Of a DNA stretch of 64,000 nt, positions 1-64,000 are shown piece after piece (within the stretch, counting starts at the first letter, position 1; each line of letters starts with the position of its first letter). The stretch comes from Polaribacter dokdonensis. GTDB lineage: Bacteria; Bacteroidota; Bacteroidia; Flavobacteriales; Flavobacteriaceae. Location of the stretch: assembly GCF_024362345.1 (NCBI RefSeq), contig NZ_CP101505.1, positions 454,001-518,000 of the forward strand. Direction: 5' to 3'. The notes under the pieces were generated by a model that worked only from the letters and a program-made list of their open reading frames with translations, was not told where the DNA came from and did no database searches. Both the position numbers and the translations under genes were made by a program.

Positions 1-872
1 AATTCTAAAACTTCATCGTAATTAATTTTTAACTTAGGTATAGTATCTTTAATTTCTTCTAAAGTGAGCATCATTGGTAATGTTGCTGAATTTATAGAGT
101 CTAATTGGCCTTCATCTAAAGTATCTCCTATATCAATATTAAACTCATACTCCTTAAAAGTGGCACTAGAGGCTGCCATTTTTTTACGTTTTAAAGTTGT
201 TCTTGCAGTTTTAACGTGTTCTTCATAATAATTACCATTGTATAAAATGAAAGTCATGTATCTACTTCCTTCTTCAGTAACTATTTTTCCACTTTCTGCA
301 GTTATAACCTTTTGATTTCCTCTATTACTAGTTAAATCATAGATTAATACTTTCTTAAGAAGATTTTCTTCTTCTCCATATTTTTCATCAAATTTTATTT
401 GATAACCAGGAATATCTGCATTAAAACTTCCAGGTACTAATGCTAAAGCTGGTTTTTTCTTTTTAATGTTTAAATATAGATTTCGCTGTTTTTGATTGGC
501 ATAGGGAAAAACATTGTTTAAAAAAAGAAAGTTTAGACCACTTAAAGCGATTGCTAAAATTCCAATAGGTCTTACTAATCTTTGTAAAGAAACTCCTGCT
601 GATTTTGCTGCTGCAAACTCATAGTTTTCACCAAGATTACCTAAAGCCATTATAGATGATAATAGCACACCAATTGGTAGTGCTTGTGGTATTATCATTA
701 AAGTTGTGTAGTATAAAAATTTAAGGATAAAAATAACACTAATCCCTTTACCAGCAATGTTTTCGAAGGCTTGCCATAAAGCTTGCATTACCAGTACAAA
801 AAGTACTATAAGAAAGGTAGCTATAAATGGAACTAGAAAGCTCTTTAAGATGTATTTATCTAAAATCTTCAT
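1..872 (-). CDS. LptF/LptG family lipopolysaccharide export permease (partial)
   Basis: Inner-membrane permease of the LPS export (Lpt) ABC transporter, which moves LPS from the inner membrane towards the periplasmic bridge. About 290 N-terminal residues are visible; the C-terminus lies beyond the window edge. The protein starts MKILDKYILKSF, as family members do, then has three hydrophobic segments within the first ~115 residues and a long hydrophilic beta-rich periplasmic part (from ~130 on); the C-terminal membrane segments expected for the family are missing because of the edge. A conserved GENYEFAAAKSAGVS stretch follows the second and third segments, as in YjgP/YjgQ proteins. It follows lolA on the same strand, which fits envelope biogenesis. 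I cannot tell LptF from LptG from this part alone. Confidence 0.85.
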   Translation of the reverse strand, partial: MKILDKYILKSFLVPFIATFLIVLFVLVMQALWQAFENIAGKGISVIFILKFLYYTTLMIIPQALPIGVLLSSIMALGNLGENYEFAAAKSAGVSLQRLVRPIGILAIALSGLNFLFLNNVFPYANQKQRNLYLNIKKKKPALALVPGSFNADIPGYQIKFDEKYGEEENLLKKVLIYDLTSNRGNQKVITAESGKIVTEEGSRYMTFILYNGNYYEEHVKTARTTLKRKKMAASSATFKEYEFNIDIGDTLDEGQLDSINSATLPMMLTLEEIKDTIPKLKINYDEVLE

Positions 873-879
873 AAAAAAA

Positions 880-910
880 CAAAAATAGCATCTTAATAAT
901 TAAGATGCTA
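880..910 (-). terminator. Intrinsic terminator after lolA whose T-tract contains a promoter-like box
   Basis: Read on the minus strand, an 11-bp perfect stem (TAGCATCTTAA at 886-896 with TTAAGATGCTA at 900-910, 3-nt loop) is followed by TTTTTGTTTTTTT. The stem-tail junction spells TATTTTTG (880-887), an exact match to the Bacteroidota -7 box TAnnTTTG. The lptF/G-like ATG (872) begins only 7 nt beyond that box. The hairpin should end lolA transcription; I infer that the tail may also start the next transcript with almost no leader. No TTG is seen at the usual -33 spacing. Confidence 0.6.
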
Positions 911-934
911 CTAATTTTCTGTTAATTGAAATAA

Positions 935-1591
935 TTAATCAATCGTGTATTTTTGTTTTAGATATTTCTCTCTATCAAACGTAAAGAAACTGTCTGAAAG
1001 TGGTTGATTACTTTTAAATGAAGTAATTGTAAAACTTGTCTTTGCTCCATTAGAACCAGTCTGAATTAATTTATAAATGTGCTTTGTTTTTGCATCTACA
1101 CCCAATTCAACTTTAATGATATCTGAATCACTATCAATTGGATTTAAAGTTACAAATTGAATTTTTCTTCCTTTCAAATTTACAAGTTTTCCCATCTCAA
1201 AATTATAACCTTCTTTGTAAAAACTTAATAATTTAGAAGGATAAATAAAACCATCATCTGCATCCATATCTCCTTCTGAAGTTGAAATTTCTTTTTCTTC
1301 GTTATTAATTACATATAACTTTTTACCATCATAAATAAAACGATTTCCAAGATACATTAAACTGTACTTTTCTCCTTTTAAGTTAATTTCACCTCTAATT
1401 GGTGGTTCATCTCCTTCTTCAATACCTGCTTCTTCATTACTTAATGTCTGACTAAAACCTATAAACATATTGTCATAGGCTGACATTTTTGAAGAAACTT
1501 CATCTAACAACGTTTTAGCTTCTAAAGAGTTTTGTGAAAAAGTTAAACTTGTTAGAAACAAGCTAAAAAATAATACTACGAATTTTCTCAT
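935..1591 (-). CDS. LolA-family outer-membrane lipoprotein carrier
   Basis: Periplasmic chaperone that shuttles lipoproteins from the LolCDE complex to the outer membrane. The chosen start (MRKFVVLFF) gives a clean signal peptide ending near SLTFSQ; an in-frame ATG 18 nt upstream (1609) would add MRIKQN and cannot be excluded. The mature part is a ~200-residue beta-rich domain. It has the LolA-type pattern ISTSEGDMDADDGF followed by PSKLLSFYKEGYNF, and lysines and hydrophobics in the C-terminal strands. It lies directly downstream of ftsK on the same strand and upstream of an Lpt permease. Length (218-224 aa) is normal for Bacteroidota LolA-like proteins. The family call is good; its exact cargo is not known. 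Confidence 0.8.
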   Translation of the reverse strand: MRKFVVLFFSLFLTSLTFSQNSLEAKTLLDEVSSKMSAYDNMFIGFSQTLSNEEAGIEEGDEPPIRGEINLKGEKYSLMYLGNRFIYDGKKLYVINNEEKEISTSEGDMDADDGFIYPSKLLSFYKEGYNFEMGKLVNLKGRKIQFVTLNPIDSDSDIIKVELGVDAKTKHIYKLIQTGSNGAKTSFTITSFKSNQPLSDSFFTFDREKYLKQKYTID

Positions 1592-1626
1592 GTTTTGTTT
1601 AATTCTCATTTTGTTTAAGCAAAATG

Positions 1627-4068
1627 CTATTGTTTTTTTTCGTTTTCTAATAATTGTTCAAGAGCCATAAAATCTGGTACCAAAACTTGTCTTGCTTTAC
1701 TACCCTCAAAACCACCTACAATTCCTGCTGCTTCTAATTGATCTATTAATCTACCAGCTCTATTGTAACCTAGTTTTAATTTTCTCTGTAATAAAGATGC
1801 AGAACCTTGTTGTGCTGTAATAATAATTTCTGCTGCTTCTTTAAACAATTTATCTCTATCTGCTATATCAACATCAATACTTGTGCCACTTTCATCATCT
1901 ACATATTCAGGTAATAAATGCGCTTCTGCATATGCTTTTTGTGATCCAATAAAATCTGTAATTTTTTCTACTTCTGGAGTGTCTACAAATGCACATTGTA
2001 TTCTTGTAATAGAATTTCCATTGGTATATAATAAATCTCCACGTCCAATTAATTGGTCTGCACCACCAGCATCTAAAATAGTTCTTGAATCTATTTTAGA
2101 GGTTACTCTAAAAGCTATTCTTGCAGGAAAATTTGCTTTGATTATACCTGTAATTACATTTACAGAAGGTCTTTGAGTGGCTACAATTAAATGTATACCA
2201 ATAGCTCTAGCTAATTGAGCTAATCTTGCAATAGGCGTTTCTACTTCTTTACCTGCAGTCATAATTAAATCTGCAAATTCATCAATTACTAAAACTATAT
2301 AAGGTAAGAATTGATGACCATCATTAGGATTTAATTTTCGTTTCTTAAACTTCTGATTGTATTCTTTAATATTTCTAACCATTGCCGATTTTAATAAATC
2401 GTAACGATTATCCATCTCAATACACAATGAATTTAAAGTATGTACAACTTTAGTAGTATCAGTAATAATGGCTTCTTCAGAGTCTGGTAACTTGGCTAAA
2501 TAATGACGCTCTATTTTATTAAATAAAGTAAGTTCAACTTTTTTAGGATCTACCAATACAAATTTTACTTCTGCTGGATGCTTTTTATATAAAAGAGAAG
2601 TTAAAACCGCATTTAAACCTACAGATTTACCTTGACCTGTAGCACCTGCCATTAATAAGTGTGGCATTTTAGCCAAATCAACTACAAAGGTTTCATTAGA
2701 AATGGTTTTACCTAAACCAATTGGTAATTCCATTTGTGATTCTTGAAACTTCTTAGAAGAAATTGCAGAATGCATAGATACTATTGTAGATTTTTTATTT
2801 GGAACTTCTATACCAATTGTACCTTTTCCTGGAATAGGAGCAATAATACGTATTCCTAAAGCTGATAAGGATAAAGCAATATCATCTTCTAAGTTCTTTA
2901 TTTTAGAGATACGAATTCCTGCTTCAGGAACAATTTCATATAACGTAATTGTTGGCCCAACTGTAGCTTTAATTTCTGCAATACCTATTTTATAGTTTTT
3001 AAGCGTTTCTACAATCCTATTTTTGTTAGCTTCTAATTCTTCAGGATCAATAGAAATACTTTCATTGTATTGCTTTAATAAATTAAAGGTTGGAAAACGA
3101 AAATTAGATAATTCTAGAGTAGGATCAAATTCACCAAAATCTTTTAAAATTTTATCAGATAAATTTTCTGTAGAATGTTCTTCTTCTTCAGAGATTTCAA
3201 CATTTATGTCTAAATCGTTTTTATCTTCAACTGTTTCTTCAACAAGTACTGGTTCTATCTTTGGTTCTTCCTCAATTTTTAAGGTGATTGTCTCTTTTTT
3301 ATTTACATCAGAATGTTTACTAATGGTAGGCTGTAAATTCTCTAAAGAAAGCTCAAACTCAGATTTCTTTTCTTCTTTATTTTCTAAAGGTATTTCTTTA
3401 ACCTTTTCTACTTCTTCAGCAGAGGAAATTTCTATGGCTTCCTTTTCTGCATTTTCTTGTCTTTCAGCTCTTTGTGCTTTCCAGTTTTCTAAGTAGGTAT
3501 CAATAGTAACTTTATAGCGTATAATGATATATGTAAAAAATAAGAAGACCAAAACTATAGCTAAACCTGTTTTACCTAGAAATGTTTGTAGATAATTATT
3601 AATCTCAAAACCTACAATACCTGAAAGTAAGGCATATTTCTGATGCAGAAAACCTAGGGTAATAGATAACCAAACCATTGACAATAGACCCCAATTCCAA
3701 GAAATAATAATCTTAGCAAATTTTCTTTTAATTAAAATGTAAAAGCCTGTGATAAATATTTGATAAACAATAAAGAAAGCAGCTAAACCAAAACCTTTAT
3801 AAATAAAAAAGTGACTTAAATTAGCGCCAATCTTACCTAATAAATTATTGCTTTTTACAGTTTTATCTGTTAAATGGTTTAAAGTACTTTGATCTGCTTG
3901 CCAATTAAAAAAGAATGAAATGAAGGCAATACATAAAAAGACCGAAAACAAGATTAGAAACAAACCTAATATATTTTGAGTTTGTCTTGTTTTTAAAAAA
4001 GCAAAAACTGGTGTTTTTTCTTCTTTAGATTTCGATGTTTTTGTTTTGGTTTGTTTTGATCTGGCCAT
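1627..4068 (-). CDS. ftsK: DNA translocase FtsK/SpoIIIE
   Basis: ATP-driven DNA pump at the division septum that clears chromosome from the closing septum and aids dimer resolution. At 813 aa it is a typical short Bacteroidota FtsK. Four hydrophobic segments lie in about residues 30-190, then comes a Glu/Lys-rich linker (~205-310), and then the motor. Walker A (GATGQGKS) is near residue 475 and Walker B (IVLVIDEFADL) near 590. A C-terminal winged-helix gamma domain (~745-805, with SASLLQRKLKLGYNRAGR) reads KOPS-type polar sequences. The N-terminus is lysine-rich (MARSKQTKTKTSKSKEEK). It precedes lolA with a short gap. Confidence 0.96.
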   Translation of the reverse strand: MARSKQTKTKTSKSKEEKTPVFAFLKTRQTQNILGLFLILFSVFLCIAFISFFFNWQADQSTLNHLTDKTVKSNNLLGKIGANLSHFFIYKGFGLAAFFIVYQIFITGFYILIKRKFAKIIISWNWGLLSMVWLSITLGFLHQKYALLSGIVGFEINNYLQTFLGKTGLAIVLVFLFFTYIIIRYKVTIDTYLENWKAQRAERQENAEKEAIEISSAEEVEKVKEIPLENKEEKKSEFELSLENLQPTISKHSDVNKKETITLKIEEEPKIEPVLVEETVEDKNDLDINVEISEEEEHSTENLSDKILKDFGEFDPTLELSNFRFPTFNLLKQYNESISIDPEELEANKNRIVETLKNYKIGIAEIKATVGPTITLYEIVPEAGIRISKIKNLEDDIALSLSALGIRIIAPIPGKGTIGIEVPNKKSTIVSMHSAISSKKFQESQMELPIGLGKTISNETFVVDLAKMPHLLMAGATGQGKSVGLNAVLTSLLYKKHPAEVKFVLVDPKKVELTLFNKIERHYLAKLPDSEEAIITDTTKVVHTLNSLCIEMDNRYDLLKSAMVRNIKEYNQKFKKRKLNPNDGHQFLPYIVLVIDEFADLIMTAGKEVETPIARLAQLARAIGIHLIVATQRPSVNVITGIIKANFPARIAFRVTSKIDSRTILDAGGADQLIGRGDLLYTNGNSITRIQCAFVDTPEVEKITDFIGSQKAYAEAHLLPEYVDDESGTSIDVDIADRDKLFKEAAEIIITAQQGSASLLQRKLKLGYNRAGRLIDQLEAAGIVGGFEGSKARQVLVPDFMALEQLLENEKKQ

Positions 4069-4109
4069 TAAAAATTAAGAATTTTTAAAGGGTAAATATA
4101 CATATTTGC

Positions 4110-4490
4110 TTAAAATAACAGTGCTATTTTAGGCACATAAATAATAGATGCAATAATTAAAGATATTAAAGCTGCAAATGTTGGAGCACCTGCAGCAATA
4201 TCTTTTATTTTACCTATTTTTTCATGAAATTCTGGATGAATAAAGTCAGCAATCTCTTCTACAGCTGAGTTTGCAGCTTCTGCTACCAAAACTAAACCTA
4301 TTGCTAAAAATTGAATTCCCCATTCTAAAGGAGATATATTAAAAACAAAACCAAGAATTGTAGCTATAAATGCTATAAATAATTGTGCTTTAATACTATC
4401 TTCAGATGTAACTAAAATCCAAAGACCTTTAAAAGCAAATTTTAGGCTTCTAATTCTACCTCTTAAAAAACCATCTTTTGGGTTTTTCAT
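4110..4490 (-). CDS. dgkA: Diacylglycerol kinase / undecaprenol kinase (DgkA family)
   Basis: Small integral-membrane lipid kinase that recycles diacylglycerol or phosphorylates undecaprenol for envelope synthesis. At 126 aa it has the family's three hydrophobic helices. The signature EAANSAVEEIADFIHPEFH (~residues 70-88) contains the conserved Glu and Asn of the active site, and the N-terminal RIRSLKFAFKGL motif is present. It begins 1 nt from the stop codon of tpx upstream, so the two are probably co-transcribed. Whether the substrate is diacylglycerol or undecaprenol cannot be read from the sequence; the shape is of the Gram-positive/Bacteroidota type. Confidence 0.9.
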   Translation of the reverse strand: MKNPKDGFLRGRIRSLKFAFKGLWILVTSEDSIKAQLFIAFIATILGFVFNISPLEWGIQFLAIGLVLVAEAANSAVEEIADFIHPEFHEKIGKIKDIAAGAPTFAALISLIIASIIYVPKIALLF

Positions 4491-4491
4491 A

Positions 4492-4989
4492 TTATAAAGC
4501 CTCTAAAGCAGTTGTATAATTAGGTTCTGAACCAATTTCAGAAACTTGCTCTGTATACGCTATTTTACCTTCTGTATCAATAATTACAATAGCTCTTGAG
4601 TGTAAGTTTTTAAATGCACTATCAGATATGGTAACTTGATAATCTTTACCAAAAGAACCATCTTCAAAATCAGAAAGCATTTCTACATTCTCTATACCTT
4701 CAGCTCCACAAAAACGAGCTTGTGCAAAAGGTAAATCTCTAGAAATACAAAGCACAACAGTATTTTCTAATTCTGAGGCTTTTTTGTTAAATTCTCTTAC
4801 AGATTGTGCACAAACGCCTGTATCTACACTAGGAAATATGTTTAGAATAATGTTTTTACCAGCATAATCTGCCAAAGATTTTTCTTTTAGCTCAACTGTT
4901 TTTAATTTAAAATCCAATGCTTTCTCACCAACCTTTGGTAAATTTCCTATTGTATTTATAGGATTTCCTCCTAATGTTATTCCTGCCAT
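4492..4989 (-). CDS. tpx: Thiol peroxidase Tpx
   Basis: Thioredoxin-dependent peroxiredoxin that reduces H2O2 and organic peroxides. At 165 aa it matches the atypical 2-Cys Tpx family. The peroxidatic Cys60 is in the PSVDTGVCAQSVREF motif, and the resolving Cys94 is in the ARFCGAEGIENV motif. The spacing of 34 residues is exactly that of characterised Tpx proteins. The N-terminal ITLGGNPI motif is also typical. There is no signal peptide, so it is cytoplasmic. It shares a probable transcript with dgkA. Confidence 0.95.
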   Translation of the reverse strand: MAGITLGGNPINTIGNLPKVGEKALDFKLKTVELKEKSLADYAGKNIILNIFPSVDTGVCAQSVREFNKKASELENTVVLCISRDLPFAQARFCGAEGIENVEMLSDFEDGSFGKDYQVTISDSAFKNLHSRAIVIIDTEGKIAYTEQVSEIGSEPNYTTALEAL

Positions 4990-5085
4990 TTTTGTAAATT
5001 TAGTTTATTCAAAAGTAATTAATTTTATTGATACTATTATTTTAAAACTGTGAAGTTCTCCTTAAAAAAATGCATTTCTAATATG

Positions 5086-5093
5086 TATCTTCG
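5086..5093 (+). promoter_or_regulatory. Candidate -7 box for the MATE gene
   Basis: TATCTTCG matches the flavobacterial -7 consensus TAnnTTYG and lies 23 nt before the GTG start of the MATE gene. It is in the divergent gap after tpx. No TTG is visible 17-23 nt upstream, so this is a half-supported call. Confidence 0.4.
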
Positions 5094-5116
5094 CGAACTA
5101 AAATAGAAGTCCTTTA

Positions 5117-6505
5117 GTGAATTTAGCTCAATATACATCAGAATTTAAATATAATTGGAAGCTTGCAGCACCTGTAATGTTAGGAATGCTGGGTCATACA
5201 TTTGTAGCTTTTATAGATAATATTATGGTTGGGCAGTTAGGAACTGCAGAATTGGCTGCTGTGTCTTTAGGAAATAGCTTTATGTTTATTGCTATGTCTA
5301 TTGGTATAGGTTTTTCTACAGCAATAACTCCTTTAATTGCAGAAGCTGATTCATCTAACAACTTACAGCAAGCTAGATCTACTTTTAAAAATGGATTATT
5401 CTTATGTACTGTTTTAGGAATATTACTTTTTTTAATGGTGTTTTTTGCCAAACCACTAATGTATTTAATGCAACAACCAGAAGAAGTAGTTGCACTAGCA
5501 ATACCTTATTTAGATTTGGTTGCATTCTCTTTAATTCCATTGATTGTTTTCCAAGCAATAAAACAGTTTAGTGATGGAATGTCTATGACTAAATACCCAA
5601 TGTACGCTACTTTAATTGCAAATATTGTAAATGTAGTTTTAAACTATTTATTCATTTTTGGGAAGTTTGGCTTTCCAGAATTAGGTATTGTTGGTGCAGC
5701 TTATGGAACATTAGCCTCAAGAATTATTATGGTTATTTATTTGTGGCTCTTATTAAGCTATAAGAAAAGATCAAAACGAATTATGAGTAATCTAAAATTC
5801 TTTGTTTTAGATATTCTAATGATTAAGAAAATAATAAATTTGGGTTCTTTAAGTGCAATGCAAATGTTTTTTGAAGTAGCCATATTTACTGCAGCTATTT
5901 GGCTTAGTGGTCTTTTAGGTAAAAATCCACAAGCAGCAAACCAAATTGCATTGAATTTATCATCTATGACATTTATGGTAGCTATGGGTTTAAGTGTTGC
6001 GTCTATGATAAGAGTAGGTAATCAAAAAGGATTGCAAAATTTTAAAGAGTTAAGAAGAATAGCATTCTCAATCTTTTTACTAGGGATGATTTTTGCAACC
6101 ATCTTTGCAATTCTATTTTTTATCTTTCATAAAGTTATGCCAACCATTTATGTAGATTTGGGTGATGAGCTTAACTATGCAGACAATATGGAAGTTATTT
6201 CTATAGCATCTAAGCTTTTAATTGCAGCAGCATTTTTTCAAATTTCAGACAGTATACAAGTAGTTGTTTTAGGCGCTTTACGTGGTTTACAAGATGTAAA
6301 AATACCAACAATACTAACTTTTATTTCTTATTGGTGTGTTGGTTTTCCTGTTTCTTACTATTTAGGATCTGAAGAAATGTATGGTAGTTTTGGTATTTGG
6401 TTAGGTTTGTTAGCAGGCTTAACTACAGCTTCAATTTTACTATTTATCAGATTTAATAGGTTAACTTTAAGGTTGATAGCTACTAAGGTTGAATTAGCTA
6501 ATTAG
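5117..6505 (+). CDS. MATE family multidrug/metabolite efflux transporter
   Basis: Cation-coupled exporter of the MATE (NorM-like) family in the inner membrane. At 462 aa it has about 12 predicted hydrophobic helices arranged as two similar halves. The N-terminal half carries the typical [20 protein letters not shown] stretch and the second half the [13 protein letters not shown] stretch found in this clade. The start is GTG ([10 protein letters not shown]), which agrees with the usual N-terminus of flavobacterial homologues; no in-frame ATG lies upstream. Its 3' end overlaps the convergent ttcA-like gene by 12 nt. The substrate is not predictable from sequence. Confidence 0.92.
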
Positions 6506-7291
6506 AGTAGTCTCATTTTGTTTGTTCTCCAAACTATTAAAATCATACAGTTCTGTATCTAATAAATGAGAAGGAGAAACATTTTGTAGAGCATTCATCA
6601 TAATTGCATTTCTATTAGGGAATTCTTGCTCCCAATTAGAAATCATTTCTTTTACCTTTTTACGTTGTAAGTTTTCTTGAGAACCACATAAATTACATGG
6701 TATAATTGGATAATTTCTATAATTAGAAAACATTTCTATATCAGTTTCACTACAAAAAGCTAGTGGTCTTAAAATTACTAAATCTCCAGCATCATTTTTA
6801 AATTTAGGAGGCATTGTTTCTAACTTTCCAGAAAAGAAAAAGTTAAGAAAGAACGTTTCTAAAATATCGTTTTTATGATGACCTAAAGCTAACTTATTGC
6901 ATCCTAAATCTTTTGCTGCTTCGTATAAAGTTCCTCTACGTAATCGAGAACAAAGACTGCAAGTGGTTTTGCCTTCAGGAGTTTTATCCATAACTACTTT
7001 GTAGGTGTTTTTTTCAATAATTTTATATGCTACTTGAAGTTCACTTAAATAATTAGGCAACACTTCTTCAGGAAAACCTGGTTGTTTCTGATCTAAATTA
7101 ACAGCAACTAAATCAAAATGAATAGGAGCTACTTTTTGAAAGTACAGCAACATATCTAACATGGTATAGCTGTCTTTTCCACCTGATAAACAAACCATAA
7201 TTTTATCTCCATCTTCAATCATAGAGTATTGTTTTATTGCCTGAGCTACAGATTTCTGAAGTTTTTTGGTGTTTTGTTGCTGTTGATTCAT
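6494..7291 (-). CDS. ttcA: TtcA-like tRNA 2-thiocytidine synthetase (PP-loop ATPase)
   Basis: Adenylates and thiolates cytidine 32 of tRNAs, using an Fe-S cluster. The protein has the PP-loop SGGKDS at residues 36-41. It also has the two Cys pairs CSLC (in [12 protein letters not shown]) and CNLC (in IPCNLCGSQ) that bind the cluster in the TtcA family, plus the [16 protein letters not shown] motif. Length (265 aa) is normal. The gene ends inside the convergent MATE gene (12-nt overlap), so no terminator separates them. A related TtuA-type role cannot be fully excluded, but the CxxC arrangement fits TtcA. Confidence 0.85.
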
Positions 7292-7337
7292 TTTGCAAAA
7301 ATAAAAGAATCAGAAAGATTTAAAAGCTACTTTTTAT

Positions 7338-8516
7338 TTAAATGCATTCTTCTATAGAATCAACTATAATTTGGCAACCTTTTATTAATTCTTTTTCTGA
7401 AATAGTTAAAGGTGGAGTAATTCTCATTGCTCTACCTTCAAATAATAAGAAAAATAGAATAAGACCTTTATCTAAACATTTCATAATTATTTTTGCTGCT
7501 AATTCTGGAGTATCAACAATTGCAGCTAACATTAAACCTTTGCCTCTTATCTCTAAAATAGCTGAATGTTTTAGTTGTTCTCTAATAATTTTCTCTCTGT
7601 GTAAACTTTCTGAAACTAAATTATTTTCTAAAATAACATCTATAGTAGCATTAGCAGCTGCAGCAATTACTGGATGACCAGCAAATGTAGATATATGTCC
7701 TAGTTTAGGGTTGTCTTTCAGCAAACTCATTCTCTCTTGAGATGCAATAAAAGCACCAATAGGCATTCCACCTCCTAAACCTTTTCCTGTAATAATAATA
7801 TCAGGAGTAACATTATAATTTTCAAATCCCCAGAATTTACCTGTTCTACCAATTCCTGTTTGAATTTCATCCAAAATTAAAAGTGCTCCAACTTCATCAC
7901 ATTTAGCTTTTACATTTGCCAAATAATTAGAGTAAGGTTCTATAAAACCAGCACCTCCTTGAATAGTTTCTAAAATAACAGCTGCAGTTTTATTTGTGAT
8001 TTGTTTTAAACAAAAATTACAATTGAAAGCGATAAATTTTATACCAGGTATTAATGGTCGAAAAGCCGCATTTTGTTTTTCAACTCCAGAAACACTCATA
8101 GATCCTTGTGTGTTTCCATGATAAGAGTTTTTAGCAGCAATTATTTCTGATCTTCCTGTTACTCTTTTAGCGAGTTTTAAAGCGCCTTCTGTAGCTTCTG
8201 TTCCAGAATTGGTAATATATACAGATTGTAATGATTCAGGTAGAGTAGAGGCTAATTTTTTGCATAATGACACTTGTGGCTGTTGAATAAATTCTCCATA
8301 AACCATAACATGTGTGTATGCATCTAACTGATCTTTAATTGCATCATTAACTTTAGGGTGATTATGACCCAAACTATTTGCAGAAACTCCTGCAACAAAA
8401 TCTAAATGAGCTTTGTTATTGGTATCATAAATGTAAGAACCATTTGCATGAGAAATTTCTATTGCTAATGGGTGAGGAGATGTCTGTGCTTGATATTTGT
8501 AAAAATCTGATTTCAA
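7338..8516 (-). CDS. Class-III PLP-dependent aminotransferase
   Basis: Fold-type I aminotransferase of the acetylornithine/ornithine/4-aminobutyrate group. Visible features are TNSGTEATEGALKLAKR (PLP phosphate binding), LILDEIQTGIGRTG (cofactor Asp), the PLP lysine in IITGKGLGGGMPIGAF, and STFAGHPV. An in-frame ATG upstream (8585) would add a basic 23-residue tail that reads through the end of the preceding gene and has no counterpart in homologues. I therefore choose the TTG at 8516, giving LKSDFYKYQAQTSPHPLAIE, 392 aa. That start lies 1 nt after the stop of the OstA-like gene, which suggests translational coupling. The amino donor is not determined. Confidence 0.85.
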   Translation of the reverse strand: MKSDFYKYQAQTSPHPLAIEISHANGSYIYDTNNKAHLDFVAGVSANSLGHNHPKVNDAIKDQLDAYTHVMVYGEFIQQPQVSLCKKLASTLPESLQSVYITNSGTEATEGALKLAKRVTGRSEIIAAKNSYHGNTQGSMSVSGVEKQNAAFRPLIPGIKFIAFNCNFCLKQITNKTAAVILETIQGGAGFIEPYSNYLANVKAKCDEVGALLILDEIQTGIGRTGKFWGFENYNVTPDIIITGKGLGGGMPIGAFIASQERMSLLKDNPKLGHISTFAGHPVIAAAANATIDVILENNLVSESLHREKIIREQLKHSAILEIRGKGLMLAAIVDTPELAAKIIMKCLDKGLILFFLLFEGRAMRITPPLTISEKELIKGCQIIVDSIEECI

Positions 8517-8517
8517 A

Positions 8518-10155
8518 TTATTGGCCAATAATAGATATTGCAGTTTTCTTTTTTCCCTTTTTTTTATCCTTTGTTTTTTCATCAATGAATAAAGAGGGTT
8601 TTTCTAAAGCTTTCTTTTTTAAAGGTGCTTTATTTTCATTTCCATCTTTAATGAAGATATCATTTTTGCTTTTAGGCTGTTCATCTTCTCTCCAAATAAA
8701 TCCCTTAATTTTTCTTCCTTCTAAATCTAATTCAGAAGGAGGGTAGGTTTTACCATCAGAACTTTTAAGGTATTTAATAGATTGAATTTGTCCTTTGTCT
8801 AAAGTAAATTCAATATTGCTTGAAACTTCTTTAGTAATTGTTTCTAAAACTTGGGTTTCTGCATTTCTATTAAAGTAAATAGACTCTGCATTACCTTTAA
8901 CCAAAAGAAATTTTAGTTTATTAGCATCGAATTTACCAAACATATTTCTACCTTTTATTTGGTTGTAATCTTCTTTAGCCAAGGAATCTTTAGATACTAT
9001 AAAAGCATTATTAAATACTTTTAAAGAATCTAATTTTTCTGTTTCTACATTTGATTGTAAGTAAATACTATCTCCTGTAATTTGGTTTTGATCAGACCAA
9101 ATTACAGGACTTCTATACATTTTTGTATAACCAGTTTCTTGGTTGGTATATATAGAGTCACATTTTCCCTGTAAATCAGATTTGTAAATTTTTACATTAT
9201 GATAAGTTCTAATTACACGTTTTTTTGGTTTTCCTGTAACTAATAATGTGTCTCCATGTATAAACATAGAATCTTTATCTATAATAGATATAGCTACAGC
9301 TCTTTTTATAATAAAAAGAGAATCTTTTTTTTCAAATAACTCAGCATAATTTCCTTTCGAAATAAAATTTTGAACAGTATCAATTACTTTTATGTTGTTT
9401 GTGGCAGATGCAAACCCTTTGTTTTTATCATAATACAAGCTGTCACCTTCTACAGTTCTTTCCTTTAAAAAGAGTTTTGCATTTTTTGTAAAATAGGAAA
9501 TATCTGTTTTTGTATTGTAAAAACCTCTTTCTGAATATAACCTATTTTCGTTTTGTGTATTTGTTATGGTTGATGGTCCATACAAATAGGCTAAGCCAGA
9601 ATTGGTGTAATAATCTAAATGATTTGAAGCTAAATTGTGCTCAGGATTTACAACTGTAACTCTTGTAGTAGCTGTAAATTTTTTGTTTTCTAAATAATAG
9701 TTACCGTTTTTACTTTTAAGTGTATTTGTAACGTCTCTAATAGTTGCATAATCTTGGTAATACAATTTTTGATTGATTCTATCAAACTGTAATGTGTCTG
9801 TGGTAAGTGTCATTGTAGGATCTTTCAAAACTACATTACCCCAAGAAAGTGCTTGCTTTGCATTAGCATCATAATCTGCATAATCGCTAGTTTGAGTAAT
9901 GGTATCTCCTTGTTTTATAAGTACATTACCAATAGCTTTAAAAAAGTTTTCTTTTTTGTAGAATAAAGCCTGCTGACAAGTTAGATTTATGCCATCATGT
10001 TTTATGCGAACATTTCCAAGTAGGATAGTAGCTCCAGGTGTTTTTTCTTCATCTGCATATTGAATTTCTGCGTTTTCTATAATAATCTTTTTTTTCTCTT
10101 GAGAAAAAGTGATGATAGAAGAAAGACAAAGGCATAAAAAAAGTATTCTTTTCAA
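8518..10155 (-). CDS. OstA/LptA-like outer-membrane biogenesis protein
   Basis: Secreted beta-rich protein of the OstA (LptA/LptD N-domain) family, thought to act in LPS transport across the periplasm. I choose the TTG start at 10155 because it gives a sharp signal peptide (LKRILFLCLCLSSIITFSQ); the longer reading from another TTG at 10197 runs across a promoter-like box. The mature part repeats the OstA pattern: GATILLGNVRIKHDGINLTC, FFKAIGNVLIKQGDTI, ALSWGNVVLKDPTMTL. A Lys-rich low-complexity C-terminus follows. At 545 aa it is far longer than E. coli LptA (185 aa) but usual for Bacteroidota. It couples to the aminotransferase gene downstream. Confidence 0.8.
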   Translation of the reverse strand: MKRILFLCLCLSSIITFSQEKKKIIIENAEIQYADEEKTPGATILLGNVRIKHDGINLTCQQALFYKKENFFKAIGNVLIKQGDTITQTSDYADYDANAKQALSWGNVVLKDPTMTLTTDTLQFDRINQKLYYQDYATIRDVTNTLKSKNGNYYLENKKFTATTRVTVVNPEHNLASNHLDYYTNSGLAYLYGPSTITNTQNENRLYSERGFYNTKTDISYFTKNAKLFLKERTVEGDSLYYDKNKGFASATNNIKVIDTVQNFISKGNYAELFEKKDSLFIIKRAVAISIIDKDSMFIHGDTLLVTGKPKKRVIRTYHNVKIYKSDLQGKCDSIYTNQETGYTKMYRSPVIWSDQNQITGDSIYLQSNVETEKLDSLKVFNNAFIVSKDSLAKEDYNQIKGRNMFGKFDANKLKFLLVKGNAESIYFNRNAETQVLETITKEVSSNIEFTLDKGQIQSIKYLKSSDGKTYPPSELDLEGRKIKGFIWREDEQPKSKNDIFIKDGNENKAPLKKKALEKPSLFIDEKTKDKKKGKKKTAISIIGQ

Positions 10156-10194
10156 AAGATTTGTTTTGCGACAAAAATAATGAAAAGAATACCT
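10151..10194 (-). promoter_or_regulatory. Promoter-like box inside an inverted repeat upstream of the OstA-like gene
   Basis: On the minus strand TATTTTTG (TAnnTTTG) lies about 20 nt before the TTG start at 10155, with a TTG 15 nt further up (slightly short spacing). The flanks form an inverted repeat: GTATTCTTTTCA pairs with TGAAAAGAATAC, the second arm running into the start codon region. This could be a hairpin covering the start, or an operator. It supports the shorter start for the gene. Confidence 0.4.
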
Positions 10195-10218
10195 CAAGTT
10201 CTTAATTTTAAGATAAAA

Positions 10219-11490
10219 CTATCTTGTAATTGTTTGTTTTCTATCTGGACCTACAGAAACAATTTTTACAGGAACTCCAGTTTCTTTCTCTATGAAAGCT
10301 ACATAATCTAATAAATTTTGAGGTAGTTGATCTTCTGATGTCATTTTTGTTAAATCATCGGCCCAACCTTTAAATTCAGAATAGTTTACAGAAACATTTT
10401 CTGGCTCTATATTGTAAGGTAAATGTGTAATTTCTTCACCTTTATAATTGTAAGATGTACATACTTTTAAGGTGTCAAAACCTGAAAGAACATCACCTTT
10501 CATCATCATTAATTGAGTAACTCCATTTACATCCACTGCATATTTTAAAGCTACTAAATCTAACCAACCACATCTTCTTGGTCTACCTGTTGTTGCACCA
10601 AACTCATGCCCAACTCTTGCCATTGTTGCTCCATCTTCATCAAATAATTCAGTTGGAAAAGGACCAGAACCAACTCTTGTTGTGTATGCTTTAAAAATTC
10701 CGAAAACATCTCCAATTCTATTTGGAGCAACACCTAAACCTGTACATGCACCTGCAGCAGTTGTATTAGATGATGTTACAAATGGATATGTACCAAAGTC
10801 AATATCTAGTAAAGAACCTTGTGCACCTTCAGCTAAGATGGTTTTTTTATCTTTTATAGCTTGATTTAAAAACTCTTCACTATCAATGAATTGAAGTGTT
10901 CTTAACTTGTCTATTCCTTTACAAAATTCAGCTTCTAATTCATCTAAATTATAATCTATTTGAACATCAAAGAATTCAAGCATTTTAATGTGCTTTTCTG
11001 TTAAAGCATCATATTTATCTTTCCAGTTGTCTAATTCTAAATCTCCAACTCTCATTCCATTTCTACCAGTTTTGTCCATGTAAGTTGGTCCAATACCTTT
11101 TAAAGTAGAACCAATTTTGGCTTTACCTTTAGAAGTTTCTGAAGCTGCATCTAACAATCTGTGAGTTGGTAAAATTAAATGTGCTTTTCTAGAAATTAAA
11201 AGTTTAGAAGTATAAACTATATTGTGTTTGTCTAAATTTTCTAATTCTTTTTTAAAGATAACTGGGTCTATTACAACTCCATTACCAACAACATTTAAAG
11301 CTGTTTTATGAAAAATACCAGAAGGTATTGTATGTAAAACGTGTTTAAATCCATCAAAAATTAAAGTATGTCCAGCATTTGGCCCACCTTGAAAACGTGC
11401 AATAATGTCGTAGTTTTGGGTTAATACATCAACAATTTTCCCTTTTCCTTCATCACCCCATTGTAATCCTAATAATAAATCTACTGCCAT
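10219..11490 (-). CDS. purA: Adenylosuccinate synthetase
   Basis: Cytoplasmic GTP-dependent enzyme joining IMP and aspartate to adenylosuccinate, the first step to AMP. At 423 aa it is full length. The N-terminal GLQWGDEGKGK loop, GGPNAGHT motif, the GSTLKGIGPTYMDKTGRNG stretch, and GRPRRCGWLD near residue 300 are all present, as are the terminal GPDRKQTI residues. It lies downstream of the fur-like gene on the same strand (35-nt gap), an order seen in many flavobacteria. Confidence 0.97.
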   Translation of the reverse strand: MAVDLLLGLQWGDEGKGKIVDVLTQNYDIIARFQGGPNAGHTLIFDGFKHVLHTIPSGIFHKTALNVVGNGVVIDPVIFKKELENLDKHNIVYTSKLLISRKAHLILPTHRLLDAASETSKGKAKIGSTLKGIGPTYMDKTGRNGMRVGDLELDNWKDKYDALTEKHIKMLEFFDVQIDYNLDELEAEFCKGIDKLRTLQFIDSEEFLNQAIKDKKTILAEGAQGSLLDIDFGTYPFVTSSNTTAAGACTGLGVAPNRIGDVFGIFKAYTTRVGSGPFPTELFDEDGATMARVGHEFGATTGRPRRCGWLDLVALKYAVDVNGVTQLMMMKGDVLSGFDTLKVCTSYNYKGEEITHLPYNIEPENVSVNYSEFKGWADDLTKMTSEDQLPQNLLDYVAFIEKETGVPVKIVSVGPDRKQTITR

Positions 11491-11525
11491 TTTGTAATTG
11501 TAATTGTTAAATCTTTAAATTTAAT

Positions 11526-11987
11526 TTATGATAAGTTGTTTGTGTCTTTCTTTTTTGTACCGTAAAAATATAAGGAATGATTGTGGATATCAATTTCAAA
11601 TATATCTTCTATGGTTTTTTTGATAATCTGTATTCGTGGATCGCAAAATTCTTTTACATCTCCAGAATCTGTAAAAATTACATGATCGTGATTTTTATCA
11701 AAATAACTCTTTTCATAACGTGCCATGGTTTGCCCATCAAATTGATGTTTACGCACTAAACCACAGTCTAAAAGTAAATCTATTGTATTATAAAGTGTAG
11801 CTCTACTTACTCTGTAGTTCTTATTTTTCATTTTGATGTAGAGTGATTCTATATCAAAATGCTCATCTGCATCGTAAATTTCTTGTAAGATTGCATAACG
11901 TTCAGGAGTTTTTCTGTGTTTATGCTCTTGTAGGTATGAGGTAAAAACTTTTTTAACTACTTCTTGATTTTCAAGAGAATTATTCAT
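11526..11987 (-). CDS. Fur-family transcriptional regulator lacking the usual CxxC zinc site
   Basis: Winged-helix metalloregulator of the Fur/PerR/Zur superfamily. The DNA-binding part (about residues 20-90) has [22 protein letters not shown] and [21 protein letters not shown], as in Fur. The dimer domain has [16 protein letters not shown], which aligns with the standard histidine-rich HHHLICxxCGxVxEF box but has lost both CxxC cysteines. The remaining cysteines (CGLV, EFCDP) are single, and there is no C-terminal CxxC. So the structural zinc site of typical Fur is absent. It sits between relA/spoT and purA. The metal or signal sensed cannot be assigned. Confidence 0.85.
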
Positions 11988-12059
11988 GGATTTAATTTTT
12001 ACGAAAAAACAAATTTACAGTTATTTCTGAATAAAAATATACTTTTATAGAAATGATAT

Positions 12060-14282
12060 TTACATTCTATTAACACGTTCTACTTTTTTTACACCTTCAA
12101 CCTTTTGAATTCGATTCATTAATTTTTTTAATTGTGCACTATTCTTTACACTAAGTGATATTTTACCATCAAAAACACCTTCATCTCCAGAAATATTTAT
12201 ACTGTGAATAAATACACCCATATTACTTGAAATAATTTTGGTTACTTCATTTACAATACCTGAAGAGTCTACACCATTAATATGTAAAACCACTTTAAAA
12301 TCTTGTTTAGTAGAATCTATCCATTTAGCTTGCATAATTCTGTATGCATAATTGGATTGTAAAGAAATTGCATTTGGACAATTCTTTTTATGTACTTTTA
12401 TACCATCATTAATGGTTAAAAAACCAAATACTTGATCTCCAGGAATTGGGTTACAACATTTAGACAAAGTATAATCTAATTTTTCTTCTTCTTTACCAAA
12501 TACTAAAGCATCATATTTATGTGTAATTTCTTCTGCACCTTCTGTATTTTCAGTAGGAGAAGCGTTTCTTCTTAATTTGGTTTTAAAGAAATTTAAAATG
12601 GTACTATTTCTTTGTGATACAAAAGCTTTTAATTGTGTATTATCTATGGCTCCATTACCAATTCTATAATATAAATCAAAACTTGTTCTTAACTTAAAAT
12701 AATTTACAAGTTCATTTATAGTTTTCTCATTAAAAGAAATTTTTAGGTGTCTTAATTTACGTTTTAAGATTGCTTTACCTTCTTCAGCAATTAGTTTTTC
12801 TTCCTCTTTTAATGCAGCTCTAATTTTAGTTTTTGCTCTAGCTGTAATAACAAAATCTAACCATCTAGCATTTGGTTTATTGGTAGAACTGGTAATTACC
12901 TCGATTTGATCTCCACTTCTTAGGGTATAACTTAATGGAACTAATTTACCATTTACTTTTGCACCTCTACATTTTAAACCTACATCTGTATGTATAGAAA
13001 ACGCAAAATCCAAAGCTGATGCATCTTTTGGTAAAGACTTTAAATCTCCTTTAGGTGTAAATACGTAAATCTCTTTAGCATAAAGGTTTAACTTAAAATC
13101 TTCTACAAAGTCTACTGCATTTAAATTCTGGTTTTCTAAGGTTTCTTTTAATCTATTTAGCCAGCCATCTAAACCACTTTCGCTTTCATCACCTTGTTTG
13201 TATTTAAAGTGGGCTGCATATCCTTTTTCTGCAATTTCATTCATTCTTTCAGAACGAATTTGAACCTCTACCCATTGAGCATCTGGTCCTATAACTGTAA
13301 TATGCAACGCTTCATATCCTGTAGATTTTGGCTGTGAAATCCAATCTCGTAAACGTGCAGGATTTGGTCTAAAATTATCTGTAACTATGGAATATATTTT
13401 CCAAGCATCGTGTTTTTCATCTTTAGAAATTGGTTTAAAAATAATACGAATGGCATACTTATCAAAAACCTCTTCAAAAGTTACATTTTGCTTTTGCATT
13501 TTTCTACGAATAGAAAAGATAGATTTAAATCTACCCTTAATTTCGTAGGTAAAATTTTCTTTATCTAAACCACTTTTTAGAGTATTTTCAAAACGCTTTA
13601 AGTAATCTAGCTGTTCTTCTTTACTTTCCTTAATTTTAGCAACAATACTATTAAAAACATCTGGTTCTGTGTATTTTAAACCTAAATCTTCTAATTCAGT
13701 TTTTATATTGTATAAGCCTAATCTATGGGCTAAAGGAGCATAAATGTATAATGTTTCTGAAGCAATTTTAACCTGCTTGTAACCAGGCATTGCATCCATA
13801 GTTTGCATGTTATGTAATCTGTCTGCAATTTTTATGAGAATTACTCTTACATCATCATGAAGTGTAAGTAGCATTTTTCTAAAGTTCTCAGCTTGTATAG
13901 ATGCATCTTGTTCTTTATTTAAACGAGATATTTTGGTAAGTCCATTTACAATTCTAGCAATGGTTTCACCAAACAATTGCTCCATGTCATCTAAAGTGTA
14001 GTCTGTATCTTCTACAACATCATGTAACAGAGCTGCTGCAATAGAGGTGGCACCTAAACCAATTTCCATAGCAACAATTTTTGCTACAGCAATTGGATGA
14101 AAAATATAAGGTTCACCAGTTTTTCTTCGTTGTTTAGAATGTGCATCTACAGCAATATCAAAGGCCTTTCTTATTAATTCTTTATCTTCTTTAGATAGAA
14201 CTTCATAAGTACCTTTTAGTAAATCTTTGTATCGATTTGCAATTTCTTTATTTTCTTCTTCTATGGTTGCTGTATACTCCAT
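12060..14282 (-). CDS. relA: RelA/SpoT bifunctional (p)ppGpp synthetase/hydrolase
   Basis: Stringent-response enzyme that makes and degrades (p)ppGpp. It is full length (740 aa) with all domains in order: an HD hydrolase domain (~residues 45-200, with intact HDVVED), the synthetase domain (~240-370, with EVQIRSERMNEIAEKGYAAHFKYK), a TGS domain (~400-465, VFTPKGDLKSLPKDASALDFA), a zinc/helical region with CCNPIPGD (~600), and a C-terminal ACT domain (~660-740). The intact HDVVED motif argues for hydrolase activity, i.e. a Rel/SpoT-type enzyme and not a monofunctional RelA. It is transcribed toward fur and purA. Confidence 0.95.
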   Translation of the reverse strand: MEYTATIEEENKEIANRYKDLLKGTYEVLSKEDKELIRKAFDIAVDAHSKQRRKTGEPYIFHPIAVAKIVAMEIGLGATSIAAALLHDVVEDTDYTLDDMEQLFGETIARIVNGLTKISRLNKEQDASIQAENFRKMLLTLHDDVRVILIKIADRLHNMQTMDAMPGYKQVKIASETLYIYAPLAHRLGLYNIKTELEDLGLKYTEPDVFNSIVAKIKESKEEQLDYLKRFENTLKSGLDKENFTYEIKGRFKSIFSIRRKMQKQNVTFEEVFDKYAIRIIFKPISKDEKHDAWKIYSIVTDNFRPNPARLRDWISQPKSTGYEALHITVIGPDAQWVEVQIRSERMNEIAEKGYAAHFKYKQGDESESGLDGWLNRLKETLENQNLNAVDFVEDFKLNLYAKEIYVFTPKGDLKSLPKDASALDFAFSIHTDVGLKCRGAKVNGKLVPLSYTLRSGDQIEVITSSTNKPNARWLDFVITARAKTKIRAALKEEEKLIAEEGKAILKRKLRHLKISFNEKTINELVNYFKLRTSFDLYYRIGNGAIDNTQLKAFVSQRNSTILNFFKTKLRRNASPTENTEGAEEITHKYDALVFGKEEEKLDYTLSKCCNPIPGDQVFGFLTINDGIKVHKKNCPNAISLQSNYAYRIMQAKWIDSTKQDFKVVLHINGVDSSGIVNEVTKIISSNMGVFIHSINISGDEGVFDGKISLSVKNSAQLKKLMNRIQKVEGVKKVERVNRM

Positions 14283-14345
14283 AAATATTTTAAAAGATTT
14301 AAAATCTAAGTGAATTTAGGAAAACCTAGGTTAACGAGCAAACAT

Positions 14346-15578
14346 TTAAGATTCTAAATTTTTAACTCTTTCTAATAAAGTAGGATGTGAATAATGCATA
14401 AAAACATAAGCAGGATGTGGAGTTAAATTACTTAAACTATTTTTAGATAATTTTTTTAATGAAGTAATTAATGGCTTTGCTTTAAAAGTGTTTTTTGCAT
14501 AATCATCTGCTTGATATTCAAATTTACGAGACATGAAATTCATGAATAAGCTTGTGATTTCAGAAATAGGTGAATATAAAATTCCGAATGCAATTAGACC
14601 AATATGAAAACTAGGTATTTTAACACCTAATGATTCTGAAAGGATTGGAGAATTTACAAACAGAGATAAAATATATAGTGTTAACCCAGTTAATAAAATA
14701 GAAGAAACTAAATTAAATATAATATGTTTCTTTTTATAATGACCTACTTCATGAGCTAAAACAGCCACAATTTCTTCTGTTTCTAAATCATTAATAAGTG
14801 TATCAAAAAGTGTAATTCTTTTTTGAGAACCGAAACCTGAAAAATAGGCATTTGCTTTTGTGGAACGTTTAGAGCCATCAATAACAAAAATATTATTTAG
14901 GGTAAAACCAACTTTCTTGGCATATTCCTCTATAGCAAACTTTAATTCTCCATCTGCTAAAGGGGTTTGTTTATTAAATAAGGGCACAATAAGTTTTGCA
15001 TAAAACATATTCATAAATAGTGAAAAAACAGCAACTAAAGCCCAGGCATATATCCAAAAACTAGGTCCTGTAAATTCGTAAAACCATATTATGAGAGATA
15101 AGATTACACCACCTAGTACTATAGACATTACCCAGCCTTTCAATTTGTCTAACCAAAACGTTTTTTTTGTTGATTTATTAAAACCGAATTTTTCTTCTAT
15201 TACAAAAGTCTTATAATATTCGAAAGGTGTAGTTAATATATCTGAACCAATTAAAATAACACCAAAGAAAATTAGAGCTACTAAAATTGGATGATTTGTA
15301 AAACTTCTTGCAAAGTGATCTACATATTTAAAACCATCTAAAAAGAAAAAGCTTATTGTTAAAACTATTGAAAATGTTGATGTTATATTAGAAAACTGCG
15401 CATTTGTTTTTTTGTATTCCTGTGATTTTTGGTATTCTTCTTCATCGTAAACATCAGCTAATTTTTCTGGTATTTTATCATCAAAATGCTTCGTATTTAA
15501 AATATCCAATAGTTTATCAATTAGAAAACTGATAATAATTATAGCAATTAGTATATAGAATAGAGTAGTGGGTTGCAT
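14346..15578 (-). CDS. M48-family membrane zinc metalloprotease (Ste24/CAAX-protease-like)
   Basis: Integral-membrane peptidase with the zinc motif HEVGH (in VAVLAHEVGHYKKKH, ~residue 270) and a downstream EYQADDYA motif supplying the third ligand. At 410 aa with about seven hydrophobic segments, it matches the Ste24p branch of family M48. In bacteria the physiological substrate of this branch is unclear, since there are few prenylated proteins; membrane protein quality control is the usual suggestion. Its start codon touches the stop codon of the glucokinase gene upstream. Confidence 0.9.
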   Translation of the reverse strand: MQPTTLFYILIAIIIISFLIDKLLDILNTKHFDDKIPEKLADVYDEEEYQKSQEYKKTNAQFSNITSTFSIVLTISFFFLDGFKYVDHFARSFTNHPILVALIFFGVILIGSDILTTPFEYYKTFVIEEKFGFNKSTKKTFWLDKLKGWVMSIVLGGVILSLIIWFYEFTGPSFWIYAWALVAVFSLFMNMFYAKLIVPLFNKQTPLADGELKFAIEEYAKKVGFTLNNIFVIDGSKRSTKANAYFSGFGSQKRITLFDTLINDLETEEIVAVLAHEVGHYKKKHIIFNLVSSILLTGLTLYILSLFVNSPILSESLGVKIPSFHIGLIAFGILYSPISEITSLFMNFMSRKFEYQADDYAKNTFKAKPLITSLKKLSKNSLSNLTPHPAYVFMHYSHPTLLERVKNLES

Positions 15579-16324
15579 TAATCTTTAAGTCTTTTATTGG
15601 CATACATTGCTGCACCTATAATACCTGCATTATTTTTAAATTTGGCTACTTTAATTGGTACATCAGTACCTAAATATTGCTTAAAATCATCATATTTTTT
15701 ACTGATTCCTCCTCCTAAAATTATCAAACTTGGAGAAAATACAACTCTGGTATACTCTAATAACTCATCAAAACGAAGTGCCCATTCTTTTAAAGACAAT
15801 CCTTCTTTTTTTCTGATAGAATCAGCAGCATAAAATTCTATGATTTCTCCATTTGAATGTAAAAGTTTGCCCAATTCTAAATTTGGAATTAATTTTTTAT
15901 TAAAGAATAAACCAGAGCCAATTCCTGTACCAATTGTTATAACAATGGTTACTCCTTTTTCTTTTTTACCTGCACCTAAATTTACTTCTGCAACACCTGC
16001 TAAATCTGCATCATTACTAATATAAAAGGGTAATTTGGTTGCTTTTCTAAAAAGTTTATCAACCTTAACATTTAACCAATCTTTACTTAAGTTTCCTGAA
16101 TGAATACATTTACCATCTACAATAGTTGTAGGAAAACTACAACCAACAGCTTTGGTCCAATTAAAATGTTCAGTCATTTTTTTAATAACTTCTGCTACAG
16201 CTTCTGGAGTGGCTGGTTTAGGAGTAGGAATTCTATGCCTTTCCGTAATTAATTCTCCTGTTTTTGTATTAACAACTGCAGCTTTAATTCCTGAACCACC
16301 TACATCTATTCCTAGTATTTTCAT
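15578..16324 (-). CDS. ppgK: Polyphosphate glucokinase-like ROK kinase
   Basis: Cytoplasmic sugar kinase of the ROK family, closest in layout to polyphosphate--glucose phosphotransferases. I choose the ATG at 16324 ([18 protein letters not shown]); a longer in-frame reading would overlap the methyltransferase gene upstream and adds no recognisable sequence. Motifs: the phosphate loop DVGGSGIK, the catalytic Asp in [23 protein letters not shown], and [13 protein letters not shown]. At 248 aa it is close to known PpgK enzymes and lacks the ROK zinc CxCG motif, as PpgK does. Use of polyphosphate rather than ATP is inferred from the family. Confidence 0.85.
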
Positions 16325-16331
16325 AATTATA

Positions 16332-17126
16332 TTATTTAAAGTCTCTTTGTCTTTTTGCTTCAAAAACAACAATTGCAGCTGCCACTGAAACATTCATAGA
16401 ATCTATTTTACCTTGCATTGGAATGTTTATATTTTGTGTTGCTTCATCTCTCCAAACAGTGGTTAAACCTGTTGCTTCTGTACCTACAGCAATGGCTGTT
16501 GGCTGTGTGTAATCTTCTAAATGATATTCATTTGAGTTTTGTAAAGTAGCTGCATATATAGAAATATTATTTTCTTTTAGAAAGGTAATAATTTCTTCTG
16601 AGGTACCAACTGCAATTTGATTTGTAAATACACAACCCACACTAGACCTAATAATATTAGAATTGTATAAATCAGATTTTGGATTTGCAATAAATACTGC
16701 ATCTACATTTGCTGCATCTGCAGTTCTTAGTAAAGCACCAATATTACCAGGTTTTTCTAGACCTTCTGCAATTATTACTAATGGATTATAGTTTTTAAAT
16801 TTTATTTCATTTAATGAAAAGTTTTTAGATTGTGCTACAGCAATTATTCCTTCTGTCGAGTTTCTATAAGCTAACTTTTCATATACTTCTTTAGAAATTT
16901 CAATTAATTCAGTTGTATTTTTAAAAATATCTTCAACTTCAGTTTGGCTGATTAAATGGCTATTAAATAAAACGGTTTCAAATTTATAATTTGCTTTTAT
17001 TGCTAAAGAAATTTCGCGCAAACCTTCAATTATAAACAAACCTAGCTTTTTTCTTTCTCTAGCTTTTTCTTGAAGTTTTAAAAGACGTTTTATATATGAA
17101 TTTTGTGAACTGGTAATTTGTTTCAT
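16332..17126 (-). CDS. TrmH/SpoU-family RNA 2'-O-methyltransferase
   Basis: SPOUT-class methyltransferase acting on rRNA or tRNA ribose. An N-terminal substrate-binding domain (~1-95, starting [18 protein letters not shown]) precedes the knot domain. All three SpoU motifs are visible: [24 protein letters not shown], and [18 protein letters not shown] near the C-terminus. At 264 aa it looks like the RlmB/TrmH-type enzymes that modify 23S rRNA. The exact target nucleotide is not assignable. It is 7 nt upstream of the ppgK-like gene. Confidence 0.9.
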
Positions 17127-17207
17127 TAGTACAAATATACCTAATTGTGAGTATTGTTTTCAAGCTTTAATTTTCTAATATTTCGTGTATAATTAAAAAC
17201 ACATATT

Positions 17208-17669
17208 ATGAAAAAATTGAAATTAGTTGTAGTATTATTTGTAGGATTTGTAACGTTATTATCTTTTACAGAAATTAAAAAAGAAGAGTCTATTATAAAA
17301 TTAGACGTGTCAGAAGAAAGTGTTGACCAAAATGGTTGGGGCTCTTGGAAAACAACTGATTGTTTTAGGGGATTAGATTTTAGAGTTAAACGAAAAAAAA
17401 ATAGTTATTCATCAAAAACAGAATGGCTAGTGCAGTTTAGAAATAGATATAACAATAAAATTTACTTTAATTTTGAAATTGTTCCTTATTCTCAAAGAAG
17501 TGCTATTAGAAGATCTCAAAGAACTACAAATAGAACAGATTTAAATGCAAATACTACAGAAAGAAACACACATTACAGATATTTAGAAGAATCGAATACA
17601 GTTTATGTTCATGTAAATAAGGTAAGATTTAACAAAGATGGCTCTCAATCATATAGTAATTGTGATTAA
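17208..17669 (+). CDS. Small secreted protein of unknown function
   Basis: No family recognised. The 153-aa product starts with a signal peptide (MKKLKLVVVLFVGFVTLLSF). A basic, Arg/Asn/Thr-rich mature part follows, with GWGSWKTTDCFRGLDFRVKR and a QRSAIRRSQRTTNRTDLN stretch. Two cysteines (in TDCF and at the extreme C-terminus, SNCD) might form one disulphide. Divergent from the methyltransferase gene and followed by a bidirectional terminator, so it is monocistronic. Confidence 0.7.
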   Translation: MKKLKLVVVLFVGFVTLLSFTEIKKEESIIKLDVSEESVDQNGWGSWKTTDCFRGLDFRVKRKKNSYSSKTEWLVQFRNRYNNKIYFNFEIVPYSQRSAIRRSQRTTNRTDLNANTTERNTHYRYLEESNTVYVHVNKVRFNKDGSQSYSNCD

Positions 17670-17686
17670 ACCTATACTTTATAATA

Positions 17687-17719
17687 AAAAAAAAGGCTCG
17701 CAAAATGCGAGCCTTTTTT
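17687..17719. terminator. Bidirectional intrinsic terminator
   Basis: GGCTCGC and GCGAGCC (17695-17713) form a G+C-rich stem around a short AAAAT loop. A-runs precede it and T-runs follow it, so it serves both the small secreted protein gene and the convergent amidohydrolase gene. Confidence 0.9.
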
Positions 17720-17734
17720 ATATAAATGAGATAA

Positions 17735-19030
17735 TTATTCAGATTTGTATTTATTTGAATAACGTTTCCATAATTCTGTTTGATGCGTTTCTAAGCTAAT
17801 ATCTCTACCTTGAATAAAGGCTTTTGATAAAATATTAGTTCGCATATCTAAAGCATCACCTTCAGAAATAAATAGAGTAGCATCTTTGCCAACTTCTAAA
17901 GTACCAACCATATCAGAAATTCCTAATATTTTAGCACTATTTGAAGTAATCATTTTTAAAGCATCTTCTTTATCTAAGCCATGTGCAGAGAATGTACCCG
18001 CATAAAAAGGTAAATTTCTAGTATTCATTCTTTCCATTTGACCTTCCATACCAACTGCCACAGTAATACCTTTATCCATTAAAGTTTTAGCAATAGTATA
18101 GGTATAGTCATAGGCATCATCTTCTGAATTTGGGTTTCTATGTGGTCTTTCTAATACTACACCAATATCGTTTTTAACTAATAGATCTGTAACACTTTCT
18201 GCACCTTCTGCATGCACTAAAGCTATGTTTTTAACTCCAGCACTTTTAGCAATAGTAATGGCATCAGTAATTTCTTTTTGACCATTTACATGAATAAACA
18301 ATCTTTGAGAACCATCAAATAAACCTTTCATTGCTTCAAAAGGTAAATTAATTGTACTTTTCTGACCTGCTAAATAATTTTTGGCATTTGCAAAATACAT
18401 TTTTATATCATCAGTATTCTTTCCATATCTAGTATCTGGTTTTAATGCAGGATCTTCACCTAACCACCATCTACCTCTTGTAAAACTACTAGGCCAATTC
18501 ATATGTATTGCATCATCTACTTTAATTGCTGCATCTTCCCAATTCCAAGCATCTAATTGTACAATAGATGATGTTCCAGAAATTGAGCCACCTCTTGGTG
18601 TTATTTGAGCCATTAAAACTCCATTTGGCCTCATAGATTCTACAACTTTACTCTCTGCATTGTAAGCTATTAAACTTCTAATATGAGGGTTGTTAATACC
18701 AATTTCATCTACATCTACACTTGCTTTAACAGCATCAATTTCAGCCAAACCTAAAGATGCATTTGCAGCAATGAAACCAGGATAAATGTGTTTTCCTGTG
18801 GCATTAATTACAGTTCCCATTCTTGCAATTCTCATCATTGCAGAACCTACAAATGTAATTTTACCTTCATTAAACATTATTAAAGAATTTTCAATTACCT
18901 CTCCATTTCCTAAATGTGCAGTAGCACCTTCTATAGAAATAGCTGTACTTTGTTTGTCTGCAGGTGTTTGTTGTGCTACTATATTTCCTATACAGAAAAA
19001 TACTAGTAAACTATATATTATTTTTTTCAT
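17735..19030 (-). CDS. Exported amidohydrolase-like protein lacking the HxH motif
   Basis: Amidohydrolase-superfamily protein with a signal peptide (MKKIIYSLLVFFCIGNIVAQ), so periplasmic or outer-membrane associated. The beta-sandwich entry (ENSLIMFNEGKITFVGSAM) and the terminal GTLEVGKDATLFI are typical. After strand 1, where the family has HxH, the sequence reads IYPGFIAANASLGLAEID, with no histidines. Later family-like residues (VHAEGAESV) remain. At 431 aa it resembles the N-terminal half of its 987-aa neighbour, 6 nt upstream in the same operon. It may be a non-catalytic partner or use another metal arrangement. Confidence 0.8.
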   Translation of the reverse strand: MKKIIYSLLVFFCIGNIVAQQTPADKQSTAISIEGATAHLGNGEVIENSLIMFNEGKITFVGSAMMRIARMGTVINATGKHIYPGFIAANASLGLAEIDAVKASVDVDEIGINNPHIRSLIAYNAESKVVESMRPNGVLMAQITPRGGSISGTSSIVQLDAWNWEDAAIKVDDAIHMNWPSSFTRGRWWLGEDPALKPDTRYGKNTDDIKMYFANAKNYLAGQKSTINLPFEAMKGLFDGSQRLFIHVNGQKEITDAITIAKSAGVKNIALVHAEGAESVTDLLVKNDIGVVLERPHRNPNSEDDAYDYTYTIAKTLMDKGITVAVGMEGQMERMNTRNLPFYAGTFSAHGLDKEDALKMITSNSAKILGISDMVGTLEVGKDATLFISEGDALDMRTNILSKAFIQGRDISLETHQTELWKRYSNKYKSE

Positions 19031-19036
19031 CTGTTC

Positions 19037-22000
19037 TTAGTTTTTAAGTTCTTCTAAAGTATCACAATGAAAGTTGATATCTCCTCTTTTCATTGGTACT
19101 TTGGTTTTACCACCATTCATCTTTTCATTCAACATCATATTGATAAGTTTACTTTTTTCTTCTTTAATAGCCAAACGCTTTTTAGCGTCTTCAACTCTAT
19201 CAAAAAATACTTTACCATCAATAATTGTTTTTTCTACTTTTGCGTAAATAGACATTGGGTGATTGTTCCAAAGAACAACATCTGCATCTTTACCTTCTTT
19301 TATACTACCAACTTTATCATCTATGTGTAATAATTTAGCAGGGTTAATGGTTACCGTTTTCCAAGCATCTAATTCAGACATTCCACCATATTTTACAGTT
19401 TTAGCAGCTTCTTGATTTAAACGTCTAGACATTTCTCTATCATCTGAATTAATTGCTACAGTTACACCTGCATTATGCATAATTGCAGCATTGTAAGGTA
19501 TTGCATCATTTACTTCGTATTTGTAAGCCCACCAATCAGAGAAAGTTGAACCACCTACACCATGTTCAGCCATTTTATCTGCTACTTTATACCCTTCTAA
19601 AATATGTGTGAAGGTGTTAATGTTAAAATCAAATTTATCTGCAACTTTCATTAACATATTAATTTCTGATTGAACATAAGAGTGACAGGAAATAAAACGT
19701 TCTTTGTTTAAGATCTCTGCTAATGTTTCCATTTCTAGGTCTTTTCTATAAGGCTGTCCACTTTTCTTTAAAGCATCATATTCTTTTGCTCTTGTAAAGT
19801 AATCTGTAATCATTTGTTCTACACCCATTCTAGTTTGAGGAAAACGAGTTCCATTACTACTTCTAGATTGTTTTACATTTTCACCTAAGGCAAATTTTAT
19901 AAATTTAGGAGTATCATCATAAATCATACTTTCCGCATTTTCTCCCCATTTTAATTTGATGATTGCAGATCTACCTCCAATAGGATTTGCAGAACCATGT
20001 AAAATCTGAGCAGTAGTTGTACCACCAGAAATATTTCTATAGATATTGATATCTGTTGGATCTACAACATCTTCTATTGTAACTTCAGCAGAAGAATTTT
20101 GTGCTCCTTCATTAATTGATGATGCAGCAATATGTGAATGCTCATCTACAATACCTGCAGTTAAATGTTTACCTGTTCCATCAATTTCTAAAGCTCTTCT
20201 TGCTTTTAATCCTTTACCAATTTGCGCAATTTTACCATCTTTTAGTAAAACGTCTGTATTTTCTAAAATTCCTGCATCTTCACTTGTCCAAACTGTAACG
20301 TTTTTAATTAAGATTGTTTGTTGTTCTGGTTGCACATAATTACCAAAACCAATATTTGGATAACTTACAGGCATAACAGTTAGAGCATTGTTATCTGCAC
20401 CTTTTTTGTTTTTAGAAGACTTTTTTGAATTGGCTACTTTTTTACTTGCAGACCAAGTTGTTTCATTACCTTCAGTATCAAAAGCAGTTCCTTGCATTAC
20501 ATTAGAACTGTTGATTACTTTACCAATCATTCTTGTATAACCTGAATCTTCGTTTAAAGTGATTGCAATCCAATCATCTTTAAAAGAGAATTTAGATTTA
20601 ATTTTTTTATCACCTTGTTTAATAGCACCTTTTTGTTTTGCACCAGAACCTGTTACTGATAACTGATAATTTTTATTATTTACAGATAACATATAGTCTC
20701 CTGTAATATCTTTAATAGTCATATCAGAAACTATATTTTTAGCTCCTTGAACCCAGTTTTCGTAAATGGTTGTTTTTGCATCAAACACATTACCAGATGT
20801 AATTATAAAGTTTGCATGACTACCAGATTTTAAATTTCCAATAGATGAATTACCTAAAATAGAAGCAGGCACTGTAGTTAATGCTGCTAACGCTTTTGTT
20901 TCATCAAAACCATATTTAATGGCTTTCTGTAAATTTTTATGAAAAGATTTTACTGATTTTAACTCATGTGTAGTTAGAGCAAAATTTACTTCATTTTTAG
21001 AAAGTACACTTAGGTTAGATGGCTCTTGATTCCACTTACGCATATCTCTTAATGATATTTGTTGTGCTAAAAGAGGATTAGAAACATCATATGCATTGCT
21101 AAAGTTAATAGGAATAATAAAGTTTGCATTTGTAGCTTTGATGTCGCTAACTCTTTCATACTCATCTCCAGAACCAACTATGGTAAATTGTACTCCAATT
21201 TCATCTCCAACTTTATCTGCTCTTAAAGCATCTAAATGATTACCAGTTTCAAAAATTTGAGTTAGATTTTTATTAGCATTTAGAGCTTCTAAAGCCATGT
21301 CTTTATTTTTCATGTTGCCTTTAGCATACCAATCTGCATCTAAATATGTTTGACGTAATAAAGCCATTGCACCCATTCTTGAACTTGGGTAAGCTTGTCT
21401 TGATTGCACACTTTTACTAAACGAAAAGTATTGACCAGATTTGGTATCTAAAATTCTGTAGGCATCAGAGGCATTAGGATTTAATGCAATTAATAAACCA
21501 TTACCTCTTATAATACCATCTTGCATGTGTGTGTTTACCACTCCAAAACCTGCATTAATCAAATCTTTAGCCTTTTTGCCATCAAACTTAAAAGCTGAAA
21601 TAGGATTGGTATCTGGTCTGATATGGTCATTCCAATAATATCCTTCTCTAGATGCATCATATTGAGTTCCTCTAGTTCTGCTAGTAGCTCTTTTTGGTTT
21701 GCTAATTCCAAAACTTGAATAGGCATCAATAAATGATGGATATATAGTTTTACCATCTAAATCAGTTGTAATTGTACCTTCTGGTATTTTAACGTTTTTC
21801 CCAACAGCATCAACTTTACCATCTTTAATAAGCAGAGTAGCATTTTTTAAAACCTCAGTTGGAGTTACATAAATTGTAGCATTTGTAAAAGCAAATGCTG
21901 TGTTTTTGGTTGTTTTTACTCCTGAATCTGTAGGAAAATATTCCTGTGCATATGAACTATGCAATGTAAAGAAGAAGAGTAATAGAATTAGTTTTCTCAT
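19037..22000 (-). CDS. Large exported two-domain amidohydrolase
   Basis: 987-aa protein with signal peptide (MRKLILLLFFFTLHSSYAQ) and two amidohydrolase-like halves. The N-terminal half (~30-430) has TIYPSFIDAYSSFGISKP in place of the HxH region and looks inactive. The C-terminal half (~560-970) has the metal set: VDEHSHIA near 620 (HxH), then H in ISCHSYVQ, H in FTHILEG, and D in INSDDREM. It ends with KVGSIKEGKDADVVLW. A Ser/Lys-rich linker joins the halves. It is translated just ahead of the 431-aa paralogue. The substrate is unknown; related proteins are often called imidazolonepropionase-like. Confidence 0.88.
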   Translation of the reverse strand: MRKLILLLFFFTLHSSYAQEYFPTDSGVKTTKNTAFAFTNATIYVTPTEVLKNATLLIKDGKVDAVGKNVKIPEGTITTDLDGKTIYPSFIDAYSSFGISKPKRATSRTRGTQYDASREGYYWNDHIRPDTNPISAFKFDGKKAKDLINAGFGVVNTHMQDGIIRGNGLLIALNPNASDAYRILDTKSGQYFSFSKSVQSRQAYPSSRMGAMALLRQTYLDADWYAKGNMKNKDMALEALNANKNLTQIFETGNHLDALRADKVGDEIGVQFTIVGSGDEYERVSDIKATNANFIIPINFSNAYDVSNPLLAQQISLRDMRKWNQEPSNLSVLSKNEVNFALTTHELKSVKSFHKNLQKAIKYGFDETKALAALTTVPASILGNSSIGNLKSGSHANFIITSGNVFDAKTTIYENWVQGAKNIVSDMTIKDITGDYMLSVNNKNYQLSVTGSGAKQKGAIKQGDKKIKSKFSFKDDWIAITLNEDSGYTRMIGKVINSSNVMQGTAFDTEGNETTWSASKKVANSKKSSKNKKGADNNALTVMPVSYPNIGFGNYVQPEQQTILIKNVTVWTSEDAGILENTDVLLKDGKIAQIGKGLKARRALEIDGTGKHLTAGIVDEHSHIAASSINEGAQNSSAEVTIEDVVDPTDINIYRNISGGTTTAQILHGSANPIGGRSAIIKLKWGENAESMIYDDTPKFIKFALGENVKQSRSSNGTRFPQTRMGVEQMITDYFTRAKEYDALKKSGQPYRKDLEMETLAEILNKERFISCHSYVQSEINMLMKVADKFDFNINTFTHILEGYKVADKMAEHGVGGSTFSDWWAYKYEVNDAIPYNAAIMHNAGVTVAINSDDREMSRRLNQEAAKTVKYGGMSELDAWKTVTINPAKLLHIDDKVGSIKEGKDADVVLWNNHPMSIYAKVEKTIIDGKVFFDRVEDAKKRLAIKEEKSKLINMMLNEKMNGGKTKVPMKRGDINFHCDTLEELKN

Positions 22001-22093
22001 GTAGTTTGAATTAATTTGAATAAAGGTTCTAAATTAGAGATTACCTATTTGTAAATAGATAGATCCTACTAATTTAACATAATTTTAAGAAAA

Positions 22094-23170
22094 CTAAATT
22101 TGCTTAGTTTCTTCTAAATATGAGATAAGTAGATCCACTACATAATTATAAGAATCTGTACCTTTAGTTTGTTTATTTGCCTTTAAATAGGCACTGTAGC
22201 CTTTTTTAACTAAGGGTTCAAAAGGGTTTTTATATTGTTGCCAAAAGTTGTAGCTGGCATTAAAATCTTTAATAATTCCTTTATTTACAGTTTGCCATAA
22301 TTGAGAAGATAACTCTGGATTTCTTTTTCTGATTTCAGAGATACTATATCCAAAAGCCATTCTATAGCTGGCATATTTAAAATATACATCATCATTATAA
22401 TTAGCAGCCAAAAACCCTACAAAATTTGCTTCATTTTCTGCAGCAAATCCTATTTGATGAGCCATTTCATGACAGGCAGTTGTTGGGAAACTTGTTTTAG
22501 GTATTTTATCATTCACCTGAGCTTCTCCTGTTAATGGATTTAGGTAGCCAGATGTTCCATTGTAACTTTGTAACAAGCTCATTAAAGAACTTTTTACTGA
22601 TGGAGTATGATAGCTTAATTGAGGAAAATCACTTTCTAAATTTTTGTAACCCTTTAAGGATAATTTATATAAATCGTTTGCGGAGTATGGATTTTCCACT
22701 TTAACAGTGTCATTCCCAGTAATTTTATGATGATAATAATTTAATTCTTTTACTATGAATTTAGTACTTTTTATTAGCTGATCTGTTGTGTATTTACTTT
22801 GCTCATATCCTAAATTTTTGGCTAATGGTTCTCTGTAATAATTTAAGCCCCAAAAAAGATAAAAACAAAAATAAATTATTGATAAAAATGCAACAAAATG
22901 TGTAATTTTGGGAAGTAAATTTTTAAATTTATTTTTAAATAGTAGAAAAATAAAACGTAAGAATAATAGTACAAGAATAGCCAGTAAAAGATCCCCAACA
23001 GAATAAGGTATCCAACCCAATAATTTTCTTAAAAACCAAGAAATATAAGGATAGATTCCATTTGAATAAAAACGTTCAATAAAAGCAGAGTTATTCTCTG
23101 CCAAACGCATTAAAAGCATTTGGACAGGCAATAAAAGAGCAATAATTATATGTTTTTTATTCCATTTCAC
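22094..23170 (-). CDS. DUF3810 membrane protein with a zincin-like HExxH motif
   Basis: 358-aa protein of the DUF3810 family, common in Bacteroidota and Firmicutes. Three hydrophobic segments lie in about residues 8-125. The soluble part holds TTACHEMAHQIGFAAENEAN, i.e. HExxH followed by a Glu-rich stretch as in gluzincin peptidases. This suggests a membrane-anchored metallopeptidase, but no activity is established for the family as far as I know. It is divergent from dnaB. Confidence 0.85.
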   Translation of the reverse strand: MKWNKKHIIIALLLPVQMLLMRLAENNSAFIERFYSNGIYPYISWFLRKLLGWIPYSVGDLLLAILVLLFLRFIFLLFKNKFKNLLPKITHFVAFLSIIYFCFYLFWGLNYYREPLAKNLGYEQSKYTTDQLIKSTKFIVKELNYYHHKITGNDTVKVENPYSANDLYKLSLKGYKNLESDFPQLSYHTPSVKSSLMSLLQSYNGTSGYLNPLTGEAQVNDKIPKTSFPTTACHEMAHQIGFAAENEANFVGFLAANYNDDVYFKYASYRMAFGYSISEIRKRNPELSSQLWQTVNKGIIKDFNASYNFWQQYKNPFEPLVKKGYSAYLKANKQTKGTDSYNYVVDLLISYLEETKQI

Positions 23171-23295
23171 AAGGGTAAAAATAGCAATTCAATTTTAAAG
23201 ACTACTGGTTATTAACAAGATAATAACAATTTTGTTTACAATAAATGTTCACAAATTAATGTTAAGAAAGATAAAGGCTAATCAACCTAAAAAAG

Positions 23296-23303
23296 TACAT
23301 TTG
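23296..23303 (+). promoter_or_regulatory. Candidate -7 box directly before the dnaB start
   Basis: TACATTTG matches TAnnTTTG and lies 5 nt before the ATG at 23309. If transcription begins the usual few bases after the box, the mRNA would be leaderless or nearly so. No TTG is seen at the -33 position, so support is moderate. Confidence 0.45.
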
Positions 23304-23308
23304 TGTCA

Positions 23309-24832
23309 ATGGAAAAAACGAATACGATAGCAGGAAAGAAGATTGATAAATCCAGAATTATTAGTCTTGAAAAAGGTAAGATTCCTCCACAGGCAGTAGA
23401 GTTAGAAGAAGCTGTGTTAGGTGCAATGATGATTGATAAAAAGGGTATAGATGATGTAATTGACATTTTACATTCTGATGCTTTTTACGATGCAAAGCAT
23501 CAAGAAATTTATGCTGCTATTTATGAGTTATTTCAAAATTCACAACCTATAGATATTTTAACAGTTTCTAACTTGTTGAAAAAGAACGGAAAACTAGAAA
23601 TGGTTGGTGGCGATTTTTTCCTGATACGTCTAACTCAGAAAGTGGCTTCTTCTGCGCATATTGAATTTCATGCCAGAATCATTTTACAAAAATATATTCA
23701 GCGAAAATTAATTTCAATTTCATCAGAAATTATAGAAAGCTCTTATGACGAATCTACAGATGTTTTTGATTTGTTAGATGAAGCAGAAGGTAAATTGTTC
23801 GAGGTTACACAAGGTAACTTAAAAAAGAGTTCAGAAGATGCTGGCTCACTTGTAAAACAAGCCTTAAAAAAGATTCAAGAAATAGGGAACCAAGAAGGGA
23901 TGTCTGGTTTGGCTACAGGCTTTACAAAATTAGATGCATTAACTTCTGGTTGGCAACCTTCAGATTTAATTATTATTGCTGCAAGACCAGGTATGGGTAA
24001 AACAGCATTTGTAATTTCTATGGCTAAAAATATGGCTATAGACTTTAATCATGCTGTTGCAGTTTTCTCTCTAGAGATGTCTTCTGTACAGTTAATTACA
24101 AGGATGATTTCTTCCGAAACAGGTTTAACTTCAGAAAAATTAAGAAAAGGTAATTTAGAGCCTCATGAATGGGAGCAATTAAATGTTAAAGTAAAACGTT
24201 TGTCTGATGCACCTATTTTTATTGATGATACACCTTCTTTATCAATATTTGATTTACGTGCAAAAGCAAGACGTTTAGTATCTCAACATAATGTAAGAAT
24301 CATTGTTATTGATTACTTACAATTAATGACTGCTGGTGGAAATGGAAAAGGTGGTGGAAATAGAGAGCAAGAAATTTCTACTATTTCAAGAAACTTAAAA
24401 GCATTAGCAAAAGAACTTTCTGTACCAGTAATTGCACTTTCTCAGCTATCTAGAGCAGTTGAAACTCGTGGAGGTTCTAAAAGACCATTATTATCAGATT
24501 TACGTGAATCTGGAGCAATTGAGCAAGATGCAGATATTGTAAGTTTTATATTTAGGCCAGAATATTATGGAATGACAGAATGGGATGATGATGAGCATAC
24601 ACCATGTGAAGGTCAAGGTGAATTTATTGTTGCAAAACACAGAAATGGTGGTTTAGATAATATTCGATTGAAGTTTACAGGACATTTAGCAAAATTTTCT
24701 GATTTAGAAGAAGGCTTTAGTTCGGAATTCCAATCTTCTATGAATGCAGATTTCCCTGATGACTTTTCTGTAAATCAAAGAATAGAACCAAAAGATGCAT
24801 TTGGAAGTGATGATGATGATGTACCCTTTTAA
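23309..24832 (+). CDS. dnaB: Replicative DNA helicase DnaB
   Basis: Hexameric replicative helicase that unwinds DNA ahead of the fork. The 507-aa protein has the N-terminal DnaB collar domain (~residues 25-130, VELEEAVLGAMMID), then the RecA-like motor. Walker A is in AARPGMGKTAFVIS (~230), Walker B is in IIVIDYLQLM, and the LSRAVETRGGSKRPLLSDLRESGAIEQDAD helicase motif follows. No intein is present. I choose ATG 23309 (MEKTNTIAGKK); a GTG two codons upstream overlaps the promoter-like box. The C-terminus is acidic (GSDDDDVPF), as in other flavobacteria. Confidence 0.97.
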   Translation: MEKTNTIAGKKIDKSRIISLEKGKIPPQAVELEEAVLGAMMIDKKGIDDVIDILHSDAFYDAKHQEIYAAIYELFQNSQPIDILTVSNLLKKNGKLEMVGGDFFLIRLTQKVASSAHIEFHARIILQKYIQRKLISISSEIIESSYDESTDVFDLLDEAEGKLFEVTQGNLKKSSEDAGSLVKQALKKIQEIGNQEGMSGLATGFTKLDALTSGWQPSDLIIIAARPGMGKTAFVISMAKNMAIDFNHAVAVFSLEMSSVQLITRMISSETGLTSEKLRKGNLEPHEWEQLNVKVKRLSDAPIFIDDTPSLSIFDLRAKARRLVSQHNVRIIVIDYLQLMTAGGNGKGGGNREQEISTISRNLKALAKELSVPVIALSQLSRAVETRGGSKRPLLSDLRESGAIEQDADIVSFIFRPEYYGMTEWDDDEHTPCEGQGEFIVAKHRNGGLDNIRLKFTGHLAKFSDLEEGFSSEFQSSMNADFPDDFSVNQRIEPKDAFGSDDDDVPF

Positions 24833-24860
24833 AAACTTAAATAATTTATAAATTAAATGA

Positions 24861-24902
24861 AATACACAATTGCTTTACAGTAATTGTGTATTTTAGTTTT
24901 TG
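24861..24902 (+). terminator. Intrinsic terminator after dnaB, abutting the next start codon
   Basis: AATACACAATT (24861-24871) pairs with AATTGTGTATT (24882-24892) around a 10-nt loop, followed by TTAGTTTTT. The next ATG (24905) comes only 12 nt later. The stem end also contains TATTTTAG (24889-24896), one base off a -7 box, so stop and restart signals may overlap here as before the LptF/G gene. Confidence 0.75.
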
Positions 24903-24904
24903 AT

Positions 24905-26164
24905 ATGAAAAAACTATTTATAGTAGCTACTTTTTTATTGATTTCAAACTCTTTATGGGCATCATTTATTTATGTTCCTATGGATGATGACAATCAAAAA
25001 AATCATCTTAAAGCTTATGGAATTGTATATTTTGGTTTAGAAGCTGGCTTAAAATCAAAATGGTTACTAAATTACGATGGAGGTGCTTTTTTGATAGAAA
25101 ACAACAAGGCTATTGAAAACGAATGTAAAATTCGAGGTGTTTCTTATCAAATAATTTCGGATGCTAAAGCACAATTAATTTTGCAAGAAATTGCATCTCC
25201 TTCTTCTAATCAGGATGCAGTAATCTTAGAGAAAGCACCAAAAATTGCAGTTTATTCGCCTAAAGATAAAATGCCTTGGGATGATGCTGTTACTATGGTT
25301 TTAACCTATGCAGAAATTCCTTTTGATGTTATTTATGATAAAGAGGTGTTAGAAGATAAATTATTAATTTATGAATGGCTGCATTTACATCATGAAGATT
25401 TTACTGGACAATATGGAAAGTTTTATGGTTCTTTTAGAACTGCACCTTGGTATATAGAAGGTAAAAAAAATGCAGAGCGATTAGCGCAAGAATTAGGTTT
25501 TAATAAAGTATCAGAAGAAAAATTAGCTGTTGCTAAAAAGATAAGAGATTATGTAGTTGGTGGAGGGTTTATGTTTGCTATGTGTTCTGCAACAGATAGT
25601 TTTGATATTGCTTTATCTGCAGAAGGTGTAGATATTGCAGAGGCTATGTTTGATGGAGATGCATCAACCTTAAATTATCAATCTAAAATTAACTACAATA
25701 AAACGTTTGCATTCAAAGACTTTCAATTGGAAAGAAGCCCAATTAAATATGAGTTTTCTTCAATAGATATGACAAGAAAACGTAGAATTCCTAAAACTTC
25801 AGATTACTTTTCGTTAATTGAATTCTCTGCCAAGTGGGATCCTGTACCAACTATGTTAACTCAAAACCATACAACCTTAGTAAAAGGTTTTATGGGGCAA
25901 ACTACTTCTTTTGATAGAAATACCGTAAAATCTAATGTGTTGGTATTAGGAGAAAACAAAACCAATAGAGAAGCAAGATATATTCATGGTACAAAAGGTA
26001 AAGGAATGTTTACTTTTTATGGAGGGCATGATCCTGAAGATTATACTCATAGAGTAGGAGACCCAAAAACAGAACTTGATTTGCACCCAACATCACCTGG
26101 ATACAGGTTAATTTTAAACAATGTATTGTTTCCTGCAGCTAAAAAGAAGAAACAAAAAACATAA
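24905..26164 (+). CDS. Exported amidotransferase-like protein ('asparagine synthetase B' family name)
   Basis: 419-aa protein starting with a signal peptide (MKKLFIVATFLLISNSLWA), so periplasmic. I choose ATG 24905 since the longer reading from an upstream codon overlaps the dnaB terminator. Flavobacterial homologues carry the label asparagine synthetase B, but I see neither the N-terminal Cys2 glutaminase domain nor an asparagine synthase domain. Instead it has a flavodoxin-like pattern resembling class-I glutamine amidotransferases/ThuA: IAVYSPKDKMPWDDAVTMV, VGGGFMFAMCSATDSFDI (Cys in a nucleophile-elbow-like context) and FTFYGGHDPEDYTHR. The function is unknown and the common name is probably wrong. 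Confidence 0.75.
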   Translation: MKKLFIVATFLLISNSLWASFIYVPMDDDNQKNHLKAYGIVYFGLEAGLKSKWLLNYDGGAFLIENNKAIENECKIRGVSYQIISDAKAQLILQEIASPSSNQDAVILEKAPKIAVYSPKDKMPWDDAVTMVLTYAEIPFDVIYDKEVLEDKLLIYEWLHLHHEDFTGQYGKFYGSFRTAPWYIEGKKNAERLAQELGFNKVSEEKLAVAKKIRDYVVGGGFMFAMCSATDSFDIALSAEGVDIAEAMFDGDASTLNYQSKINYNKTFAFKDFQLERSPIKYEFSSIDMTRKRRIPKTSDYFSLIEFSAKWDPVPTMLTQNHTTLVKGFMGQTTSFDRNTVKSNVLVLGENKTNREARYIHGTKGKGMFTFYGGHDPEDYTHRVGDPKTELDLHPTSPGYRLILNNVLFPAAKKKKQKT

Positions 26165-26230
26165 AATACATTCTGTTAATAAAACATCAATAAATAAATT
26201 TTTATTTCTTTAGAAAGTAAATCTCTTTTG

Positions 26231-26238
26231 TATTTTTG
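26231..26238 (+). promoter_or_regulatory. Candidate -7 box for the transketolase gene
   Basis: TATTTTTG matches TAnnTTTG exactly and lies 24 nt before the ATG at 26263. It overlaps the in-frame TTG that would give a longer protein, so it argues for the ATG start. No clear -33 TTG is seen. Confidence 0.45.
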
Positions 26239-26262
26239 CCTTATAAAATTATTTTAGAAAAA

Positions 26263-27108
26263 ATGCCAACAACACAAGAATTACAAGATTTTACACAACA
26301 AGTTCGTAGAGATATTTTAAGAATGGTACACAAAGTAAATTCTGGTCATCCAGGAGGTTCTTTAGGCTGTGCAGAGTTTTTTACTTGTTTGTATCAAGAA
26401 GTAATGGATTACTCTACAGACTTTACTATGGATGGTAAAAATGAAGATTTATTTTTCCTTTCTAATGGGCATATCTCTCCTGTATATTACAGTGTTTTGG
26501 CTCATAGTGGTTTTTTTCCTGTAAATGAGTTAAATACGTTTAGATTAATTGATTCTCGTTTACAAGGTCATCCAACTACACATGAAGGTTTAGAAGGTAT
26601 TAGAATTGCATCTGGTTCTTTAGGTCAAGGTTTATCTGTTGCACTTGGTGCTGCAGAAGCTAAGAAATTAAATAACGATGATAAATTAATTTATTCTTTA
26701 CATGGTGATGGAGAATTACAAGAAGGTCAAAACTGGGAAGCAATTATGTATGCATCAGCTAAAAAAGTAGATAACTTAATTGCTACTATTGATTTAAATG
26801 GTAAACAGATTGATGGTGCAACTGATGATGTTTTACCAATGGGAAGCATTAAAGCGAAATTTGAAGCTTTTGGTTGGGATGTAATTGAAGTTAAAGAAGG
26901 TAATGATATTGAAGCTGTTTTAGCAGGTTTAGCAGAAGCAAAATCATTAACAGGTAAAGGGAAACCAGTTTGTATTTTATTAGAAACAATGATGGGTAAT
27001 GGAGTTGATTTTATGATGCATACACATGCTTGGCATGGTAAGGCACCAAATGATGAGCAGTTAGAAAGTGCTTTGAATCAAAACCCTGTTACTTTAGGAG
27101 ATTACTAA
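26263..27108 (+). CDS. Transketolase, N-terminal (ThDP-binding) subunit
   Basis: Thiamine-diphosphate-binding half of transketolase, the pentose-phosphate enzyme that moves two-carbon units. At 281 aa it corresponds to the N-terminal domain of the fused enzyme. It has KVNSGHPGGSLGCAEFFT, LQGHPTTHEGLEG, the ThDP motif HGDGELQEGQNWEA (GDG...), and ATIDLNGKQIDGATDD. The start is ATG 26263 (MPTTQELQDFTQQ). In most flavobacteria the C-terminal pyrimidine-binding subunit follows directly; here a terminator and bshA follow instead, so the partner must be elsewhere in the genome for activity. Confidence 0.92.
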   Translation: MPTTQELQDFTQQVRRDILRMVHKVNSGHPGGSLGCAEFFTCLYQEVMDYSTDFTMDGKNEDLFFLSNGHISPVYYSVLAHSGFFPVNELNTFRLIDSRLQGHPTTHEGLEGIRIASGSLGQGLSVALGAAEAKKLNNDDKLIYSLHGDGELQEGQNWEAIMYASAKKVDNLIATIDLNGKQIDGATDDVLPMGSIKAKFEAFGWDVIEVKEGNDIEAVLAGLAEAKSLTGKGKPVCILLETMMGNGVDFMMHTHAWHGKAPNDEQLESALNQNPVTLGDY

Positions 27109-27130
27109 ATAGAAATGATATAGAATTATT

Positions 27131-27164
27131 AAAGAGTTGTGCTTTTAGGCACAACTCTTTTTTG
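27131..27164 (+). terminator. Intrinsic terminator after the transketolase subunit gene
   Basis: AAAGAGTTGTGC (27131-27142) and GCACAACTCTTT (27149-27160) form a perfect 12-bp stem with a TTTTAG loop and a T-run. It shows that the transketolase gene ends its own transcript. Confidence 0.92.
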
Positions 27165-27291
27165 TTTTGGTAATTCTAGTACATAGAATTTATGAATTTA
27201 TTTAACATCAAAGTGTAGTAGAACTTTTATCTTTACAACTTATAATGATAAAATCAATTTGGTTTAATTCATTCTAACTTATAACTAACTT

Positions 27292-28425
27292 ATGAAAATT
27301 GGTATTGTTTGTTATCCCACCTTTGGTGGAAGTGGAGTAGTAGCAACAGAACTTGGTATGGCTTTAGCAGATAAGGGTCATGAGGTTCATTTTATTACTT
27401 ACAATCAGCCAGTTCGTTTAGATTTTATATCACACAAACTACATTTTCACCAAGTTTTAATTGAAGAGTATCCTCTTTTTCAATATCAACCTTATGAATT
27501 GGCCTTGTCTAGTAAAATGGTTGAAGTTGTTAAAAAGTACAATTTAGAAGTGCTACATGTACATTATGCTATTCCTCATGCTTATGCAGCATTTATGGCA
27601 AAGCAAATGTTATTAGAAAAAGGTATTCATATTAGAGTGGTTACAACTTTACATGGTACAGATATTACCTTAGTTGGTAGTCATCCAACATATAAAACCG
27701 CTGTTGAGTTTAGTATAAATAATTCTGATGTAGTAACTGCAGTTTCAAATAACCTAAAGGATACTACAAATCAGCTTTTTAATATTCGTAAAAATATAGA
27801 AGTAGTTTACAATTTTATTGATGTAGATAAATACAGTAAAGCAGGAGAAGAAGAGTGCAAAAGAATAGCATTGGCTAAACCTAATGAACGTATTCTTACA
27901 CACATTAGTAATTTTAGACCTGTAAAAAGGGTGGAAGATGTTATTAAAGTTTTCTTTGAAGTTCAGAAAGAGATACCTTCCAAGTTATTAATGATTGGTG
28001 AAGGCCCTGAGAGAATGAAAGCAGAAATATTAACAAAGGAATTAGGTTTAAAAAACAAAGTGTTTTTTTTAGGAAACAGTACAGAGATAGATCAAATTTT
28101 ATGTTATTCAGATATGTTTCTATTGCCTTCTAAAACCGAAAGTTTTGGTTTAGCTGCACTTGAAGCAATGGCTGCAAAAACTCCTGTTATCTCTACAAAT
28201 ACTGGTGGTTTACCTGAAGTTAATATTCATGGAGAAACTGGTTTTCTAAGTAGTTTAGGAGATGTAAATGATATGGCTAAAAATGCCATAACCATTTTAA
28301 AAGATGATAAAGTCTTGACCAAGTTTAAGAATAATGCCAAAGATCATACAAAGAAATTCTCATTAGAAAATATATTACCTGTTTACGAGGAAATTTATAA
28401 ATCTTGTTATAAAAGTAAAGTCTAA
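27292..28425 (+). CDS. bshA: N-acetyl-alpha-D-glucosaminyl L-malate synthase BshA
   Basis: GT4-type glycosyltransferase that makes GlcNAc-malate, the first step of bacillithiol synthesis. The N-terminus MKIGIVCYPTFGGSGVVATE and the HVHYAIPHAYAAFMAKQ and TLHGTDITLVGSHPTYK stretches are typical of BshA rather than general GT4 enzymes. The C-terminal SKTESFGLAALEAMAAKTPV (~280-300) carries the EX7E donor motif. Length is 377 aa. It stands alone between terminators. It implies that bacillithiol is the low-molecular-weight thiol in this organism. Confidence 0.93.
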   Translation: MKIGIVCYPTFGGSGVVATELGMALADKGHEVHFITYNQPVRLDFISHKLHFHQVLIEEYPLFQYQPYELALSSKMVEVVKKYNLEVLHVHYAIPHAYAAFMAKQMLLEKGIHIRVVTTLHGTDITLVGSHPTYKTAVEFSINNSDVVTAVSNNLKDTTNQLFNIRKNIEVVYNFIDVDKYSKAGEEECKRIALAKPNERILTHISNFRPVKRVEDVIKVFFEVQKEIPSKLLMIGEGPERMKAEILTKELGLKNKVFFLGNSTEIDQILCYSDMFLLPSKTESFGLAALEAMAAKTPVISTNTGGLPEVNIHGETGFLSSLGDVNDMAKNAITILKDDKVLTKFKNNAKDHTKKFSLENILPVYEEIYKSCYKSKV

Positions 28426-28428
28426 AAA

Positions 28429-28466
28429 TAAAAAAGCCCGAAAATTGTTTTCGGGCTTTTTTATTT
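28429..28466. terminator. Bidirectional terminator between bshA and the DUF937 gene
   Basis: AAAAAAGCCCGAAAA and TTTTCGGGCTTTTTT form a 15-bp stem with a TTG loop (28430-28462). It is A-rich on the left and T-rich on the right, so it serves both convergent genes. Confidence 0.93.
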
Positions 28467-28481
28467 GAATTAATTGGTAGC

Positions 28482-29117
28482 TTATTTTCCAAACATACCA
28501 CCTAGCATTCCTCCTAAACCAGATTTCTTTTTATCACCTCCTAAAAACATACCAGCAACATCATCAACAACACTTCCATCTCCATCAGCATCTAAAACTT
28601 TTTCTAAAAAACTTTGATTATTATCAGCAGAACTTCCACCTAACAAACCACCAAGTAAACCTGTTAAATCTCCAGAAGAACTGGCATTACTTGCCTTTTT
28701 TTGTTTACCTAAATAACCCATTAAAATTGGCGCAGCTATTTTTAATATTTCTCCAACAGAACCAGCATCTAAGCCTGCTTTTTGACCAATAACTTGTTGA
28801 ACTCCTTGTTGCTTTGCACCTAAAATATGGCCTAATATCCCAGCACCATCTTGTTTTACGCTGTTATCAACTCCACCACCAAACAAACCTCCTAAATTAT
28901 CTAAAATACTTCCATCATGTTTGTTAGATAGTGCACCCATTAATCCTTCTGCACCTTCTGGAGTAGAGGCATTTCTTTCCATGGCTTTCATTAAAACTGG
29001 TAATGCCATTGTTAAAACTGAGCTAGTCTTGCTAGAATCGGTTCCTGTAGAACCAGAAACCCCACTTACAATTGACTTTCCTAAATCGCTATTTAATAAA
29101 TCTAAAATTCCTTCCAT
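28482..29117 (-). CDS. DUF937 domain protein (YidB-like)
   Basis: 211-aa Gly/Ser/Leu-rich protein of the DUF937 family. The sequence repeats amphipathic helices separated by glycine-rich linkers (GGLFGGGVDN, LLGGLLGGSSADN, GLGGMLGGMFGK at the end). MALPVLMKAMERNASTPEGA and KIAAPILMGYLGKQKKA are the family's core motifs. A DADGDGSVVDD stretch (~170) resembles a calcium-binding loop. There is no signal peptide. The function is unknown; E. coli YidB is the nearest named relative I recall. Confidence 0.85.
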   Translation of the reverse strand: MEGILDLLNSDLGKSIVSGVSGSTGTDSSKTSSVLTMALPVLMKAMERNASTPEGAEGLMGALSNKHDGSILDNLGGLFGGGVDNSVKQDGAGILGHILGAKQQGVQQVIGQKAGLDAGSVGEILKIAAPILMGYLGKQKKASNASSSGDLTGLLGGLLGGSSADNNQSFLEKVLDADGDGSVVDDVAGMFLGGDKKKSGLGGMLGGMFGK

Positions 29118-29233
29118 TTTATATTTTAATTTTATGATTGACTTTTATGTTAAAGTCACAATATACAAAGAAATTCGCTCTTGTTTTTAAATAATTTTCT
29201 ATCTTTCAACCTGAAAAAACGTAAACAAAATAG

Positions 29234-30559
29234 ATGAAAAAATTAGCATTACATTGGAAGATTTTAATTGGAATGGTATTAGGAATCCTTTTTGGATTTT
29301 TAATGAATTCAATTGATGGTGGTAAAGGTTTTGTAACTGATTGGATTAAACCATTTGGAACCATATTTATCAATCTTTTAAAGTTAATTGCAGTTCCATT
29401 AATCTTAGCTTCTTTAATAAAAGGAATATCAGATTTAAAAGATATTTCTAAAATTAAAAAAATGGGTTTACGTACTATGATCATTTACATGATGACTACT
29501 TTAGTTGCTATTGTTATTGGTCTTGGAATTGTAAACTTGGTAAAGCCAGGTGCAGGAATGTCTACTGATACAATTGAAAAAATTAAAGCGAAATATGAAA
29601 CTTCATCTGGAGTTGTAGATAAGTTAGCAAAAGCTTCTGCTCAAAATGATGCAGGACCATTACAAGCTTTAGTAGATATTTTTCCAAGTAATATATTTAA
29701 TTCTTTAGGTAATGCAAGCATGTTACAAATTATCTTCTTTGCTTTATTTGTTGGTATTTCTTTACTATTAATTCCAGAAAAGAAAGCAAAACCATTAATG
29801 GATTTCTTTGATTCATTAAATGAAGTAGTGATGAAAATGGTAGATTTAATAATGTTATTTGCTCCATATGCTGTATTTGCATTATTAGCAAACGTTATTA
29901 TTGCTTTTGATGATACAGAGATTTTGATAAAACTTTTAGTTTATGCATTATGTGTGGTTGGAGGATTGTTGTTAATGATTGGATTTTATCTTTTATTAGT
30001 AAGTTTTTATACAAAGAAATCTCCAATTTGGTTTTTGAAACAAATTAGTCCGGCTCAATTGTTAGCCTTTTCTACCAGTTCTAGTGCAGCAACATTACCT
30101 GTAACTATGGAAAGAGTAGAAGAACATATAGGTGTAGATAAAGAGGTTTCAGGTTTTGTTTTACCTGTTGGTGCTACAATTAATATGGATGGTACAAGTC
30201 TATATCAAGCCATTGCAGCAGTATTTATCATGCAAGTTGTTTGGCCAGAAGGTTTAACCTTTTCTAATCAACTAATAATTGTTGCTACAGCTTTATTAGC
30301 TTCTATAGGCTCTGCAGCAGTGCCAAGTGCTGGTATGGTAATGCTAGTTATTGTTTTAGAATCTATAGGTTTTCCTGCAGAATTACTACCTATTGGTTTA
30401 GCATTAATTTTTGCTGTAGATAGGCCTTTAGATATGTGTAGAACAACTGTAAATGTTACAGGAGATGCTACTGTTTCTATGATTATTGCAAAGTCTTTGG
30501 GTAAATTACATGATCCTAAACCAAAAAATTGGGATGATAATTACGATAAAGTTAAATAA
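29234..30559 (+). CDS. Dicarboxylate/amino-acid:cation symporter (DAACS family)
   Basis: Glutamate transporter homologue (GltP/GltPh fold) in the inner membrane, using Na+ or H+ to import acidic amino acids or C4-dicarboxylates. At 441 aa it has about eight hydrophobic helices. The Ser-rich hairpin motif AFSTSSSAATLPVTM and the NMDGTSLYQAIAAVF signature in TM7 bind substrate and cation. The later VPSAGMVMLVIVLE (HP2) and AVDRPLDMCRTTVNVTGD (TM8) motifs are also present. The arginine in MCRTTVN argues for acidic amino acids or dicarboxylates. Upstream of a rhodanese gene (6-nt gap). Confidence 0.92.
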   Translation: MKKLALHWKILIGMVLGILFGFLMNSIDGGKGFVTDWIKPFGTIFINLLKLIAVPLILASLIKGISDLKDISKIKKMGLRTMIIYMMTTLVAIVIGLGIVNLVKPGAGMSTDTIEKIKAKYETSSGVVDKLAKASAQNDAGPLQALVDIFPSNIFNSLGNASMLQIIFFALFVGISLLLIPEKKAKPLMDFFDSLNEVVMKMVDLIMLFAPYAVFALLANVIIAFDDTEILIKLLVYALCVVGGLLLMIGFYLLLVSFYTKKSPIWFLKQISPAQLLAFSTSSSAATLPVTMERVEEHIGVDKEVSGFVLPVGATINMDGTSLYQAIAAVFIMQVVWPEGLTFSNQLIIVATALLASIGSAAVPSAGMVMLVIVLESIGFPAELLPIGLALIFAVDRPLDMCRTTVNVTGDATVSMIIAKSLGKLHDPKPKNWDDNYDKVK

Positions 30560-30565
30560 TAGACA

Positions 30566-31408
30566 ATGGGTCTAAAAATAGAAAGCCCAATAGTATCTAG
30601 TGCTTGGTTATTAGAGCATTTAGATCACAAAGATCTTATAGTTTTAGATGCAACAATACCAAAGATAACTTCAGGTAGTTTTGATATTGACAATAAAGAA
30701 CAAATAAAAAATGCCATCTTTTTTGATATAAAACAAAAGTTTTCTGATGTAAGCGCGACTTTACCGAATACAGTTTTATCATCTAAAGATTTTCAAGAAA
30801 ATGCACAAGAACTAGGCATAAATAAGGATAGTTGTATTATAGTTTATGATGATTTAGGAATATATTCTAGTCCAAGAGTTTGGTGGATGTTTCAATTAAT
30901 GGGTTTTACAAATATTGCAGTTTTAAATGGTGGTTTTCCTAATTGGAAAACAAATAATTTTCCTATTGAAACTCCAAAAAACCAAAACCAAAAAGAAGGA
31001 AATTTTAAAGTAAACTATAAATCATCAAAAATTAAATATAAAGAAGATTTACTTTTAAACTTATCCTATGAAAAATTTTTAGTAGTTGATGCTAGATCTA
31101 GTGATCGTTTTTCAGGTAGAGAACCAGAACCAAGAAAAGAGGTAGAAAGTGGTCATATACCCAATTCTAAAAATTTACCTTTTACAGAAGTACTAAATAA
31201 TGATTTTTTTAAAAAAACCTCAGATTTAAAAACAATTTTTAATAAGATAAATCCTAATAATAGGGATATCGTTTTTTCTTGTGGTTCAGGTATTACAGCT
31301 TCAATATTAGCGCTAGCAGCATCAGTTTCTGGCTACAAAAACTGTGCAGTTTATGATGGATCTTGGACAGAATGGGGTTTGGATAAAAATTTACCTAAAG
31401 AGAAATAG
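30566..31408 (+). CDS. Two-domain rhodanese-type sulfurtransferase
   Basis: 280-aa protein with two rhodanese domains, like thiosulfate or 3-mercaptopyruvate sulfurtransferases. The N-terminal inactive domain (~1-140) includes NKDSCIIVYDDLGIYSSPR and WWMFQLMGF. The C-terminal domain has DARSSDRFSGREPEPRKEVE and the catalytic loop SCGSGITAS near residue 240. The CGSGIT loop fits SseA/3-mercaptopyruvate types. It is cytoplasmic and lies between the symporter and a small gene 2 nt downstream, in one probable operon. Confidence 0.9.
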   Translation: MGLKIESPIVSSAWLLEHLDHKDLIVLDATIPKITSGSFDIDNKEQIKNAIFFDIKQKFSDVSATLPNTVLSSKDFQENAQELGINKDSCIIVYDDLGIYSSPRVWWMFQLMGFTNIAVLNGGFPNWKTNNFPIETPKNQNQKEGNFKVNYKSSKIKYKEDLLLNLSYEKFLVVDARSSDRFSGREPEPRKEVESGHIPNSKNLPFTEVLNNDFFKKTSDLKTIFNKINPNNRDIVFSCGSGITASILALAASVSGYKNCAVYDGSWTEWGLDKNLPKEK

Positions 31409-31410
31409 AT

Positions 31411-31740
31411 ATGGAAAAATTAAATTGGAGTAAAAAAGAATTTGAAGTTTATGTACTTCTTTTTGCTGCACATTGCAATCATTTTGAATCAAAAGAAGAG
31501 CAAGAATATATTCTAGACAGGGTAGATGAAAAAATGTATAACAAAATTCATACTGAAGTTGTAATAGATTCAGAAGAAACAAACCTGAACAAAATACAAC
31601 AATATTTAGCTGAAAATCATTTTGAGCAAGCAGAGAAAGAGGCTCTAATTAAAGATATAAAAAATGTGTTTTTTGCTGATGGTACTGTAGATGCAATAGA
31701 AAAGAAGATTTTTTCTTTATTAAAAAAAATAATAGATTAA
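31411..31740 (+). CDS. Small acidic helical protein, TerB-like (weak)
   Basis: 109-aa cytoplasmic protein, 2 nt after the rhodanese stop and so probably co-transcribed. It is predicted to be all helical, with acidic clusters. The C-terminal FADGTVDAIEKKIFSLLKKI resembles the second half of TerB-type domains (acidic D-x-x-x-x-x-E). I give this only as a weak similarity; the function is unknown. Confidence 0.7.
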   Translation: MEKLNWSKKEFEVYVLLFAAHCNHFESKEEQEYILDRVDEKMYNKIHTEVVIDSEETNLNKIQQYLAENHFEQAEKEALIKDIKNVFFADGTVDAIEKKIFSLLKKIID

Positions 31741-31769
31741 TATTTAACAAAAATTTTCAGCTTTAGTTT

Positions 31770-31801
31770 TTGGTGTAATTAAAATAAAAGTAAGATATTT
31801 G
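31770..31801 (+). promoter_or_regulatory. Promoter of the his leader/operon
   Basis: TTG at 31770-31772, 21 nt, then GATATTTG at 31794-31801 (one base off TAnnTTTG). Spacing is within the usual Bacteroidota range, and the predicted start is about 10 nt before the leader-peptide ATG. It lies downstream of the TerB-like gene, so the his operon has its own promoter. Confidence 0.55.
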
Positions 31802-31818
31802 TAACAATAAAGAAAGAC

Positions 31819-31875
31819 ATGACATTTATTCAAAATCATCATCATCATTTTTACAATTGCTCTCAAGCGATTTAA
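31819..31875 (+). CDS. hisL: His operon leader peptide (HisL-type) with four consecutive His codons
   Basis: An 18-codon reading frame, MTFIQNHHHHFYNCSQAI, with four CAT codons in a row at 31837-31848. It ends ~30 nt before an intrinsic terminator and ~110 nt before hisG, the classical layout of a his attenuator: when charged His-tRNA is scarce the ribosome stalls on the His run and the terminator fails to form. The frame is far too short for automatic gene calling. No sequence homology to enterobacterial HisL beyond the His run is claimed. It sits directly downstream of a Bacteroidota-type promoter. Confidence 0.85.
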   Translation: MTFIQNHHHHFYNCSQAI

Positions 31876-31960
31876 AAATGTATTGAATAAAATCAAGATA
31901 TTTATAAACCTGTTTGAGCAAATCAAACAGGTTTTTATTTTTAAACCGAATTTGCTCAAA
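31857..31960 (+). promoter_or_regulatory. His attenuator: terminator with competing pairings
   Basis: The terminator stem AAACCTGTTTG (31906-31916) with CAAACAGGTTT (31924-31934), followed by TTTATTTTT, would stop transcription before hisG. Two competing pairings are visible. TTGCTC inside the leader peptide end (31857-31862) matches GAGCAA (31916-31921) at the terminator loop, a possible antiterminator. TTTGAGCAAAT (31913-31923) is a perfect 11-nt complement of ATTTGCTCAAA (31950-31960) downstream. The roles of the alternative stems are inference and need RNA folding. Confidence 0.75.
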
Positions 31961-31983
31961 TCTATTTAAATTAAAATTTAAAA

Positions 31984-32841
31984 ATGAGTTACTTAAGAAT
32001 TGCAGTACAAAAATCAGGAAGATTAAATGAAGATTCAATGAGAATCTTAAAAGACATTGGTATTTCTATAGATAATGGAAAAGACCAATTAAAAGCTTCA
32101 GCAAGAGACTTTCCTGTAGAAGTATTTTATCTGAGAAATGGAGATATTCCTCAATATTTAAGAGATGGAGTAGTAGATGCTGCTATTATTGGAGAAAATA
32201 TTTTAATAGAAAAAGGAAGCGATTTAGATTTTGTAGAACGTTTAGGATTTTCTAAATGTAAAGTATCGATTGCAGTACCTAAAGATTCTAAGGCAAATTC
32301 TCTAAAAGATTTAGAAGGTAAAAGAATTGCTACTTCTTATCCAGAAACTGTAAAACAGTTTTTAGCAGAACAAAATATAGATGCGCAATTACACATCATT
32401 AATGGTTCTGTAGAAATTGCACCAAATATTGGTTTAGCAGATGGTATTTGTGATATTGTTTCAAGTGGAAGTACATTGTTTAAGAACGGTTTAAAAGAGA
32501 TTGAAGTTCTTTTAAAATCAGAAGCAGTTTTAGCAGTTTCACCTGAAATAGATGAAGAAAGAAAGCAAATTTTAGAAAAAATACAATTTAGAATTCAGTC
32601 GGTTTTAAAAGCAAGAAATTCTAAATATGTATTGCTAAATGCACCAAATGAAAAATTAGATAAAATTTTAGATTTATTACCTGGTATGAGAAGCCCAACT
32701 GTATTACCATTGGCTGAAAAAGGTTGGAGTTCTGTACATACAGTAATTAGCAAAAATGATTTCTGGAATATTATTGATGAATTAAAAGCTAATGGAGCAG
32801 AAGGAATTTTAGTTTGCCCAATAGAAAAAATGGTGCTTTAA
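31984..32841 (+). CDS. hisG: ATP phosphoribosyltransferase, long form
   Basis: First enzyme of histidine synthesis, joining ATP and PRPP. At 285 aa it is the long, self-sufficient form with a C-terminal ACT-like regulatory domain (~210-285, MRSPTVLPLAEKGWSSVHTVI), so no HisZ is needed and none is seen. N-terminal features are LRIAVQKSGRLNEDS and RDGVVDAAIIGENIL, plus the PRPP-binding DGICDIVSSGSTL (~150). It is normally feedback-inhibited by histidine. It is first in the operon, right after the attenuator. Confidence 0.97.
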   Translation: MSYLRIAVQKSGRLNEDSMRILKDIGISIDNGKDQLKASARDFPVEVFYLRNGDIPQYLRDGVVDAAIIGENILIEKGSDLDFVERLGFSKCKVSIAVPKDSKANSLKDLEGKRIATSYPETVKQFLAEQNIDAQLHIINGSVEIAPNIGLADGICDIVSSGSTLFKNGLKEIEVLLKSEAVLAVSPEIDEERKQILEKIQFRIQSVLKARNSKYVLLNAPNEKLDKILDLLPGMRSPTVLPLAEKGWSSVHTVISKNDFWNIIDELKANGAEGILVCPIEKMVL

Positions 32842-32853
32842 AATTTATTGTAG

Positions 32854-34137
32854 ATGAAAGTTATTCTAAATCCTAAAAAAGAAATATGGTCTGCAATTTT
32901 AGAAAGACCTACTAAAACAGTAGATGATATTGAAGCTACAGTTTCTAAAATTTTTAAAGAAGTTCAAGAAACTGGAGATGTTGCTGTTAACAAGTACACT
33001 AACCAATTTGATAAGGTGCAATTAACTTCTAATTCTGTAACTTCAAATGAAATTGAAGAAGCAAGTAAAAGTGTATCTCAAGAATTAAAAGATGCTATTA
33101 AACTAGCTTATGATAATATTAGTAAATTTCATCAAGCACAAAAAACAAACAAAGTAGCTGTTGAAACTGCGAATGGGGTTAATTGTTGGCAAGAAAAAAG
33201 ACCAATTCAAAAAGTTGGTCTGTACATTCCAGGAGGAACAGCACCACTTTTTTCTACGGTTCTAATGTTAGCAGTTCCTGCACAAATTGCAGGTTGTAAA
33301 GAAATTGTATTGTGTTCTCCACCAAATACTGAAGGTAAAATTCATCCAGCTATTTTGTATACAGCTAATTTATGTGGGGTAACAAAAATTATTAAAGTTG
33401 GTGGAATTCAAGCTATTGCTGGTTTAACCTTTGGAACAGCAAATATTCCACAAGTATATAAAATTTTTGGTCCAGGAAACCAATATGTTACAGTTGCAAA
33501 GCAAATAGCAACAAAATTTGGTGTTGCTATAGATATGCCTGCAGGACCTAGTGAATTGTTAGTTGTTGCAGATGATTCAGCAAATGCGAGTTATGTAGCA
33601 TCAGATTTGTTAAGTCAAGCAGAGCATGGAGTAGATTCACAGGTAATTTTAGTATCTACTTCTAAACAATTAATTAATGATGTAGAAACTGAATTGAATT
33701 CACAGATTGAGCAATTATCTAGAAAAGAGATTGCAAAAAAAGCAATCGCGAATTCAAAATCAATTTTAGTTGCTTCAGATGCAATTGCATTAGACTTAAT
33801 TAATGATTATGGCCCAGAACATTTTATTGTTTGTACGAATGATAACAATTATTACGTAGATAATATTGCTAATGCAGGCTCTGTTTTTATTGGAAATTAT
33901 ACTCCAGAAAGTGCAGGTGATTATGCTTCAGGTACCAATCATACTTTACCTACAAATGGTTATGCAAAAAACTATTCAGGCGTTAACTTAGACAGTTTTA
34001 CAAAAAGTATTACGTTTCAAGAAATATCTGCAGCAGGTATTCAGAATATTGGAAATGCCATAGAAATAATGGCTGCAGCAGAAGGTTTAGATGCGCATAA
34101 AAATGCTGTTACACTTCGTTTAAAAGATTTACAATAA
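32854..34137 (+). CDS. hisD: Histidinol dehydrogenase
   Basis: NAD- and zinc-dependent enzyme that oxidises histidinol to histidine in the last two steps. It is full length (427 aa). It has VGLYIPGGTAPLFSTVLMLA, GPGNQYVTVAKQ, the DMPAGPSELLVVAD stretch, DLLSQAEHGVDSQVILV, and the catalytic NDYGPEHFIV with the terminal SGTNHTLPT (zinc ligands). It is 12 nt after hisG. Its stop overlaps the hisC start by one base. Confidence 0.97.
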   Translation: MKVILNPKKEIWSAILERPTKTVDDIEATVSKIFKEVQETGDVAVNKYTNQFDKVQLTSNSVTSNEIEEASKSVSQELKDAIKLAYDNISKFHQAQKTNKVAVETANGVNCWQEKRPIQKVGLYIPGGTAPLFSTVLMLAVPAQIAGCKEIVLCSPPNTEGKIHPAILYTANLCGVTKIIKVGGIQAIAGLTFGTANIPQVYKIFGPGNQYVTVAKQIATKFGVAIDMPAGPSELLVVADDSANASYVASDLLSQAEHGVDSQVILVSTSKQLINDVETELNSQIEQLSRKEIAKKAIANSKSILVASDAIALDLINDYGPEHFIVCTNDNNYYVDNIANAGSVFIGNYTPESAGDYASGTNHTLPTNGYAKNYSGVNLDSFTKSITFQEISAAGIQNIGNAIEIMAAAEGLDAHKNAVTLRLKDLQ

Positions 34138-35183
34138 TGAATGTTTTAGATTTAGTTAGAGATAATATCAAAAATATTAAGCCTTATTCATCTGCTAGAG
34201 ATGAATACAAAGATGCCACTTCAGAAAGTATGATTTTCTTAGATGCTAATGAAAATCCTTTCGAAAATGGTGTAAATCGTTATCCTGATCCACAACAAAA
34301 TGATGTAAAAGATCTTTTAGTGAACATTAAAAATGTTACTAAAGAAAATATTTTGTTAGGTAATGGAAGTGATGAAGTTTTAGATTTAATTTTTAGAGCT
34401 TTTTGTGAACCAAATAAAGATAATATTATCACATTACCACCAACTTATGGTATGTATTCTGTATTAGCTAATATCAATGCTATAAAGAATAAAAAGGTTT
34501 TATTAACCGAAGATTTTCAGCCTAAAGTCGATCAGATTATAGATGCTGTTGATAACAACAGTAAAATTTTATTTTTATGTTCACCCAATAATCCTTCAGG
34601 AAATAGTTTTTCAATAGAGAAAGTAGAAACACTATTAAATAATTTTAAAGGATTAGTAGTAATTGATGAAGCCTATATCGATTTTTCTGAGCAAGAAAGT
34701 TGGTTAAATCGTTTAGAAGAATTTCCAAATTTGGTAATTACACAAACCTTGTCTAAAGCCTATGGTTTAGCAGGAATTCGTTTAGGAGTTTGTTATGCAT
34801 CAAAAGCAGTAATTTCTGTTTTAAATTCGATAAAACCACCTTACAATGTAAACGAATTAACCCAACAAAAAGCTTTTGAAAGATTAAATAAGGTTGATGA
34901 AGTTGCAGCAGAAATTAAAGCAATTAAACAAGAAAGAGAACAATTGATGAATTCTTTAGAGAGCATCAATTTTATATCTAACATTTATCCTTCTGATTGC
35001 AATTTTGTTTTGGTAAAAGTAGATGATGCAACTAAAAGATACAACCAATTAATTCAGTTGGGTATTGTAATTAGAAACAGAACTACACAGCCTTTATGTG
35101 AAAATTGTTTGAGATTTACAGTAGGAACAACAGCTGAAAACGAGAAATTATTACAAGCATTAAAAGAATTACAAAATGCCTAA
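34137..35183 (+). CDS. hisC: Histidinol-phosphate aminotransferase
   Basis: PLP enzyme that transaminates imidazole-acetol phosphate with glutamate. At 348 aa it shows [20 protein letters not shown] at the N-terminus, [12 protein letters not shown], and [21 protein letters not shown] and the PLP lysine in [16 protein letters not shown] are also present, and it ends [16 protein letters not shown]. It overlaps hisD by one base and hisB by 8 nt, so translation is likely coupled. Confidence 0.96.
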
Positions 35184-36315
35184 AAAAGTACTTTTTATAG
35201 ATAGAGATGGAACTTTGGTTCTAGAACCACCTGTAGATTATCAATTAGATAGTTTAGAAAAATTAGAATATTATCCTAAGGTTTTTCAATACATGGCTAA
35301 AATAGCCAATGAATTAGATTTTGAATTGGTAATGGTTACCAATCAAGATGGTTTAGGTACAGAATCATTTCCTGAAGATACCTTTTGGCCTGCTCAAAAT
35401 AAAATCATTTCAGCCTTTGAAAAAGAAAGCGTTGTTTTTTCTGAGGTATGTATTGATAAAACTTTTCCTCATGAAAATGCAGAAACACGTAAACCAAGAA
35501 CTGGTTTATTAACCAAGTATTTTTCTGACGATTATGATTTAGAAAATTCTTATGTTTTGGGTGATAGAATTACAGATATGGAATTGGCTAAAAATTTAGG
35601 GGCTAAAGGTATTTATTTATCTGAAAATCCAGAGTTAGGAGCTGATGAAATTGAAACATCAAAAAAAGAAATTTTAGAAGCAATTGCATTAACAAGCACA
35701 GATTGGAAAACAATTTATGAGTTTTTAAAATTACAAGACAGGGTTGCAGAAATCACAAGAAATACCAATGAAACTAAGATTTATATCAAACTAAATTTAG
35801 ATGGTTCAGGTAATAATGATATTGATACTGGCTTAAAGTTTTTCGATCATATGTTAGATCAAATTGGTAGACATGGCAACATGGATTTAACCATAAAAGT
35901 TGATGGAGATTTAGAAGTAGATGAACATCATACTATAGAAGATACAATGATTGCTTTTGGAGAGCTTTTCAATAAAGCTTTAGGTAATAAATTAGGTATA
36001 GAAAGATATGGTTTTTGTTTACCTATGGATGATTGCTTAGCTCAAGTGGCTGTAGATTTTGGAGGTAGAAATTGGTTAGAATGGGATGCAGAATTTAAAC
36101 GTGAAATGATAGGTGATATGCCTACAGAAATGTTTTATCATTTGTTTAAATCGTTTACAGATGGTGCAAAATGTAACTTAAACATAAAAGCAGAAGGAAC
36201 CAATGAGCATCATAAAATAGAAGGTATTTTTAAAGCGTTTGCAAAAGCTATGAAAATGGCTGTAAAAAGAGATGCCAATAAGATGTTTTTACCATCAACA
36301 AAAGGAATGTTATAA
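35176..36315 (+). CDS. hisB: Bifunctional histidinol-phosphatase / imidazoleglycerol-phosphate dehydratase
   Basis: Fusion of a HAD phosphatase (residues ~1-165) and the dehydratase (~185-379). The phosphatase half has the catalytic [15 protein letters not shown] and a [14 protein letters not shown] motif; the conserved Cys/His zinc loop is partly visible ([12 protein letters not shown]). The dehydratase half has [26 protein letters not shown] and [19 protein letters not shown], the manganese-binding His clusters. The fused layout is that of E. coli HisB and of most Bacteroidota. It overlaps hisC by 8 nt. Confidence 0.97.
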
Positions 36316-36384
36316 TTTAGGTTTTAGCCTTTTGCTTTTAGTTGTTTGCTAAAAGTTAAAAGCCAAAAACCAAAAGCTATTAAA
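36316..36384. repeat. Degenerate inverted repeat between hisB and hisH
   Basis: The 69-nt gap is made of short units such as TTTTGCTTTTAG and its partner CTAAAAGTTAAAAGCC. Together GGTTTTAGCCTTTTG and the later AAAAGCCAAAAACC form a long imperfect hairpin. Similar AAAGCCAAAAGC-type intergenic repeats occur in flavobacteria as far as I recall. It might modulate expression or mRNA stability of the distal his genes. Confidence 0.5.
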
Positions 36385-36966
36385 ATGAAATTAGTAATCA
36401 TAGATTATGGTGCAGGAAACATTAAAAGCATACAGTTTGCTTTTAAAAGATTAGGTTTAGAAGCTGTTTTATCTAATAATATTGATGAAATAAAAGCTGC
36501 AGATAAAGTAATTTTTCCTGGAGTTGGTGAAGCAAGTTCAGCAATGAAAATGCTAAAAGAAAGTGGTTTAGATACAGTAATTCCAACTTTAAAACAGCCA
36601 GTTTTAGGTATTTGTTTGGGTATGCAACTAATGTGTAATTCCTCTGAAGAAGGCAATACCAAAGGTTTAGGTATTTTTGATGTTGCTATTAAAAAGTTTT
36701 CTGAAAAAGTAAAGGTTCCTCAAATGGGTTGGAATGTAATTTATAACTTACAATCAGACTTATTTAAAGGTATTAAGGAAAAAGAATTTATGTATTTGGT
36801 TCATAGTTTTTATGCAGAAAATTGTTCAGAGGCTATAGCAACAACTGATTATGAAATTGAATATGCTTCAGCATTACAGAAAGATAATTTTTATGGAGTA
36901 CAGTTTCATCCAGAAAAGTCTTCTAAAGCAGGTGAACAGATATTAAAAAACTTTTTAGAATTATAA
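36385..36966 (+). CDS. hisH: Imidazole glycerol phosphate synthase, glutaminase subunit
   Basis: Class-I glutamine amidotransferase that feeds ammonia to HisF. I choose ATG 36385 ([15 protein letters not shown], 193 aa) because the alternative upstream TTG reads through the repeat in the gap. The nucleophile Cys lies in [10 protein letters not shown] (~78), and the catalytic His and Glu in [12 protein letters not shown] near the C-terminus. The [10 protein letters not shown] stretch is also typical. It is the only his gene with a sizeable gap upstream. Confidence 0.96.
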
Positions 36967-36967
36967 G

Positions 36968-37705
36968 ATGAGAATAATTCCAGCAATAGATATTATAGAT
37001 GGTAAGTGCGTTCGACTTACAAAAGGCGATTACAATACCAAAAAAATATATAATGAAAATCCTTTAGAGGTTGCCAAAGAATTTGAAGCTTCAGGTATTG
37101 AATACTTACATGTAGTAGATTTAGATGGTGCAAAAGCAAGTGAAATTATCAACTATAAAACTTTAGAACAAATTGCTTCTAAAACCAATTTAAAAATAGA
37201 TTTTGGTGGGGGTTTAAAATCTGATAAAGATTTAGAAATTGCCTTTAATTCTGGTGCAAATCAAATTACAGGTGGAAGTATAGCTGTTAAAAATCCTACT
37301 ATTTTTGAAAGTTGGATTTCTAAATATGGTTCAGATAAAATTATTTTAGGAGCCGATTTTTATCCAGATAATTCAGGAGGAAAAATTGCAACAAATGGTT
37401 GGCAAGAAGAAAGTAGTTTGGCTTTAATTCCTTTTGTAAAAGAGTATCAGAACAAAGGAATTCAATATGTAATTTGTACGGATATTTCTAAAGATGGAAT
37501 GTTGCAAGGACCAAGTTTCAATGTATATTCAGAATTATTATCAAAGGTAAACCCCTTAAAACTAATTGCTTCTGGTGGAATTTCAACTTTTGATGAATTG
37601 CCAAAATTAGCAGAAAATGGTTGTGAAGGTGTTATTATTGGTAAAGCCATTTATGAGAATAAAATCAGTTTAAAGCAATTAGAAAATTTTATTCTTAACA
37701 AATAG
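36968..37705 (+). CDS. hisA: Phosphoribosylformimino-AICAR ribonucleotide isomerase
   Basis: TIM-barrel isomerase (245 aa) acting before HisF/HisH. The N-terminal [22 protein letters not shown] has the catalytic Asp, and the second catalytic Asp lies in [16 protein letters not shown] (~130). The [13 protein letters not shown] and [11 protein letters not shown] phosphate-binding loops are clear. The start is 1 nt after the hisH stop, so coupling is likely. It is followed, unusually, by a lipoprotein gene before hisF. Confidence 0.97.
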
Positions 37706-37709
37706 AAAG

Positions 37710-38525
37710 ATGAAAATAGATATAAAAATCTTATTTATAACCTTGATTTTTGCTATTTCTTGCAATACAAAAAATAATGAAAAGGAAGTATCTAAAACTA
37801 TTGTAGAACATAATAACAAGGGTCTTAAGTTGGTAGCACAACTAGTCGAAAAAGTGGGTTCTTATAAAGACTTACTTAATAAGAACGATGTCATCTACAC
37901 ATACACTTACACAACTCCTGATGGAAAAGCTGATGTTTCTACTGAAAAATATTTATTTGATGGAGAGCTTTCTTATGGTAAATATGAAAAGCATGAAAGA
38001 ACTTTAACCAATTTAGTAGGAACTATTGAACAGGGTTATGATGGTGCAGAGTTTTGGTTAAAGAATGAAGGTGAAATAATAAGAGATAGTATTGCTTTAA
38101 ATCGTGTTAAATTTAACAGACCAACCAACTTTTATTGGTTTACAATGTTTCAAAAATTATTAGATCCTAATTTAATTTATGAGTATTTAGGTGAACAAAT
38201 TATTAATAAAATTTCTTATGATATTGTAAGAATTTCATTTGAATCTAAAGATGAAAAACCTACAGATATATATCAGATATATATAAATAAAGAAACTCAA
38301 TTAGTAGATCAATTCTTATTTACTGTAGCCGATTTTGGAGTTATTCAAGAACCATATATTATGCAAATGGAGTATGAAAAAGTGGATGGCATGTTAATAC
38401 CAAGTAAAAGAAAATATAAGAAATCTACTTGGGATGCCATTATTACTCAAGAACCATGGATAACTGTAAATTGGACCGATATTTCTTTTAATAATGGTTT
38501 AACCGAAAGTGATTTTAAAAAATAA
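37710..38525 (+). CDS. Putative lipoprotein embedded in the his operon (DUF6503-like)
   Basis: 271-aa predicted lipoprotein. The N-terminus MKIDIKILFITLIFAISCNT ends in a lipobox-like AISC (Cys18). The mature part is beta-rich with VIYTYTYTTPDGKADVS, FWLKNEGEIIRDS and a LVAQLVEKVGSYKDLL start, resembling proteins annotated DUF6503 in flavobacteria (from memory). It starts 4 nt after hisA and ends 19 nt before hisF, on the same strand, so it is surely co-transcribed. It has no obvious link to histidine synthesis and is not a pathway enzyme I recognise. Confidence 0.75.
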   Translation: MKIDIKILFITLIFAISCNTKNNEKEVSKTIVEHNNKGLKLVAQLVEKVGSYKDLLNKNDVIYTYTYTTPDGKADVSTEKYLFDGELSYGKYEKHERTLTNLVGTIEQGYDGAEFWLKNEGEIIRDSIALNRVKFNRPTNFYWFTMFQKLLDPNLIYEYLGEQIINKISYDIVRISFESKDEKPTDIYQIYINKETQLVDQFLFTVADFGVIQEPYIMQMEYEKVDGMLIPSKRKYKKSTWDAIITQEPWITVNWTDISFNNGLTESDFKK

Positions 38526-38544
38526 ACGTATCAATTAAAATTAG

Positions 38545-39300
38545 ATGCTTACAAAAAGAATAATTCCTTGTTTAGATATTAAAAACGGACGAACTGTAAA
38601 AGGTGTCAATTTCGTTAATTTAATTGATGCAGGAGATCCAGTAGTTTTAGCAAAACAATATGCAGATTTAGGCGCAGATGAGCTTGTTTTTTTAGATATA
38701 GCTGCAACTTTAGAAAATAGAGGTACAACCTTAGACATGGTTTTAAAAGTTGCTGAGCAAGTAAATATTCCATTTACTGTTGGTGGTGGAATTTCTTCTG
38801 TAGAGCATGTAAATGCCTTATTAAAATGTGGTGCAGATAAAGTTTCTATAAATTCCTCAGCCGTAAAAAGACCAGATTTAATTAATGAATTATCAGACAA
38901 ATTTGGAAGCCAATGTGTGGTTGTAGCAATAGATGCTAAACAAGTTGATGGTGAGTGGTTAGTACATTTGGCAGGAGGTACAATTCCTACAGATATCAAC
39001 CTATTTGAATGGGCTAAAGAAGTTGAAAAACGTGGAGCAGGAGAAATTTTGTTTACCTCAATGAATAATGATGGTACTAAAGCAGGTTTTGCAAATGAAG
39101 CTTTAGCTAAACTATCTACTGAATTAAATATACCAATTATAGCTTCTGGTGGTGCAGGTTCTGTAAAGCATTTTATAGATACTTTTGTAGAAGGAAAATC
39201 TGATGCAGCATTAGCTGCAAGTGTATTTCACTTTGGAGAAATTCCTATACCTGAATTAAAACAAGAATTAAAAGATAATAATATTCCAATTCGATTATAA
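38545..39300 (+). CDS. hisF: Imidazole glycerol phosphate synthase, cyclase subunit
   Basis: TIM-barrel cyclase (251 aa) that uses HisH ammonia to make IGP and AICAR. The N-terminal [20 protein letters not shown] carries the catalytic Asp11, and the second Asp lies in [14 protein letters not shown] (~130). The [12 protein letters not shown] and [11 protein letters not shown] loops bind phosphate. It normally works as a HisF-HisH heterodimer. The preceding gene is the embedded lipoprotein. Confidence 0.97.
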
Positions 39301-39318
39301 ATACCAATTTTAAAACTG

Positions 39319-39918
39319 ATGACAATAGATTTTAATAAAAATAACGATGGTTTAGTGCCTGCAATAATTCAAGATGCTACAACAAAAAATGTCTTAATGT
39401 TGGGCTATATGAACCAGGAAGCTTACAATAAAACAATAGATACAAATAAAGTTACCTTTTATTCTAGATCTAAAAAAAGACTATGGACTAAGGGTGAAGA
39501 AAGTGGTAATGTTTTAGAATTGGTTGATATTAAAAATGATTGTGATAATGATTCTTTATTGATTCAAGTTCATCCAAAAGGACCAACTTGTCATACAGGC
39601 TCTGATACTTGTTGGAAAGAAGAAAACACATCAAACTTTGGTTTTTTATCAACCTTAGAAAATGTTATTTCTGAGAGAGTTGCCAATAAAGAAACTAAAA
39701 AATCTTATGTGGCCAGTTTATTTGATAAAGGAATTAATAAAATTGCTCAAAAAGTAGGAGAAGAGGCTGTAGAAACAGTTATTGAAGCTATGGATAATAA
39801 TGATGATTTGTTCCTTTATGAGTCAGCAGACCTACTATTTCATTACATTATGTTATTACAAGCTAAAGGATTCACTTTAAAAGATATAGAAGCTGAATTA
39901 ATAAAAAGGCAAAAATAA
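39319..39918 (+). CDS. hisIE: Bifunctional phosphoribosyl-AMP cyclohydrolase / phosphoribosyl-ATP pyrophosphatase
   Basis: Fusion of the second and third steps of histidine synthesis (199 aa). The N-terminal cyclohydrolase (~1-105) has VLMLGYMNQEAYNKT, FYSRSKKRLWTKGEESGN, and the metal site DCDNDSLLIQVHPKGPTCH with CHTGSDTCW. The C-terminal pyrophosphatase (~110-199) has KVGEEAVETVIEAMDNND. It closes the operon. The next gene, on the minus strand, begins its stop codon at the adjacent base, and I see no terminator between them. Confidence 0.96.
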   Translation: MTIDFNKNNDGLVPAIIQDATTKNVLMLGYMNQEAYNKTIDTNKVTFYSRSKKRLWTKGEESGNVLELVDIKNDCDNDSLLIQVHPKGPTCHTGSDTCWKEENTSNFGFLSTLENVISERVANKETKKSYVASLFDKGINKIAQKVGEEAVETVIEAMDNNDDLFLYESADLLFHYIMLLQAKGFTLKDIEAELIKRQK

Positions 39919-40410
39919 TTAATTTACTGCTGTAAGTATTAAAGTTTGCATGTAATTTCCTTTTTCACCAGAAGCGAATAGCATTCTGTTATCTGAAAGT
40001 TCTTGTAATTCTAAAATAGTTAATCTAGATTGAAACTCACCATTAAAAGATTCTCCTCTGCTTATATTTATAAAAATTCGGCCTCTAGAATTGTCTAGTG
40101 TGTATTTTAAACTAGCAGCTTCTTCTGTTGGGTTGTTAAAGAAACAACTAATATTACCCAATTTAGCTTCTGCTATGTTATTGTCTTTATAAAAAGTAAA
40201 AGTGTCATCAACAAAACAGTCATTCAATTCATTTAAAATTTTAGAATTATAGTTATTATAGTAATTCTCTACTTTCCATGTTTTAGAACTATTACCATCT
40301 ATTTTTACAATGTCTGCATTAGTAAATAGTACATTTAAATCACTTTCATTATTACAGTTAAATAACAATATCGATAAAATACTAAAAAAGAAAATTCTAT
40401 AATTATTCAT
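39919..40410 (-). CDS. Small putative lipoprotein of unknown function
   Basis: 163-aa protein with a lipoprotein signal (MNNYRIFFFSILSILLFNCN, lipobox LLFNC at ~15-19). The mature part has two more cysteines (NDCFVDDTF and GNISCFF) that could pair, and the DGNSSKTWKVENYYNNY stretch seen in lipocalin-like or DUF-type lipoproteins of Bacteroidota. It converges on hisIE with no spacer. Confidence 0.65.
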   Translation of the reverse strand: MNNYRIFFFSILSILLFNCNNESDLNVLFTNADIVKIDGNSSKTWKVENYYNNYNSKILNELNDCFVDDTFTFYKDNNIAEAKLGNISCFFNNPTEEAASLKYTLDNSRGRIFINISRGESFNGEFQSRLTILELQELSDNRMLFASGEKGNYMQTLILTAVN

Positions 40411-40483
40411 GAAACAATTTTAATTTTTTGAGCTAACATAGTTATCAATTTATATGCCAATAATCGTTTTTATAAAATAAAAT

Positions 40484-40533
40484 ACTCTTCTTTCCATTTG
40501 AAACATAAATATGCTTTAAATGAAAAGAAGAGT
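40484..40533 (-). terminator. Long hairpin terminator after the acidic protein gene
   Basis: ACTCTTCTTTCCATTT (40484-40499) and AAATGAAAAGAAGAGT (40518-40533) pair over 16 nt with one mismatch. On the minus strand it is followed by ATTTTATTTTAT. It ends the yqaE/acidic-protein transcript and shields the lipoprotein gene downstream. Confidence 0.75.
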
Positions 40534-40556
40534 TTTAAATAGTTAATTAAAATTGT

Positions 40557-40832
40557 TTAGTTTATAGTATCAATTTCTAAATTTTCGTTGTCATCACTAC
40601 CTAAACTATATAGTTGATTTTCTTCATCTTTAATAGATTGTTGGGTGTTAGATTTTGGTATTTTTCTACCAGGAACATCTAAATCTTTACCCATAAAATC
40701 AGGCTCATTTACTTTGTTTTTCAATAACTCATCATCACCATTGTCATTTCTTAAATTACCAGTTCTATCTCCTAAAACTTGTAAATCTTCTTGTATGATA
40801 TCTGAATTGTAATCTGTTTCTTTCTTTTTCAT
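40557..40832 (-). CDS. Small hydrophilic acidic protein, probable stress protein
   Basis: 91-aa highly charged protein with no membrane segment and no cysteine, likely disordered (DIIQEDLQVLGDRTGNLRND, NLEIDTIN). It starts 8 nt after the YqaE gene on the same strand, so the two form a small operon. The function is unknown; co-transcription with a Pmp3-type membrane peptide suggests a stress role, which is inference. Confidence 0.75.
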   Translation of the reverse strand: MKKKETDYNSDIIQEDLQVLGDRTGNLRNDNGDDELLKNKVNEPDFMGKDLDVPGRKIPKSNTQQSIKDEENQLYSLGSDDNENLEIDTIN

Positions 40833-40840
40833 AATTTTTT

Positions 40841-40996
40841 TTATTTACTGTTTACATAAAATGCATGTATTACACCTGGTAACCAACCTAAAATGGTTAA
40901 TAAAAGATTAATTAAAAAATCTTTACCAAGCCCTTTTTCTAAAATTACGGCTACTGGTGGTAATAAAATACTTAGTATTATTGTTAAAATTGACAT
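40841..40996 (-). CDS. YqaE/Pmp3 family small membrane protein (UPF0057)
   Basis: 51-aa two-helix membrane peptide, too short for many gene finders. It reads MSILTIILSILLPPVAVILE, then KGLGKDFLINLLLTILGWLP, then GVIHAFYVNSK. This is the YqaE/Pmp3 pattern: PPxAV after the first helix, LTxLGWxPGxIHAxY in the second. Family members in plants and yeast modulate membrane potential under salt and cold stress; bacterial ones are general-stress induced. The gene ends 8 nt before the acidic protein gene. A -7-like TAGTTTTG (41021-41028, minus strand) lies 24 nt upstream. Confidence 0.93.
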   Translation of the reverse strand: MSILTIILSILLPPVAVILEKGLGKDFLINLLLTILGWLPGVIHAFYVNSK

Positions 40997-41020
40997 ATTG
41001 TTTGTTTTTAGTTTCTATTA

Positions 41021-41028
41021 CAAAACTA
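41021..41028 (-). promoter_or_regulatory. Candidate -7 box for the yqaE operon
   Basis: Minus strand TAGTTTTG matches TAnnTTTG and precedes the yqaE ATG by 24 nt. The -33 TTG is not visible. Confidence 0.45.
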
Positions 41029-41164
41029 GATAACTAAAGCTGTTTGGATTATCTTAAAAGAAGTAAATCTTAACTCGTTTCATAATGATTCACTTAAGTA
41101 TCTGTAATTAAAATAATTATGTGTTATTGTGTAATTTGTATTTCTTATTCTTATTACTTTTTAA

Positions 41165-41200
41165 AAATAAACGCCCACAAAATTGTGAGCGTTTTCTAAA
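41165..41200 (-). terminator. Terminator of the DUF5694-like gene
   Basis: On the minus strand AACGC and CACAA pair with TTGTG and GCGTT (41170-41192, one central mismatch), followed by TTTATTTTTAA. It lies ~25 nt after the gene's stop. Confidence 0.75.
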
Positions 41201-41220
41201 TAAAAAGTAAAATAGAAAGT

Positions 41221-42168
41221 TTAATACTCATTCATTAGAATTACTTTTAAATTAGGATTTTTTCTTTTTAATTCTTCTTCTAAACCAATAACATGTGCAG
41301 CACCAACTACAACTAAATTTCTGGTGTTGTTAGATTCTGCAATTTGATTTACAATGTTTGCAGCCATTCTCTTATTTCTTTCATTCCAATATTTTCTACC
41401 TTCTTTACAACCTTCAGTGTCCTGTAATACATAATTAAAAGAACTCATTTTATGTAGTCTGTTTAAAGATTTTCTATTATTTGTATGTTTTCCTAGTCTT
41501 CTAAATATTGCTGGTAAAATGGCTGAATTATAGTCCTTTTTGTATAATTTGGAATTAGCAGCATTGTTACCATTTTTACTTCCTTCTCTAGCACATTTAT
41601 TCCAAGCAGAATGATAAATTCCATTTGTTTGCTGATCATCCATATTTTTTACTTTTAGATCTTGATGAATGGCCAATTTGTATGTTAAATCTCCATCTTC
41701 ATGTCTTGTAGGTTTTGTAGCGCCTTTTAAACCATATTTTTTAATGTAACTCATTAACTCATAATTTCCATTATCTCTATTGTACATGTAAGAATTAATT
41801 AAGTAATCTATTTCTGATGATGATAAATCAGACATTTTTTTGCTTTCTAGTTCTTTAAATTTTTTTAAATCGATTTGAAAATTAGTTTTCATTTCTTCAG
41901 ACTTTGCATAAAAAGATTTATAATTTTTAGACCATCCATCCCTTAAATAATTCCAAGAAATGCTATCATTTGCCATTGGCGATTCTACATAAATTGCTTC
42001 AGGATTGTATTTTTTTGCAAAACGTAACATGGGTTTATAGCTGTTTTTTACAATTTTTGGGACAGTATGCATTGTACCAATAATAACAACTTCTTTTTGT
42101 GGTTCTTGTGCAAATAAATTAAAAATTGAAACAAGTAATAAGGTAAATAAAGTAATTTGAGATTTCAT
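41221..42168 (-). CDS. Secreted DUF5694/TraB-like protein
   Basis: 315-aa protein with signal peptide (MKSQITLFTLLLVSIFNLFAQ). The mature part begins EVVIIGTMHTVPKIV, has YNPEAIYVESP, and ends with RNLVVVGAAHVIGLEEEL. This GxxH...E...GxxH layout is that of the EreA/ChaN/TraB (Tiki) superfamily, whose members are often metal-dependent hydrolases. DUF5694 is my best family match. The central part is hydrophilic with three cysteines. It is monocistronic, with a clear promoter and terminator. Confidence 0.8.
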   Translation of the reverse strand: MKSQITLFTLLLVSIFNLFAQEPQKEVVIIGTMHTVPKIVKNSYKPMLRFAKKYNPEAIYVESPMANDSISWNYLRDGWSKNYKSFYAKSEEMKTNFQIDLKKFKELESKKMSDLSSSEIDYLINSYMYNRDNGNYELMSYIKKYGLKGATKPTRHEDGDLTYKLAIHQDLKVKNMDDQQTNGIYHSAWNKCAREGSKNGNNAANSKLYKKDYNSAILPAIFRRLGKHTNNRKSLNRLHKMSSFNYVLQDTEGCKEGRKYWNERNKRMAANIVNQIAESNNTRNLVVVGAAHVIGLEEELKRKNPNLKVILMNEY

Positions 42169-42201
42169 AATGATGATTTTTATTGATTAAACTTTCTGAT
42201 A

Positions 42202-42233
42202 CAAAACTAGAAAGTAAACCTGTAAAAATTCAA
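42202..42233 (-). promoter_or_regulatory. Promoter of the DUF5694-like gene
   Basis: On the minus strand TTG (42233-42231), 21 nt, then TAGTTTTG (42209-42202), matching the Bacteroidota promoter. The ATG (42168) is 33 nt downstream of the -7 box. Confidence 0.65.
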
Positions 42234-42262
42234 TAATAACAAGTGATTGGGGTGAAATGCAG

Positions 42263-43060
42263 TTATTCTGTGGTAGAATTCAAAACGTCTTTTACATCAT
42301 TTTGATAGGTTCTAGAGACTGGCACTTCTATGTGGTGAAATAACAGAACAAACAATTTACTTTTTTCGGTTTTCCATTGTAAAAAGTGATAAGGATTAAT
42401 TAAGTAAGAACGATGAGTTCTTAAAAGCGATGGAAATTCTTCTGCTACAATAGACAACTTATTTCGAATTAAACTTTTCTTAATCTCTGAATTTACTTTA
42501 TAGAAAACTTCTACATAATTGTCTGAAGATTTTACACAAACAATATCATTAAAGAATAACCGTAAACCTTCATAACTACCTTCTCCTTTAATTTCTATCT
42601 TTTTAGCTTCTGTTTGTTTGTTTTTATATTTTCCAAATGCAAATCTTCCAAAAATGATAATAGGAAGTATGGTTGCCAAAGCTGGTAAAATTATAGCTGT
42701 TAAATGATATTGCATAGAGTAGGGGTTTCTATCTGGTTTTACTACATATAAATAGAAAAGCCTTGCAGCTACAATAGCCACTAAAATAAAAATCACAAAA
42801 AATAACAACTCAGTTTTTACGTACCAATTCTTTTTGTTTTTCTGATATAAATAATTCTGAATAGGAAGAAACAAAGAGTAACAAAGAGCACCTAGTAAGC
42901 CATATAAAGGTAAATATATTAGTTTTTCAGTGCTTCCAAATTCATTAACATCTAATGGTTCCGTAAAATATAAGAAAATAAAAATCCATAAAGCCAATCC
43001 CAAAGCAATAATGAAGTGGTGCTTTAAAGAGGAATCAAAAGGATATTTCTGTTGTAACAC
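42263..43060 (-). CDS. Membrane-anchored LytTR-family transcriptional regulator
   Basis: 265-aa protein with about four N-terminal hydrophobic segments (to ~145) and a C-terminal LytTR DNA-binding domain (~170-265). The latter has FFNDIVCVKSSDNYVEVFY, SIVAEEFPSLLRTHRSYLIN and HIEVPVSRTYQNDV, with the conserved RTHRSYLIN core. The start is GTG. The membrane part suggests signal sensing without a separate kinase, as in other membrane LytTR regulators of Bacteroidota. Divergent from the EamA exporter gene; the regulated genes are unknown. Confidence 0.85.
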   Translation of the reverse strand: MLQQKYPFDSSLKHHFIIALGLALWIFIFLYFTEPLDVNEFGSTEKLIYLPLYGLLGALCYSLFLPIQNYLYQKNKKNWYVKTELLFFVIFILVAIVAARLFYLYVVKPDRNPYSMQYHLTAIILPALATILPIIIFGRFAFGKYKNKQTEAKKIEIKGEGSYEGLRLFFNDIVCVKSSDNYVEVFYKVNSEIKKSLIRNKLSIVAEEFPSLLRTHRSYLINPYHFLQWKTEKSKLFVLLFHHIEVPVSRTYQNDVKDVLNSTTE

Positions 43061-43144
43061 TTCTTTTTTTTAAGTCAATAGCAATGTAAATATAACTAAT
43101 TATAAACATTTTACTTTATTAAATTTTTAGAAGTTAATTAGTAG

Positions 43145-43152
43145 TATTTTTG
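43145..43152 (+). promoter_or_regulatory. Candidate -7 box for the EamA transporter gene
   Basis: TATTTTTG (TAnnTTTG) lies 19 nt before the CTG codon at 43172. It places the transcript start after the in-frame TAG and so limits the start codon to 43166-43283. Confidence 0.45.
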
Positions 43153-43171
43153 CTTTCTAAATAGCATTAAA

Positions 43172-44059
43172 CTGAAAAATTCTAAGGTTTTAATAGTTTT
43201 ATCATTTATCTCCATTTACATTATTTGGGGATCTACTTATCTATTTAATAAAATAGCAGTTACAGAATTACCTCCATTTTTTTTGGCCTCAATTCGTTTT
43301 TTCGTTGCTGGTATTCTAATGGTAATTATGGCTTTAATTTTAAAGCATCCTCTTAAAATAACTAAAAAGCAAATTTTAAATTCTGCTATTGCTTCTTTCT
43401 TTTTTCTAGTTTATGGAAATGGGGTTTTTGTATGGGCCTTAAGATATGTAGATAGTGGTTTTGGGGCTTTAATAGCATCCACACAACCCTTGTTTGTTTT
43501 ATTTTTATTAAGGTTGATGGATAGAAAGCCTTTTCAAAAAAAATCTATAATTGGCGTAGTTTTGGGCATGTTTGGTATGTACTTATTAGTAAGCCAAAAA
43601 GAGTTAATTACTTCAGAAGATACATTATTAGGTATTTTTATGATGTTAACTTGTGTTTTAAGTTGGAGCTATGGTAGTGTGTTTGTATCTAAAGCAGATT
43701 TGCCAAAAAGCTTTCTGGTTACCACAGGCTATCAAATGCTAGTAGCAGGTACATGCTTGTTTTTTATGAGTGTAGGCTTTAATGAAACTTGGATTTCTCC
43801 TATAAATTGGAGTTTTGAAGTTAAAATAGCTATGTCTTTACTTGTTGTATTTGGAGGTATAATTGCTTTTACCGCTTTTAACTATTTACTTAAAAAAGTA
43901 AGCCCAGAAAAAGTATCTACTTCTGCCTACGTAAATCCTGTAATTGCCTTATTTATGGGTTGGTATTTCTTAGATGAAAAACTAAGTACACAATCAATTA
44001 TTGCATCAGGTATTTTACTTACTGGTGTTTATTTTATCACTTCTAGAAAAAGGAAATAA
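43172..44059 (+). CDS. EamA/DMT-family transporter, non-canonical start
   Basis: Drug/metabolite exporter of the EamA (RhaT-like) family with ten hydrophobic helices in two repeats. The first in-frame conventional start (TTG 43283) would remove helix 1, yet the upstream frame encodes a perfect first helix, IVLSFISIYIIWGSTYLFNK, with the family's WGSTY motif. The frame is open from a TAG at ~43140, without ATG, GTG or TTG. The likely start is CTG 43172 (MKNSKVLIVLSF if initiated with Met) or ATT 43166. The product is about 295 aa, the usual family length. The substrate is unknown. A base error at the start is an alternative. Confidence 0.8.
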   Translation: MKNSKVLIVLSFISIYIIWGSTYLFNKIAVTELPPFFLASIRFFVAGILMVIMALILKHPLKITKKQILNSAIASFFFLVYGNGVFVWALRYVDSGFGALIASTQPLFVLFLLRLMDRKPFQKKSIIGVVLGMFGMYLLVSQKELITSEDTLLGIFMMLTCVLSWSYGSVFVSKADLPKSFLVTTGYQMLVAGTCLFFMSVGFNETWISPINWSFEVKIAMSLLVVFGGIIAFTAFNYLLKKVSPEKVSTSAYVNPVIALFMGWYFLDEKLSTQSIIASGILLTGVYFITSRKRK

Positions 44060-44173
44060 AAGCTCTTAAAATTCTGTTAAGAGTTGAAAAGAGTTCATCT
44101 TAATTGCATTTCAGCAAAGCCAAATCTTGGTTTTGAAATACTTTTATATCAATATAAATTTAAAACAAAAAAG

Positions 44174-44476
44174 ATGACAATTAATTTCGAATATCATGAT
44201 GTAGAAGGTAGTGAAAGATTAGAAGCATATACCACAGAAAAACTAGAAAAATTATATAATAAATTTCAAATGATTGTAAGAGCTGATGTTTTCTTTAAGA
44301 CAGAAAACACCTCTTCAGACAATACAGGAATGATTTGTAATATTAGATTAAGTGTTCCTGGACCACGTTTATTTGCTGAAGCAAGTCATGATAATTTTAT
44401 TAGTTCTATTAATGAATCTGTAAAAGATTTAGATACACAGTTAACTAAGAAAAAAGATAAAATGTCTACTTACTAA
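44174..44476 (+). CDS. hpf: Short ribosome hibernation factor (HPF/RaiA family)
   Basis: 100-aa ribosome-associated protein (S30AE/YfiA type) that binds the 30S decoding centre in slow growth. I choose ATG 44174 (MTINFEYHDVEGSERLEAYTT); the longer in-frame reading adds a 30-residue segment foreign to the family. The pattern TTEKLEKLYNKFQMIVRADVFF, SVPGPRLFAEASHDNFISSI, and DLDTQLTKKKDK matches S30AE. It lacks the C-terminal dimerisation domain of long HPF, so it is a short form. It is followed by an OYE gene 40 nt on. Confidence 0.88.
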   Translation: MTINFEYHDVEGSERLEAYTTEKLEKLYNKFQMIVRADVFFKTENTSSDNTGMICNIRLSVPGPRLFAEASHDNFISSINESVKDLDTQLTKKKDKMSTY

Positions 44477-44516
44477 AAAGTTAAGAACCAAACATTAATC
44501 TTTAAAACAAACTAAA

Positions 44517-45626
44517 ATGACAAAAGAATTTTTATTACAAAATTTTAACAATATAACAGATTTACCTCTTAACAATAGAGTTGTAATGGCACCTATGACA
44601 AGAAGTCGTGCAAATAATAAGGGCAATGTACCAACAGATGATTTACATGGTGTTTATTATGAGCAAAGAGCATCTGCAGGTTTAATTATTACTGAAGGAT
44701 CTCAGGTTTCAGAAAGAGCTGTGGGTTATATCAATACACCAGGTATCTATTCTAAACAACAAGTAGAAGGTTGGAAAAAAGTTACAAAAAGAGTGCATGC
44801 TAAAGGAGGTAAGATTTTTATTCAATTATGGCATGTTGGTCGTATTTCTCATCCTGATTTTCATGATGGAGAATTACCATTAGCACCTTCTGCATTAAAT
44901 GCGAATGAAACTGTATATACTCCTGAAGGAGAAAAGAATACAGTTACTCCAAAAGCAATGACAAAGGATGATATAAACCAAACTATTGAAGACATTAAAA
45001 ATGCAGCAGTTAATGCAATAAAGGCAGGTTTTGATGGTGTAGAAATACATTCTTCAAACGGATATTTATTTCATCAATTCTTTAATAAAACTTCTAATGT
45101 AAGAGAAGATGAATATGGAGGAAGTATTGAAAATAGAGCACGTTTCTTTTTTGAAGTTTTAGATGCTGTAAAAGAAGCAATACCTGAAAAGAAAATAGGA
45201 GTAAGGTTCAACCCTTCATTACATGGGATTTTTGGAATGGAATTGGATGAAGAAACGATACCAACATTCGAGTATATTATGAAAAAGTTAAATGATTATA
45301 AATTGGCTTATGTGCACTTATCAGAACCTTTTAATGATGTTTCTGATGTAGAATATGCTGTTGAGAATATTGCAGAACATTTCAGACCAATTTACAATGG
45401 TACTATTATTATCAATGCAGGTTTTAACCAAAAATCGGCAAATAAAGTCATTGAAGAAGGTAATGCAGATCTAGTAGCATTTGGTAAACCTTTTATTTCT
45501 AATCCAGATTTGGTAGAACGATTTGATAGAAATCAGGATTTAGCAGATTGGAATCAAGACACATTTTATACTCCAGGAAAGGAAGGATATACAGATTATC
45601 CAAAATTAGAAGTAAATAAACAATAA
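44517..45626 (+). CDS. Old yellow enzyme-type alkene reductase (NADH:flavin oxidoreductase)
   Basis: FMN-dependent ene-reductase of the NemA/OYE group that reduces electrophilic alkenes, nitrate esters and N-ethylmaleimide. At 369 aa it is a TIM barrel. It has NRVVMAPMTRSRAN, FIQLWHVGRISHPDF, substrate-binding His and Asn in DGVEIHSSNGYLFHQFF (HSSN rather than the common HGAN), and EDEYGGSIENRARFFFEVLD. It stands at the start of a run of redox/electrophile genes and is followed by a peroxiredoxin-like gene 10 nt on. Confidence 0.93.
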   Translation: MTKEFLLQNFNNITDLPLNNRVVMAPMTRSRANNKGNVPTDDLHGVYYEQRASAGLIITEGSQVSERAVGYINTPGIYSKQQVEGWKKVTKRVHAKGGKIFIQLWHVGRISHPDFHDGELPLAPSALNANETVYTPEGEKNTVTPKAMTKDDINQTIEDIKNAAVNAIKAGFDGVEIHSSNGYLFHQFFNKTSNVREDEYGGSIENRARFFFEVLDAVKEAIPEKKIGVRFNPSLHGIFGMELDEETIPTFEYIMKKLNDYKLAYVHLSEPFNDVSDVEYAVENIAEHFRPIYNGTIIINAGFNQKSANKVIEEGNADLVAFGKPFISNPDLVERFDRNQDLADWNQDTFYTPGKEGYTDYPKLEVNKQ

Positions 45627-45636
45627 AAAAATAACT

Positions 45637-46146
45637 ATGATTAAGCCAAGAGAAAAAACACCCGATTTAAAAATAAATTTAGTAAACGATACAAAATGGA
45701 GCTTGCATGAGCAAAGTCCAGAAAATTTTACACTTATTATTTTCTATAGAGGAATCCATTGTCCTGTTTGTAAAAAGCAGTTAGAACAATTAAAAAAGAA
45801 GATGGATGATTTTACAGAAAGAGGAGTAAATTTAATAGCCATTAGTGCAGATACAGAAGAAAAGGCAAAGAAAGCTTATAAGGATTGGGATATAGAGTCT
45901 CTACCTGTAGGTTATGATTTGCCAATTGAAGAAGGTAGAAAATGGGGATTATTTGTGTCTAAAGGAATTAGCGATAAAGAACCAGATACATTTTTAGAAC
46001 CTGGTTTATTTCTAATTGATAAAGAACAAAAAGTATATTGGCAATCCATACAATCTATGCCTTTTGGAAGACCTGAGTTTAGAGACGTTTTAAACGGAAT
46101 AGATTACATTCTTAAGGAAGGATATCCTGCAAGAGGAGAAGCATAA
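45637..46146 (+). CDS. Peroxiredoxin-like (AhpC/TSA family) protein
   Basis: 169-aa thioredoxin-fold protein. FYRGIHCPVCKKQLEQL (~40-52) has a CxxC at the peroxidatic position, as in the 'peroxiredoxin-like' subgroup of AhpC/TSA. ISADTEEKAKKAYKDW and LFLIDKEQKVYWQSIQSMPF follow the fold's pattern. No signal peptide, so cytoplasmic. Its reductant is unknown. Co-transcribed with the OYE gene (10-nt gap). Confidence 0.88.
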   Translation: MIKPREKTPDLKINLVNDTKWSLHEQSPENFTLIIFYRGIHCPVCKKQLEQLKKKMDDFTERGVNLIAISADTEEKAKKAYKDWDIESLPVGYDLPIEEGRKWGLFVSKGISDKEPDTFLEPGLFLIDKEQKVYWQSIQSMPFGRPEFRDVLNGIDYILKEGYPARGEA

Positions 46147-46224
46147 TAAACAGTAAATTGTAAAGAAAATTAACAGGAATAAGATCAAATGATTATACTA
46201 TACTAGATATTAATGGTTTAATAA

Positions 46225-46257
46225 TTTGTTTCTGTTAATTTTTTTTAATTATATTTG
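46225..46257 (+). promoter_or_regulatory. Promoter of the first mini winged-helix gene
   Basis: TTTG (46225-46228), 21 nt, then TATATTTG (46250-46257): an essentially perfect Bacteroidota promoter. The ATG (46284) follows 26 nt later. Confidence 0.7.
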
Positions 46258-46283
46258 TTAATAACTTTTAAATTTAACCCCTT

Positions 46284-46487
46284 ATGTTAAACCCTAATTT
46301 ATCTGCTCAAGAGCAGTCTGTACTAAATGCAGTACAATCAGAACACCTAACTAGTTTTGAAATTCTTAAAAAAGTAGAAAATGTTTCTATGATTTTGTCA
46401 TTGTACAATATTCTAGATCAACTAAACAACAAAGGTGTCATCAAAAGCTACATGAAACAAGATCTTAAGTATCATTATGCAGCTTAA
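46284..46487 (+). CDS. Mini winged-helix-like protein, copy 1
   Basis: 67-aa protein, one of three tandem paralogues. The pattern LTSFEILKKVENVSMILSLY, then NILDQLNNKGVIKSYMKQDL and KYHYAA, looks like a winged helix-turn-helix: helix (EQSVLNAVQ), helix (SFEILKKVE), recognition helix (LYNILDQLNNKG), then a two-stranded wing (IKSYMKQDLKYHY). The size fits a bare DNA-binding module with no sensor domain. The gene has its own promoter and intrinsic terminator. The family name is not known to me, and the wHTH call is from pattern only. Confidence 0.8.
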   Translation: MLNPNLSAQEQSVLNAVQSEHLTSFEILKKVENVSMILSLYNILDQLNNKGVIKSYMKQDLKYHYAA

Positions 46488-46510
46488 ATGCGCTTTTTAT
46501 TAAAATCTTA

Positions 46511-46553
46511 AAAACGTTGTTAATCTTAATTGGTATGTTAACAACGTTTTTTT
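46511..46553 (+). terminator. Terminator of mini winged-helix copy 1
   Basis: AAAACGTTGTTAA (46511-46523) pairs with TTAACAACGTTTT (46538-46550), then T's. It is duplicated, with compensating changes, after copy 2. Confidence 0.88.
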
Positions 46554-46614
46554 ATGCCCTAAAGTTTGTCTTTCATTACAACTCATCTATAATTTTTCTT
46601 AGATAGTCGAAAAC

Positions 46615-46648
46615 TTGATCAAATAAAGCTACATATAATTTACTTTTA
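46615..46648 (+). promoter_or_regulatory. Candidate promoter of mini winged-helix copy 2
   Basis: TTG (46615-46617), 23 nt, then TACTTTTA (46641-46648), one base off TAnnTTTG. ATG 19 nt downstream. Confidence 0.45.
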
Positions 46649-46667
46649 ATGAAAATTAATAAACCTT

Positions 46668-46871
46668 ATGGTCAAAATAGAATTATCACAATTAGAAGAA
46701 TCTGTAGTAAATGTGGTTAAAGAAAACCATTTAACCAGTTTTGAAATTCTTAAAAAAGTAGAAAATATTTCTATGATTTTGTCTTTGTACAATATACTAG
46801 ATCAACTAAACAGCAAAGGTGTTATCAAAAGCTATATAAAGCAAGATCTTAAGTATCACTGTGCAGCTTAA
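46668..46871 (+). CDS. Mini winged-helix-like protein, copy 2
   Basis: 67-aa paralogue of the previous gene; from LTSFEILKKVEN onward the two differ at only a few positions (V/I, N/S, M/I, Y/C), while the first 20 residues diverge (VKIELSQLEESVVNVVKENH). The DNA duplication continues past the stop codon into the terminator. It has its own promoter-like box. This is a recent duplication of the whole transcription unit. Confidence 0.8.
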   Translation: MVKIELSQLEESVVNVVKENHLTSFEILKKVENISMILSLYNILDQLNSKGVIKSYIKQDLKYHCAA

Positions 46872-46895
46872 ATGCACTTTTTATTAAAATCTTAT

Positions 46896-46937
46896 AAAAG
46901 TTGTTAATTTTAGTTGGTAGGTTAACAGCTTTTTTTT
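46896..46937 (+). terminator. Terminator of mini winged-helix copy 2
   Basis: AAAAGTTGTTAA (46896-46907) with TTAACAGCTTTT (46922-46933) and a T-run. Compared with copy 1 a C-G pair has become A-T, a compensatory change that shows the stem is maintained by selection; one G.U wobble is present. Confidence 0.8.
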
Positions 46938-46960
46938 ATCTAATTTGATGACTAATAGTC

Positions 46961-46988
46961 TTGTAGCCAATAAAAAGTTGTACATTTA
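46961..46988 (+). promoter_or_regulatory. Candidate promoter of mini winged-helix copy 3
   Basis: TTG (46961-46963), 17 nt, then TACATTTA (46981-46988), one base off TAnnTTTG. The ATG is 12 nt further on. Confidence 0.45.
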
Positions 46989-47000
46989 GAAAAAAAGAAA

Positions 47001-47204
47001 ATGAAAAAGCAACACTTATCAGAGTTAGAGAACTCTGTATTAGAAACTATACAAGAAAAAGCATTAACTAGTTTTGAAATTTTAGATAGGGTAGAACATA
47101 TAGATATGATTTTACCTCTTTATTCTGTTTTAGAGAATTTAAATGATAAAGGTGTGCTAAAAAGTTATATTTCTAACGACTTGAAATATCATATAGCTCA
47201 ATAG
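47001..47204 (+). CDS. Mini winged-helix-like protein, copy 3 (diverged)
   Basis: 67-aa, same length and alignment as copies 1 and 2, but more diverged: LTSFEILDRVEHIDMILPLY, then SVLENLNDKGVLKSYISNDL and KYHIAQ. The fixed core across all three is LTSFEIL..VE...MIL.LY..L..LN.KGV.KSY...DLKYH. Constraint on both the putative recognition helix and the wing suggests a DNA- or protein-binding function. Its terminator differs from those of the other two. Confidence 0.78.
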   Translation: MKKQHLSELENSVLETIQEKALTSFEILDRVEHIDMILPLYSVLENLNDKGVLKSYISNDLKYHIAQ

Positions 47205-47235
47205 AATAAGTTTTGCGCTATTAATAAAAGCAATA

Positions 47236-47268
47236 AAAAAAGCCTGTATTTTCATACAAGCTTTTATT
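47236..47268. terminator. Bidirectional terminator between copy 3 and the DJ-1/PfpI gene
   Basis: AAAAGC-C-TGTAT and ATACA-A-GCTTTT (47238-47265) form a stem with one internal mismatch and a TTTC loop, flanked by A- and T-runs. It serves both convergent genes. Confidence 0.8.
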
Positions 47269-47288
47269 ATTAAATTATTTATGTTTTA

Positions 47289-47972
47289 CTACTGATTCTT
47301 TACAGTATCGTACAATTTCTCTGCGACTAATTTAGATGAAGCAGGATTCTGACCAGTAATTAATAAGCCATCTTGAATTGCATATGCTGCCCAATCCTCT
47401 TTTTTAGAATAAATCCCACCATTTTCTTGTAGCATATCTTCTACTAAGAAAGGCACAACATCTACTAAGTTTACAGCTTCTTCTTCAGAGTTTGTAAATC
47501 CTGTTACTTTTTTACCTTTAACTAATGGTTCTCCATTTTTTGTCTTTACACTTTTTAATGCTGCTGGAGCATGACATACAAAAGAAACAGGTTTTTCTTG
47601 CGCATAAAAAGTTTCTATAAGAGTAATAGATTCAGCATCATTGGCAAGATCCCATAAAGGACCATGACCTCCAGGATAAAAAACAGCATCAAAATCTAAA
47701 GGATTCATTTCTGCTAACTTATGCGTATTATTAATTAAATTTTGTGCCTTTTCATCACTTTTAAAACGTTTAGTATCTTCTGTACTTGCATCTTCAGTAT
47801 CACTACTAGGATCAATTGGTGCTTTTCCTCCTTTAGGAGTAGCCAATGTAATTTCTACACCTTTATCTAATAAAGTGTAATATGGGCCAGCAAATTCTTC
47901 AATCCAAAACCCTGTTTTTTTACCTGTATCACCAAGTTTATCATGTGATGTTAGTACGAATAATATTTTCAT
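47289..47972 (-). CDS. DJ-1/PfpI family (class-I amidotransferase-like) protein, Hsp31-type
   Basis: 227-aa protein with the DJ-1/PfpI fold. The nucleophile Cys is in VSFVCHAPAALKSVK (~133), and its Glu partner is probably in GFWIEEFAGPYY (~26). FYPGGHGPLWDLANDAE is the typical strand before the elbow. The nearest subgroup is Hsp31/YajL-like, some of which act as glutathione-independent glyoxalases or protein deglycases on methylglyoxal adducts. Located in an electrophile-stress gene run. A -7-like TAATTTTG lies upstream on the minus strand (47997-48004). Confidence 0.9.
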   Translation of the reverse strand: MKILFVLTSHDKLGDTGKKTGFWIEEFAGPYYTLLDKGVEITLATPKGGKAPIDPSSDTEDASTEDTKRFKSDEKAQNLINNTHKLAEMNPLDFDAVFYPGGHGPLWDLANDAESITLIETFYAQEKPVSFVCHAPAALKSVKTKNGEPLVKGKKVTGFTNSEEEAVNLVDVVPFLVEDMLQENGGIYSKKEDWAAYAIQDGLLITGQNPASSKLVAEKLYDTVKNQ

Positions 47973-48088
47973 TTTGTTGTTTATTTTTAGTTATAACAAA
48001 ATTACACGCCAAATGAAATAATAATTAACTCACTTGAAATATTTATGAGCGTTATCCAAAAAAAATATTAAAAAATTAGAATTAAAAC

Positions 48089-48433
48089 TTACGCTATTGG
48101 CTTTGATTGCTCAGAAATAGCAAAATCTCCCCAATCAGCAATGGCTTTAATTAATGGAATTAAAGTTTTACCAAATTTGGTTAAAGAATACTCTACTTTT
48201 AAAGGAGGTCTTGTTGTATAAACTTTTCGTTTTACAATGCCATCTTCTTCTAGTTTCTTTAATTGAATACTTAAAGTTCTTTCTGTAACAGATGGCATTT
48301 CTTTTCTAAGCTGATTGTATCTTAATGGCTCATTCATTAAATGATATAAAATTACAGTTTTCCATTTTCCACCAATAACGCCCATAGTTAAACTTGCACA
48401 ACAAGGGTATTCTTTTCCTTTAAAAGTATGCAT
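48089..48433 (-). CDS. HxlR-family winged-helix regulator, probable redox/quinone sensor
   Basis: 114-aa HxlR protein. EYPCCASLTMGVIGGKWKTV near the N-terminus has the conserved Cys region used for thiol sensing in YodB/HypR-type members. RYNQLRKEMPSVTERTLSIQ and LEEDGIVKRKVYTTRPPLKV are the recognition helix and wing. It is divergent from a nitroreductase, the same partnership as quinone/diamide-responsive HxlR regulators elsewhere. Two operator-like dyads lie in the shared intergenic region, one over its own -33 element, so autorepression is likely. Confidence 0.92.
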   Translation of the reverse strand: MHTFKGKEYPCCASLTMGVIGGKWKTVILYHLMNEPLRYNQLRKEMPSVTERTLSIQLKKLEEDGIVKRKVYTTRPPLKVEYSLTKFGKTLIPLIKAIADWGDFAISEQSKPIA

Positions 48434-48452
48434 AATTACAATAATTTATGTG

Positions 48453-48483
48453 CAAAGATAATTCACTATAAAAATATATACAA
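48453..48483 (-). promoter_or_regulatory. Promoter of the HxlR gene
   Basis: Minus strand: TTG (48483-48481), 20 nt, then TATCTTTG (48460-48453). It matches the Bacteroidota consensus, and the -33 element lies in the edge of operator dyad 1. Confidence 0.65.
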
Positions 48484-48500
48484 CTATAAAATATATAGTT
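48482..48500. promoter_or_regulatory. Operator-like dyad 1 (HxlR)
   Basis: AACTATA, 5 nt, TATAGTT: a perfect 7-bp dyad. It overlaps the -33 element of the hxlR promoter. It shares the ACTAT...ATAGT core with dyad 2. Confidence 0.6.
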
Positions 48501-48553
48501 AATTTTAGTTGTTTAAAAAAATGACAGTAAGCATTTTAGTGTTAATTGAATAT

Positions 48554-48571
48554 ACTATCTATTATGATAGT
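48554..48571. promoter_or_regulatory. Operator-like dyad 2 (HxlR)
   Basis: ACTATC, 6 nt, GATAGT: a perfect 6-bp dyad ending 3 nt before the -33 TTG of the nitroreductase promoter. The core ACTAT...ATAGT is the same as in dyad 1, with nearly equal spacing. Confidence 0.6.
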
Positions 48572-48573
48572 TA

Positions 48574-48604
48574 TTGTTTACTTAATCTACAATACTTAGT
48601 TTTG
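48574..48604 (+). promoter_or_regulatory. Promoter of the nitroreductase gene
   Basis: TTG (48574-48576), 20 nt, then TAGTTTTG (48597-48604). The ATG (48640) is 35 nt further. It matches the Bacteroidota consensus exactly. Confidence 0.7.
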
Positions 48605-48639
48605 TAGCTATAAAAACAATAGTATAAATAATTCAAATT

Positions 48640-49317
48640 ATGAAAACACCCAACATATCAAAAGAAGAAATTTTAAATGCATTTAATTATAGACATGCAA
48701 CAAAAGAGTTTGATGCCACAAAATCTGTTTCAGATGAGGATATCGAATTCATTTTAAAAACTGCTAACTTATCTCCAAGTTCATTTGGTTTTGAACCTTG
48801 GCATTTTGTAGTTGTTCAAAATAAGGAGTTAAGAGAATTACTAAAACCTGTAGCTTGGGGTGCTCCTCTTAAATTAGATACAGCAAGTCATTTTATTTTG
48901 GGTTTGAGCATGAAAGCTCCAATGATTAAGCATGGTGCTTCGTATATCAATCATATATTAGATGATGTAAAGCAAATGCCTAAAGAAGTTAAAGAAATGT
49001 ATGGTAGATTTTATAGAGAGTTTCAAGAAAGAGATTTTAATTTAGACACAGATAAAAAGTTGTTTGATTGGTCTTCTAAACAAACCTATATAGCTTTAGG
49101 TAATATGCTAACTTCAGCTGCTTTAATTGGTATAGATTCTTGTCCAATAGAAGGTTTTCATCAAGAAAAGGCTGAAGCTTTATTACAAGATAAGTTTGAT
49201 ATTGATATTACAAAATATGGCCTATCATTTATGGCTGCATTTGGATATCGAAAAGCAGATCCTGAACATCCAAAAACAAGAAGAGATTTATCAGAAATGA
49301 TTAGTTATAAGAATTAA
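48640..49317 (+). CDS. NAD(P)H-dependent nitroreductase-family oxidoreductase
   Basis: 225-aa FMN oxidoreductase of the NfsB-like nitroreductase family, which reduces quinones and nitro compounds by two electrons. YRHATKEFDATKSVSDEDIE and LSPSSFGFEPWHFVVVQNKE are the FMN-binding N-terminal motifs, and the C-terminal ALGNMLTSAALIGIDSCPIE and AFGYRKADPEHPKTRRDL close the fold. It is divergent from HxlR with shared operators, so it is probably induced when HxlR is oxidised. A terminator follows. Confidence 0.93.
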   Translation: MKTPNISKEEILNAFNYRHATKEFDATKSVSDEDIEFILKTANLSPSSFGFEPWHFVVVQNKELRELLKPVAWGAPLKLDTASHFILGLSMKAPMIKHGASYINHILDDVKQMPKEVKEMYGRFYREFQERDFNLDTDKKLFDWSSKQTYIALGNMLTSAALIGIDSCPIEGFHQEKAEALLQDKFDIDITKYGLSFMAAFGYRKADPEHPKTRRDLSEMISYKN

Positions 49318-49334
49318 TTCACCCCAACTATATG

Positions 49335-49366
49335 GCTCCAAATTTATCTGTTTGGGGCTTTTTTTT
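49335..49366 (+). terminator. Terminator after the nitroreductase gene
   Basis: GCTCCAAA (49335-49342) pairs with TTTGGGGC (49351-49358; one G.U), followed by eight T's. Confidence 0.85.
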
Positions 49367-49430
49367 CCAATGTCATAATTGCAAAATTTATATAAATCAA
49401 ACTCTAGGATTATATATCAACAGAATTAAT

Positions 49431-49438
49431 TACATTCG
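49431..49438 (+). promoter_or_regulatory. Candidate -7 box directly before the KefF-like start
   Basis: TACATTCG (TAnnTTYG) ends 4 nt before ATG 49443. This implies a leaderless or near-leaderless message. The -33 region is weak. Confidence 0.45.
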
Positions 49439-49442
49439 TTTT

Positions 49443-50036
49443 ATGAAGAGAGTACTAGTATTATTTGCACATCCTAAATTTGAAAAATCAAAGGTTAATA
49501 AAGAATTAATTGAGGAAATTAAAGATTTAGATGATGTAACAATTCATGATTTGTATGAAGAATATCCAGATTTTCATGTAGATGTTAATCGCGAAAAAGA
49601 ACTCTTAGAAAATCATGATATTATTATATGGCATCATCCTTTTTATTGGTACAGTTGCCCTCCATTAATGAAACAATGGATTGACATTGTACTTGAGTTT
49701 AATTGGGCTTATGGCCCTGAAGGAAATGCTTTAAAAGGCAAAATATGTTTAAACACAATAACTACAGGTGGCTCTAAAGAAATGTATTGTTCAGAAGGAA
49801 ATAATAGTTTTACTGTAAGACAATTTTTACGACCATTTGAACAAACTGCAACTTTATGTGGTATGACTTATTTTTCTCCTTTTACAGTAATGGGAACACA
49901 TAAACTGCAAGAAAATAAATTGTTAGAAGCTAAAGTAAAATACAAGAAGGTTATAAAATTATTACAAAATGGTTTAGATGTAAATGATTTTGATTCATCA
50001 GCTTTTTTAAATGAAATACCACAATTAAATTCTTAA
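49443..50036 (+). CDS. KefF-type NAD(P)H oxidoreductase, ancillary protein of the K+ efflux system
   Basis: 197-aa flavodoxin-fold quinone reductase. KRVLVLFAHPKFEKSKVNKE and HHPFYWYSCPPLMKQWIDIV are typical of KefF/MdaB proteins. I choose ATG 49443; the longer reading would run through the upstream terminator. KefF binds the cytoplasmic face of KefC and activates it. The gene lies 5 nt before a KefC-type antiporter, the known KefF-KefC arrangement. It should respond to electrophile stress. Confidence 0.9.
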   Translation: MKRVLVLFAHPKFEKSKVNKELIEEIKDLDDVTIHDLYEEYPDFHVDVNREKELLENHDIIIWHHPFYWYSCPPLMKQWIDIVLEFNWAYGPEGNALKGKICLNTITTGGSKEMYCSEGNNSFTVRQFLRPFEQTATLCGMTYFSPFTVMGTHKLQENKLLEAKVKYKKVIKLLQNGLDVNDFDSSAFLNEIPQLNS

Positions 50037-50041
50037 ATTAA

Positions 50042-51922
50042 ATGACTGGAAGTATTCTTTTTCAAGCAATAATGTTTTTAGCAGGCGCTATTTTGTGTGT
50101 TTCTATTGCTAAAAGATTTGGGTTAAGTTCTGTAATTGGTTATTTATTAGCTGGAGTTTTAATTGGGCCTTATGTTTTAGGGTTTATAGGTAATGAAGGT
50201 GATGATATTTTGCATTTTGCTGAATTTGGAGTAGTTATGATGCTGTTTTTAATTGGATTAGAAATAGAACCCAAAAACTTCTGGAAAATGCGTAAAACCA
50301 TATTAGGAATGGGTGGTTTGCAAGTTGGTGCAACTATACTTTTAGCTTATTTACTCTTTTTAGCTTTGGGTTTCGACTCTAAAGTAGCTCTGGTAGTTTC
50401 AATGGCAGTTGCTTTATCATCTACAGCAATTGCAATGCAAACAATAAAGGAAAAAGGCTTGATGGGTACAACATTTGGAAACTCAGCATTTTCCATTTTG
50501 CTTTTTCAAGATATTATTGTCATTTTTATGTTAGGTTTTATTCCTTTATTAGCGAATACAGATACAAAATCTACAAATAATTCACATAGCGAATCTTATA
50601 GTTTAATACAAGATTTACCTGTTGCTTATCAAACAATTGCCATTATTTTATCTGTTGTTTTTATTGTTGTTGCTGGTAATTATCTTATTGTGCCTATGTT
50701 ACGTAAAGTTGCAAAAACTGGTGTAAGAGAATTGCTAATTGCTGCTGCTTTATTAATTGTATTCGGAATTTCTTTCTTAATGGAATTTGTTGGTATAAGT
50801 CCTGCTTTAGGGGCTTTTTTAGGTGGTGTGGTTCTGTCTAATAGTGAATTTAAACACGAATTAGAAAGTACTTTAGAGCCTTTTAAAAACTTACTTTTAG
50901 GACTGTTTTTTATGGCAGTTGGTGCATCTATAAACTTTATTGTTATTGCAAATAATCCTTTTACAATTATTGGTACATTATTTACTATTATAGTTCTAAA
51001 AGCACTTATTCTTTACATTACTGGTAGCGTTTTTAAATTAAAACTAGATCAAAAGTTGATGCTAACTTTTAGCCTAGCACAAGTAGGAGAGTTTGCCTTT
51101 GTACTATTATCTTTTGCATTTGGCTTGCATATTTTAGGGCAAGAACAGATGGATATGCTTTTGGTAATTACTGCATTATCTATGTCATTAACTCCAATTA
51201 TTACCCTTATTAATGAAAGATTGATATTGCCAAATATTGGCACCAAAGAATCTATAAAAAGACCTATGGATCATATTGCAAAATCGCAAAAAATAATATT
51301 GGTTGGTTTTGGACATTTTGGAAGTACTGTTGGACGTTTTTTAAGATCTCATGGAGTGGAAGCAACCATTCTAGATCATGATTCAAATAGAGTAGATTTT
51401 TTAAGACAAATGGGGTTTGAGGTGTATTATGGAGATGCTACAAGAGAAGATTTATTAGAATCTGCAGGTATTGCAGAAGCAAAAATTATTATTTGTGCTA
51501 CAAATAGATTAGTAGTATCTAAAGCAATTAGTAAAATTGTAAAAGAGAAATATCCTCATGTTGATTTAATGATTAGAACAAAAAATAGATACGATGCCTA
51601 TGAGCTTTTAAATATGGGACACACTCAAGTTTACAGAGAATCTTTAGATACTTCTTTACTTTTGGCTAGAGATGTACTTAGTAAAATGGGTTATAGAAAA
51701 TACACGCTTAATACCCAATTGCAAAACTTTAGAAAGTATGATGAAGAAAGTCTAAAACGTTTAGCACAAGAACCAAAAAGAGACGAAAAATATATATTTA
51801 AGGTAAGAGAAGAGCTTAAACAGCAAGAAAAGTTTTTAAATGATGATTTAAAAAGGGGAGTAGTAGACTTTGACAATCATTGGGATAGTGAGTCTATGAA
51901 AAAAGCTTTAGAAAAGCATTAA
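50042..51922 (+). CDS. KefB/KefC-type glutathione-gated K+ efflux antiporter homologue (CPA2)
   Basis: 626-aa monovalent cation:proton antiporter with 12-13 hydrophobic segments (~1-385) and a cytosolic RCK/TrkA-N domain (~410-530, IILVGFGHFGSTVGRFLRSH, then YYGDATREDLLESAG). This matches KefC more than other CPA2 members. A Lys/Glu-rich C-terminal tail follows. In E. coli, glutathione adducts of electrophiles open KefC, and the resulting K+/H+ exchange acidifies the cell as protection. This organism carries bshA, so the natural gating thiol may be bacillithiol (inference). Confidence 0.93.
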   Translation: MTGSILFQAIMFLAGAILCVSIAKRFGLSSVIGYLLAGVLIGPYVLGFIGNEGDDILHFAEFGVVMMLFLIGLEIEPKNFWKMRKTILGMGGLQVGATILLAYLLFLALGFDSKVALVVSMAVALSSTAIAMQTIKEKGLMGTTFGNSAFSILLFQDIIVIFMLGFIPLLANTDTKSTNNSHSESYSLIQDLPVAYQTIAIILSVVFIVVAGNYLIVPMLRKVAKTGVRELLIAAALLIVFGISFLMEFVGISPALGAFLGGVVLSNSEFKHELESTLEPFKNLLLGLFFMAVGASINFIVIANNPFTIIGTLFTIIVLKALILYITGSVFKLKLDQKLMLTFSLAQVGEFAFVLLSFAFGLHILGQEQMDMLLVITALSMSLTPIITLINERLILPNIGTKESIKRPMDHIAKSQKIILVGFGHFGSTVGRFLRSHGVEATILDHDSNRVDFLRQMGFEVYYGDATREDLLESAGIAEAKIIICATNRLVVSKAISKIVKEKYPHVDLMIRTKNRYDAYELLNMGHTQVYRESLDTSLLLARDVLSKMGYRKYTLNTQLQNFRKYDEESLKRLAQEPKRDEKYIFKVREELKQQEKFLNDDLKRGVVDFDNHWDSESMKKALEKH

Positions 51923-51942
51923 GCGTTTAATTAAAATTCTTC

Positions 51943-52374
51943 TTATTCGTAAATATCATATTTTTCAGAAATAGATTTAATTAAATCTATATTTTGAAAA
52001 TCTTCATTAGATAGTTTAGATAAAGTTTCTAGAAATAAATCAAATTTACCATCTTTAAAAATAGTTAACATTTTACCTCCATCTTTACAAAGTGCTTCGT
52101 GCCAAACATTTGGAGGTACAGTTATAGTGTCACCCTCTCTTAAAAGGATAGTTTCATCATCAAAAATTAACTCCATTTCACCCTCTAACATGTAGAAAAC
52201 TTCAGTCATAATTTTATGATGATGTCTTGCCAAATGAAAGCCTGGTTTTAAAGTATCCTCTATGATACACAATTTACCATTTGTATCTCTAGAGGAAACT
52301 TTTATGTAACAATGGTCTTGAGAATAATTATAATTTTCTCCTGTTCCATTTTTTATATAGTTGATATTCGCCAA
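51943..52374 (-). CDS. Cupin-domain protein
   Basis: 143-aa single-domain cupin. GFHLARHHHKIMTEVFYMLEG (G(X)5HXH(X)3-4E) and DTITVPPNVWHEALCKDGG (second cupin motif, H) supply metal ligands His, His, Glu and His. It likely binds a metal; the function (isomerase, dioxygenase or sugar binding) is open. It lies 11 nt after a CsgG-like gene on the same strand, so possibly co-transcribed. Confidence 0.88.
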   Translation of the reverse strand: MANINYIKNGTGENYNYSQDHCYIKVSSRDTNGKLCIIEDTLKPGFHLARHHHKIMTEVFYMLEGEMELIFDDETILLREGDTITVPPNVWHEALCKDGGKMLTIFKDGKFDLFLETLSKLSNEDFQNIDLIKSISEKYDIYE

Positions 52375-52385
52375 TATATGTTAGT

Positions 52386-53240
52386 TTATCTTTTATAAAG
52401 TGGAGTTCTCTTTGCTAAGAAAGATAACGTAATTTTATAAGCATCTTGTGTTTGCCAAAAAGATTGATGATCTCTTACAAAGATGTTTTCGCCTTTATCA
52501 GTATAGATATTCATTGTAATATTAGTAGCATAATTTTGCTGACTACTACCAAAAGTGCTACTGTTAGTTTTACGTTTATTGTTGTTCCAGACATCTCCAA
52601 TGATATGTCCATGTCTATCAACCCTTACATTATTACTACTGTTTCTTTTGGTTGTTGTACTTGTATTGCTATAAGAAGTTACTGTAGTTTTTTGTATAGA
52701 AACCATACCTTGTACTAAATATTCTACACCTAAAATATTTGCTATTTCACCCATTGTATAACCAGCAATATTATTATTGTTTATACCTGCTTTTGCTAAT
52801 AAAGCATTCGTTGTTGTAGGATCTTGAAACTTTAAAGCAGCCGCTTTTCTTTTGAAAATGCCATAAGTTTCTTGTTGAATTTTTTTCTGCATAATAGCAT
52901 TACTAGTTTGCTGATCTTTTAAGTAACCAAAAGGTAAAATAGCTACCTTGTTATGATGATCTTCTAAATTGTAATTGTTAGATTTTGTGCTAATTTTATT
53001 AAAAAACTCTACTCTACCAGAACTAAATGTTATCTTAACTATATCCGATTTTTTAACAGTATACTCTATAGTTTCATTGTCATAAACAAATTGAATGGTA
53101 GCTTCTCCCATTTTTAGAACTTTACCCTTCATCTCTTCACCTGTAGTTTTTAGAATGATATCACTTTGACTCAAGGCAATATTGGTAAATAAAAAACAGG
53201 CAATTACCATTATTAAATTAGTGTTTTTGATTTTTTTCAT
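52386..53240 (-). CDS. Secreted protein with CsgG-like region
   Basis: 284-aa protein with signal peptide (MKKIKNTNLIMVIACFLFTNIALSQ). A short N-terminal beta domain (ILKTTGEEMKGKVLKMGEAT, KKSDIVKITFSSG) is followed by a CsgG-like part, KVAILPFGYLKDQQ to GEIANILGVEYLVQGMVSIQ. A low-complexity Asn/Ser/Thr segment (TKRNSSNNVRVDRHGH) follows. CsgG-type proteins act in curli or outer-membrane export, but this one lacks a lipobox. The function is unclear. Confidence 0.7.
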   Translation of the reverse strand: MKKIKNTNLIMVIACFLFTNIALSQSDIILKTTGEEMKGKVLKMGEATIQFVYDNETIEYTVKKSDIVKITFSSGRVEFFNKISTKSNNYNLEDHHNKVAILPFGYLKDQQTSNAIMQKKIQQETYGIFKRKAAALKFQDPTTTNALLAKAGINNNNIAGYTMGEIANILGVEYLVQGMVSIQKTTVTSYSNTSTTTKRNSSNNVRVDRHGHIIGDVWNNNKRKTNSSTFGSSQQNYATNITMNIYTDKGENIFVRDHQSFWQTQDAYKITLSFLAKRTPLYKR

Positions 53241-53654
53241 TTTATAAAATTATTTAACTTTAAAATCGATCTTTTTATAATTGCTTCTAAATTAATTAAA
53301 AAAAATCAAAACTACTTTCTCATAATTAAAATTATAATTTTTGTTTTAATAAGTTGTAAATATTTTCAAATGTGTTATGGTCTTATCTCCAAATATGATG
53401 TAAATCATTAAAATTGTTAATAATACCTCCTATAGAAAAGAGCAATTTCAATATAACTACCACAACATATATACAACAAATAGTTTTATTCAAGCTTTCT
53501 AGAAATATAACATCCTCTTTAAAGCCTTTGTCTATTAGATTCTTTACTAAACATAATTAAAATTAAGGCTTGTATACTTTTTGTATTCAATTATTATCAA
53601 ATTCTTATTAAAGACCAACTAAATTAGAGAATAATTAATTCTAAATATTTCAAT
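53241..53654. other. AT-rich gene-free gap
   Basis: About 414 nt without a supported gene. It separates the divergent CsgG-like and T9SS cargo genes. I see no well-formed terminator, dyad or tandem repeat. A TACTTTTTG stretch before the T9SS gene is one base too long for the -7 consensus. Confidence 0.5.
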
Positions 53655-55547
53655 ATGAAAAAAATTACTTTACTTATTTTATTAATAACAACAAGTTTTG
53701 CGTATTCGCAAAATGGACCTGTCGATTTTGAATCTGGAGGTATAGGAGATAGCTGGACTTGGACCGTAGATCAAAATGATAGTAATCCAGCTTTAGAAAT
53801 TGTAGATAACCCAAACACAACTGGAGCAAACTCTTCTGCTAAAGTGGCTAAATTTACAGCAAAAACAGGAGGAAATGACTGGGCTTTGGTTATTAGTGAT
53901 GATATTGGGTCATTCACTTTTGACGAAACAAATAGTATTGTTAAATTAATGGTTAGAAAAGATGTAGCTTCTGATGTTGGTGTAAAATTTGAAGGTGCAA
54001 ATGGTGTATTCAAAGAAATAAAAGTAGCAAATTCTGTAGTTAATGGAGACTGGGAAGAACTTACTTTTGATTTTAAAACAGAAATAGGTATTACTTATAA
54101 CAAATTAGTTTTAATACCAGATTTTGCAAGTAGAAGCCAAGATAACATTGTTTATTTTGATAATTTAACTTTTAGTGCTCAACCTACAGATACTGTGAAC
54201 TATAACCTAGAACCAATAGATTTTGAAGATGATGGTTTTGGAGCTAACTTTTCATGGACTGTAGATCAAAATGATAGCAATCCTGCTTTAGAAGTTATAG
54301 ATAACTCAGTAACTGGAGGTATAAATGCATCAGCTAAAGTTGCCAAGTTTACAGCAAAGGCTGCAGGAAATGCATGGGCTTTGGTTATAACTGATGATAT
54401 TGGTTCTTTTACTTTTGATGAAACTAACAGTATTGTAAAATTAATGGTTAGAAAGAATGTAGCCACTGATGTAGGTATTAAGTTCGAAGGTCCAGGTAGT
54501 ATATTTAAAGAAATAAAAGCAGCAAATTCAGTAGTTAATGGAGACTGGGAAGAATTGACTTTTGACTTTAAATCAGAAATTGGTAAAACTTTTAATTTAT
54601 TAGTTGTTATTCCAGATTTTGCAGAAAGAAGCCAAGACAATGTTGTTTATTTTGACAATTTAACATTTAATGCTCAACCAGATGACAATTCAGGAAATGA
54701 CTCTACAAACTTAGTTACAGTAGATGAAACAAAAGAATGGAAAGGATATATGGCTGTTACTAATCCAAGTGGTGCAAATGATGGTTTTGCAGACTTTTGG
54801 GAATTTGATAAGTTAAAATCTTCTTTTAATGCAGGTAATATTGTTCTACAGCCAAACTTTAGTACATATACAGCTGCTTTAGCAGGTGGTGATGCTGATA
54901 GAGCTTATTGGACAAATTCTTCGGATGCAGGTGCTACTGCAGGCCCATTAGGTGCTAAAATGATGCAAGCAACTAGTTTTGTAGAACCAGGAGCAACATT
55001 TAACGGAAAAGACTTAACGTTTCAGGGAACAATAAGTGCAAACACATTAAGCTCTGATTATACTGCAAAGTTTTTTATAAAAGCTTTAGATCCTAATAAC
55101 GGTTATAGTGATGTTTTTAATGGTGAAAAAATTATGGATTTACCAGCAAGTGGAGATTTTTCTATTTCTGCAACTGCAGCTGAATTAACTGCAGGTCTAA
55201 TCATTCAGTATGGTTTTGAAATTATAGGTTTAAATGCCAATCCAGATGATGAAAGTGCCATAGGAAGTATTATAATCGAACCAAATGCAACTTTAAGTAC
55301 AACAGATAATTTTAAAGTTTCTGTTACTGCATTTCCAAACCCAACAAAAACAAGTTGGATTATTAATACTCAAGATGCAGAAATAAGTAGTATTGAAGTT
55401 TTTAATTTACTAGGTAAAAAAGTATATTTGCCAATTACAATTAATGCTCAAACTGTTATTCAAGCAACAGACTTAAGTACAGGTGTTTATTTAGCAAAAA
55501 TTAATACAACTAAAGGTCAAACTACTGTTAAGTTGATTAAAGAGTAA
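53655..55547 (+). CDS. T9SS cargo protein with duplicated putative carbohydrate-binding module
   Basis: 630-aa secreted protein. Signal peptide to ~19 (MKKITLLILLITTSFAYSQN). Two near-identical modules, ~23-177 and ~188-343, begin VDFESGG / IDFEDDG and share WTVDQNDSNPALE, FDETNSIVKLMVRK, VNGDWEELTFDFK and DNLTF; they look like beta-sandwich (CBM-like) modules. A third domain (~355-545) has SGANDGFADFWEFDKLKSS. The C-terminal ~75 residues are a type A T9SS sorting domain (SVTAFPNPTKTSWIINTQDA ... GVYLAKINTTKGQTTVKLIKE). The protein is expected at the cell surface. The glycan role is inference. Confidence 0.88.
   Translation: MKKITLLILLITTSFAYSQNGPVDFESGGIGDSWTWTVDQNDSNPALEIVDNPNTTGANSSAKVAKFTAKTGGNDWALVISDDIGSFTFDETNSIVKLMVRKDVASDVGVKFEGANGVFKEIKVANSVVNGDWEELTFDFKTEIGITYNKLVLIPDFASRSQDNIVYFDNLTFSAQPTDTVNYNLEPIDFEDDGFGANFSWTVDQNDSNPALEVIDNSVTGGINASAKVAKFTAKAAGNAWALVITDDIGSFTFDETNSIVKLMVRKNVATDVGIKFEGPGSIFKEIKAANSVVNGDWEELTFDFKSEIGKTFNLLVVIPDFAERSQDNVVYFDNLTFNAQPDDNSGNDSTNLVTVDETKEWKGYMAVTNPSGANDGFADFWEFDKLKSSFNAGNIVLQPNFSTYTAALAGGDADRAYWTNSSDAGATAGPLGAKMMQATSFVEPGATFNGKDLTFQGTISANTLSSDYTAKFFIKALDPNNGYSDVFNGEKIMDLPASGDFSISATAAELTAGLIIQYGFEIIGLNANPDDESAIGSIIIEPNATLSTTDNFKVSVTAFPNPTKTSWIINTQDAEISSIEVFNLLGKKVYLPITINAQTVIQATDLSTGVYLAKINTTKGQTTVKLIKE
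53721..54681 (+). repeat. Tandem duplication within the T9SS cargo gene
   Basis: Two ~465-nt units (about 53721-54186 and 54216-54681), offset by 495 nt, encode the two near-identical modules. Long stretches are similar in DNA, so the duplication is fairly recent or maintained by gene conversion. Confidence 0.8.
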
Positions 55548-55566
55548 ACTAGTATTAAGAATAAAG

Positions 55567-55602
55567 TAAAAGGATGATAGCAAAACTATCATCCTTTTTT
55601 TG
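55567..55602. terminator. Bidirectional terminator between T9SS gene and acr3
   Basis: AAAGGATGATAG (55569-55580) and CTATCATCCTTT (55586-55597) form a perfect 12-bp stem with CAAAA loop, with A- and T-runs on either side. Confidence 0.92.
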
Positions 55603-55608
55603 GTTAAA

Positions 55609-56649
55609 TTAATTTTTTATGTTGTTAAAATATTTTTTTCTCAACCAAAAGGAAACACGAACTAAAAGAATTAAAGCAGGTACTTCTACTAATGGACCAA
55701 TTACCCCAGCAAATGCCTGGCCAGAATTTAAACCAAAAACTGCTATAGCAACAGCAATTGCCAATTCAAAATTATTACCTGCAGCTGTAAAAGCTACAGA
55801 AGCTGTTTTATCATATTCTGCTCCAGTAGCTTTTGTAAAAAAGAATCCTATAATAAACATCAATGTAAAATAGATCAATAGAGGTACAGCAATAATTACA
55901 ACATCCATAGGTATTTCAACAATTAACTCTCCTTTTAAAGAAAACATAACTACTATTGTAAATAATAACGCAATTAATGTGATTGGTGAAATTGTTGGAA
56001 TGAATTTCTGGGTGTACCATTCATCACCTTTTATTTTTACTAAAATTACCCTACTTAAAATTCCCATAACAAAAGGAATTCCTAAATAAATAGCAACACT
56101 TTCTGCAATAGTTGCTATTGAAATATCTACAATTGCACCTTCAAAACCAAAATAGGGTGGAAGCACTGTTATAAAAATCCAAGCATAAAAGCTATAGGCA
56201 AATACTTGAAAAACACTGTTTAAGGCCACTAAACCAGCACCATATTCACTACTTCCTTCTGCTAAGTCATTCCAAACTAGAACCATAGCAATACATCTAG
56301 CCAAACCAATTAAGATTAACCCAACCATATATTCTGGATAATCACTTAAAAAAGTAATAGCAAGAATAAACATTAATACTGGGCCAATAATCCAGTTTAA
56401 AATTAGTGAAATAGAAAGTATTTTAGTATTCCTAAACACTTTTGGCAACAAAGCATAATTAACTTTTGCTAAAGGAGGATACATCATTAAGATTAAACCA
56501 ATAGCAATAGGTATGTTTGTTGTACCTGAATTAAATGAATTAATTATATCTGGAAAAGTAGGAAAAAAGTAACCTAAGCCAACACCTATAGCCATGGCTA
56601 TAAAAATCCATAGGGTTAAGTTTTTATCTAAAAAGCTTAATTTTTTCAT
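55609..56649 (-). CDS. acr3: ACR3-family arsenite efflux permease
   Basis: 346-aa membrane carrier of the bile-acid/arsenite family that exports arsenite. About ten hydrophobic helices. The conserved cysteine lies in [20 protein letters not shown] (~117), essential in characterised ACR3 proteins, and the [19 protein letters not shown] stretch is typical. No arsC lies nearby, so arsenate reduction would depend on a gene elsewhere. It is downstream of arsR with its own operator-like dyad in the gap, so expression may start between them as well. Confidence 0.93.
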
Positions 56650-56676
56650 GATGTTTTACTTGATTTGTGTTTTGGG

Positions 56677-56698
56677 TTAATTGTTATTTTACGATAAA
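56677..56698. promoter_or_regulatory. Second ArsR operator-like site, between arsR and acr3
   Basis: 22-nt site starting TTAATTGTTATTTT and ending ACGATAAA, identical at 18 of 22 positions to the site before arsR. It lies 28 nt before the acr3 start. Confidence 0.55.
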
Positions 56699-56713
56699 TA
56701 AATTTAAATTTTT

Positions 56714-57046
56714 TTAGCAGCACTCATTACTATTTTGAATGTCTGCATTCATGAACTGACTCATAACAAGCTTCATAGCTTTCCATTTTTCGGTATCAAT
56801 ACAGTAGCAGACACTGGTTCCATCAACATTTCCTTTAATTAAACCTATGGCTTTTAATTCTTTTAAATGCTGAGAGATTGTTGCTTGAGCTAAACCAATT
56901 TCTAACACAAGTTCTCCACAAACACACGAATTCATTTTAAATAAGTGTTGAAGTATAGCAACTCTAGCAGGATGACCCAAAACTTTAGCATATTGTGCAA
57001 TCGTATTTTGCTCAACATTAAAAAGCTCATTTTTAACTAATCCCAT
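56714..57046 (-). CDS. arsR: ArsR/SmtB-family arsenic-responsive repressor
   Basis: 110-aa winged-helix repressor. VLGHPARVAILQHLFKMNSC and CVCGELVLEIGLAQATISQH contain the CVC motif in the position of the arsenite-binding helix (ELCVCDL in E. coli ArsR). LKELKAIGLIKGNVDGTSVC supplies the recognition helix and wing. A second Cys cluster, ECC, ends the protein and might add to metal binding. It precedes acr3 by a 64-nt gap. A 22-nt dyad over its promoter is the likely binding site. Confidence 0.93.
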   Translation of the reverse strand: MGLVKNELFNVEQNTIAQYAKVLGHPARVAILQHLFKMNSCVCGELVLEIGLAQATISQHLKELKAIGLIKGNVDGTSVCYCIDTEKWKAMKLVMSQFMNADIQNSNECC

Positions 57047-57059
57047 AATATATTCTTAT

Positions 57060-57081
57060 TTAATTGCAATATTACGATTAA
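57060..57081. promoter_or_regulatory. ArsR operator-like dyad before arsR
   Basis: Imperfect 22-nt palindrome with form TTAATYGYAATATT...ATTAA, from 14 nt before the arsR ATG. On the minus strand it contains a TAATATTG box (57067-57074), one base off the -7 consensus, so a bound repressor would cover the promoter. Confidence 0.6.
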
Positions 57082-57104
57082 TACTTTCATTTAAAAAAGA
57101 ATTT

Positions 57105-57442
57105 TTACTTTTTTAAATATTCATTAGAAGAATAAGTATTAGATAAAATCATTTTATCGCTAGCAGGCATTACTATTTTATAAGCCATTTTATCAATTGA
57201 AGAATTTCCATTTCCTTCACTTTTTATGGTTAAAATCAAAGAATCGTTTCTTAATTCCCATTTTTGATAAATCAATGTTTTCATATTATCTGAAAGAGCT
57301 TTACCATTTTCTAATAAAGTAAAATGTAATTGCGCCTCAGATTGATCTAACCAAGAACCTATAATATCTTTATCGTTAATAGTTTTTTTGAACAGTTTAA
57401 AAACAAAAGAGATAAGATTAAAATTGTTGTAATACTTTTCAT
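57105..57442 (-). pseudogene. Frameshifted lipocalin-like lipoprotein gene
   Basis: The minus strand starts MKSITTILILSLLFLNCSKK, a lipoprotein signal with lipobox LFLNC. Just after it the frame breaks at a run of seven A's (57382-57388). Shifting by one base restores a clean frame to the stop at 57107-57105: TINDKDIIGSWLDQSEAQLH, FTLLENGKALSDNMKTLIYQ, KWELRNDSLILTIKSEGNGN and beyond, resembling the lipocalin-like family (GxW start). With eight A's the product would be 112 aa. This is a decayed gene, a phase-variable one, or a sequencing error in the homopolymer. It lies upstream of arsR on the same strand. Confidence 0.75.
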
Positions 57443-57563
57443 GAGATACATAATTTAATTACACTATAAATATAATATACTTTTATGATTATCTATATTA
57501 TTATAATTAATATATGTACTATAATTTATATTATGTTAAATAGAATATTTAAAACCCTCTATT

Positions 57564-58376
57564 CTACATACTTTGTGTATAATAATTATAATCTTTTAAT
57601 ACTGTGTCTATAAACTCCTTATCACTTTTATGAACAGATTTAATTTCTGTAACTTCTAATATTTTTGATCTTAATTTAATTAACGTGTTATAATCATTAA
57701 ATTTTGCAGCATTGTTAAAAGTTTCTTTTATAATTCGAGCATCATTGTCAGAAAGTTTAACAACGCTTGGATATGTTGGTTTATAAGAATCTTTAATTTC
57801 CTCCAATATCGTTTCTGAGAATTTTACTTCATCCTTTAAATAGATCACAATTGTATTTGCTATGATATCTCCAAAACGTTGTCCTTTATTGGTAAACAAA
57901 ATAAGAAAGAATCCTATTAGTTTTCCAAAAAGAAACAATAGAACTAATAATATATATTCATCAGACAATCCTAAAGATGCAATATATACCAATAGTAAAC
58001 TGAATAAATTAAAATCTATAATTCTTAGAAACCACCTAATTATGAAATCTGTTGTAGAAGGCTTAAATCCATCTACATTAATAACTTTTAAATTTAGTAG
58101 CTTTTTTCCTAAAGTTTGTCCATTTAAAAGAATTTCTGAATATAAAGAGTAAAAAGTAATAGGCATTAGAACTAATGCCTCTATAGCTTTAATATCCCAA
58201 CTATCTCCATTTAAGGCATTTTCTAATGAAGAGAAATTAAAGAATTCGAAAATAAAATATAGGTAAGCAAACTTTATTATATTGTCTATTAAAAAAGCTG
58301 AAAGCCTTTGAAAAACACTAGCCAGTGTAAACTTTATATTTACATTTTGTGCTGTTTTTATTTGGAGTGTTTTCAT
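57564..58376 (-). CDS. RDD-family membrane protein
   Basis: 270-aa protein with an RDD domain (~10-175): KFTLASVFQRLSAFLIDNII (R/D), NGQTLGKKLLNLKVINVDGF, and the closing NKGQRFGDIIANTIVIY (R, D). About four hydrophobic segments lie in that part, and a soluble C-terminal tail (~180-270) follows. The function is unknown; RDD genes often neighbour SpoIIM and MoxR-DUF58 genes, as here. It is divergent from SpoIIM with only 22 nt between start codons. Confidence 0.88.
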   Translation of the reverse strand: MKTLQIKTAQNVNIKFTLASVFQRLSAFLIDNIIKFAYLYFIFEFFNFSSLENALNGDSWDIKAIEALVLMPITFYSLYSEILLNGQTLGKKLLNLKVINVDGFKPSTTDFIIRWFLRIIDFNLFSLLLVYIASLGLSDEYILLVLLFLFGKLIGFFLILFTNKGQRFGDIIANTIVIYLKDEVKFSETILEEIKDSYKPTYPSVVKLSDNDARIIKETFNNAAKFNDYNTLIKLRSKILEVTEIKSVHKSDKEFIDTVLKDYNYYTQSM

Positions 58377-58392
58377 GCAATGATTAAATTCG
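58362..58392 (+). promoter_or_regulatory. Promoter of the SpoIIM-type gene, overlapping the RDD gene
   Basis: TTG (58362-58364), 20 nt, then TAAATTCG (58385-58392), both matching the flavobacterial consensus TTG / TAnnTTYG. It ends 6 nt before the ATG (58399), so the transcript would be leaderless. The -33 element lies inside the start of the opposite RDD gene. Confidence 0.65.
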
Positions 58393-58398
58393 CTCTAT

Positions 58399-59367
58399 AT
58401 GAGAGAGGTCGCTTTTATAAAGCAAAATAAAGAAAAATGGCTTGAATTTGAACAATTAATTTCAAATAAAGAGAAAAAAAGTCCAGACCTTATTGCCAAT
58501 TTGCACATAAAAATAATGAACGATTTAGTTTATGCGCAAACCTATTATCCTAAGAGTAAGGTTACTAAGTATTTAAATAAGTTAGCAAAATCTAGTTTTG
58601 ATAAAGTTTACGACTCAAAAAGAAGAGATAAAAATGCAATTGCTTATTTCTTTTTAGACAAGGTGCCACTACTCTGCTATCAATATAGAAAACACATTTA
58701 TTTTTCATTCATTGTATTTTTTGTTTGTTTTTTCATTGGCTTATTAAGTACGTTTAATGATGCTAATTTTGCAAGACAAATTCTAGGTAATAGTTATGTA
58801 GATCAAACAATAGAGAACATAGAAAGTGGAGATGCCATGGCTATTTACAAAGGTGGTAGCAATTGGGGAACCTTTATTGGTATTTATAATAACAATCAAA
58901 GAGTGGGTCTAAACATGTTTCTCTCTGGTTTATTTTTGGGTTTTGGTACAGCCTATTATGTTGTAGTTAATGCAATTATGGTAGCTGTTTTTCAGGCGTT
59001 CTTTTATCAGTACAATAGTCTATATGACAGTTTAAAAGGAATTTGGATTCATGGAACTTATGAAATCTTCGGAATTATTATTGAAGCTGCAGCTGGTTAT
59101 ATTATTGGAGCAAGTATTTTGTTTCCAGGAACTTTAAAACGGTTAGAATCTTTTAAAATAGGTATTAGAGATGCTTTTTACATTTTTATAAGTACTATTC
59201 CATTTACCATTATTGCTGCATTTCTAGAAGGTTATATTACTAGATACTCAAACAAAATGCCATCCATTTTCTGTTTCGCAATTATCTTTTTTTGCCTAAT
59301 AACCATAAGTTACTATTATCTTATTTTACCATTTCAAAGAGCTAAAAAATACAATGTAACTGCATGA
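58399..59367 (+). CDS. SpoIIM-family (stage II sporulation protein M) membrane protein
   Basis: 322-aa membrane protein. About six hydrophobic segments; GSNWGTFIGIYNNNQRVGLNMFLSGLFLGFGTA and IHGTYEIFGIIIEAAAGYI are the SpoIIM motifs. The bacterium is not a sporeformer, so the name is historical. In Bacteroidota it is found with MoxR/DUF58/DUF4129 genes, and a transport or envelope role is suspected. It overlaps the next gene by 4 nt (ATGA), so it is coupled. Confidence 0.88.
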   Translation: MREVAFIKQNKEKWLEFEQLISNKEKKSPDLIANLHIKIMNDLVYAQTYYPKSKVTKYLNKLAKSSFDKVYDSKRRDKNAIAYFFLDKVPLLCYQYRKHIYFSFIVFFVCFFIGLLSTFNDANFARQILGNSYVDQTIENIESGDAMAIYKGGSNWGTFIGIYNNNQRVGLNMFLSGLFLGFGTAYYVVVNAIMVAVFQAFFYQYNSLYDSLKGIWIHGTYEIFGIIIEAAAGYIIGASILFPGTLKRLESFKIGIRDAFYIFISTIPFTIIAAFLEGYITRYSNKMPSIFCFAIIFFCLITISYYYLILPFQRAKKYNVTA

Positions 59368-60065
59368 AAAAATTGGTAACCTCCCTCCTTCTTTTTTTTA
59401 GTCTGATGTGTTTTGCTCAATCAACAACAGATAGTATTAATGTTAGCAATAAGAAACCTGCATTTGAAAATGCTACTTTTAGTAGAGAGTTACCTGCTAA
59501 CTTAAGACAAAAGTATAATGATGACGATTTTTTATACAAAGAGAAAGAAGTAAAGCAAACAGAAAGTTCTAATATTAACTTAGGGCTCGTAAATGGTATT
59601 ATTGTTTTTATGAAGTTCATTTTTCCATTTTTACTGGGTGGATTTCTTATTTATATCATCCTAAAGACGGTTTTAAATATTGATATTCGATTTTGGAAAA
59701 AACAAAAAAGTGTAAAAAATACTACCCAAAGTTTAGAGTTTGATAATGAAGATATTCATCAACTAGATTTAGATTCATTGCTTCAAGAAGCCTTGACGAC
59801 CAATAACTTTAGATTGGCAACTAGATATTATTATTTAAAAACCATTAAAAAATTAAACGATCTAAAATACATCGATTTTCAAATAGAGAAAACAAACTCT
59901 GACTATTTATTAGAAATTGATAACGAGAACATTATTCCAGACTTCTCCTACCTCTCTTATATCTACAGCTATATTTGGTATGGGGAATTTAAAGTTGATG
60001 CAATTCGTTTTAAAGGGATACAAGAAAAATATCAGTCATTTTTTGAAAAATTAAAGAATGAGTAG
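59364..60065 (+). CDS. DUF4129-domain membrane protein
   Basis: 233-aa protein. Signal-like start (MKKLVTSLLLFFSLMCFAQS), then a hydrophobic segment near residue 75-95 (LVNGIIVFMKFIFPFLLGGF). The C-terminal domain (~120-233) holds the DUF4129 pattern, DLDSLLQEALTTNNFRLATR, YYYLKTIKKLNDLKYIDFQI, and YIYSYIWYGEF. The same module ends some transglutaminase-like proteins. It overlaps both neighbours (4 nt and 8 nt), so the three are co-translated. Confidence 0.85.
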   Translation: MKKLVTSLLLFFSLMCFAQSTTDSINVSNKKPAFENATFSRELPANLRQKYNDDDFLYKEKEVKQTESSNINLGLVNGIIVFMKFIFPFLLGGFLIYIILKTVLNIDIRFWKKQKSVKNTTQSLEFDNEDIHQLDLDSLLQEALTTNNFRLATRYYYLKTIKKLNDLKYIDFQIEKTNSDYLLEIDNENIIPDFSYLSYIYSYIWYGEFKVDAIRFKGIQEKYQSFFEKLKNE

Positions 60066-61242
60066 ACATCTAAAGAAACTTCTTGTAGTACTGTTAATTG
60101 GTAGTTTATATAGCTGTTCAGAAACTGATTGGGAAGAAAACTTTAATTACAAAGAAAAAAGTCCTTTTGGCACTTACATTCTTAATCAGGAATTAAACGA
60201 TCTATTTCCAAAAGATAGTATAATAACTCTAAAGAAGAACTTCCAAGACTATTTGGTTGATCATTCAGATTTATCTGCTAACTATTTCTGCTTAAATTTT
60301 AGTTTAAATAAATTAGATGAAAATGGTATAGATTCATTGTTATCATTTGTAAACAAAGGAAATAATGCATTTATTTCTGTTGAGTATTTTAACAAAGATT
60401 TTGAAGAAAAGTTAGAATTCACTGCAAATAATTTAAGTAAAGACACTTATCTCTATGAAGATTTAAAAAAATTGAAAGGTGAATTTTATTTAAATACTCT
60501 AAAAGCAAAATATACCTTTGATAGAAATATTAAGCGAAACTATTTTGTTACTTACAATACAACAAAAACTGTAGTTTTAGGCTCAGCTGAAATTGATACA
60601 GAGTTAGTGCCAAATTTTATTAGGATAACTCATGGTAAAGGAGCTTTTTATTTACATACAAACCCTATAGTTTTTACTAACTATTATTTGTTAAAAGACA
60701 ATAATAAATATGCAAATCAAGTGCTTTCTTACCTTCCACCTTCAACCATTATTTGGGATCCTCAATTAAGATACAGCAAAAATTCAGATCAAAATAAAGA
60801 TAACACTTCTGTTTTTGATTTTTTCTTGAAACACAACACATTAACTTGGTTCTTAATTTTACTAATAGTTGGAGTTTTAATGTTTATGCTGTTTAATGCT
60901 AAAAGAAAACAAAGACCAATTCCTATTATTCCAAGTTTAGAAAATACAACTGTAGCTTTTACACAAACTATTTCTAGTTTGTATTTAAAAGAACAAAATC
61001 ATAAAAATTTAGTTGATAAAGCTATTCGTTTTTTTCTGGAAAAAGTTCGAACTAAATATTTATTAAATACTAGTAAATTAAATAATGATTTTATTACAAA
61101 TCTAGCAGCTAAATCTGGTAATGATTTGGCAAATACAAAATACCTTGTAAATACAATTAAAACTTTAAATAAAAAGGCAGAATGCACTCAAGAAGAGTTG
61201 TTTGTGCTACAAAAAATGATTACAAAATTCTTTAAAAAATAA
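60058..61242 (+). CDS. DUF4350-domain protein
   Basis: 394-aa protein. The start (MSRHLKKLLVVLLIGSLYSC) looks like a lipoprotein signal with Cys20. KEKSPFGTYILNQELNDLFP opens the DUF4350-like domain, whose pattern is that of a class-I amidotransferase/ABC-accessory-like fold. A transmembrane segment lies at ~262-282 (LTWFLILLIVGVLMFMLFN), followed by a cytosolic tail (~290-394, rich in Lys/Asn). DUF4350 genes precede MoxR ATPases in many genomes, as here. Confidence 0.82.
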   Translation: MSRHLKKLLVVLLIGSLYSCSETDWEENFNYKEKSPFGTYILNQELNDLFPKDSIITLKKNFQDYLVDHSDLSANYFCLNFSLNKLDENGIDSLLSFVNKGNNAFISVEYFNKDFEEKLEFTANNLSKDTYLYEDLKKLKGEFYLNTLKAKYTFDRNIKRNYFVTYNTTKTVVLGSAEIDTELVPNFIRITHGKGAFYLHTNPIVFTNYYLLKDNNKYANQVLSYLPPSTIIWDPQLRYSKNSDQNKDNTSVFDFFLKHNTLTWFLILLIVGVLMFMLFNAKRKQRPIPIIPSLENTTVAFTQTISSLYLKEQNHKNLVDKAIRFFLEKVRTKYLLNTSKLNNDFITNLAAKSGNDLANTKYLVNTIKTLNKKAECTQEELFVLQKMITKFFKK

Positions 61243-61246
61243 AATT

Positions 61247-62251
61247 ATGGAACAATATAATGAAGAGCAAAATAAAGAGGGTTTATCTTTTGAAAACAGA
61301 ATAGATTTATCTGAATTACAAGCTAGTGTTCTAAAGATAAAAAAGCAATTACAGAAAGTTATTGTGGGCCAAAAAGAAATGGTTGATTTACTCTTAGTTT
61401 CTTTATTAGCAAATGGTCATGTTTTAATTGAAGGTGTGCCTGGAGTTGCAAAAACAATTACTGCTAAATTATTGTCAAAAACAATAAATGTTGATTTTAG
61501 TAGAATTCAATTTACGCCAGATTTAATGCCTTCAGACATCTTAGGAACTTCTGTTTTTAATGCTAAGAATTCAGATTTCGAATTCAAAAAAGGACCTATC
61601 TTTTCAAATATGGTGCTAATAGACGAAATAAATAGAGCTCCTGCTAAAACGCAGGCTGCTTTGTTTGAAGTTATGGAAGAAAAACAAATTACTATGGATG
61701 GTACTACCTATAAAATGGATGAACCCTTTGTAGTTTTAGCCACACAAAACCCTATAGAACAAGAAGGAACCTATAGATTACCAGAAGCACAATTAGACCG
61801 ATTTTTGTTTAAAGTAGTTGTGGAATATCCTAATGCTGATGAGGAACTAGAAATTATTATGAAAGAACAGGCTTTAGAGAATAAAACAAAGGCCAGCAAA
61901 ATAGAAACGATTATTGAAGGTTCTAAAATTGTAGAATATAGAGCATTAGTAAATCAAGTTAAAATAGAAGAAAACCTACTTAAATATATTGCCAATGTTG
62001 TAGTAAACACAAGATCAAACTCGTTCTTATATTTAGGTGCTTCTCCAAGAGCTAGTATTGCAATATTAAATGCTTCAAAGGTTTTTGCAGCTATTGAAGG
62101 TAGAGATTTTGTTACTCCAGAAGATATTAAAAAAGCTACTGTACCTGTTTTACAACATAGGGTTATTGTTACTCCTGAAAGAGAAATGGAAGGTTTAACC
62201 AGCAAACAGATTATAGAACAAATTATAGAAACTGTAGAAATTCCTAGATAA
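61247..62251 (+). CDS. MoxR-family AAA+ ATPase
   Basis: 334-aa chaperone-like ATPase. Walker A is in LIEGVPGVAKTITAKLLSKT (~63), Walker B is in FSNMVLIDEINRAPAKTQAA (~125), with sensor 1 in VVLATQNPIEQEGTYRLPEAQLDRF and an arginine-finger region after it. The C-terminal lid (~245-334) includes LGASPRASIAILNASKVFA. MoxR proteins act with DUF58 and VWA proteins in assembling or activating protein complexes; here DUF58 starts 3 nt after the stop. Confidence 0.94.
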   Translation: MEQYNEEQNKEGLSFENRIDLSELQASVLKIKKQLQKVIVGQKEMVDLLLVSLLANGHVLIEGVPGVAKTITAKLLSKTINVDFSRIQFTPDLMPSDILGTSVFNAKNSDFEFKKGPIFSNMVLIDEINRAPAKTQAALFEVMEEKQITMDGTTYKMDEPFVVLATQNPIEQEGTYRLPEAQLDRFLFKVVVEYPNADEELEIIMKEQALENKTKASKIETIIEGSKIVEYRALVNQVKIEENLLKYIANVVVNTRSNSFLYLGASPRASIAILNASKVFAAIEGRDFVTPEDIKKATVPVLQHRVIVTPEREMEGLTSKQIIEQIIETVEIPR

Positions 62252-62253
62252 GT

Positions 62254-63588
62254 TTGAAAAGCTTTTACAACTCACTTTTTATAAATAAACGCTTCTTTTA
62301 TGCTTTAGCCATAATTACAACCCTTTTTGTGGTTGGTTTTTTCGCTTCTATATTTTTTGAGATCGCAAAAATATTGGTAATCGTTTTAAGTGTTTTATTA
62401 ATTATTGATTGTGCACTACTCTACCAAACTAAAATTGGAATATCTGCTTCTAGATTATTACCAGAAAGACTTTCTAATGGTGATGAAAATAAAATTACGT
62501 TAGAAATTAAAAACGACTATAATTTTATCACTCATTTAGAATTGATAGAAGAATTACCTTATCAATTTCAGAAAAGAGATTTTATATTTAGACTTAAATT
62601 ACAAAAAAAGGAATCGAAAACGTTAAAATATAGCCTAAATCCAAAGGAAAGAGGTGTTTATAGTTTTGGGAATTTAAATGTTTATGTCAATTCTGGTTTA
62701 CAATTAGCAACTAGAAAATACATTTTAGCAGATGAGAAAGAGTTAAAATGTTATCCTTCTTTTTTAAAACTAAGAGAGTTTGATTTTCAAACCTTTAACA
62801 ATTCTGTAGTTTCTTATGGTAATAAAAAGGTTAGAAGACTAGGTAACTCATTAGAATTTGAGCAAATTAAAGAATATGTTTCTGGAGATGATATCAGAAC
62901 TTTAAATTGGAAAGCTACAGCCAAAAGTAACCAACTAATGATTAATCAATATATGGAAGAGAAATCACAGTCTGTATATTGTATTATCGATAAAGGTAGA
63001 GCCATGCAAATGGAGTTTGAAGGTTTAAGTTTGTTAGATTATGCTGTAAACACAACTTTAGCTATCAGCAATATCATTTTAAAGAAACAAGATAAGGCAG
63101 GTATTTTATCCTTCTCTAAAAAGCTAGAAGATTTAGTAGTTGCAGAAAAACGTAACTCTCAAATGAGCTTAATTTCTGAAGCTTTATATCATATTAAAAC
63201 AGATTTTTCAGAATCTGACTTTAGTAGTCTTTACACAGTCGTAAAAAGAAAAATTAGGCAAAGAAGTTTACTAATTTTATTTTCTAATTTTGAAACGCTA
63301 GATGGTTTAAATAGACAACTCCCCTATTTACGAGCCTTGGCTAAAAATCACTTAGTACTTATTGTATTTTTTAAAAATACAGAGCTAAACGTTTTAATAG
63401 AAAAAGAATCGAAAAACATACAAGATGTTTATGATACAATAATTGCAGAGAAGTTTCTTTATGAGAAAAAACAAATTGTGAATGAATTAAAAAAATATGG
63501 AATTCAATCAGTATTAACAACACCTAAAAAACTTACAGGAGATGCTATAGGTAAATATTTAAACTTAAAATCAAGAGGATTGTTTTAA
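62254..63588 (+). CDS. DUF58-domain protein (MoxR partner)
   Basis: 444-aa protein, two hydrophobic segments near the N-terminus (~13-50), then the DUF58 core. RRLGNSLEFEQIKEYVSGDD and IRTLNWKATAKSNQLMINQY (~200-240) are the signature. The rest is VWA-like (CIIDKGRAMQMEFEGLSLLD, ~250). The start is TTG, 3 nt after the MoxR stop. It likely delivers a MoxR-controlled MIDAS-like function; the ligand is unknown. Confidence 0.92.
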   Translation: MKSFYNSLFINKRFFYALAIITTLFVVGFFASIFFEIAKILVIVLSVLLIIDCALLYQTKIGISASRLLPERLSNGDENKITLEIKNDYNFITHLELIEELPYQFQKRDFIFRLKLQKKESKTLKYSLNPKERGVYSFGNLNVYVNSGLQLATRKYILADEKELKCYPSFLKLREFDFQTFNNSVVSYGNKKVRRLGNSLEFEQIKEYVSGDDIRTLNWKATAKSNQLMINQYMEEKSQSVYCIIDKGRAMQMEFEGLSLLDYAVNTTLAISNIILKKQDKAGILSFSKKLEDLVVAEKRNSQMSLISEALYHIKTDFSESDFSSLYTVVKRKIRQRSLLILFSNFETLDGLNRQLPYLRALAKNHLVLIVFFKNTELNVLIEKESKNIQDVYDTIIAEKFLYEKKQIVNELKKYGIQSVLTTPKKLTGDAIGKYLNLKSRGLF

Positions 63589-63635
63589 TTAATTATTTAT
63601 ATTTCCACATCAAAACAAACTAAAAAACAATTTCT

Positions 63636-63980
63636 ATGAGTACACTTAAATTAAAATTAAAAAAGATTGATGCCCTAAAATATGGTATAATAACTGGAAC
63701 CTTAATGGCTTTTATTGTTTTTATAATGGTTGCAATAGCATTTTTATTTACCAGTTTATTTGGTATAGGTGCAGCAGGCTCTGATGCTTATGCTTTAGGA
63801 GCTATTTTTGGAGGAGGAATTTTTATGCTAATTCTTGCACCAATTTTATACTTTGTTTTTGGTTTTATTTTTGGATGGATAAGTACATTGGTTTTTAATT
63901 TTATTTTAAAGAAAACTGGAGGGTTAGATATTGAGTTTGAAAAAACAGGATTAGATTTACAACAAATTGGTAACGAATAG
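63636..63980 (+). CDS. Small membrane protein of unknown function
   Basis: 114-aa protein with two long hydrophobic segments (~18-42, GIITGTLMAFIVFIMVAIAF; ~55-88, LGAIFGGGIFMLILAPILYF) and a C-terminal hydrophilic tail (LDIEFEKTGLDLQQIGNE). The N-terminus is basic (MSTLKLKLKKIDALKYG). It resembles small DUF3566-type membrane proteins in layout only. It follows the DUF58 gene by 47 nt, possibly in the same operon. Confidence 0.75.
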   Translation: MSTLKLKLKKIDALKYGIITGTLMAFIVFIMVAIAFLFTSLFGIGAAGSDAYALGAIFGGGIFMLILAPILYFVFGFIFGWISTLVFNFILKKTGGLDIEFEKTGLDLQQIGNE

Positions 63981-64000
63981 TAAAAGAAAATAAATGAATT

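Follow-up and report, generated by a model that had tools for sequence, protein, structure and literature searches.

In the hisL leader of Escherichia coli and Salmonella, a leader peptide with a run of histidines precedes protector, antiterminator and terminator structures that compete before hisG. In translational attenuators such as ermC, a ribosome stalled in the leader alters the pairing by the start of the downstream gene. The accessible part of an account from 2010 names its own Firmicutes case and ermC as the only leader peptides then known outside Proteobacteria and Actinobacteria (PMC2965389). Among Bacteroidota, the Bacteroid-trp leader RF01692 has been described as an attenuator-type leader (PMC2864571), and short ORFs resembling attenuation leaders have been noted in Bacteroides thetaiotaomicron (PMC7366714). 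In Flavobacterium psychrophilum, hisG is among the genes with structured 5' elements that lack an Rfam entry and show conservation across further genera, and leader-peptide attenuation was suggested upstream of amino-acid operons (PMC9723704).

The window analysed here (a 64-kb stretch of DNA from Polaribacter dokdonensis, whose 3.09-Mb genome encodes a HisG 98% identical to HisG of a Polaribacter MAG, locus L001) contains the his operon; the coordinates of its features are collected in Table 1. In the intergenic stretch between the end of a small ORF at 31740 and the start of hisG at 31984, a promoter motif of Bacteroidota type, an 18-codon ORF with histidine codons and a hairpin terminator with a T tail follow one another in this order. 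This arrangement is like that of hisL, but Rfam flags no sequence similarity to the E. coli and Salmonella leader: the window had no Rfam matches at the gathering score, and the 15 obtained for 31700-32050 at E ≤ 10 did not include His_leader (which we take to be family RF00514). As a further difference from these species, no dependence on a Shine-Dalgarno sequence is expected in Bacteroidota (PMC9976891). With the hisG element of F. psychrophilum, the leader shares the occurrence in Flavobacteriaceae, the position before hisG and the lack of an Rfam hit, and both very probably belong to the same family; the accessible part of the F. psychrophilum account, however, gives no hisG leader peptide, no antiterminator and no counterpart of the element termed D below (PMC9723704). 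The view of the original prediction that his attenuation is less documented in Bacteroidota has to be qualified to the extent that this structured hisG element had already been reported. The Bacteroid-trp leader is likewise of attenuator type and from the same phylum, but contains Trp codons, differs in sequence and lacks D. Within the his operon, an ORF of 271 amino acids with a lipoprotein-like start (37710-38525) lies in the hisA-hisF interval and had no Pfam or NCBIfam match.

Table 1. Positions of the his leader elements and the his operon in the 64-kb window of P. dokdonensis.
Feature	Position	Strand	Remarks
Promoter-like pair	31770-31801	+	TTG 31770-31772 and −7 element GATATTTG 31794-31801, from sequence
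Putative leader ORF MTFIQNHHHHFYNCSQAI	31819-31875	+	ATG 31819, TAA 31873-31875, 18 codons
Protector (1:2-type) hairpin	31820-31895	+	Predicted fold; 86% of cells paired, 92 loci
Antiterminator strand 2 (TTGC..TCAAGCG)	31857-31869	+	Inside leader codons C-S-Q-A
Strand 3, terminator 5' arm	31906-31917	+	Common to antiterminator, terminator and D pairing
Terminator loop GCAAA	31918-31922	+	Varies between relatives, matched by D
Strand 4, terminator 3' arm and T-rich tail	31923-31940	+	100% of cells paired, 92 loci
Element D	31950-31960	+	Complementary to strand 3 plus loop, 31913-31923
hisG, first his operon gene	31984-32841	+	TIGR00070, 185 bits, above cut-off
his operon	31984-39918	+	hisG, D, C, B, H, A, unassigned ORF, F, IE by NCBIfam

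Judging from its sequence, the leader before hisG is very probably a ribosome-mediated his attenuator. The assignment is well supported, because the His-run leader and all three hairpin elements (protector, antiterminator, terminator) show conservation, with compensatory changes in the protector; the attenuator originally predicted upstream of hisG was thus borne out in its anatomy as well as in its conservation among relatives. The comparison covered 80 named hisG loci and 30 from further relatives (L001-L110); L104, situated at a contig end and holding just 180 nt upstream, was dropped, and the remaining 109 were reduced to 92 nonredundant loci at 95% similarity. Both elements of the putative promoter, which had been predicted with a TTG upstream of the leader, are present in the sequence, and the motif NAnnTTTG recurs within 75 nt upstream of the leader ATG in 86 of the 92 nonredundant loci (median 18 nt away), compared with 17% of shuffles. 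If the spacing of 4-5 nt between −7 element and transcription start in F. johnsoniae (PMC6847099) applies, transcription would start near 31805-31807.

The predicted 18-codon ORF with four histidines was found at its place in the sequence (see Table 1), its four consecutive His codons occupying 31837-31848. As HHHH occurs at three places in the window (six frames), the His run alone is not decisive; what is decisive is that leader peptide, terminator and D recur in the relatives. In 109 of the 110 loci, the exception being the truncated L104, a terminator follows a leader of the type M-x-F-I-Q-x-H(3-6)..Q-A-x, and the proposed comparison of His codons between relatives therefore yielded a His-rich leader almost throughout; all 92 nonredundant loci contain 3 to 6 His per leader (365 CAT and 15 CAC codons). 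A covariance model of the leader matched 138 of 149 family genomes at E ≤ 0.01 and 123 at E < 1e-6 (counted by E-value alone). In the source genome, this search gave one strong match, the his leader itself (117.7 bits; next 36.5), and no convincing second copy.

The terminator is the only terminator-like site in 31500-32200 (shuffles average 0.1). It consists of a stem of 12 pairs (31906-31917 with 31923-31934), the loop GCAAA and a T-rich tail; the terminator and its T-tail were hence predicted correctly, but not the stem length, which had been given as a perfect 11 bp. The protector pairs are 31820-31822/31893-31895, 31825-31833/31883-31891, 31846-31853/31873-31880 and 31856-31860/31867-31871; the compensatory stem changes that had been proposed as a check are present in this hairpin, e.g. 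at 31856x31871 (AT 31, CG 24, TA 23 in 92 loci) and 31852x31874 (CG 42, TA 35 in 92 loci). Position 31874 is the middle base of the leader stop codon and co-changes with 31852 as the stop is TAA or TGA. For protector plus terminator in an alignment of 25 sequences, pairing, number of double changes and covariation score each lay above the values of the 500 shuffles, with 13 pairs changed on both sides versus 6.5 in the shuffles (0/500). In the antiterminator, TCAAGCG (31863-31869) pairs with 31911-31917 and TTGC (31857-31860) with 31918-31921; the pairing of 31857-31862 with 31916-31921 stated in the original prediction is complementary (TTGCTC/GAGCAA, 6 bp), but the antiterminator is longer than these 6 bp. 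The core TCAAGCG is paired with strand 3 in 98% of cells and the outer TTGC with GCAA in 77% (92 loci); as the core is almost invariant, covariation of the antiterminator goes little beyond that of shuffles, its value being reached in 26 to 146 of 500.

The segment 31805-31985 (181 nt) folds at −33.6 kcal/mol (z −4.1), and none of 200 shuffles was as stable. The antiterminator is predicted to form (0.68 to 0.93) when the mask on the 5' side reaches 31856 or 31860 and the RNA ends within the loop; with the mask extended past the leader stop, pairing of strands 3 and 4 is the sole possibility. The fold without a ribosome, before arm 4 exists, still favored the antiterminator (0.71) over the protector, and the state without ribosome must therefore rest on the order of folding. 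The proposed folding with and without a ribosome block thus gave the antiterminator under the 5' mask as expected, but did not favor the protector in the absence of the ribosome. In full-length folds, which exclude pseudoknots, pairing 3:4 reached 0.88 to 0.96 and pairing of strand 3 with D (3:D) just 0.01 to 0.05. The median energies of the three folds are close (antiterminator −15.5, terminator −16.7, 3:D −14.3 kcal/mol), so that strand 3 has three near-equal partners.

Based on the location of these pairings and on the usual size of the ribosome footprint, we infer the ribosome positions; the switching between the folds and any effect on translation, together with its sign, are likewise inferences. 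If histidine is short, the leader ribosome would stall on the His run and cover the 5' half of the protector; strand 2 (31857-31869) would then pair with strand 3 (31911-31921), and RNA polymerase would read on. If histidine is sufficient, the ribosome would reach the stop codon and cover strand 2, the hairpin 3:4 (31906-31934) would form and transcription would stop.

Beyond these conventional elements, the leader contains D: TTTGAGCAAAT at 31913-31923 is perfectly complementary over 11 bp to ATTTGCTCAAA at 31950-31960, exactly as predicted, and the 3:D pairing represents a helix of 11-14 bp close to the coding mRNA start. The suggestion that this additional pairing downstream of the terminator is of significance was strongly supported by its conservation and by its change together with the loop. 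Compared with dinucleotide shuffles, the D duplex reached p ≤ 0.05 in 77 and p ≤ 0.01 in 69 of the 92 loci. A second set, drawn from the 90 better-scoring of the 138 model-matching genomes (10 were dropped for want of a recognised hisG start and 2 of a terminator), comprised 78 analysable loci of 78 genera, 61 of which reached p ≤ 0.05 and 54 p ≤ 0.01. Since the test failed in 15/92 and 17/78 loci, D is dispensable or misread in these; in L002, L008 and L014, the match is to the loop plus the 3' arm instead.

The 92 loci have 28 types of terminator loop, and D follows the loop. In the loop-D permutation the observed value was 1744 versus 1485.6 (sd 23.9, maximum 1588 in 10,000), with one locus per loop type (28) it was 498 versus 404.3 (0/10,000), and in the second set the observed value was again reached in 0 of 10,000 permutations. 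Among 24 sister pairs on separate branches of the HisG tree, the own D was better in 15, worse in 5 and tied in 4 (p 0.021). D was re-searched for each comparison in the permutation, sister-pair and second-set tests. Of the columns listed in the per-column tree tests, from which 13 of 92 tips without a D call were left out, none reached 0.05 alone. Opposite the U run of strand 3, D has A or G in almost every cell (D-column counts, with 14 of 117 below score left out, are biased upward, because the D windows were chosen as the best complement), despite an upstream neighbourhood of 33% T and 21% C; as far as the sequences go, this suggests that pairing of D with the terminator arm, beyond the loop alone, is kept. 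Taken as a whole, D represents with high probability a selected RNA pairing.

The position of D is fixed with respect to hisG rather than to the terminator. The distance from the D 3' end to the hisG ATG has a median of 15 nt in both sets (23 nt in the window; 5-95% range 13 to 23 nt in the 92-locus set and 12 to 44 nt in the second set), whereas the distance from terminator to D varies more (12 to 37 nt in the 92-locus set); in L086 and L093, where long inserts separate D from the terminator by 78 and 63 nt, the distance to the ATG is still 15 nt. The Flavobacterium loci inspected have this leader too, with D located 15 to 31 nt upstream of the ATG. Spacer inserts of about 40-80 nt with short inverted repeats before hisG occur in L008, L014, L017, L020, L086 and L093; D is lost or changed in the first four of these loci and at its usual place in the last two.

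D appears to be a particular feature of the his leader. In attenuators of the same genus, no D was detected at p ≤ 0.05 in 22 trp and 18 ilv cases (gene starts were assigned automatically, and the distance between leader and terminator is implausible in 6 of the 18 ilv cases), and E. coli K-12 hisL-hisG revealed no D-like complement in a test of the same kind with single-base shuffles (p 0.32). Because trp, ilv and E. coli his were all negative, D is specific to his in this comparison; a general need of attenuators for such an element is ruled out by the trp and ilv results. All 25 loci examined from the genus have a trp leader (WWW) before trpE, and many of its members have an isoleucine-valine leader upstream of ilvD. 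In the source genome, the Bacteroid-trp leader RF01692 (59.4 bits) with the peptide MINKQNISWWWNSLNK is located before trpE (L215:1313-1426); before ilvD (L237:1-1400), an isoleucine-valine leader and terminator were not found. In L231 (947-1018), the minus strand carries a Flavo-1 RNA (RF01705, 72.7 bits) a short way before the ilvD region, and candidates for threonine leaders were seen in 2 of 6 stretches.

In a wider sample of 80 Bacteroidota loci (L111-L190), 72 contained a His-rich short ORF upstream of hisG (2.8% of shuffled sequences; 3/80 on the reverse strand), and his attenuation consequently looks common in Bacteroidota. With the 8 loci without His-rich ORF and 20 without terminator set aside, 52 were tested for D. 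It was significant in 6 of 9 tested loci of other Flavobacteriales families, with wholly different D sequences, e.g. GAAGTGTTT in L181 and CTGGTCGCCAG in L182; outside the order, 3 of 23 tested loci reached p ≤ 0.05, which is near chance apart from genome G207. The locus of the latter (L135), placed outside the order but in the same phylum, has a leader and D of Flavobacteriales type (p 0.010), reflecting either transfer or misplacement. According to these sequence comparisons, his attenuation may be a widespread trait of Bacteroidota, for the most part lacking D beyond Flavobacteriales.

By the time D is transcribed, the terminator has already been passed, and D therefore has no say in whether its own transcript terminates. 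Its constant spacing from the ATG points instead to an action at hisG initiation, which we regard as the probable site of its effect. D would be present on those transcripts only that have passed the terminator, as a third partner for strand 3 plus loop, and would border the hisG initiation region on its upstream side. While strand 2 holds strand 3 in the presence of a stalled ribosome, D would be free; otherwise it would be captured by the terminator loop and arm, and leaky transcripts would be translated poorly. Translation in F. johnsoniae is associated with low structure between −20 and +20, and bS1 has been placed near −12 to −15 (PMC6847099); a second lock that quiets leaky transcripts is favored because a helix ending at −15 touches this edge of the bS1 and low-structure region. 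That the effect of D on hisG is repressive is nonetheless a tentative reading, to which we give slightly less than an even chance. The likeness to ermC-type attenuators has its bounds, as the his leader switches mainly by its terminator and its D helix does not reach the start codon. Simple occlusion of the hisG start by D was unsupported: with D and strand 3 taken as paired, the mean predicted openness of the start region rose from 0.61 to 0.72 (79 loci).

This slightly more open start region in the D:3 state suits the main rival, in which D acts as a clamp that captures strand 3 after the terminator has been passed, blocks re-formation of the hairpin, keeps the start region open and thus favors hisG expression. 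Also in line with a clamp are the end of D about 15 nt before the ATG, which spares the A-rich spacer in between (63% A), and the energies in the window, where 3:D is nearly as stable as 3:4 (−14.3 vs −14.9). However, a clamp has no need of the fixed ATG distance that D has, and we know of no harm done by a re-formed terminator in a finished mRNA; we consider a clamp that helps expression unlikely. The fixed spacing, which fits initiation better, equally counts against an action of D on mRNA processing or stability, e.g. by way of a cleavage or protection site formed by 3:D; a helix of 11-14 bp near the coding mRNA start would be compatible with it, but the idea has little probability.

The same complementarity would also serve an action in trans, in which the terminated leader RNA, ending as it does in an intrinsic terminator, would function as a small RNA and silence read-through his mRNA through pairing of its terminator loop with D. 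For the trp attenuator of Sinorhizobium, trans action of the RNA or peptide has been described (PMC7298713); in the his leader, by contrast, each target mRNA carries the same strand in cis and the terminator stem sequesters most of the pairing strand, which makes silencing in trans improbable. Alternatively, D might be a protein-binding or other DNA site, or else a second promoter, with the complementarity being incidental; the sequence GTATTTG, which is found in many of the Polaribacter D regions among the loci listed, resembles part of a −7 element. Yet the D of Tenacibaculum type reads GATTTACTCAAAC and has no TTTG, changes in D compensate those in the loop, and the spacing of the arms varies widely, unlike in an operator; the promoter or operator reading was rejected, as D varies with the loop and TTTG is lost in loci of Tenacibaculum type, and a DNA-level role of any such kind is very improbable.

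In comparison with these alternatives, a his transcription attenuator with a second, post-terminator output by way of D is the best explanation of the whole, and one that we hold with about even confidence. The attenuator itself is real and largely expected; D is undescribed as far as the openly accessible literature was searched, in which no description of a comparable post-terminator element was found. The leader constitutes an RNA family backed by covariation that is absent from Rfam release 15. For Flavobacteriales, we tentatively suggest, at somewhat less than even confidence, a two-output attenuator in which strand 3 is contested by strand 2, arm 4 and D, and in which the leader RNA possibly acts in trans as well. 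Textbook attenuation has one output, termination; D would add a second, post-transcriptional output. If this reading is true, one stalled ribosome would set both the termination and the initiation rate of hisG without Shine-Dalgarno pairing.
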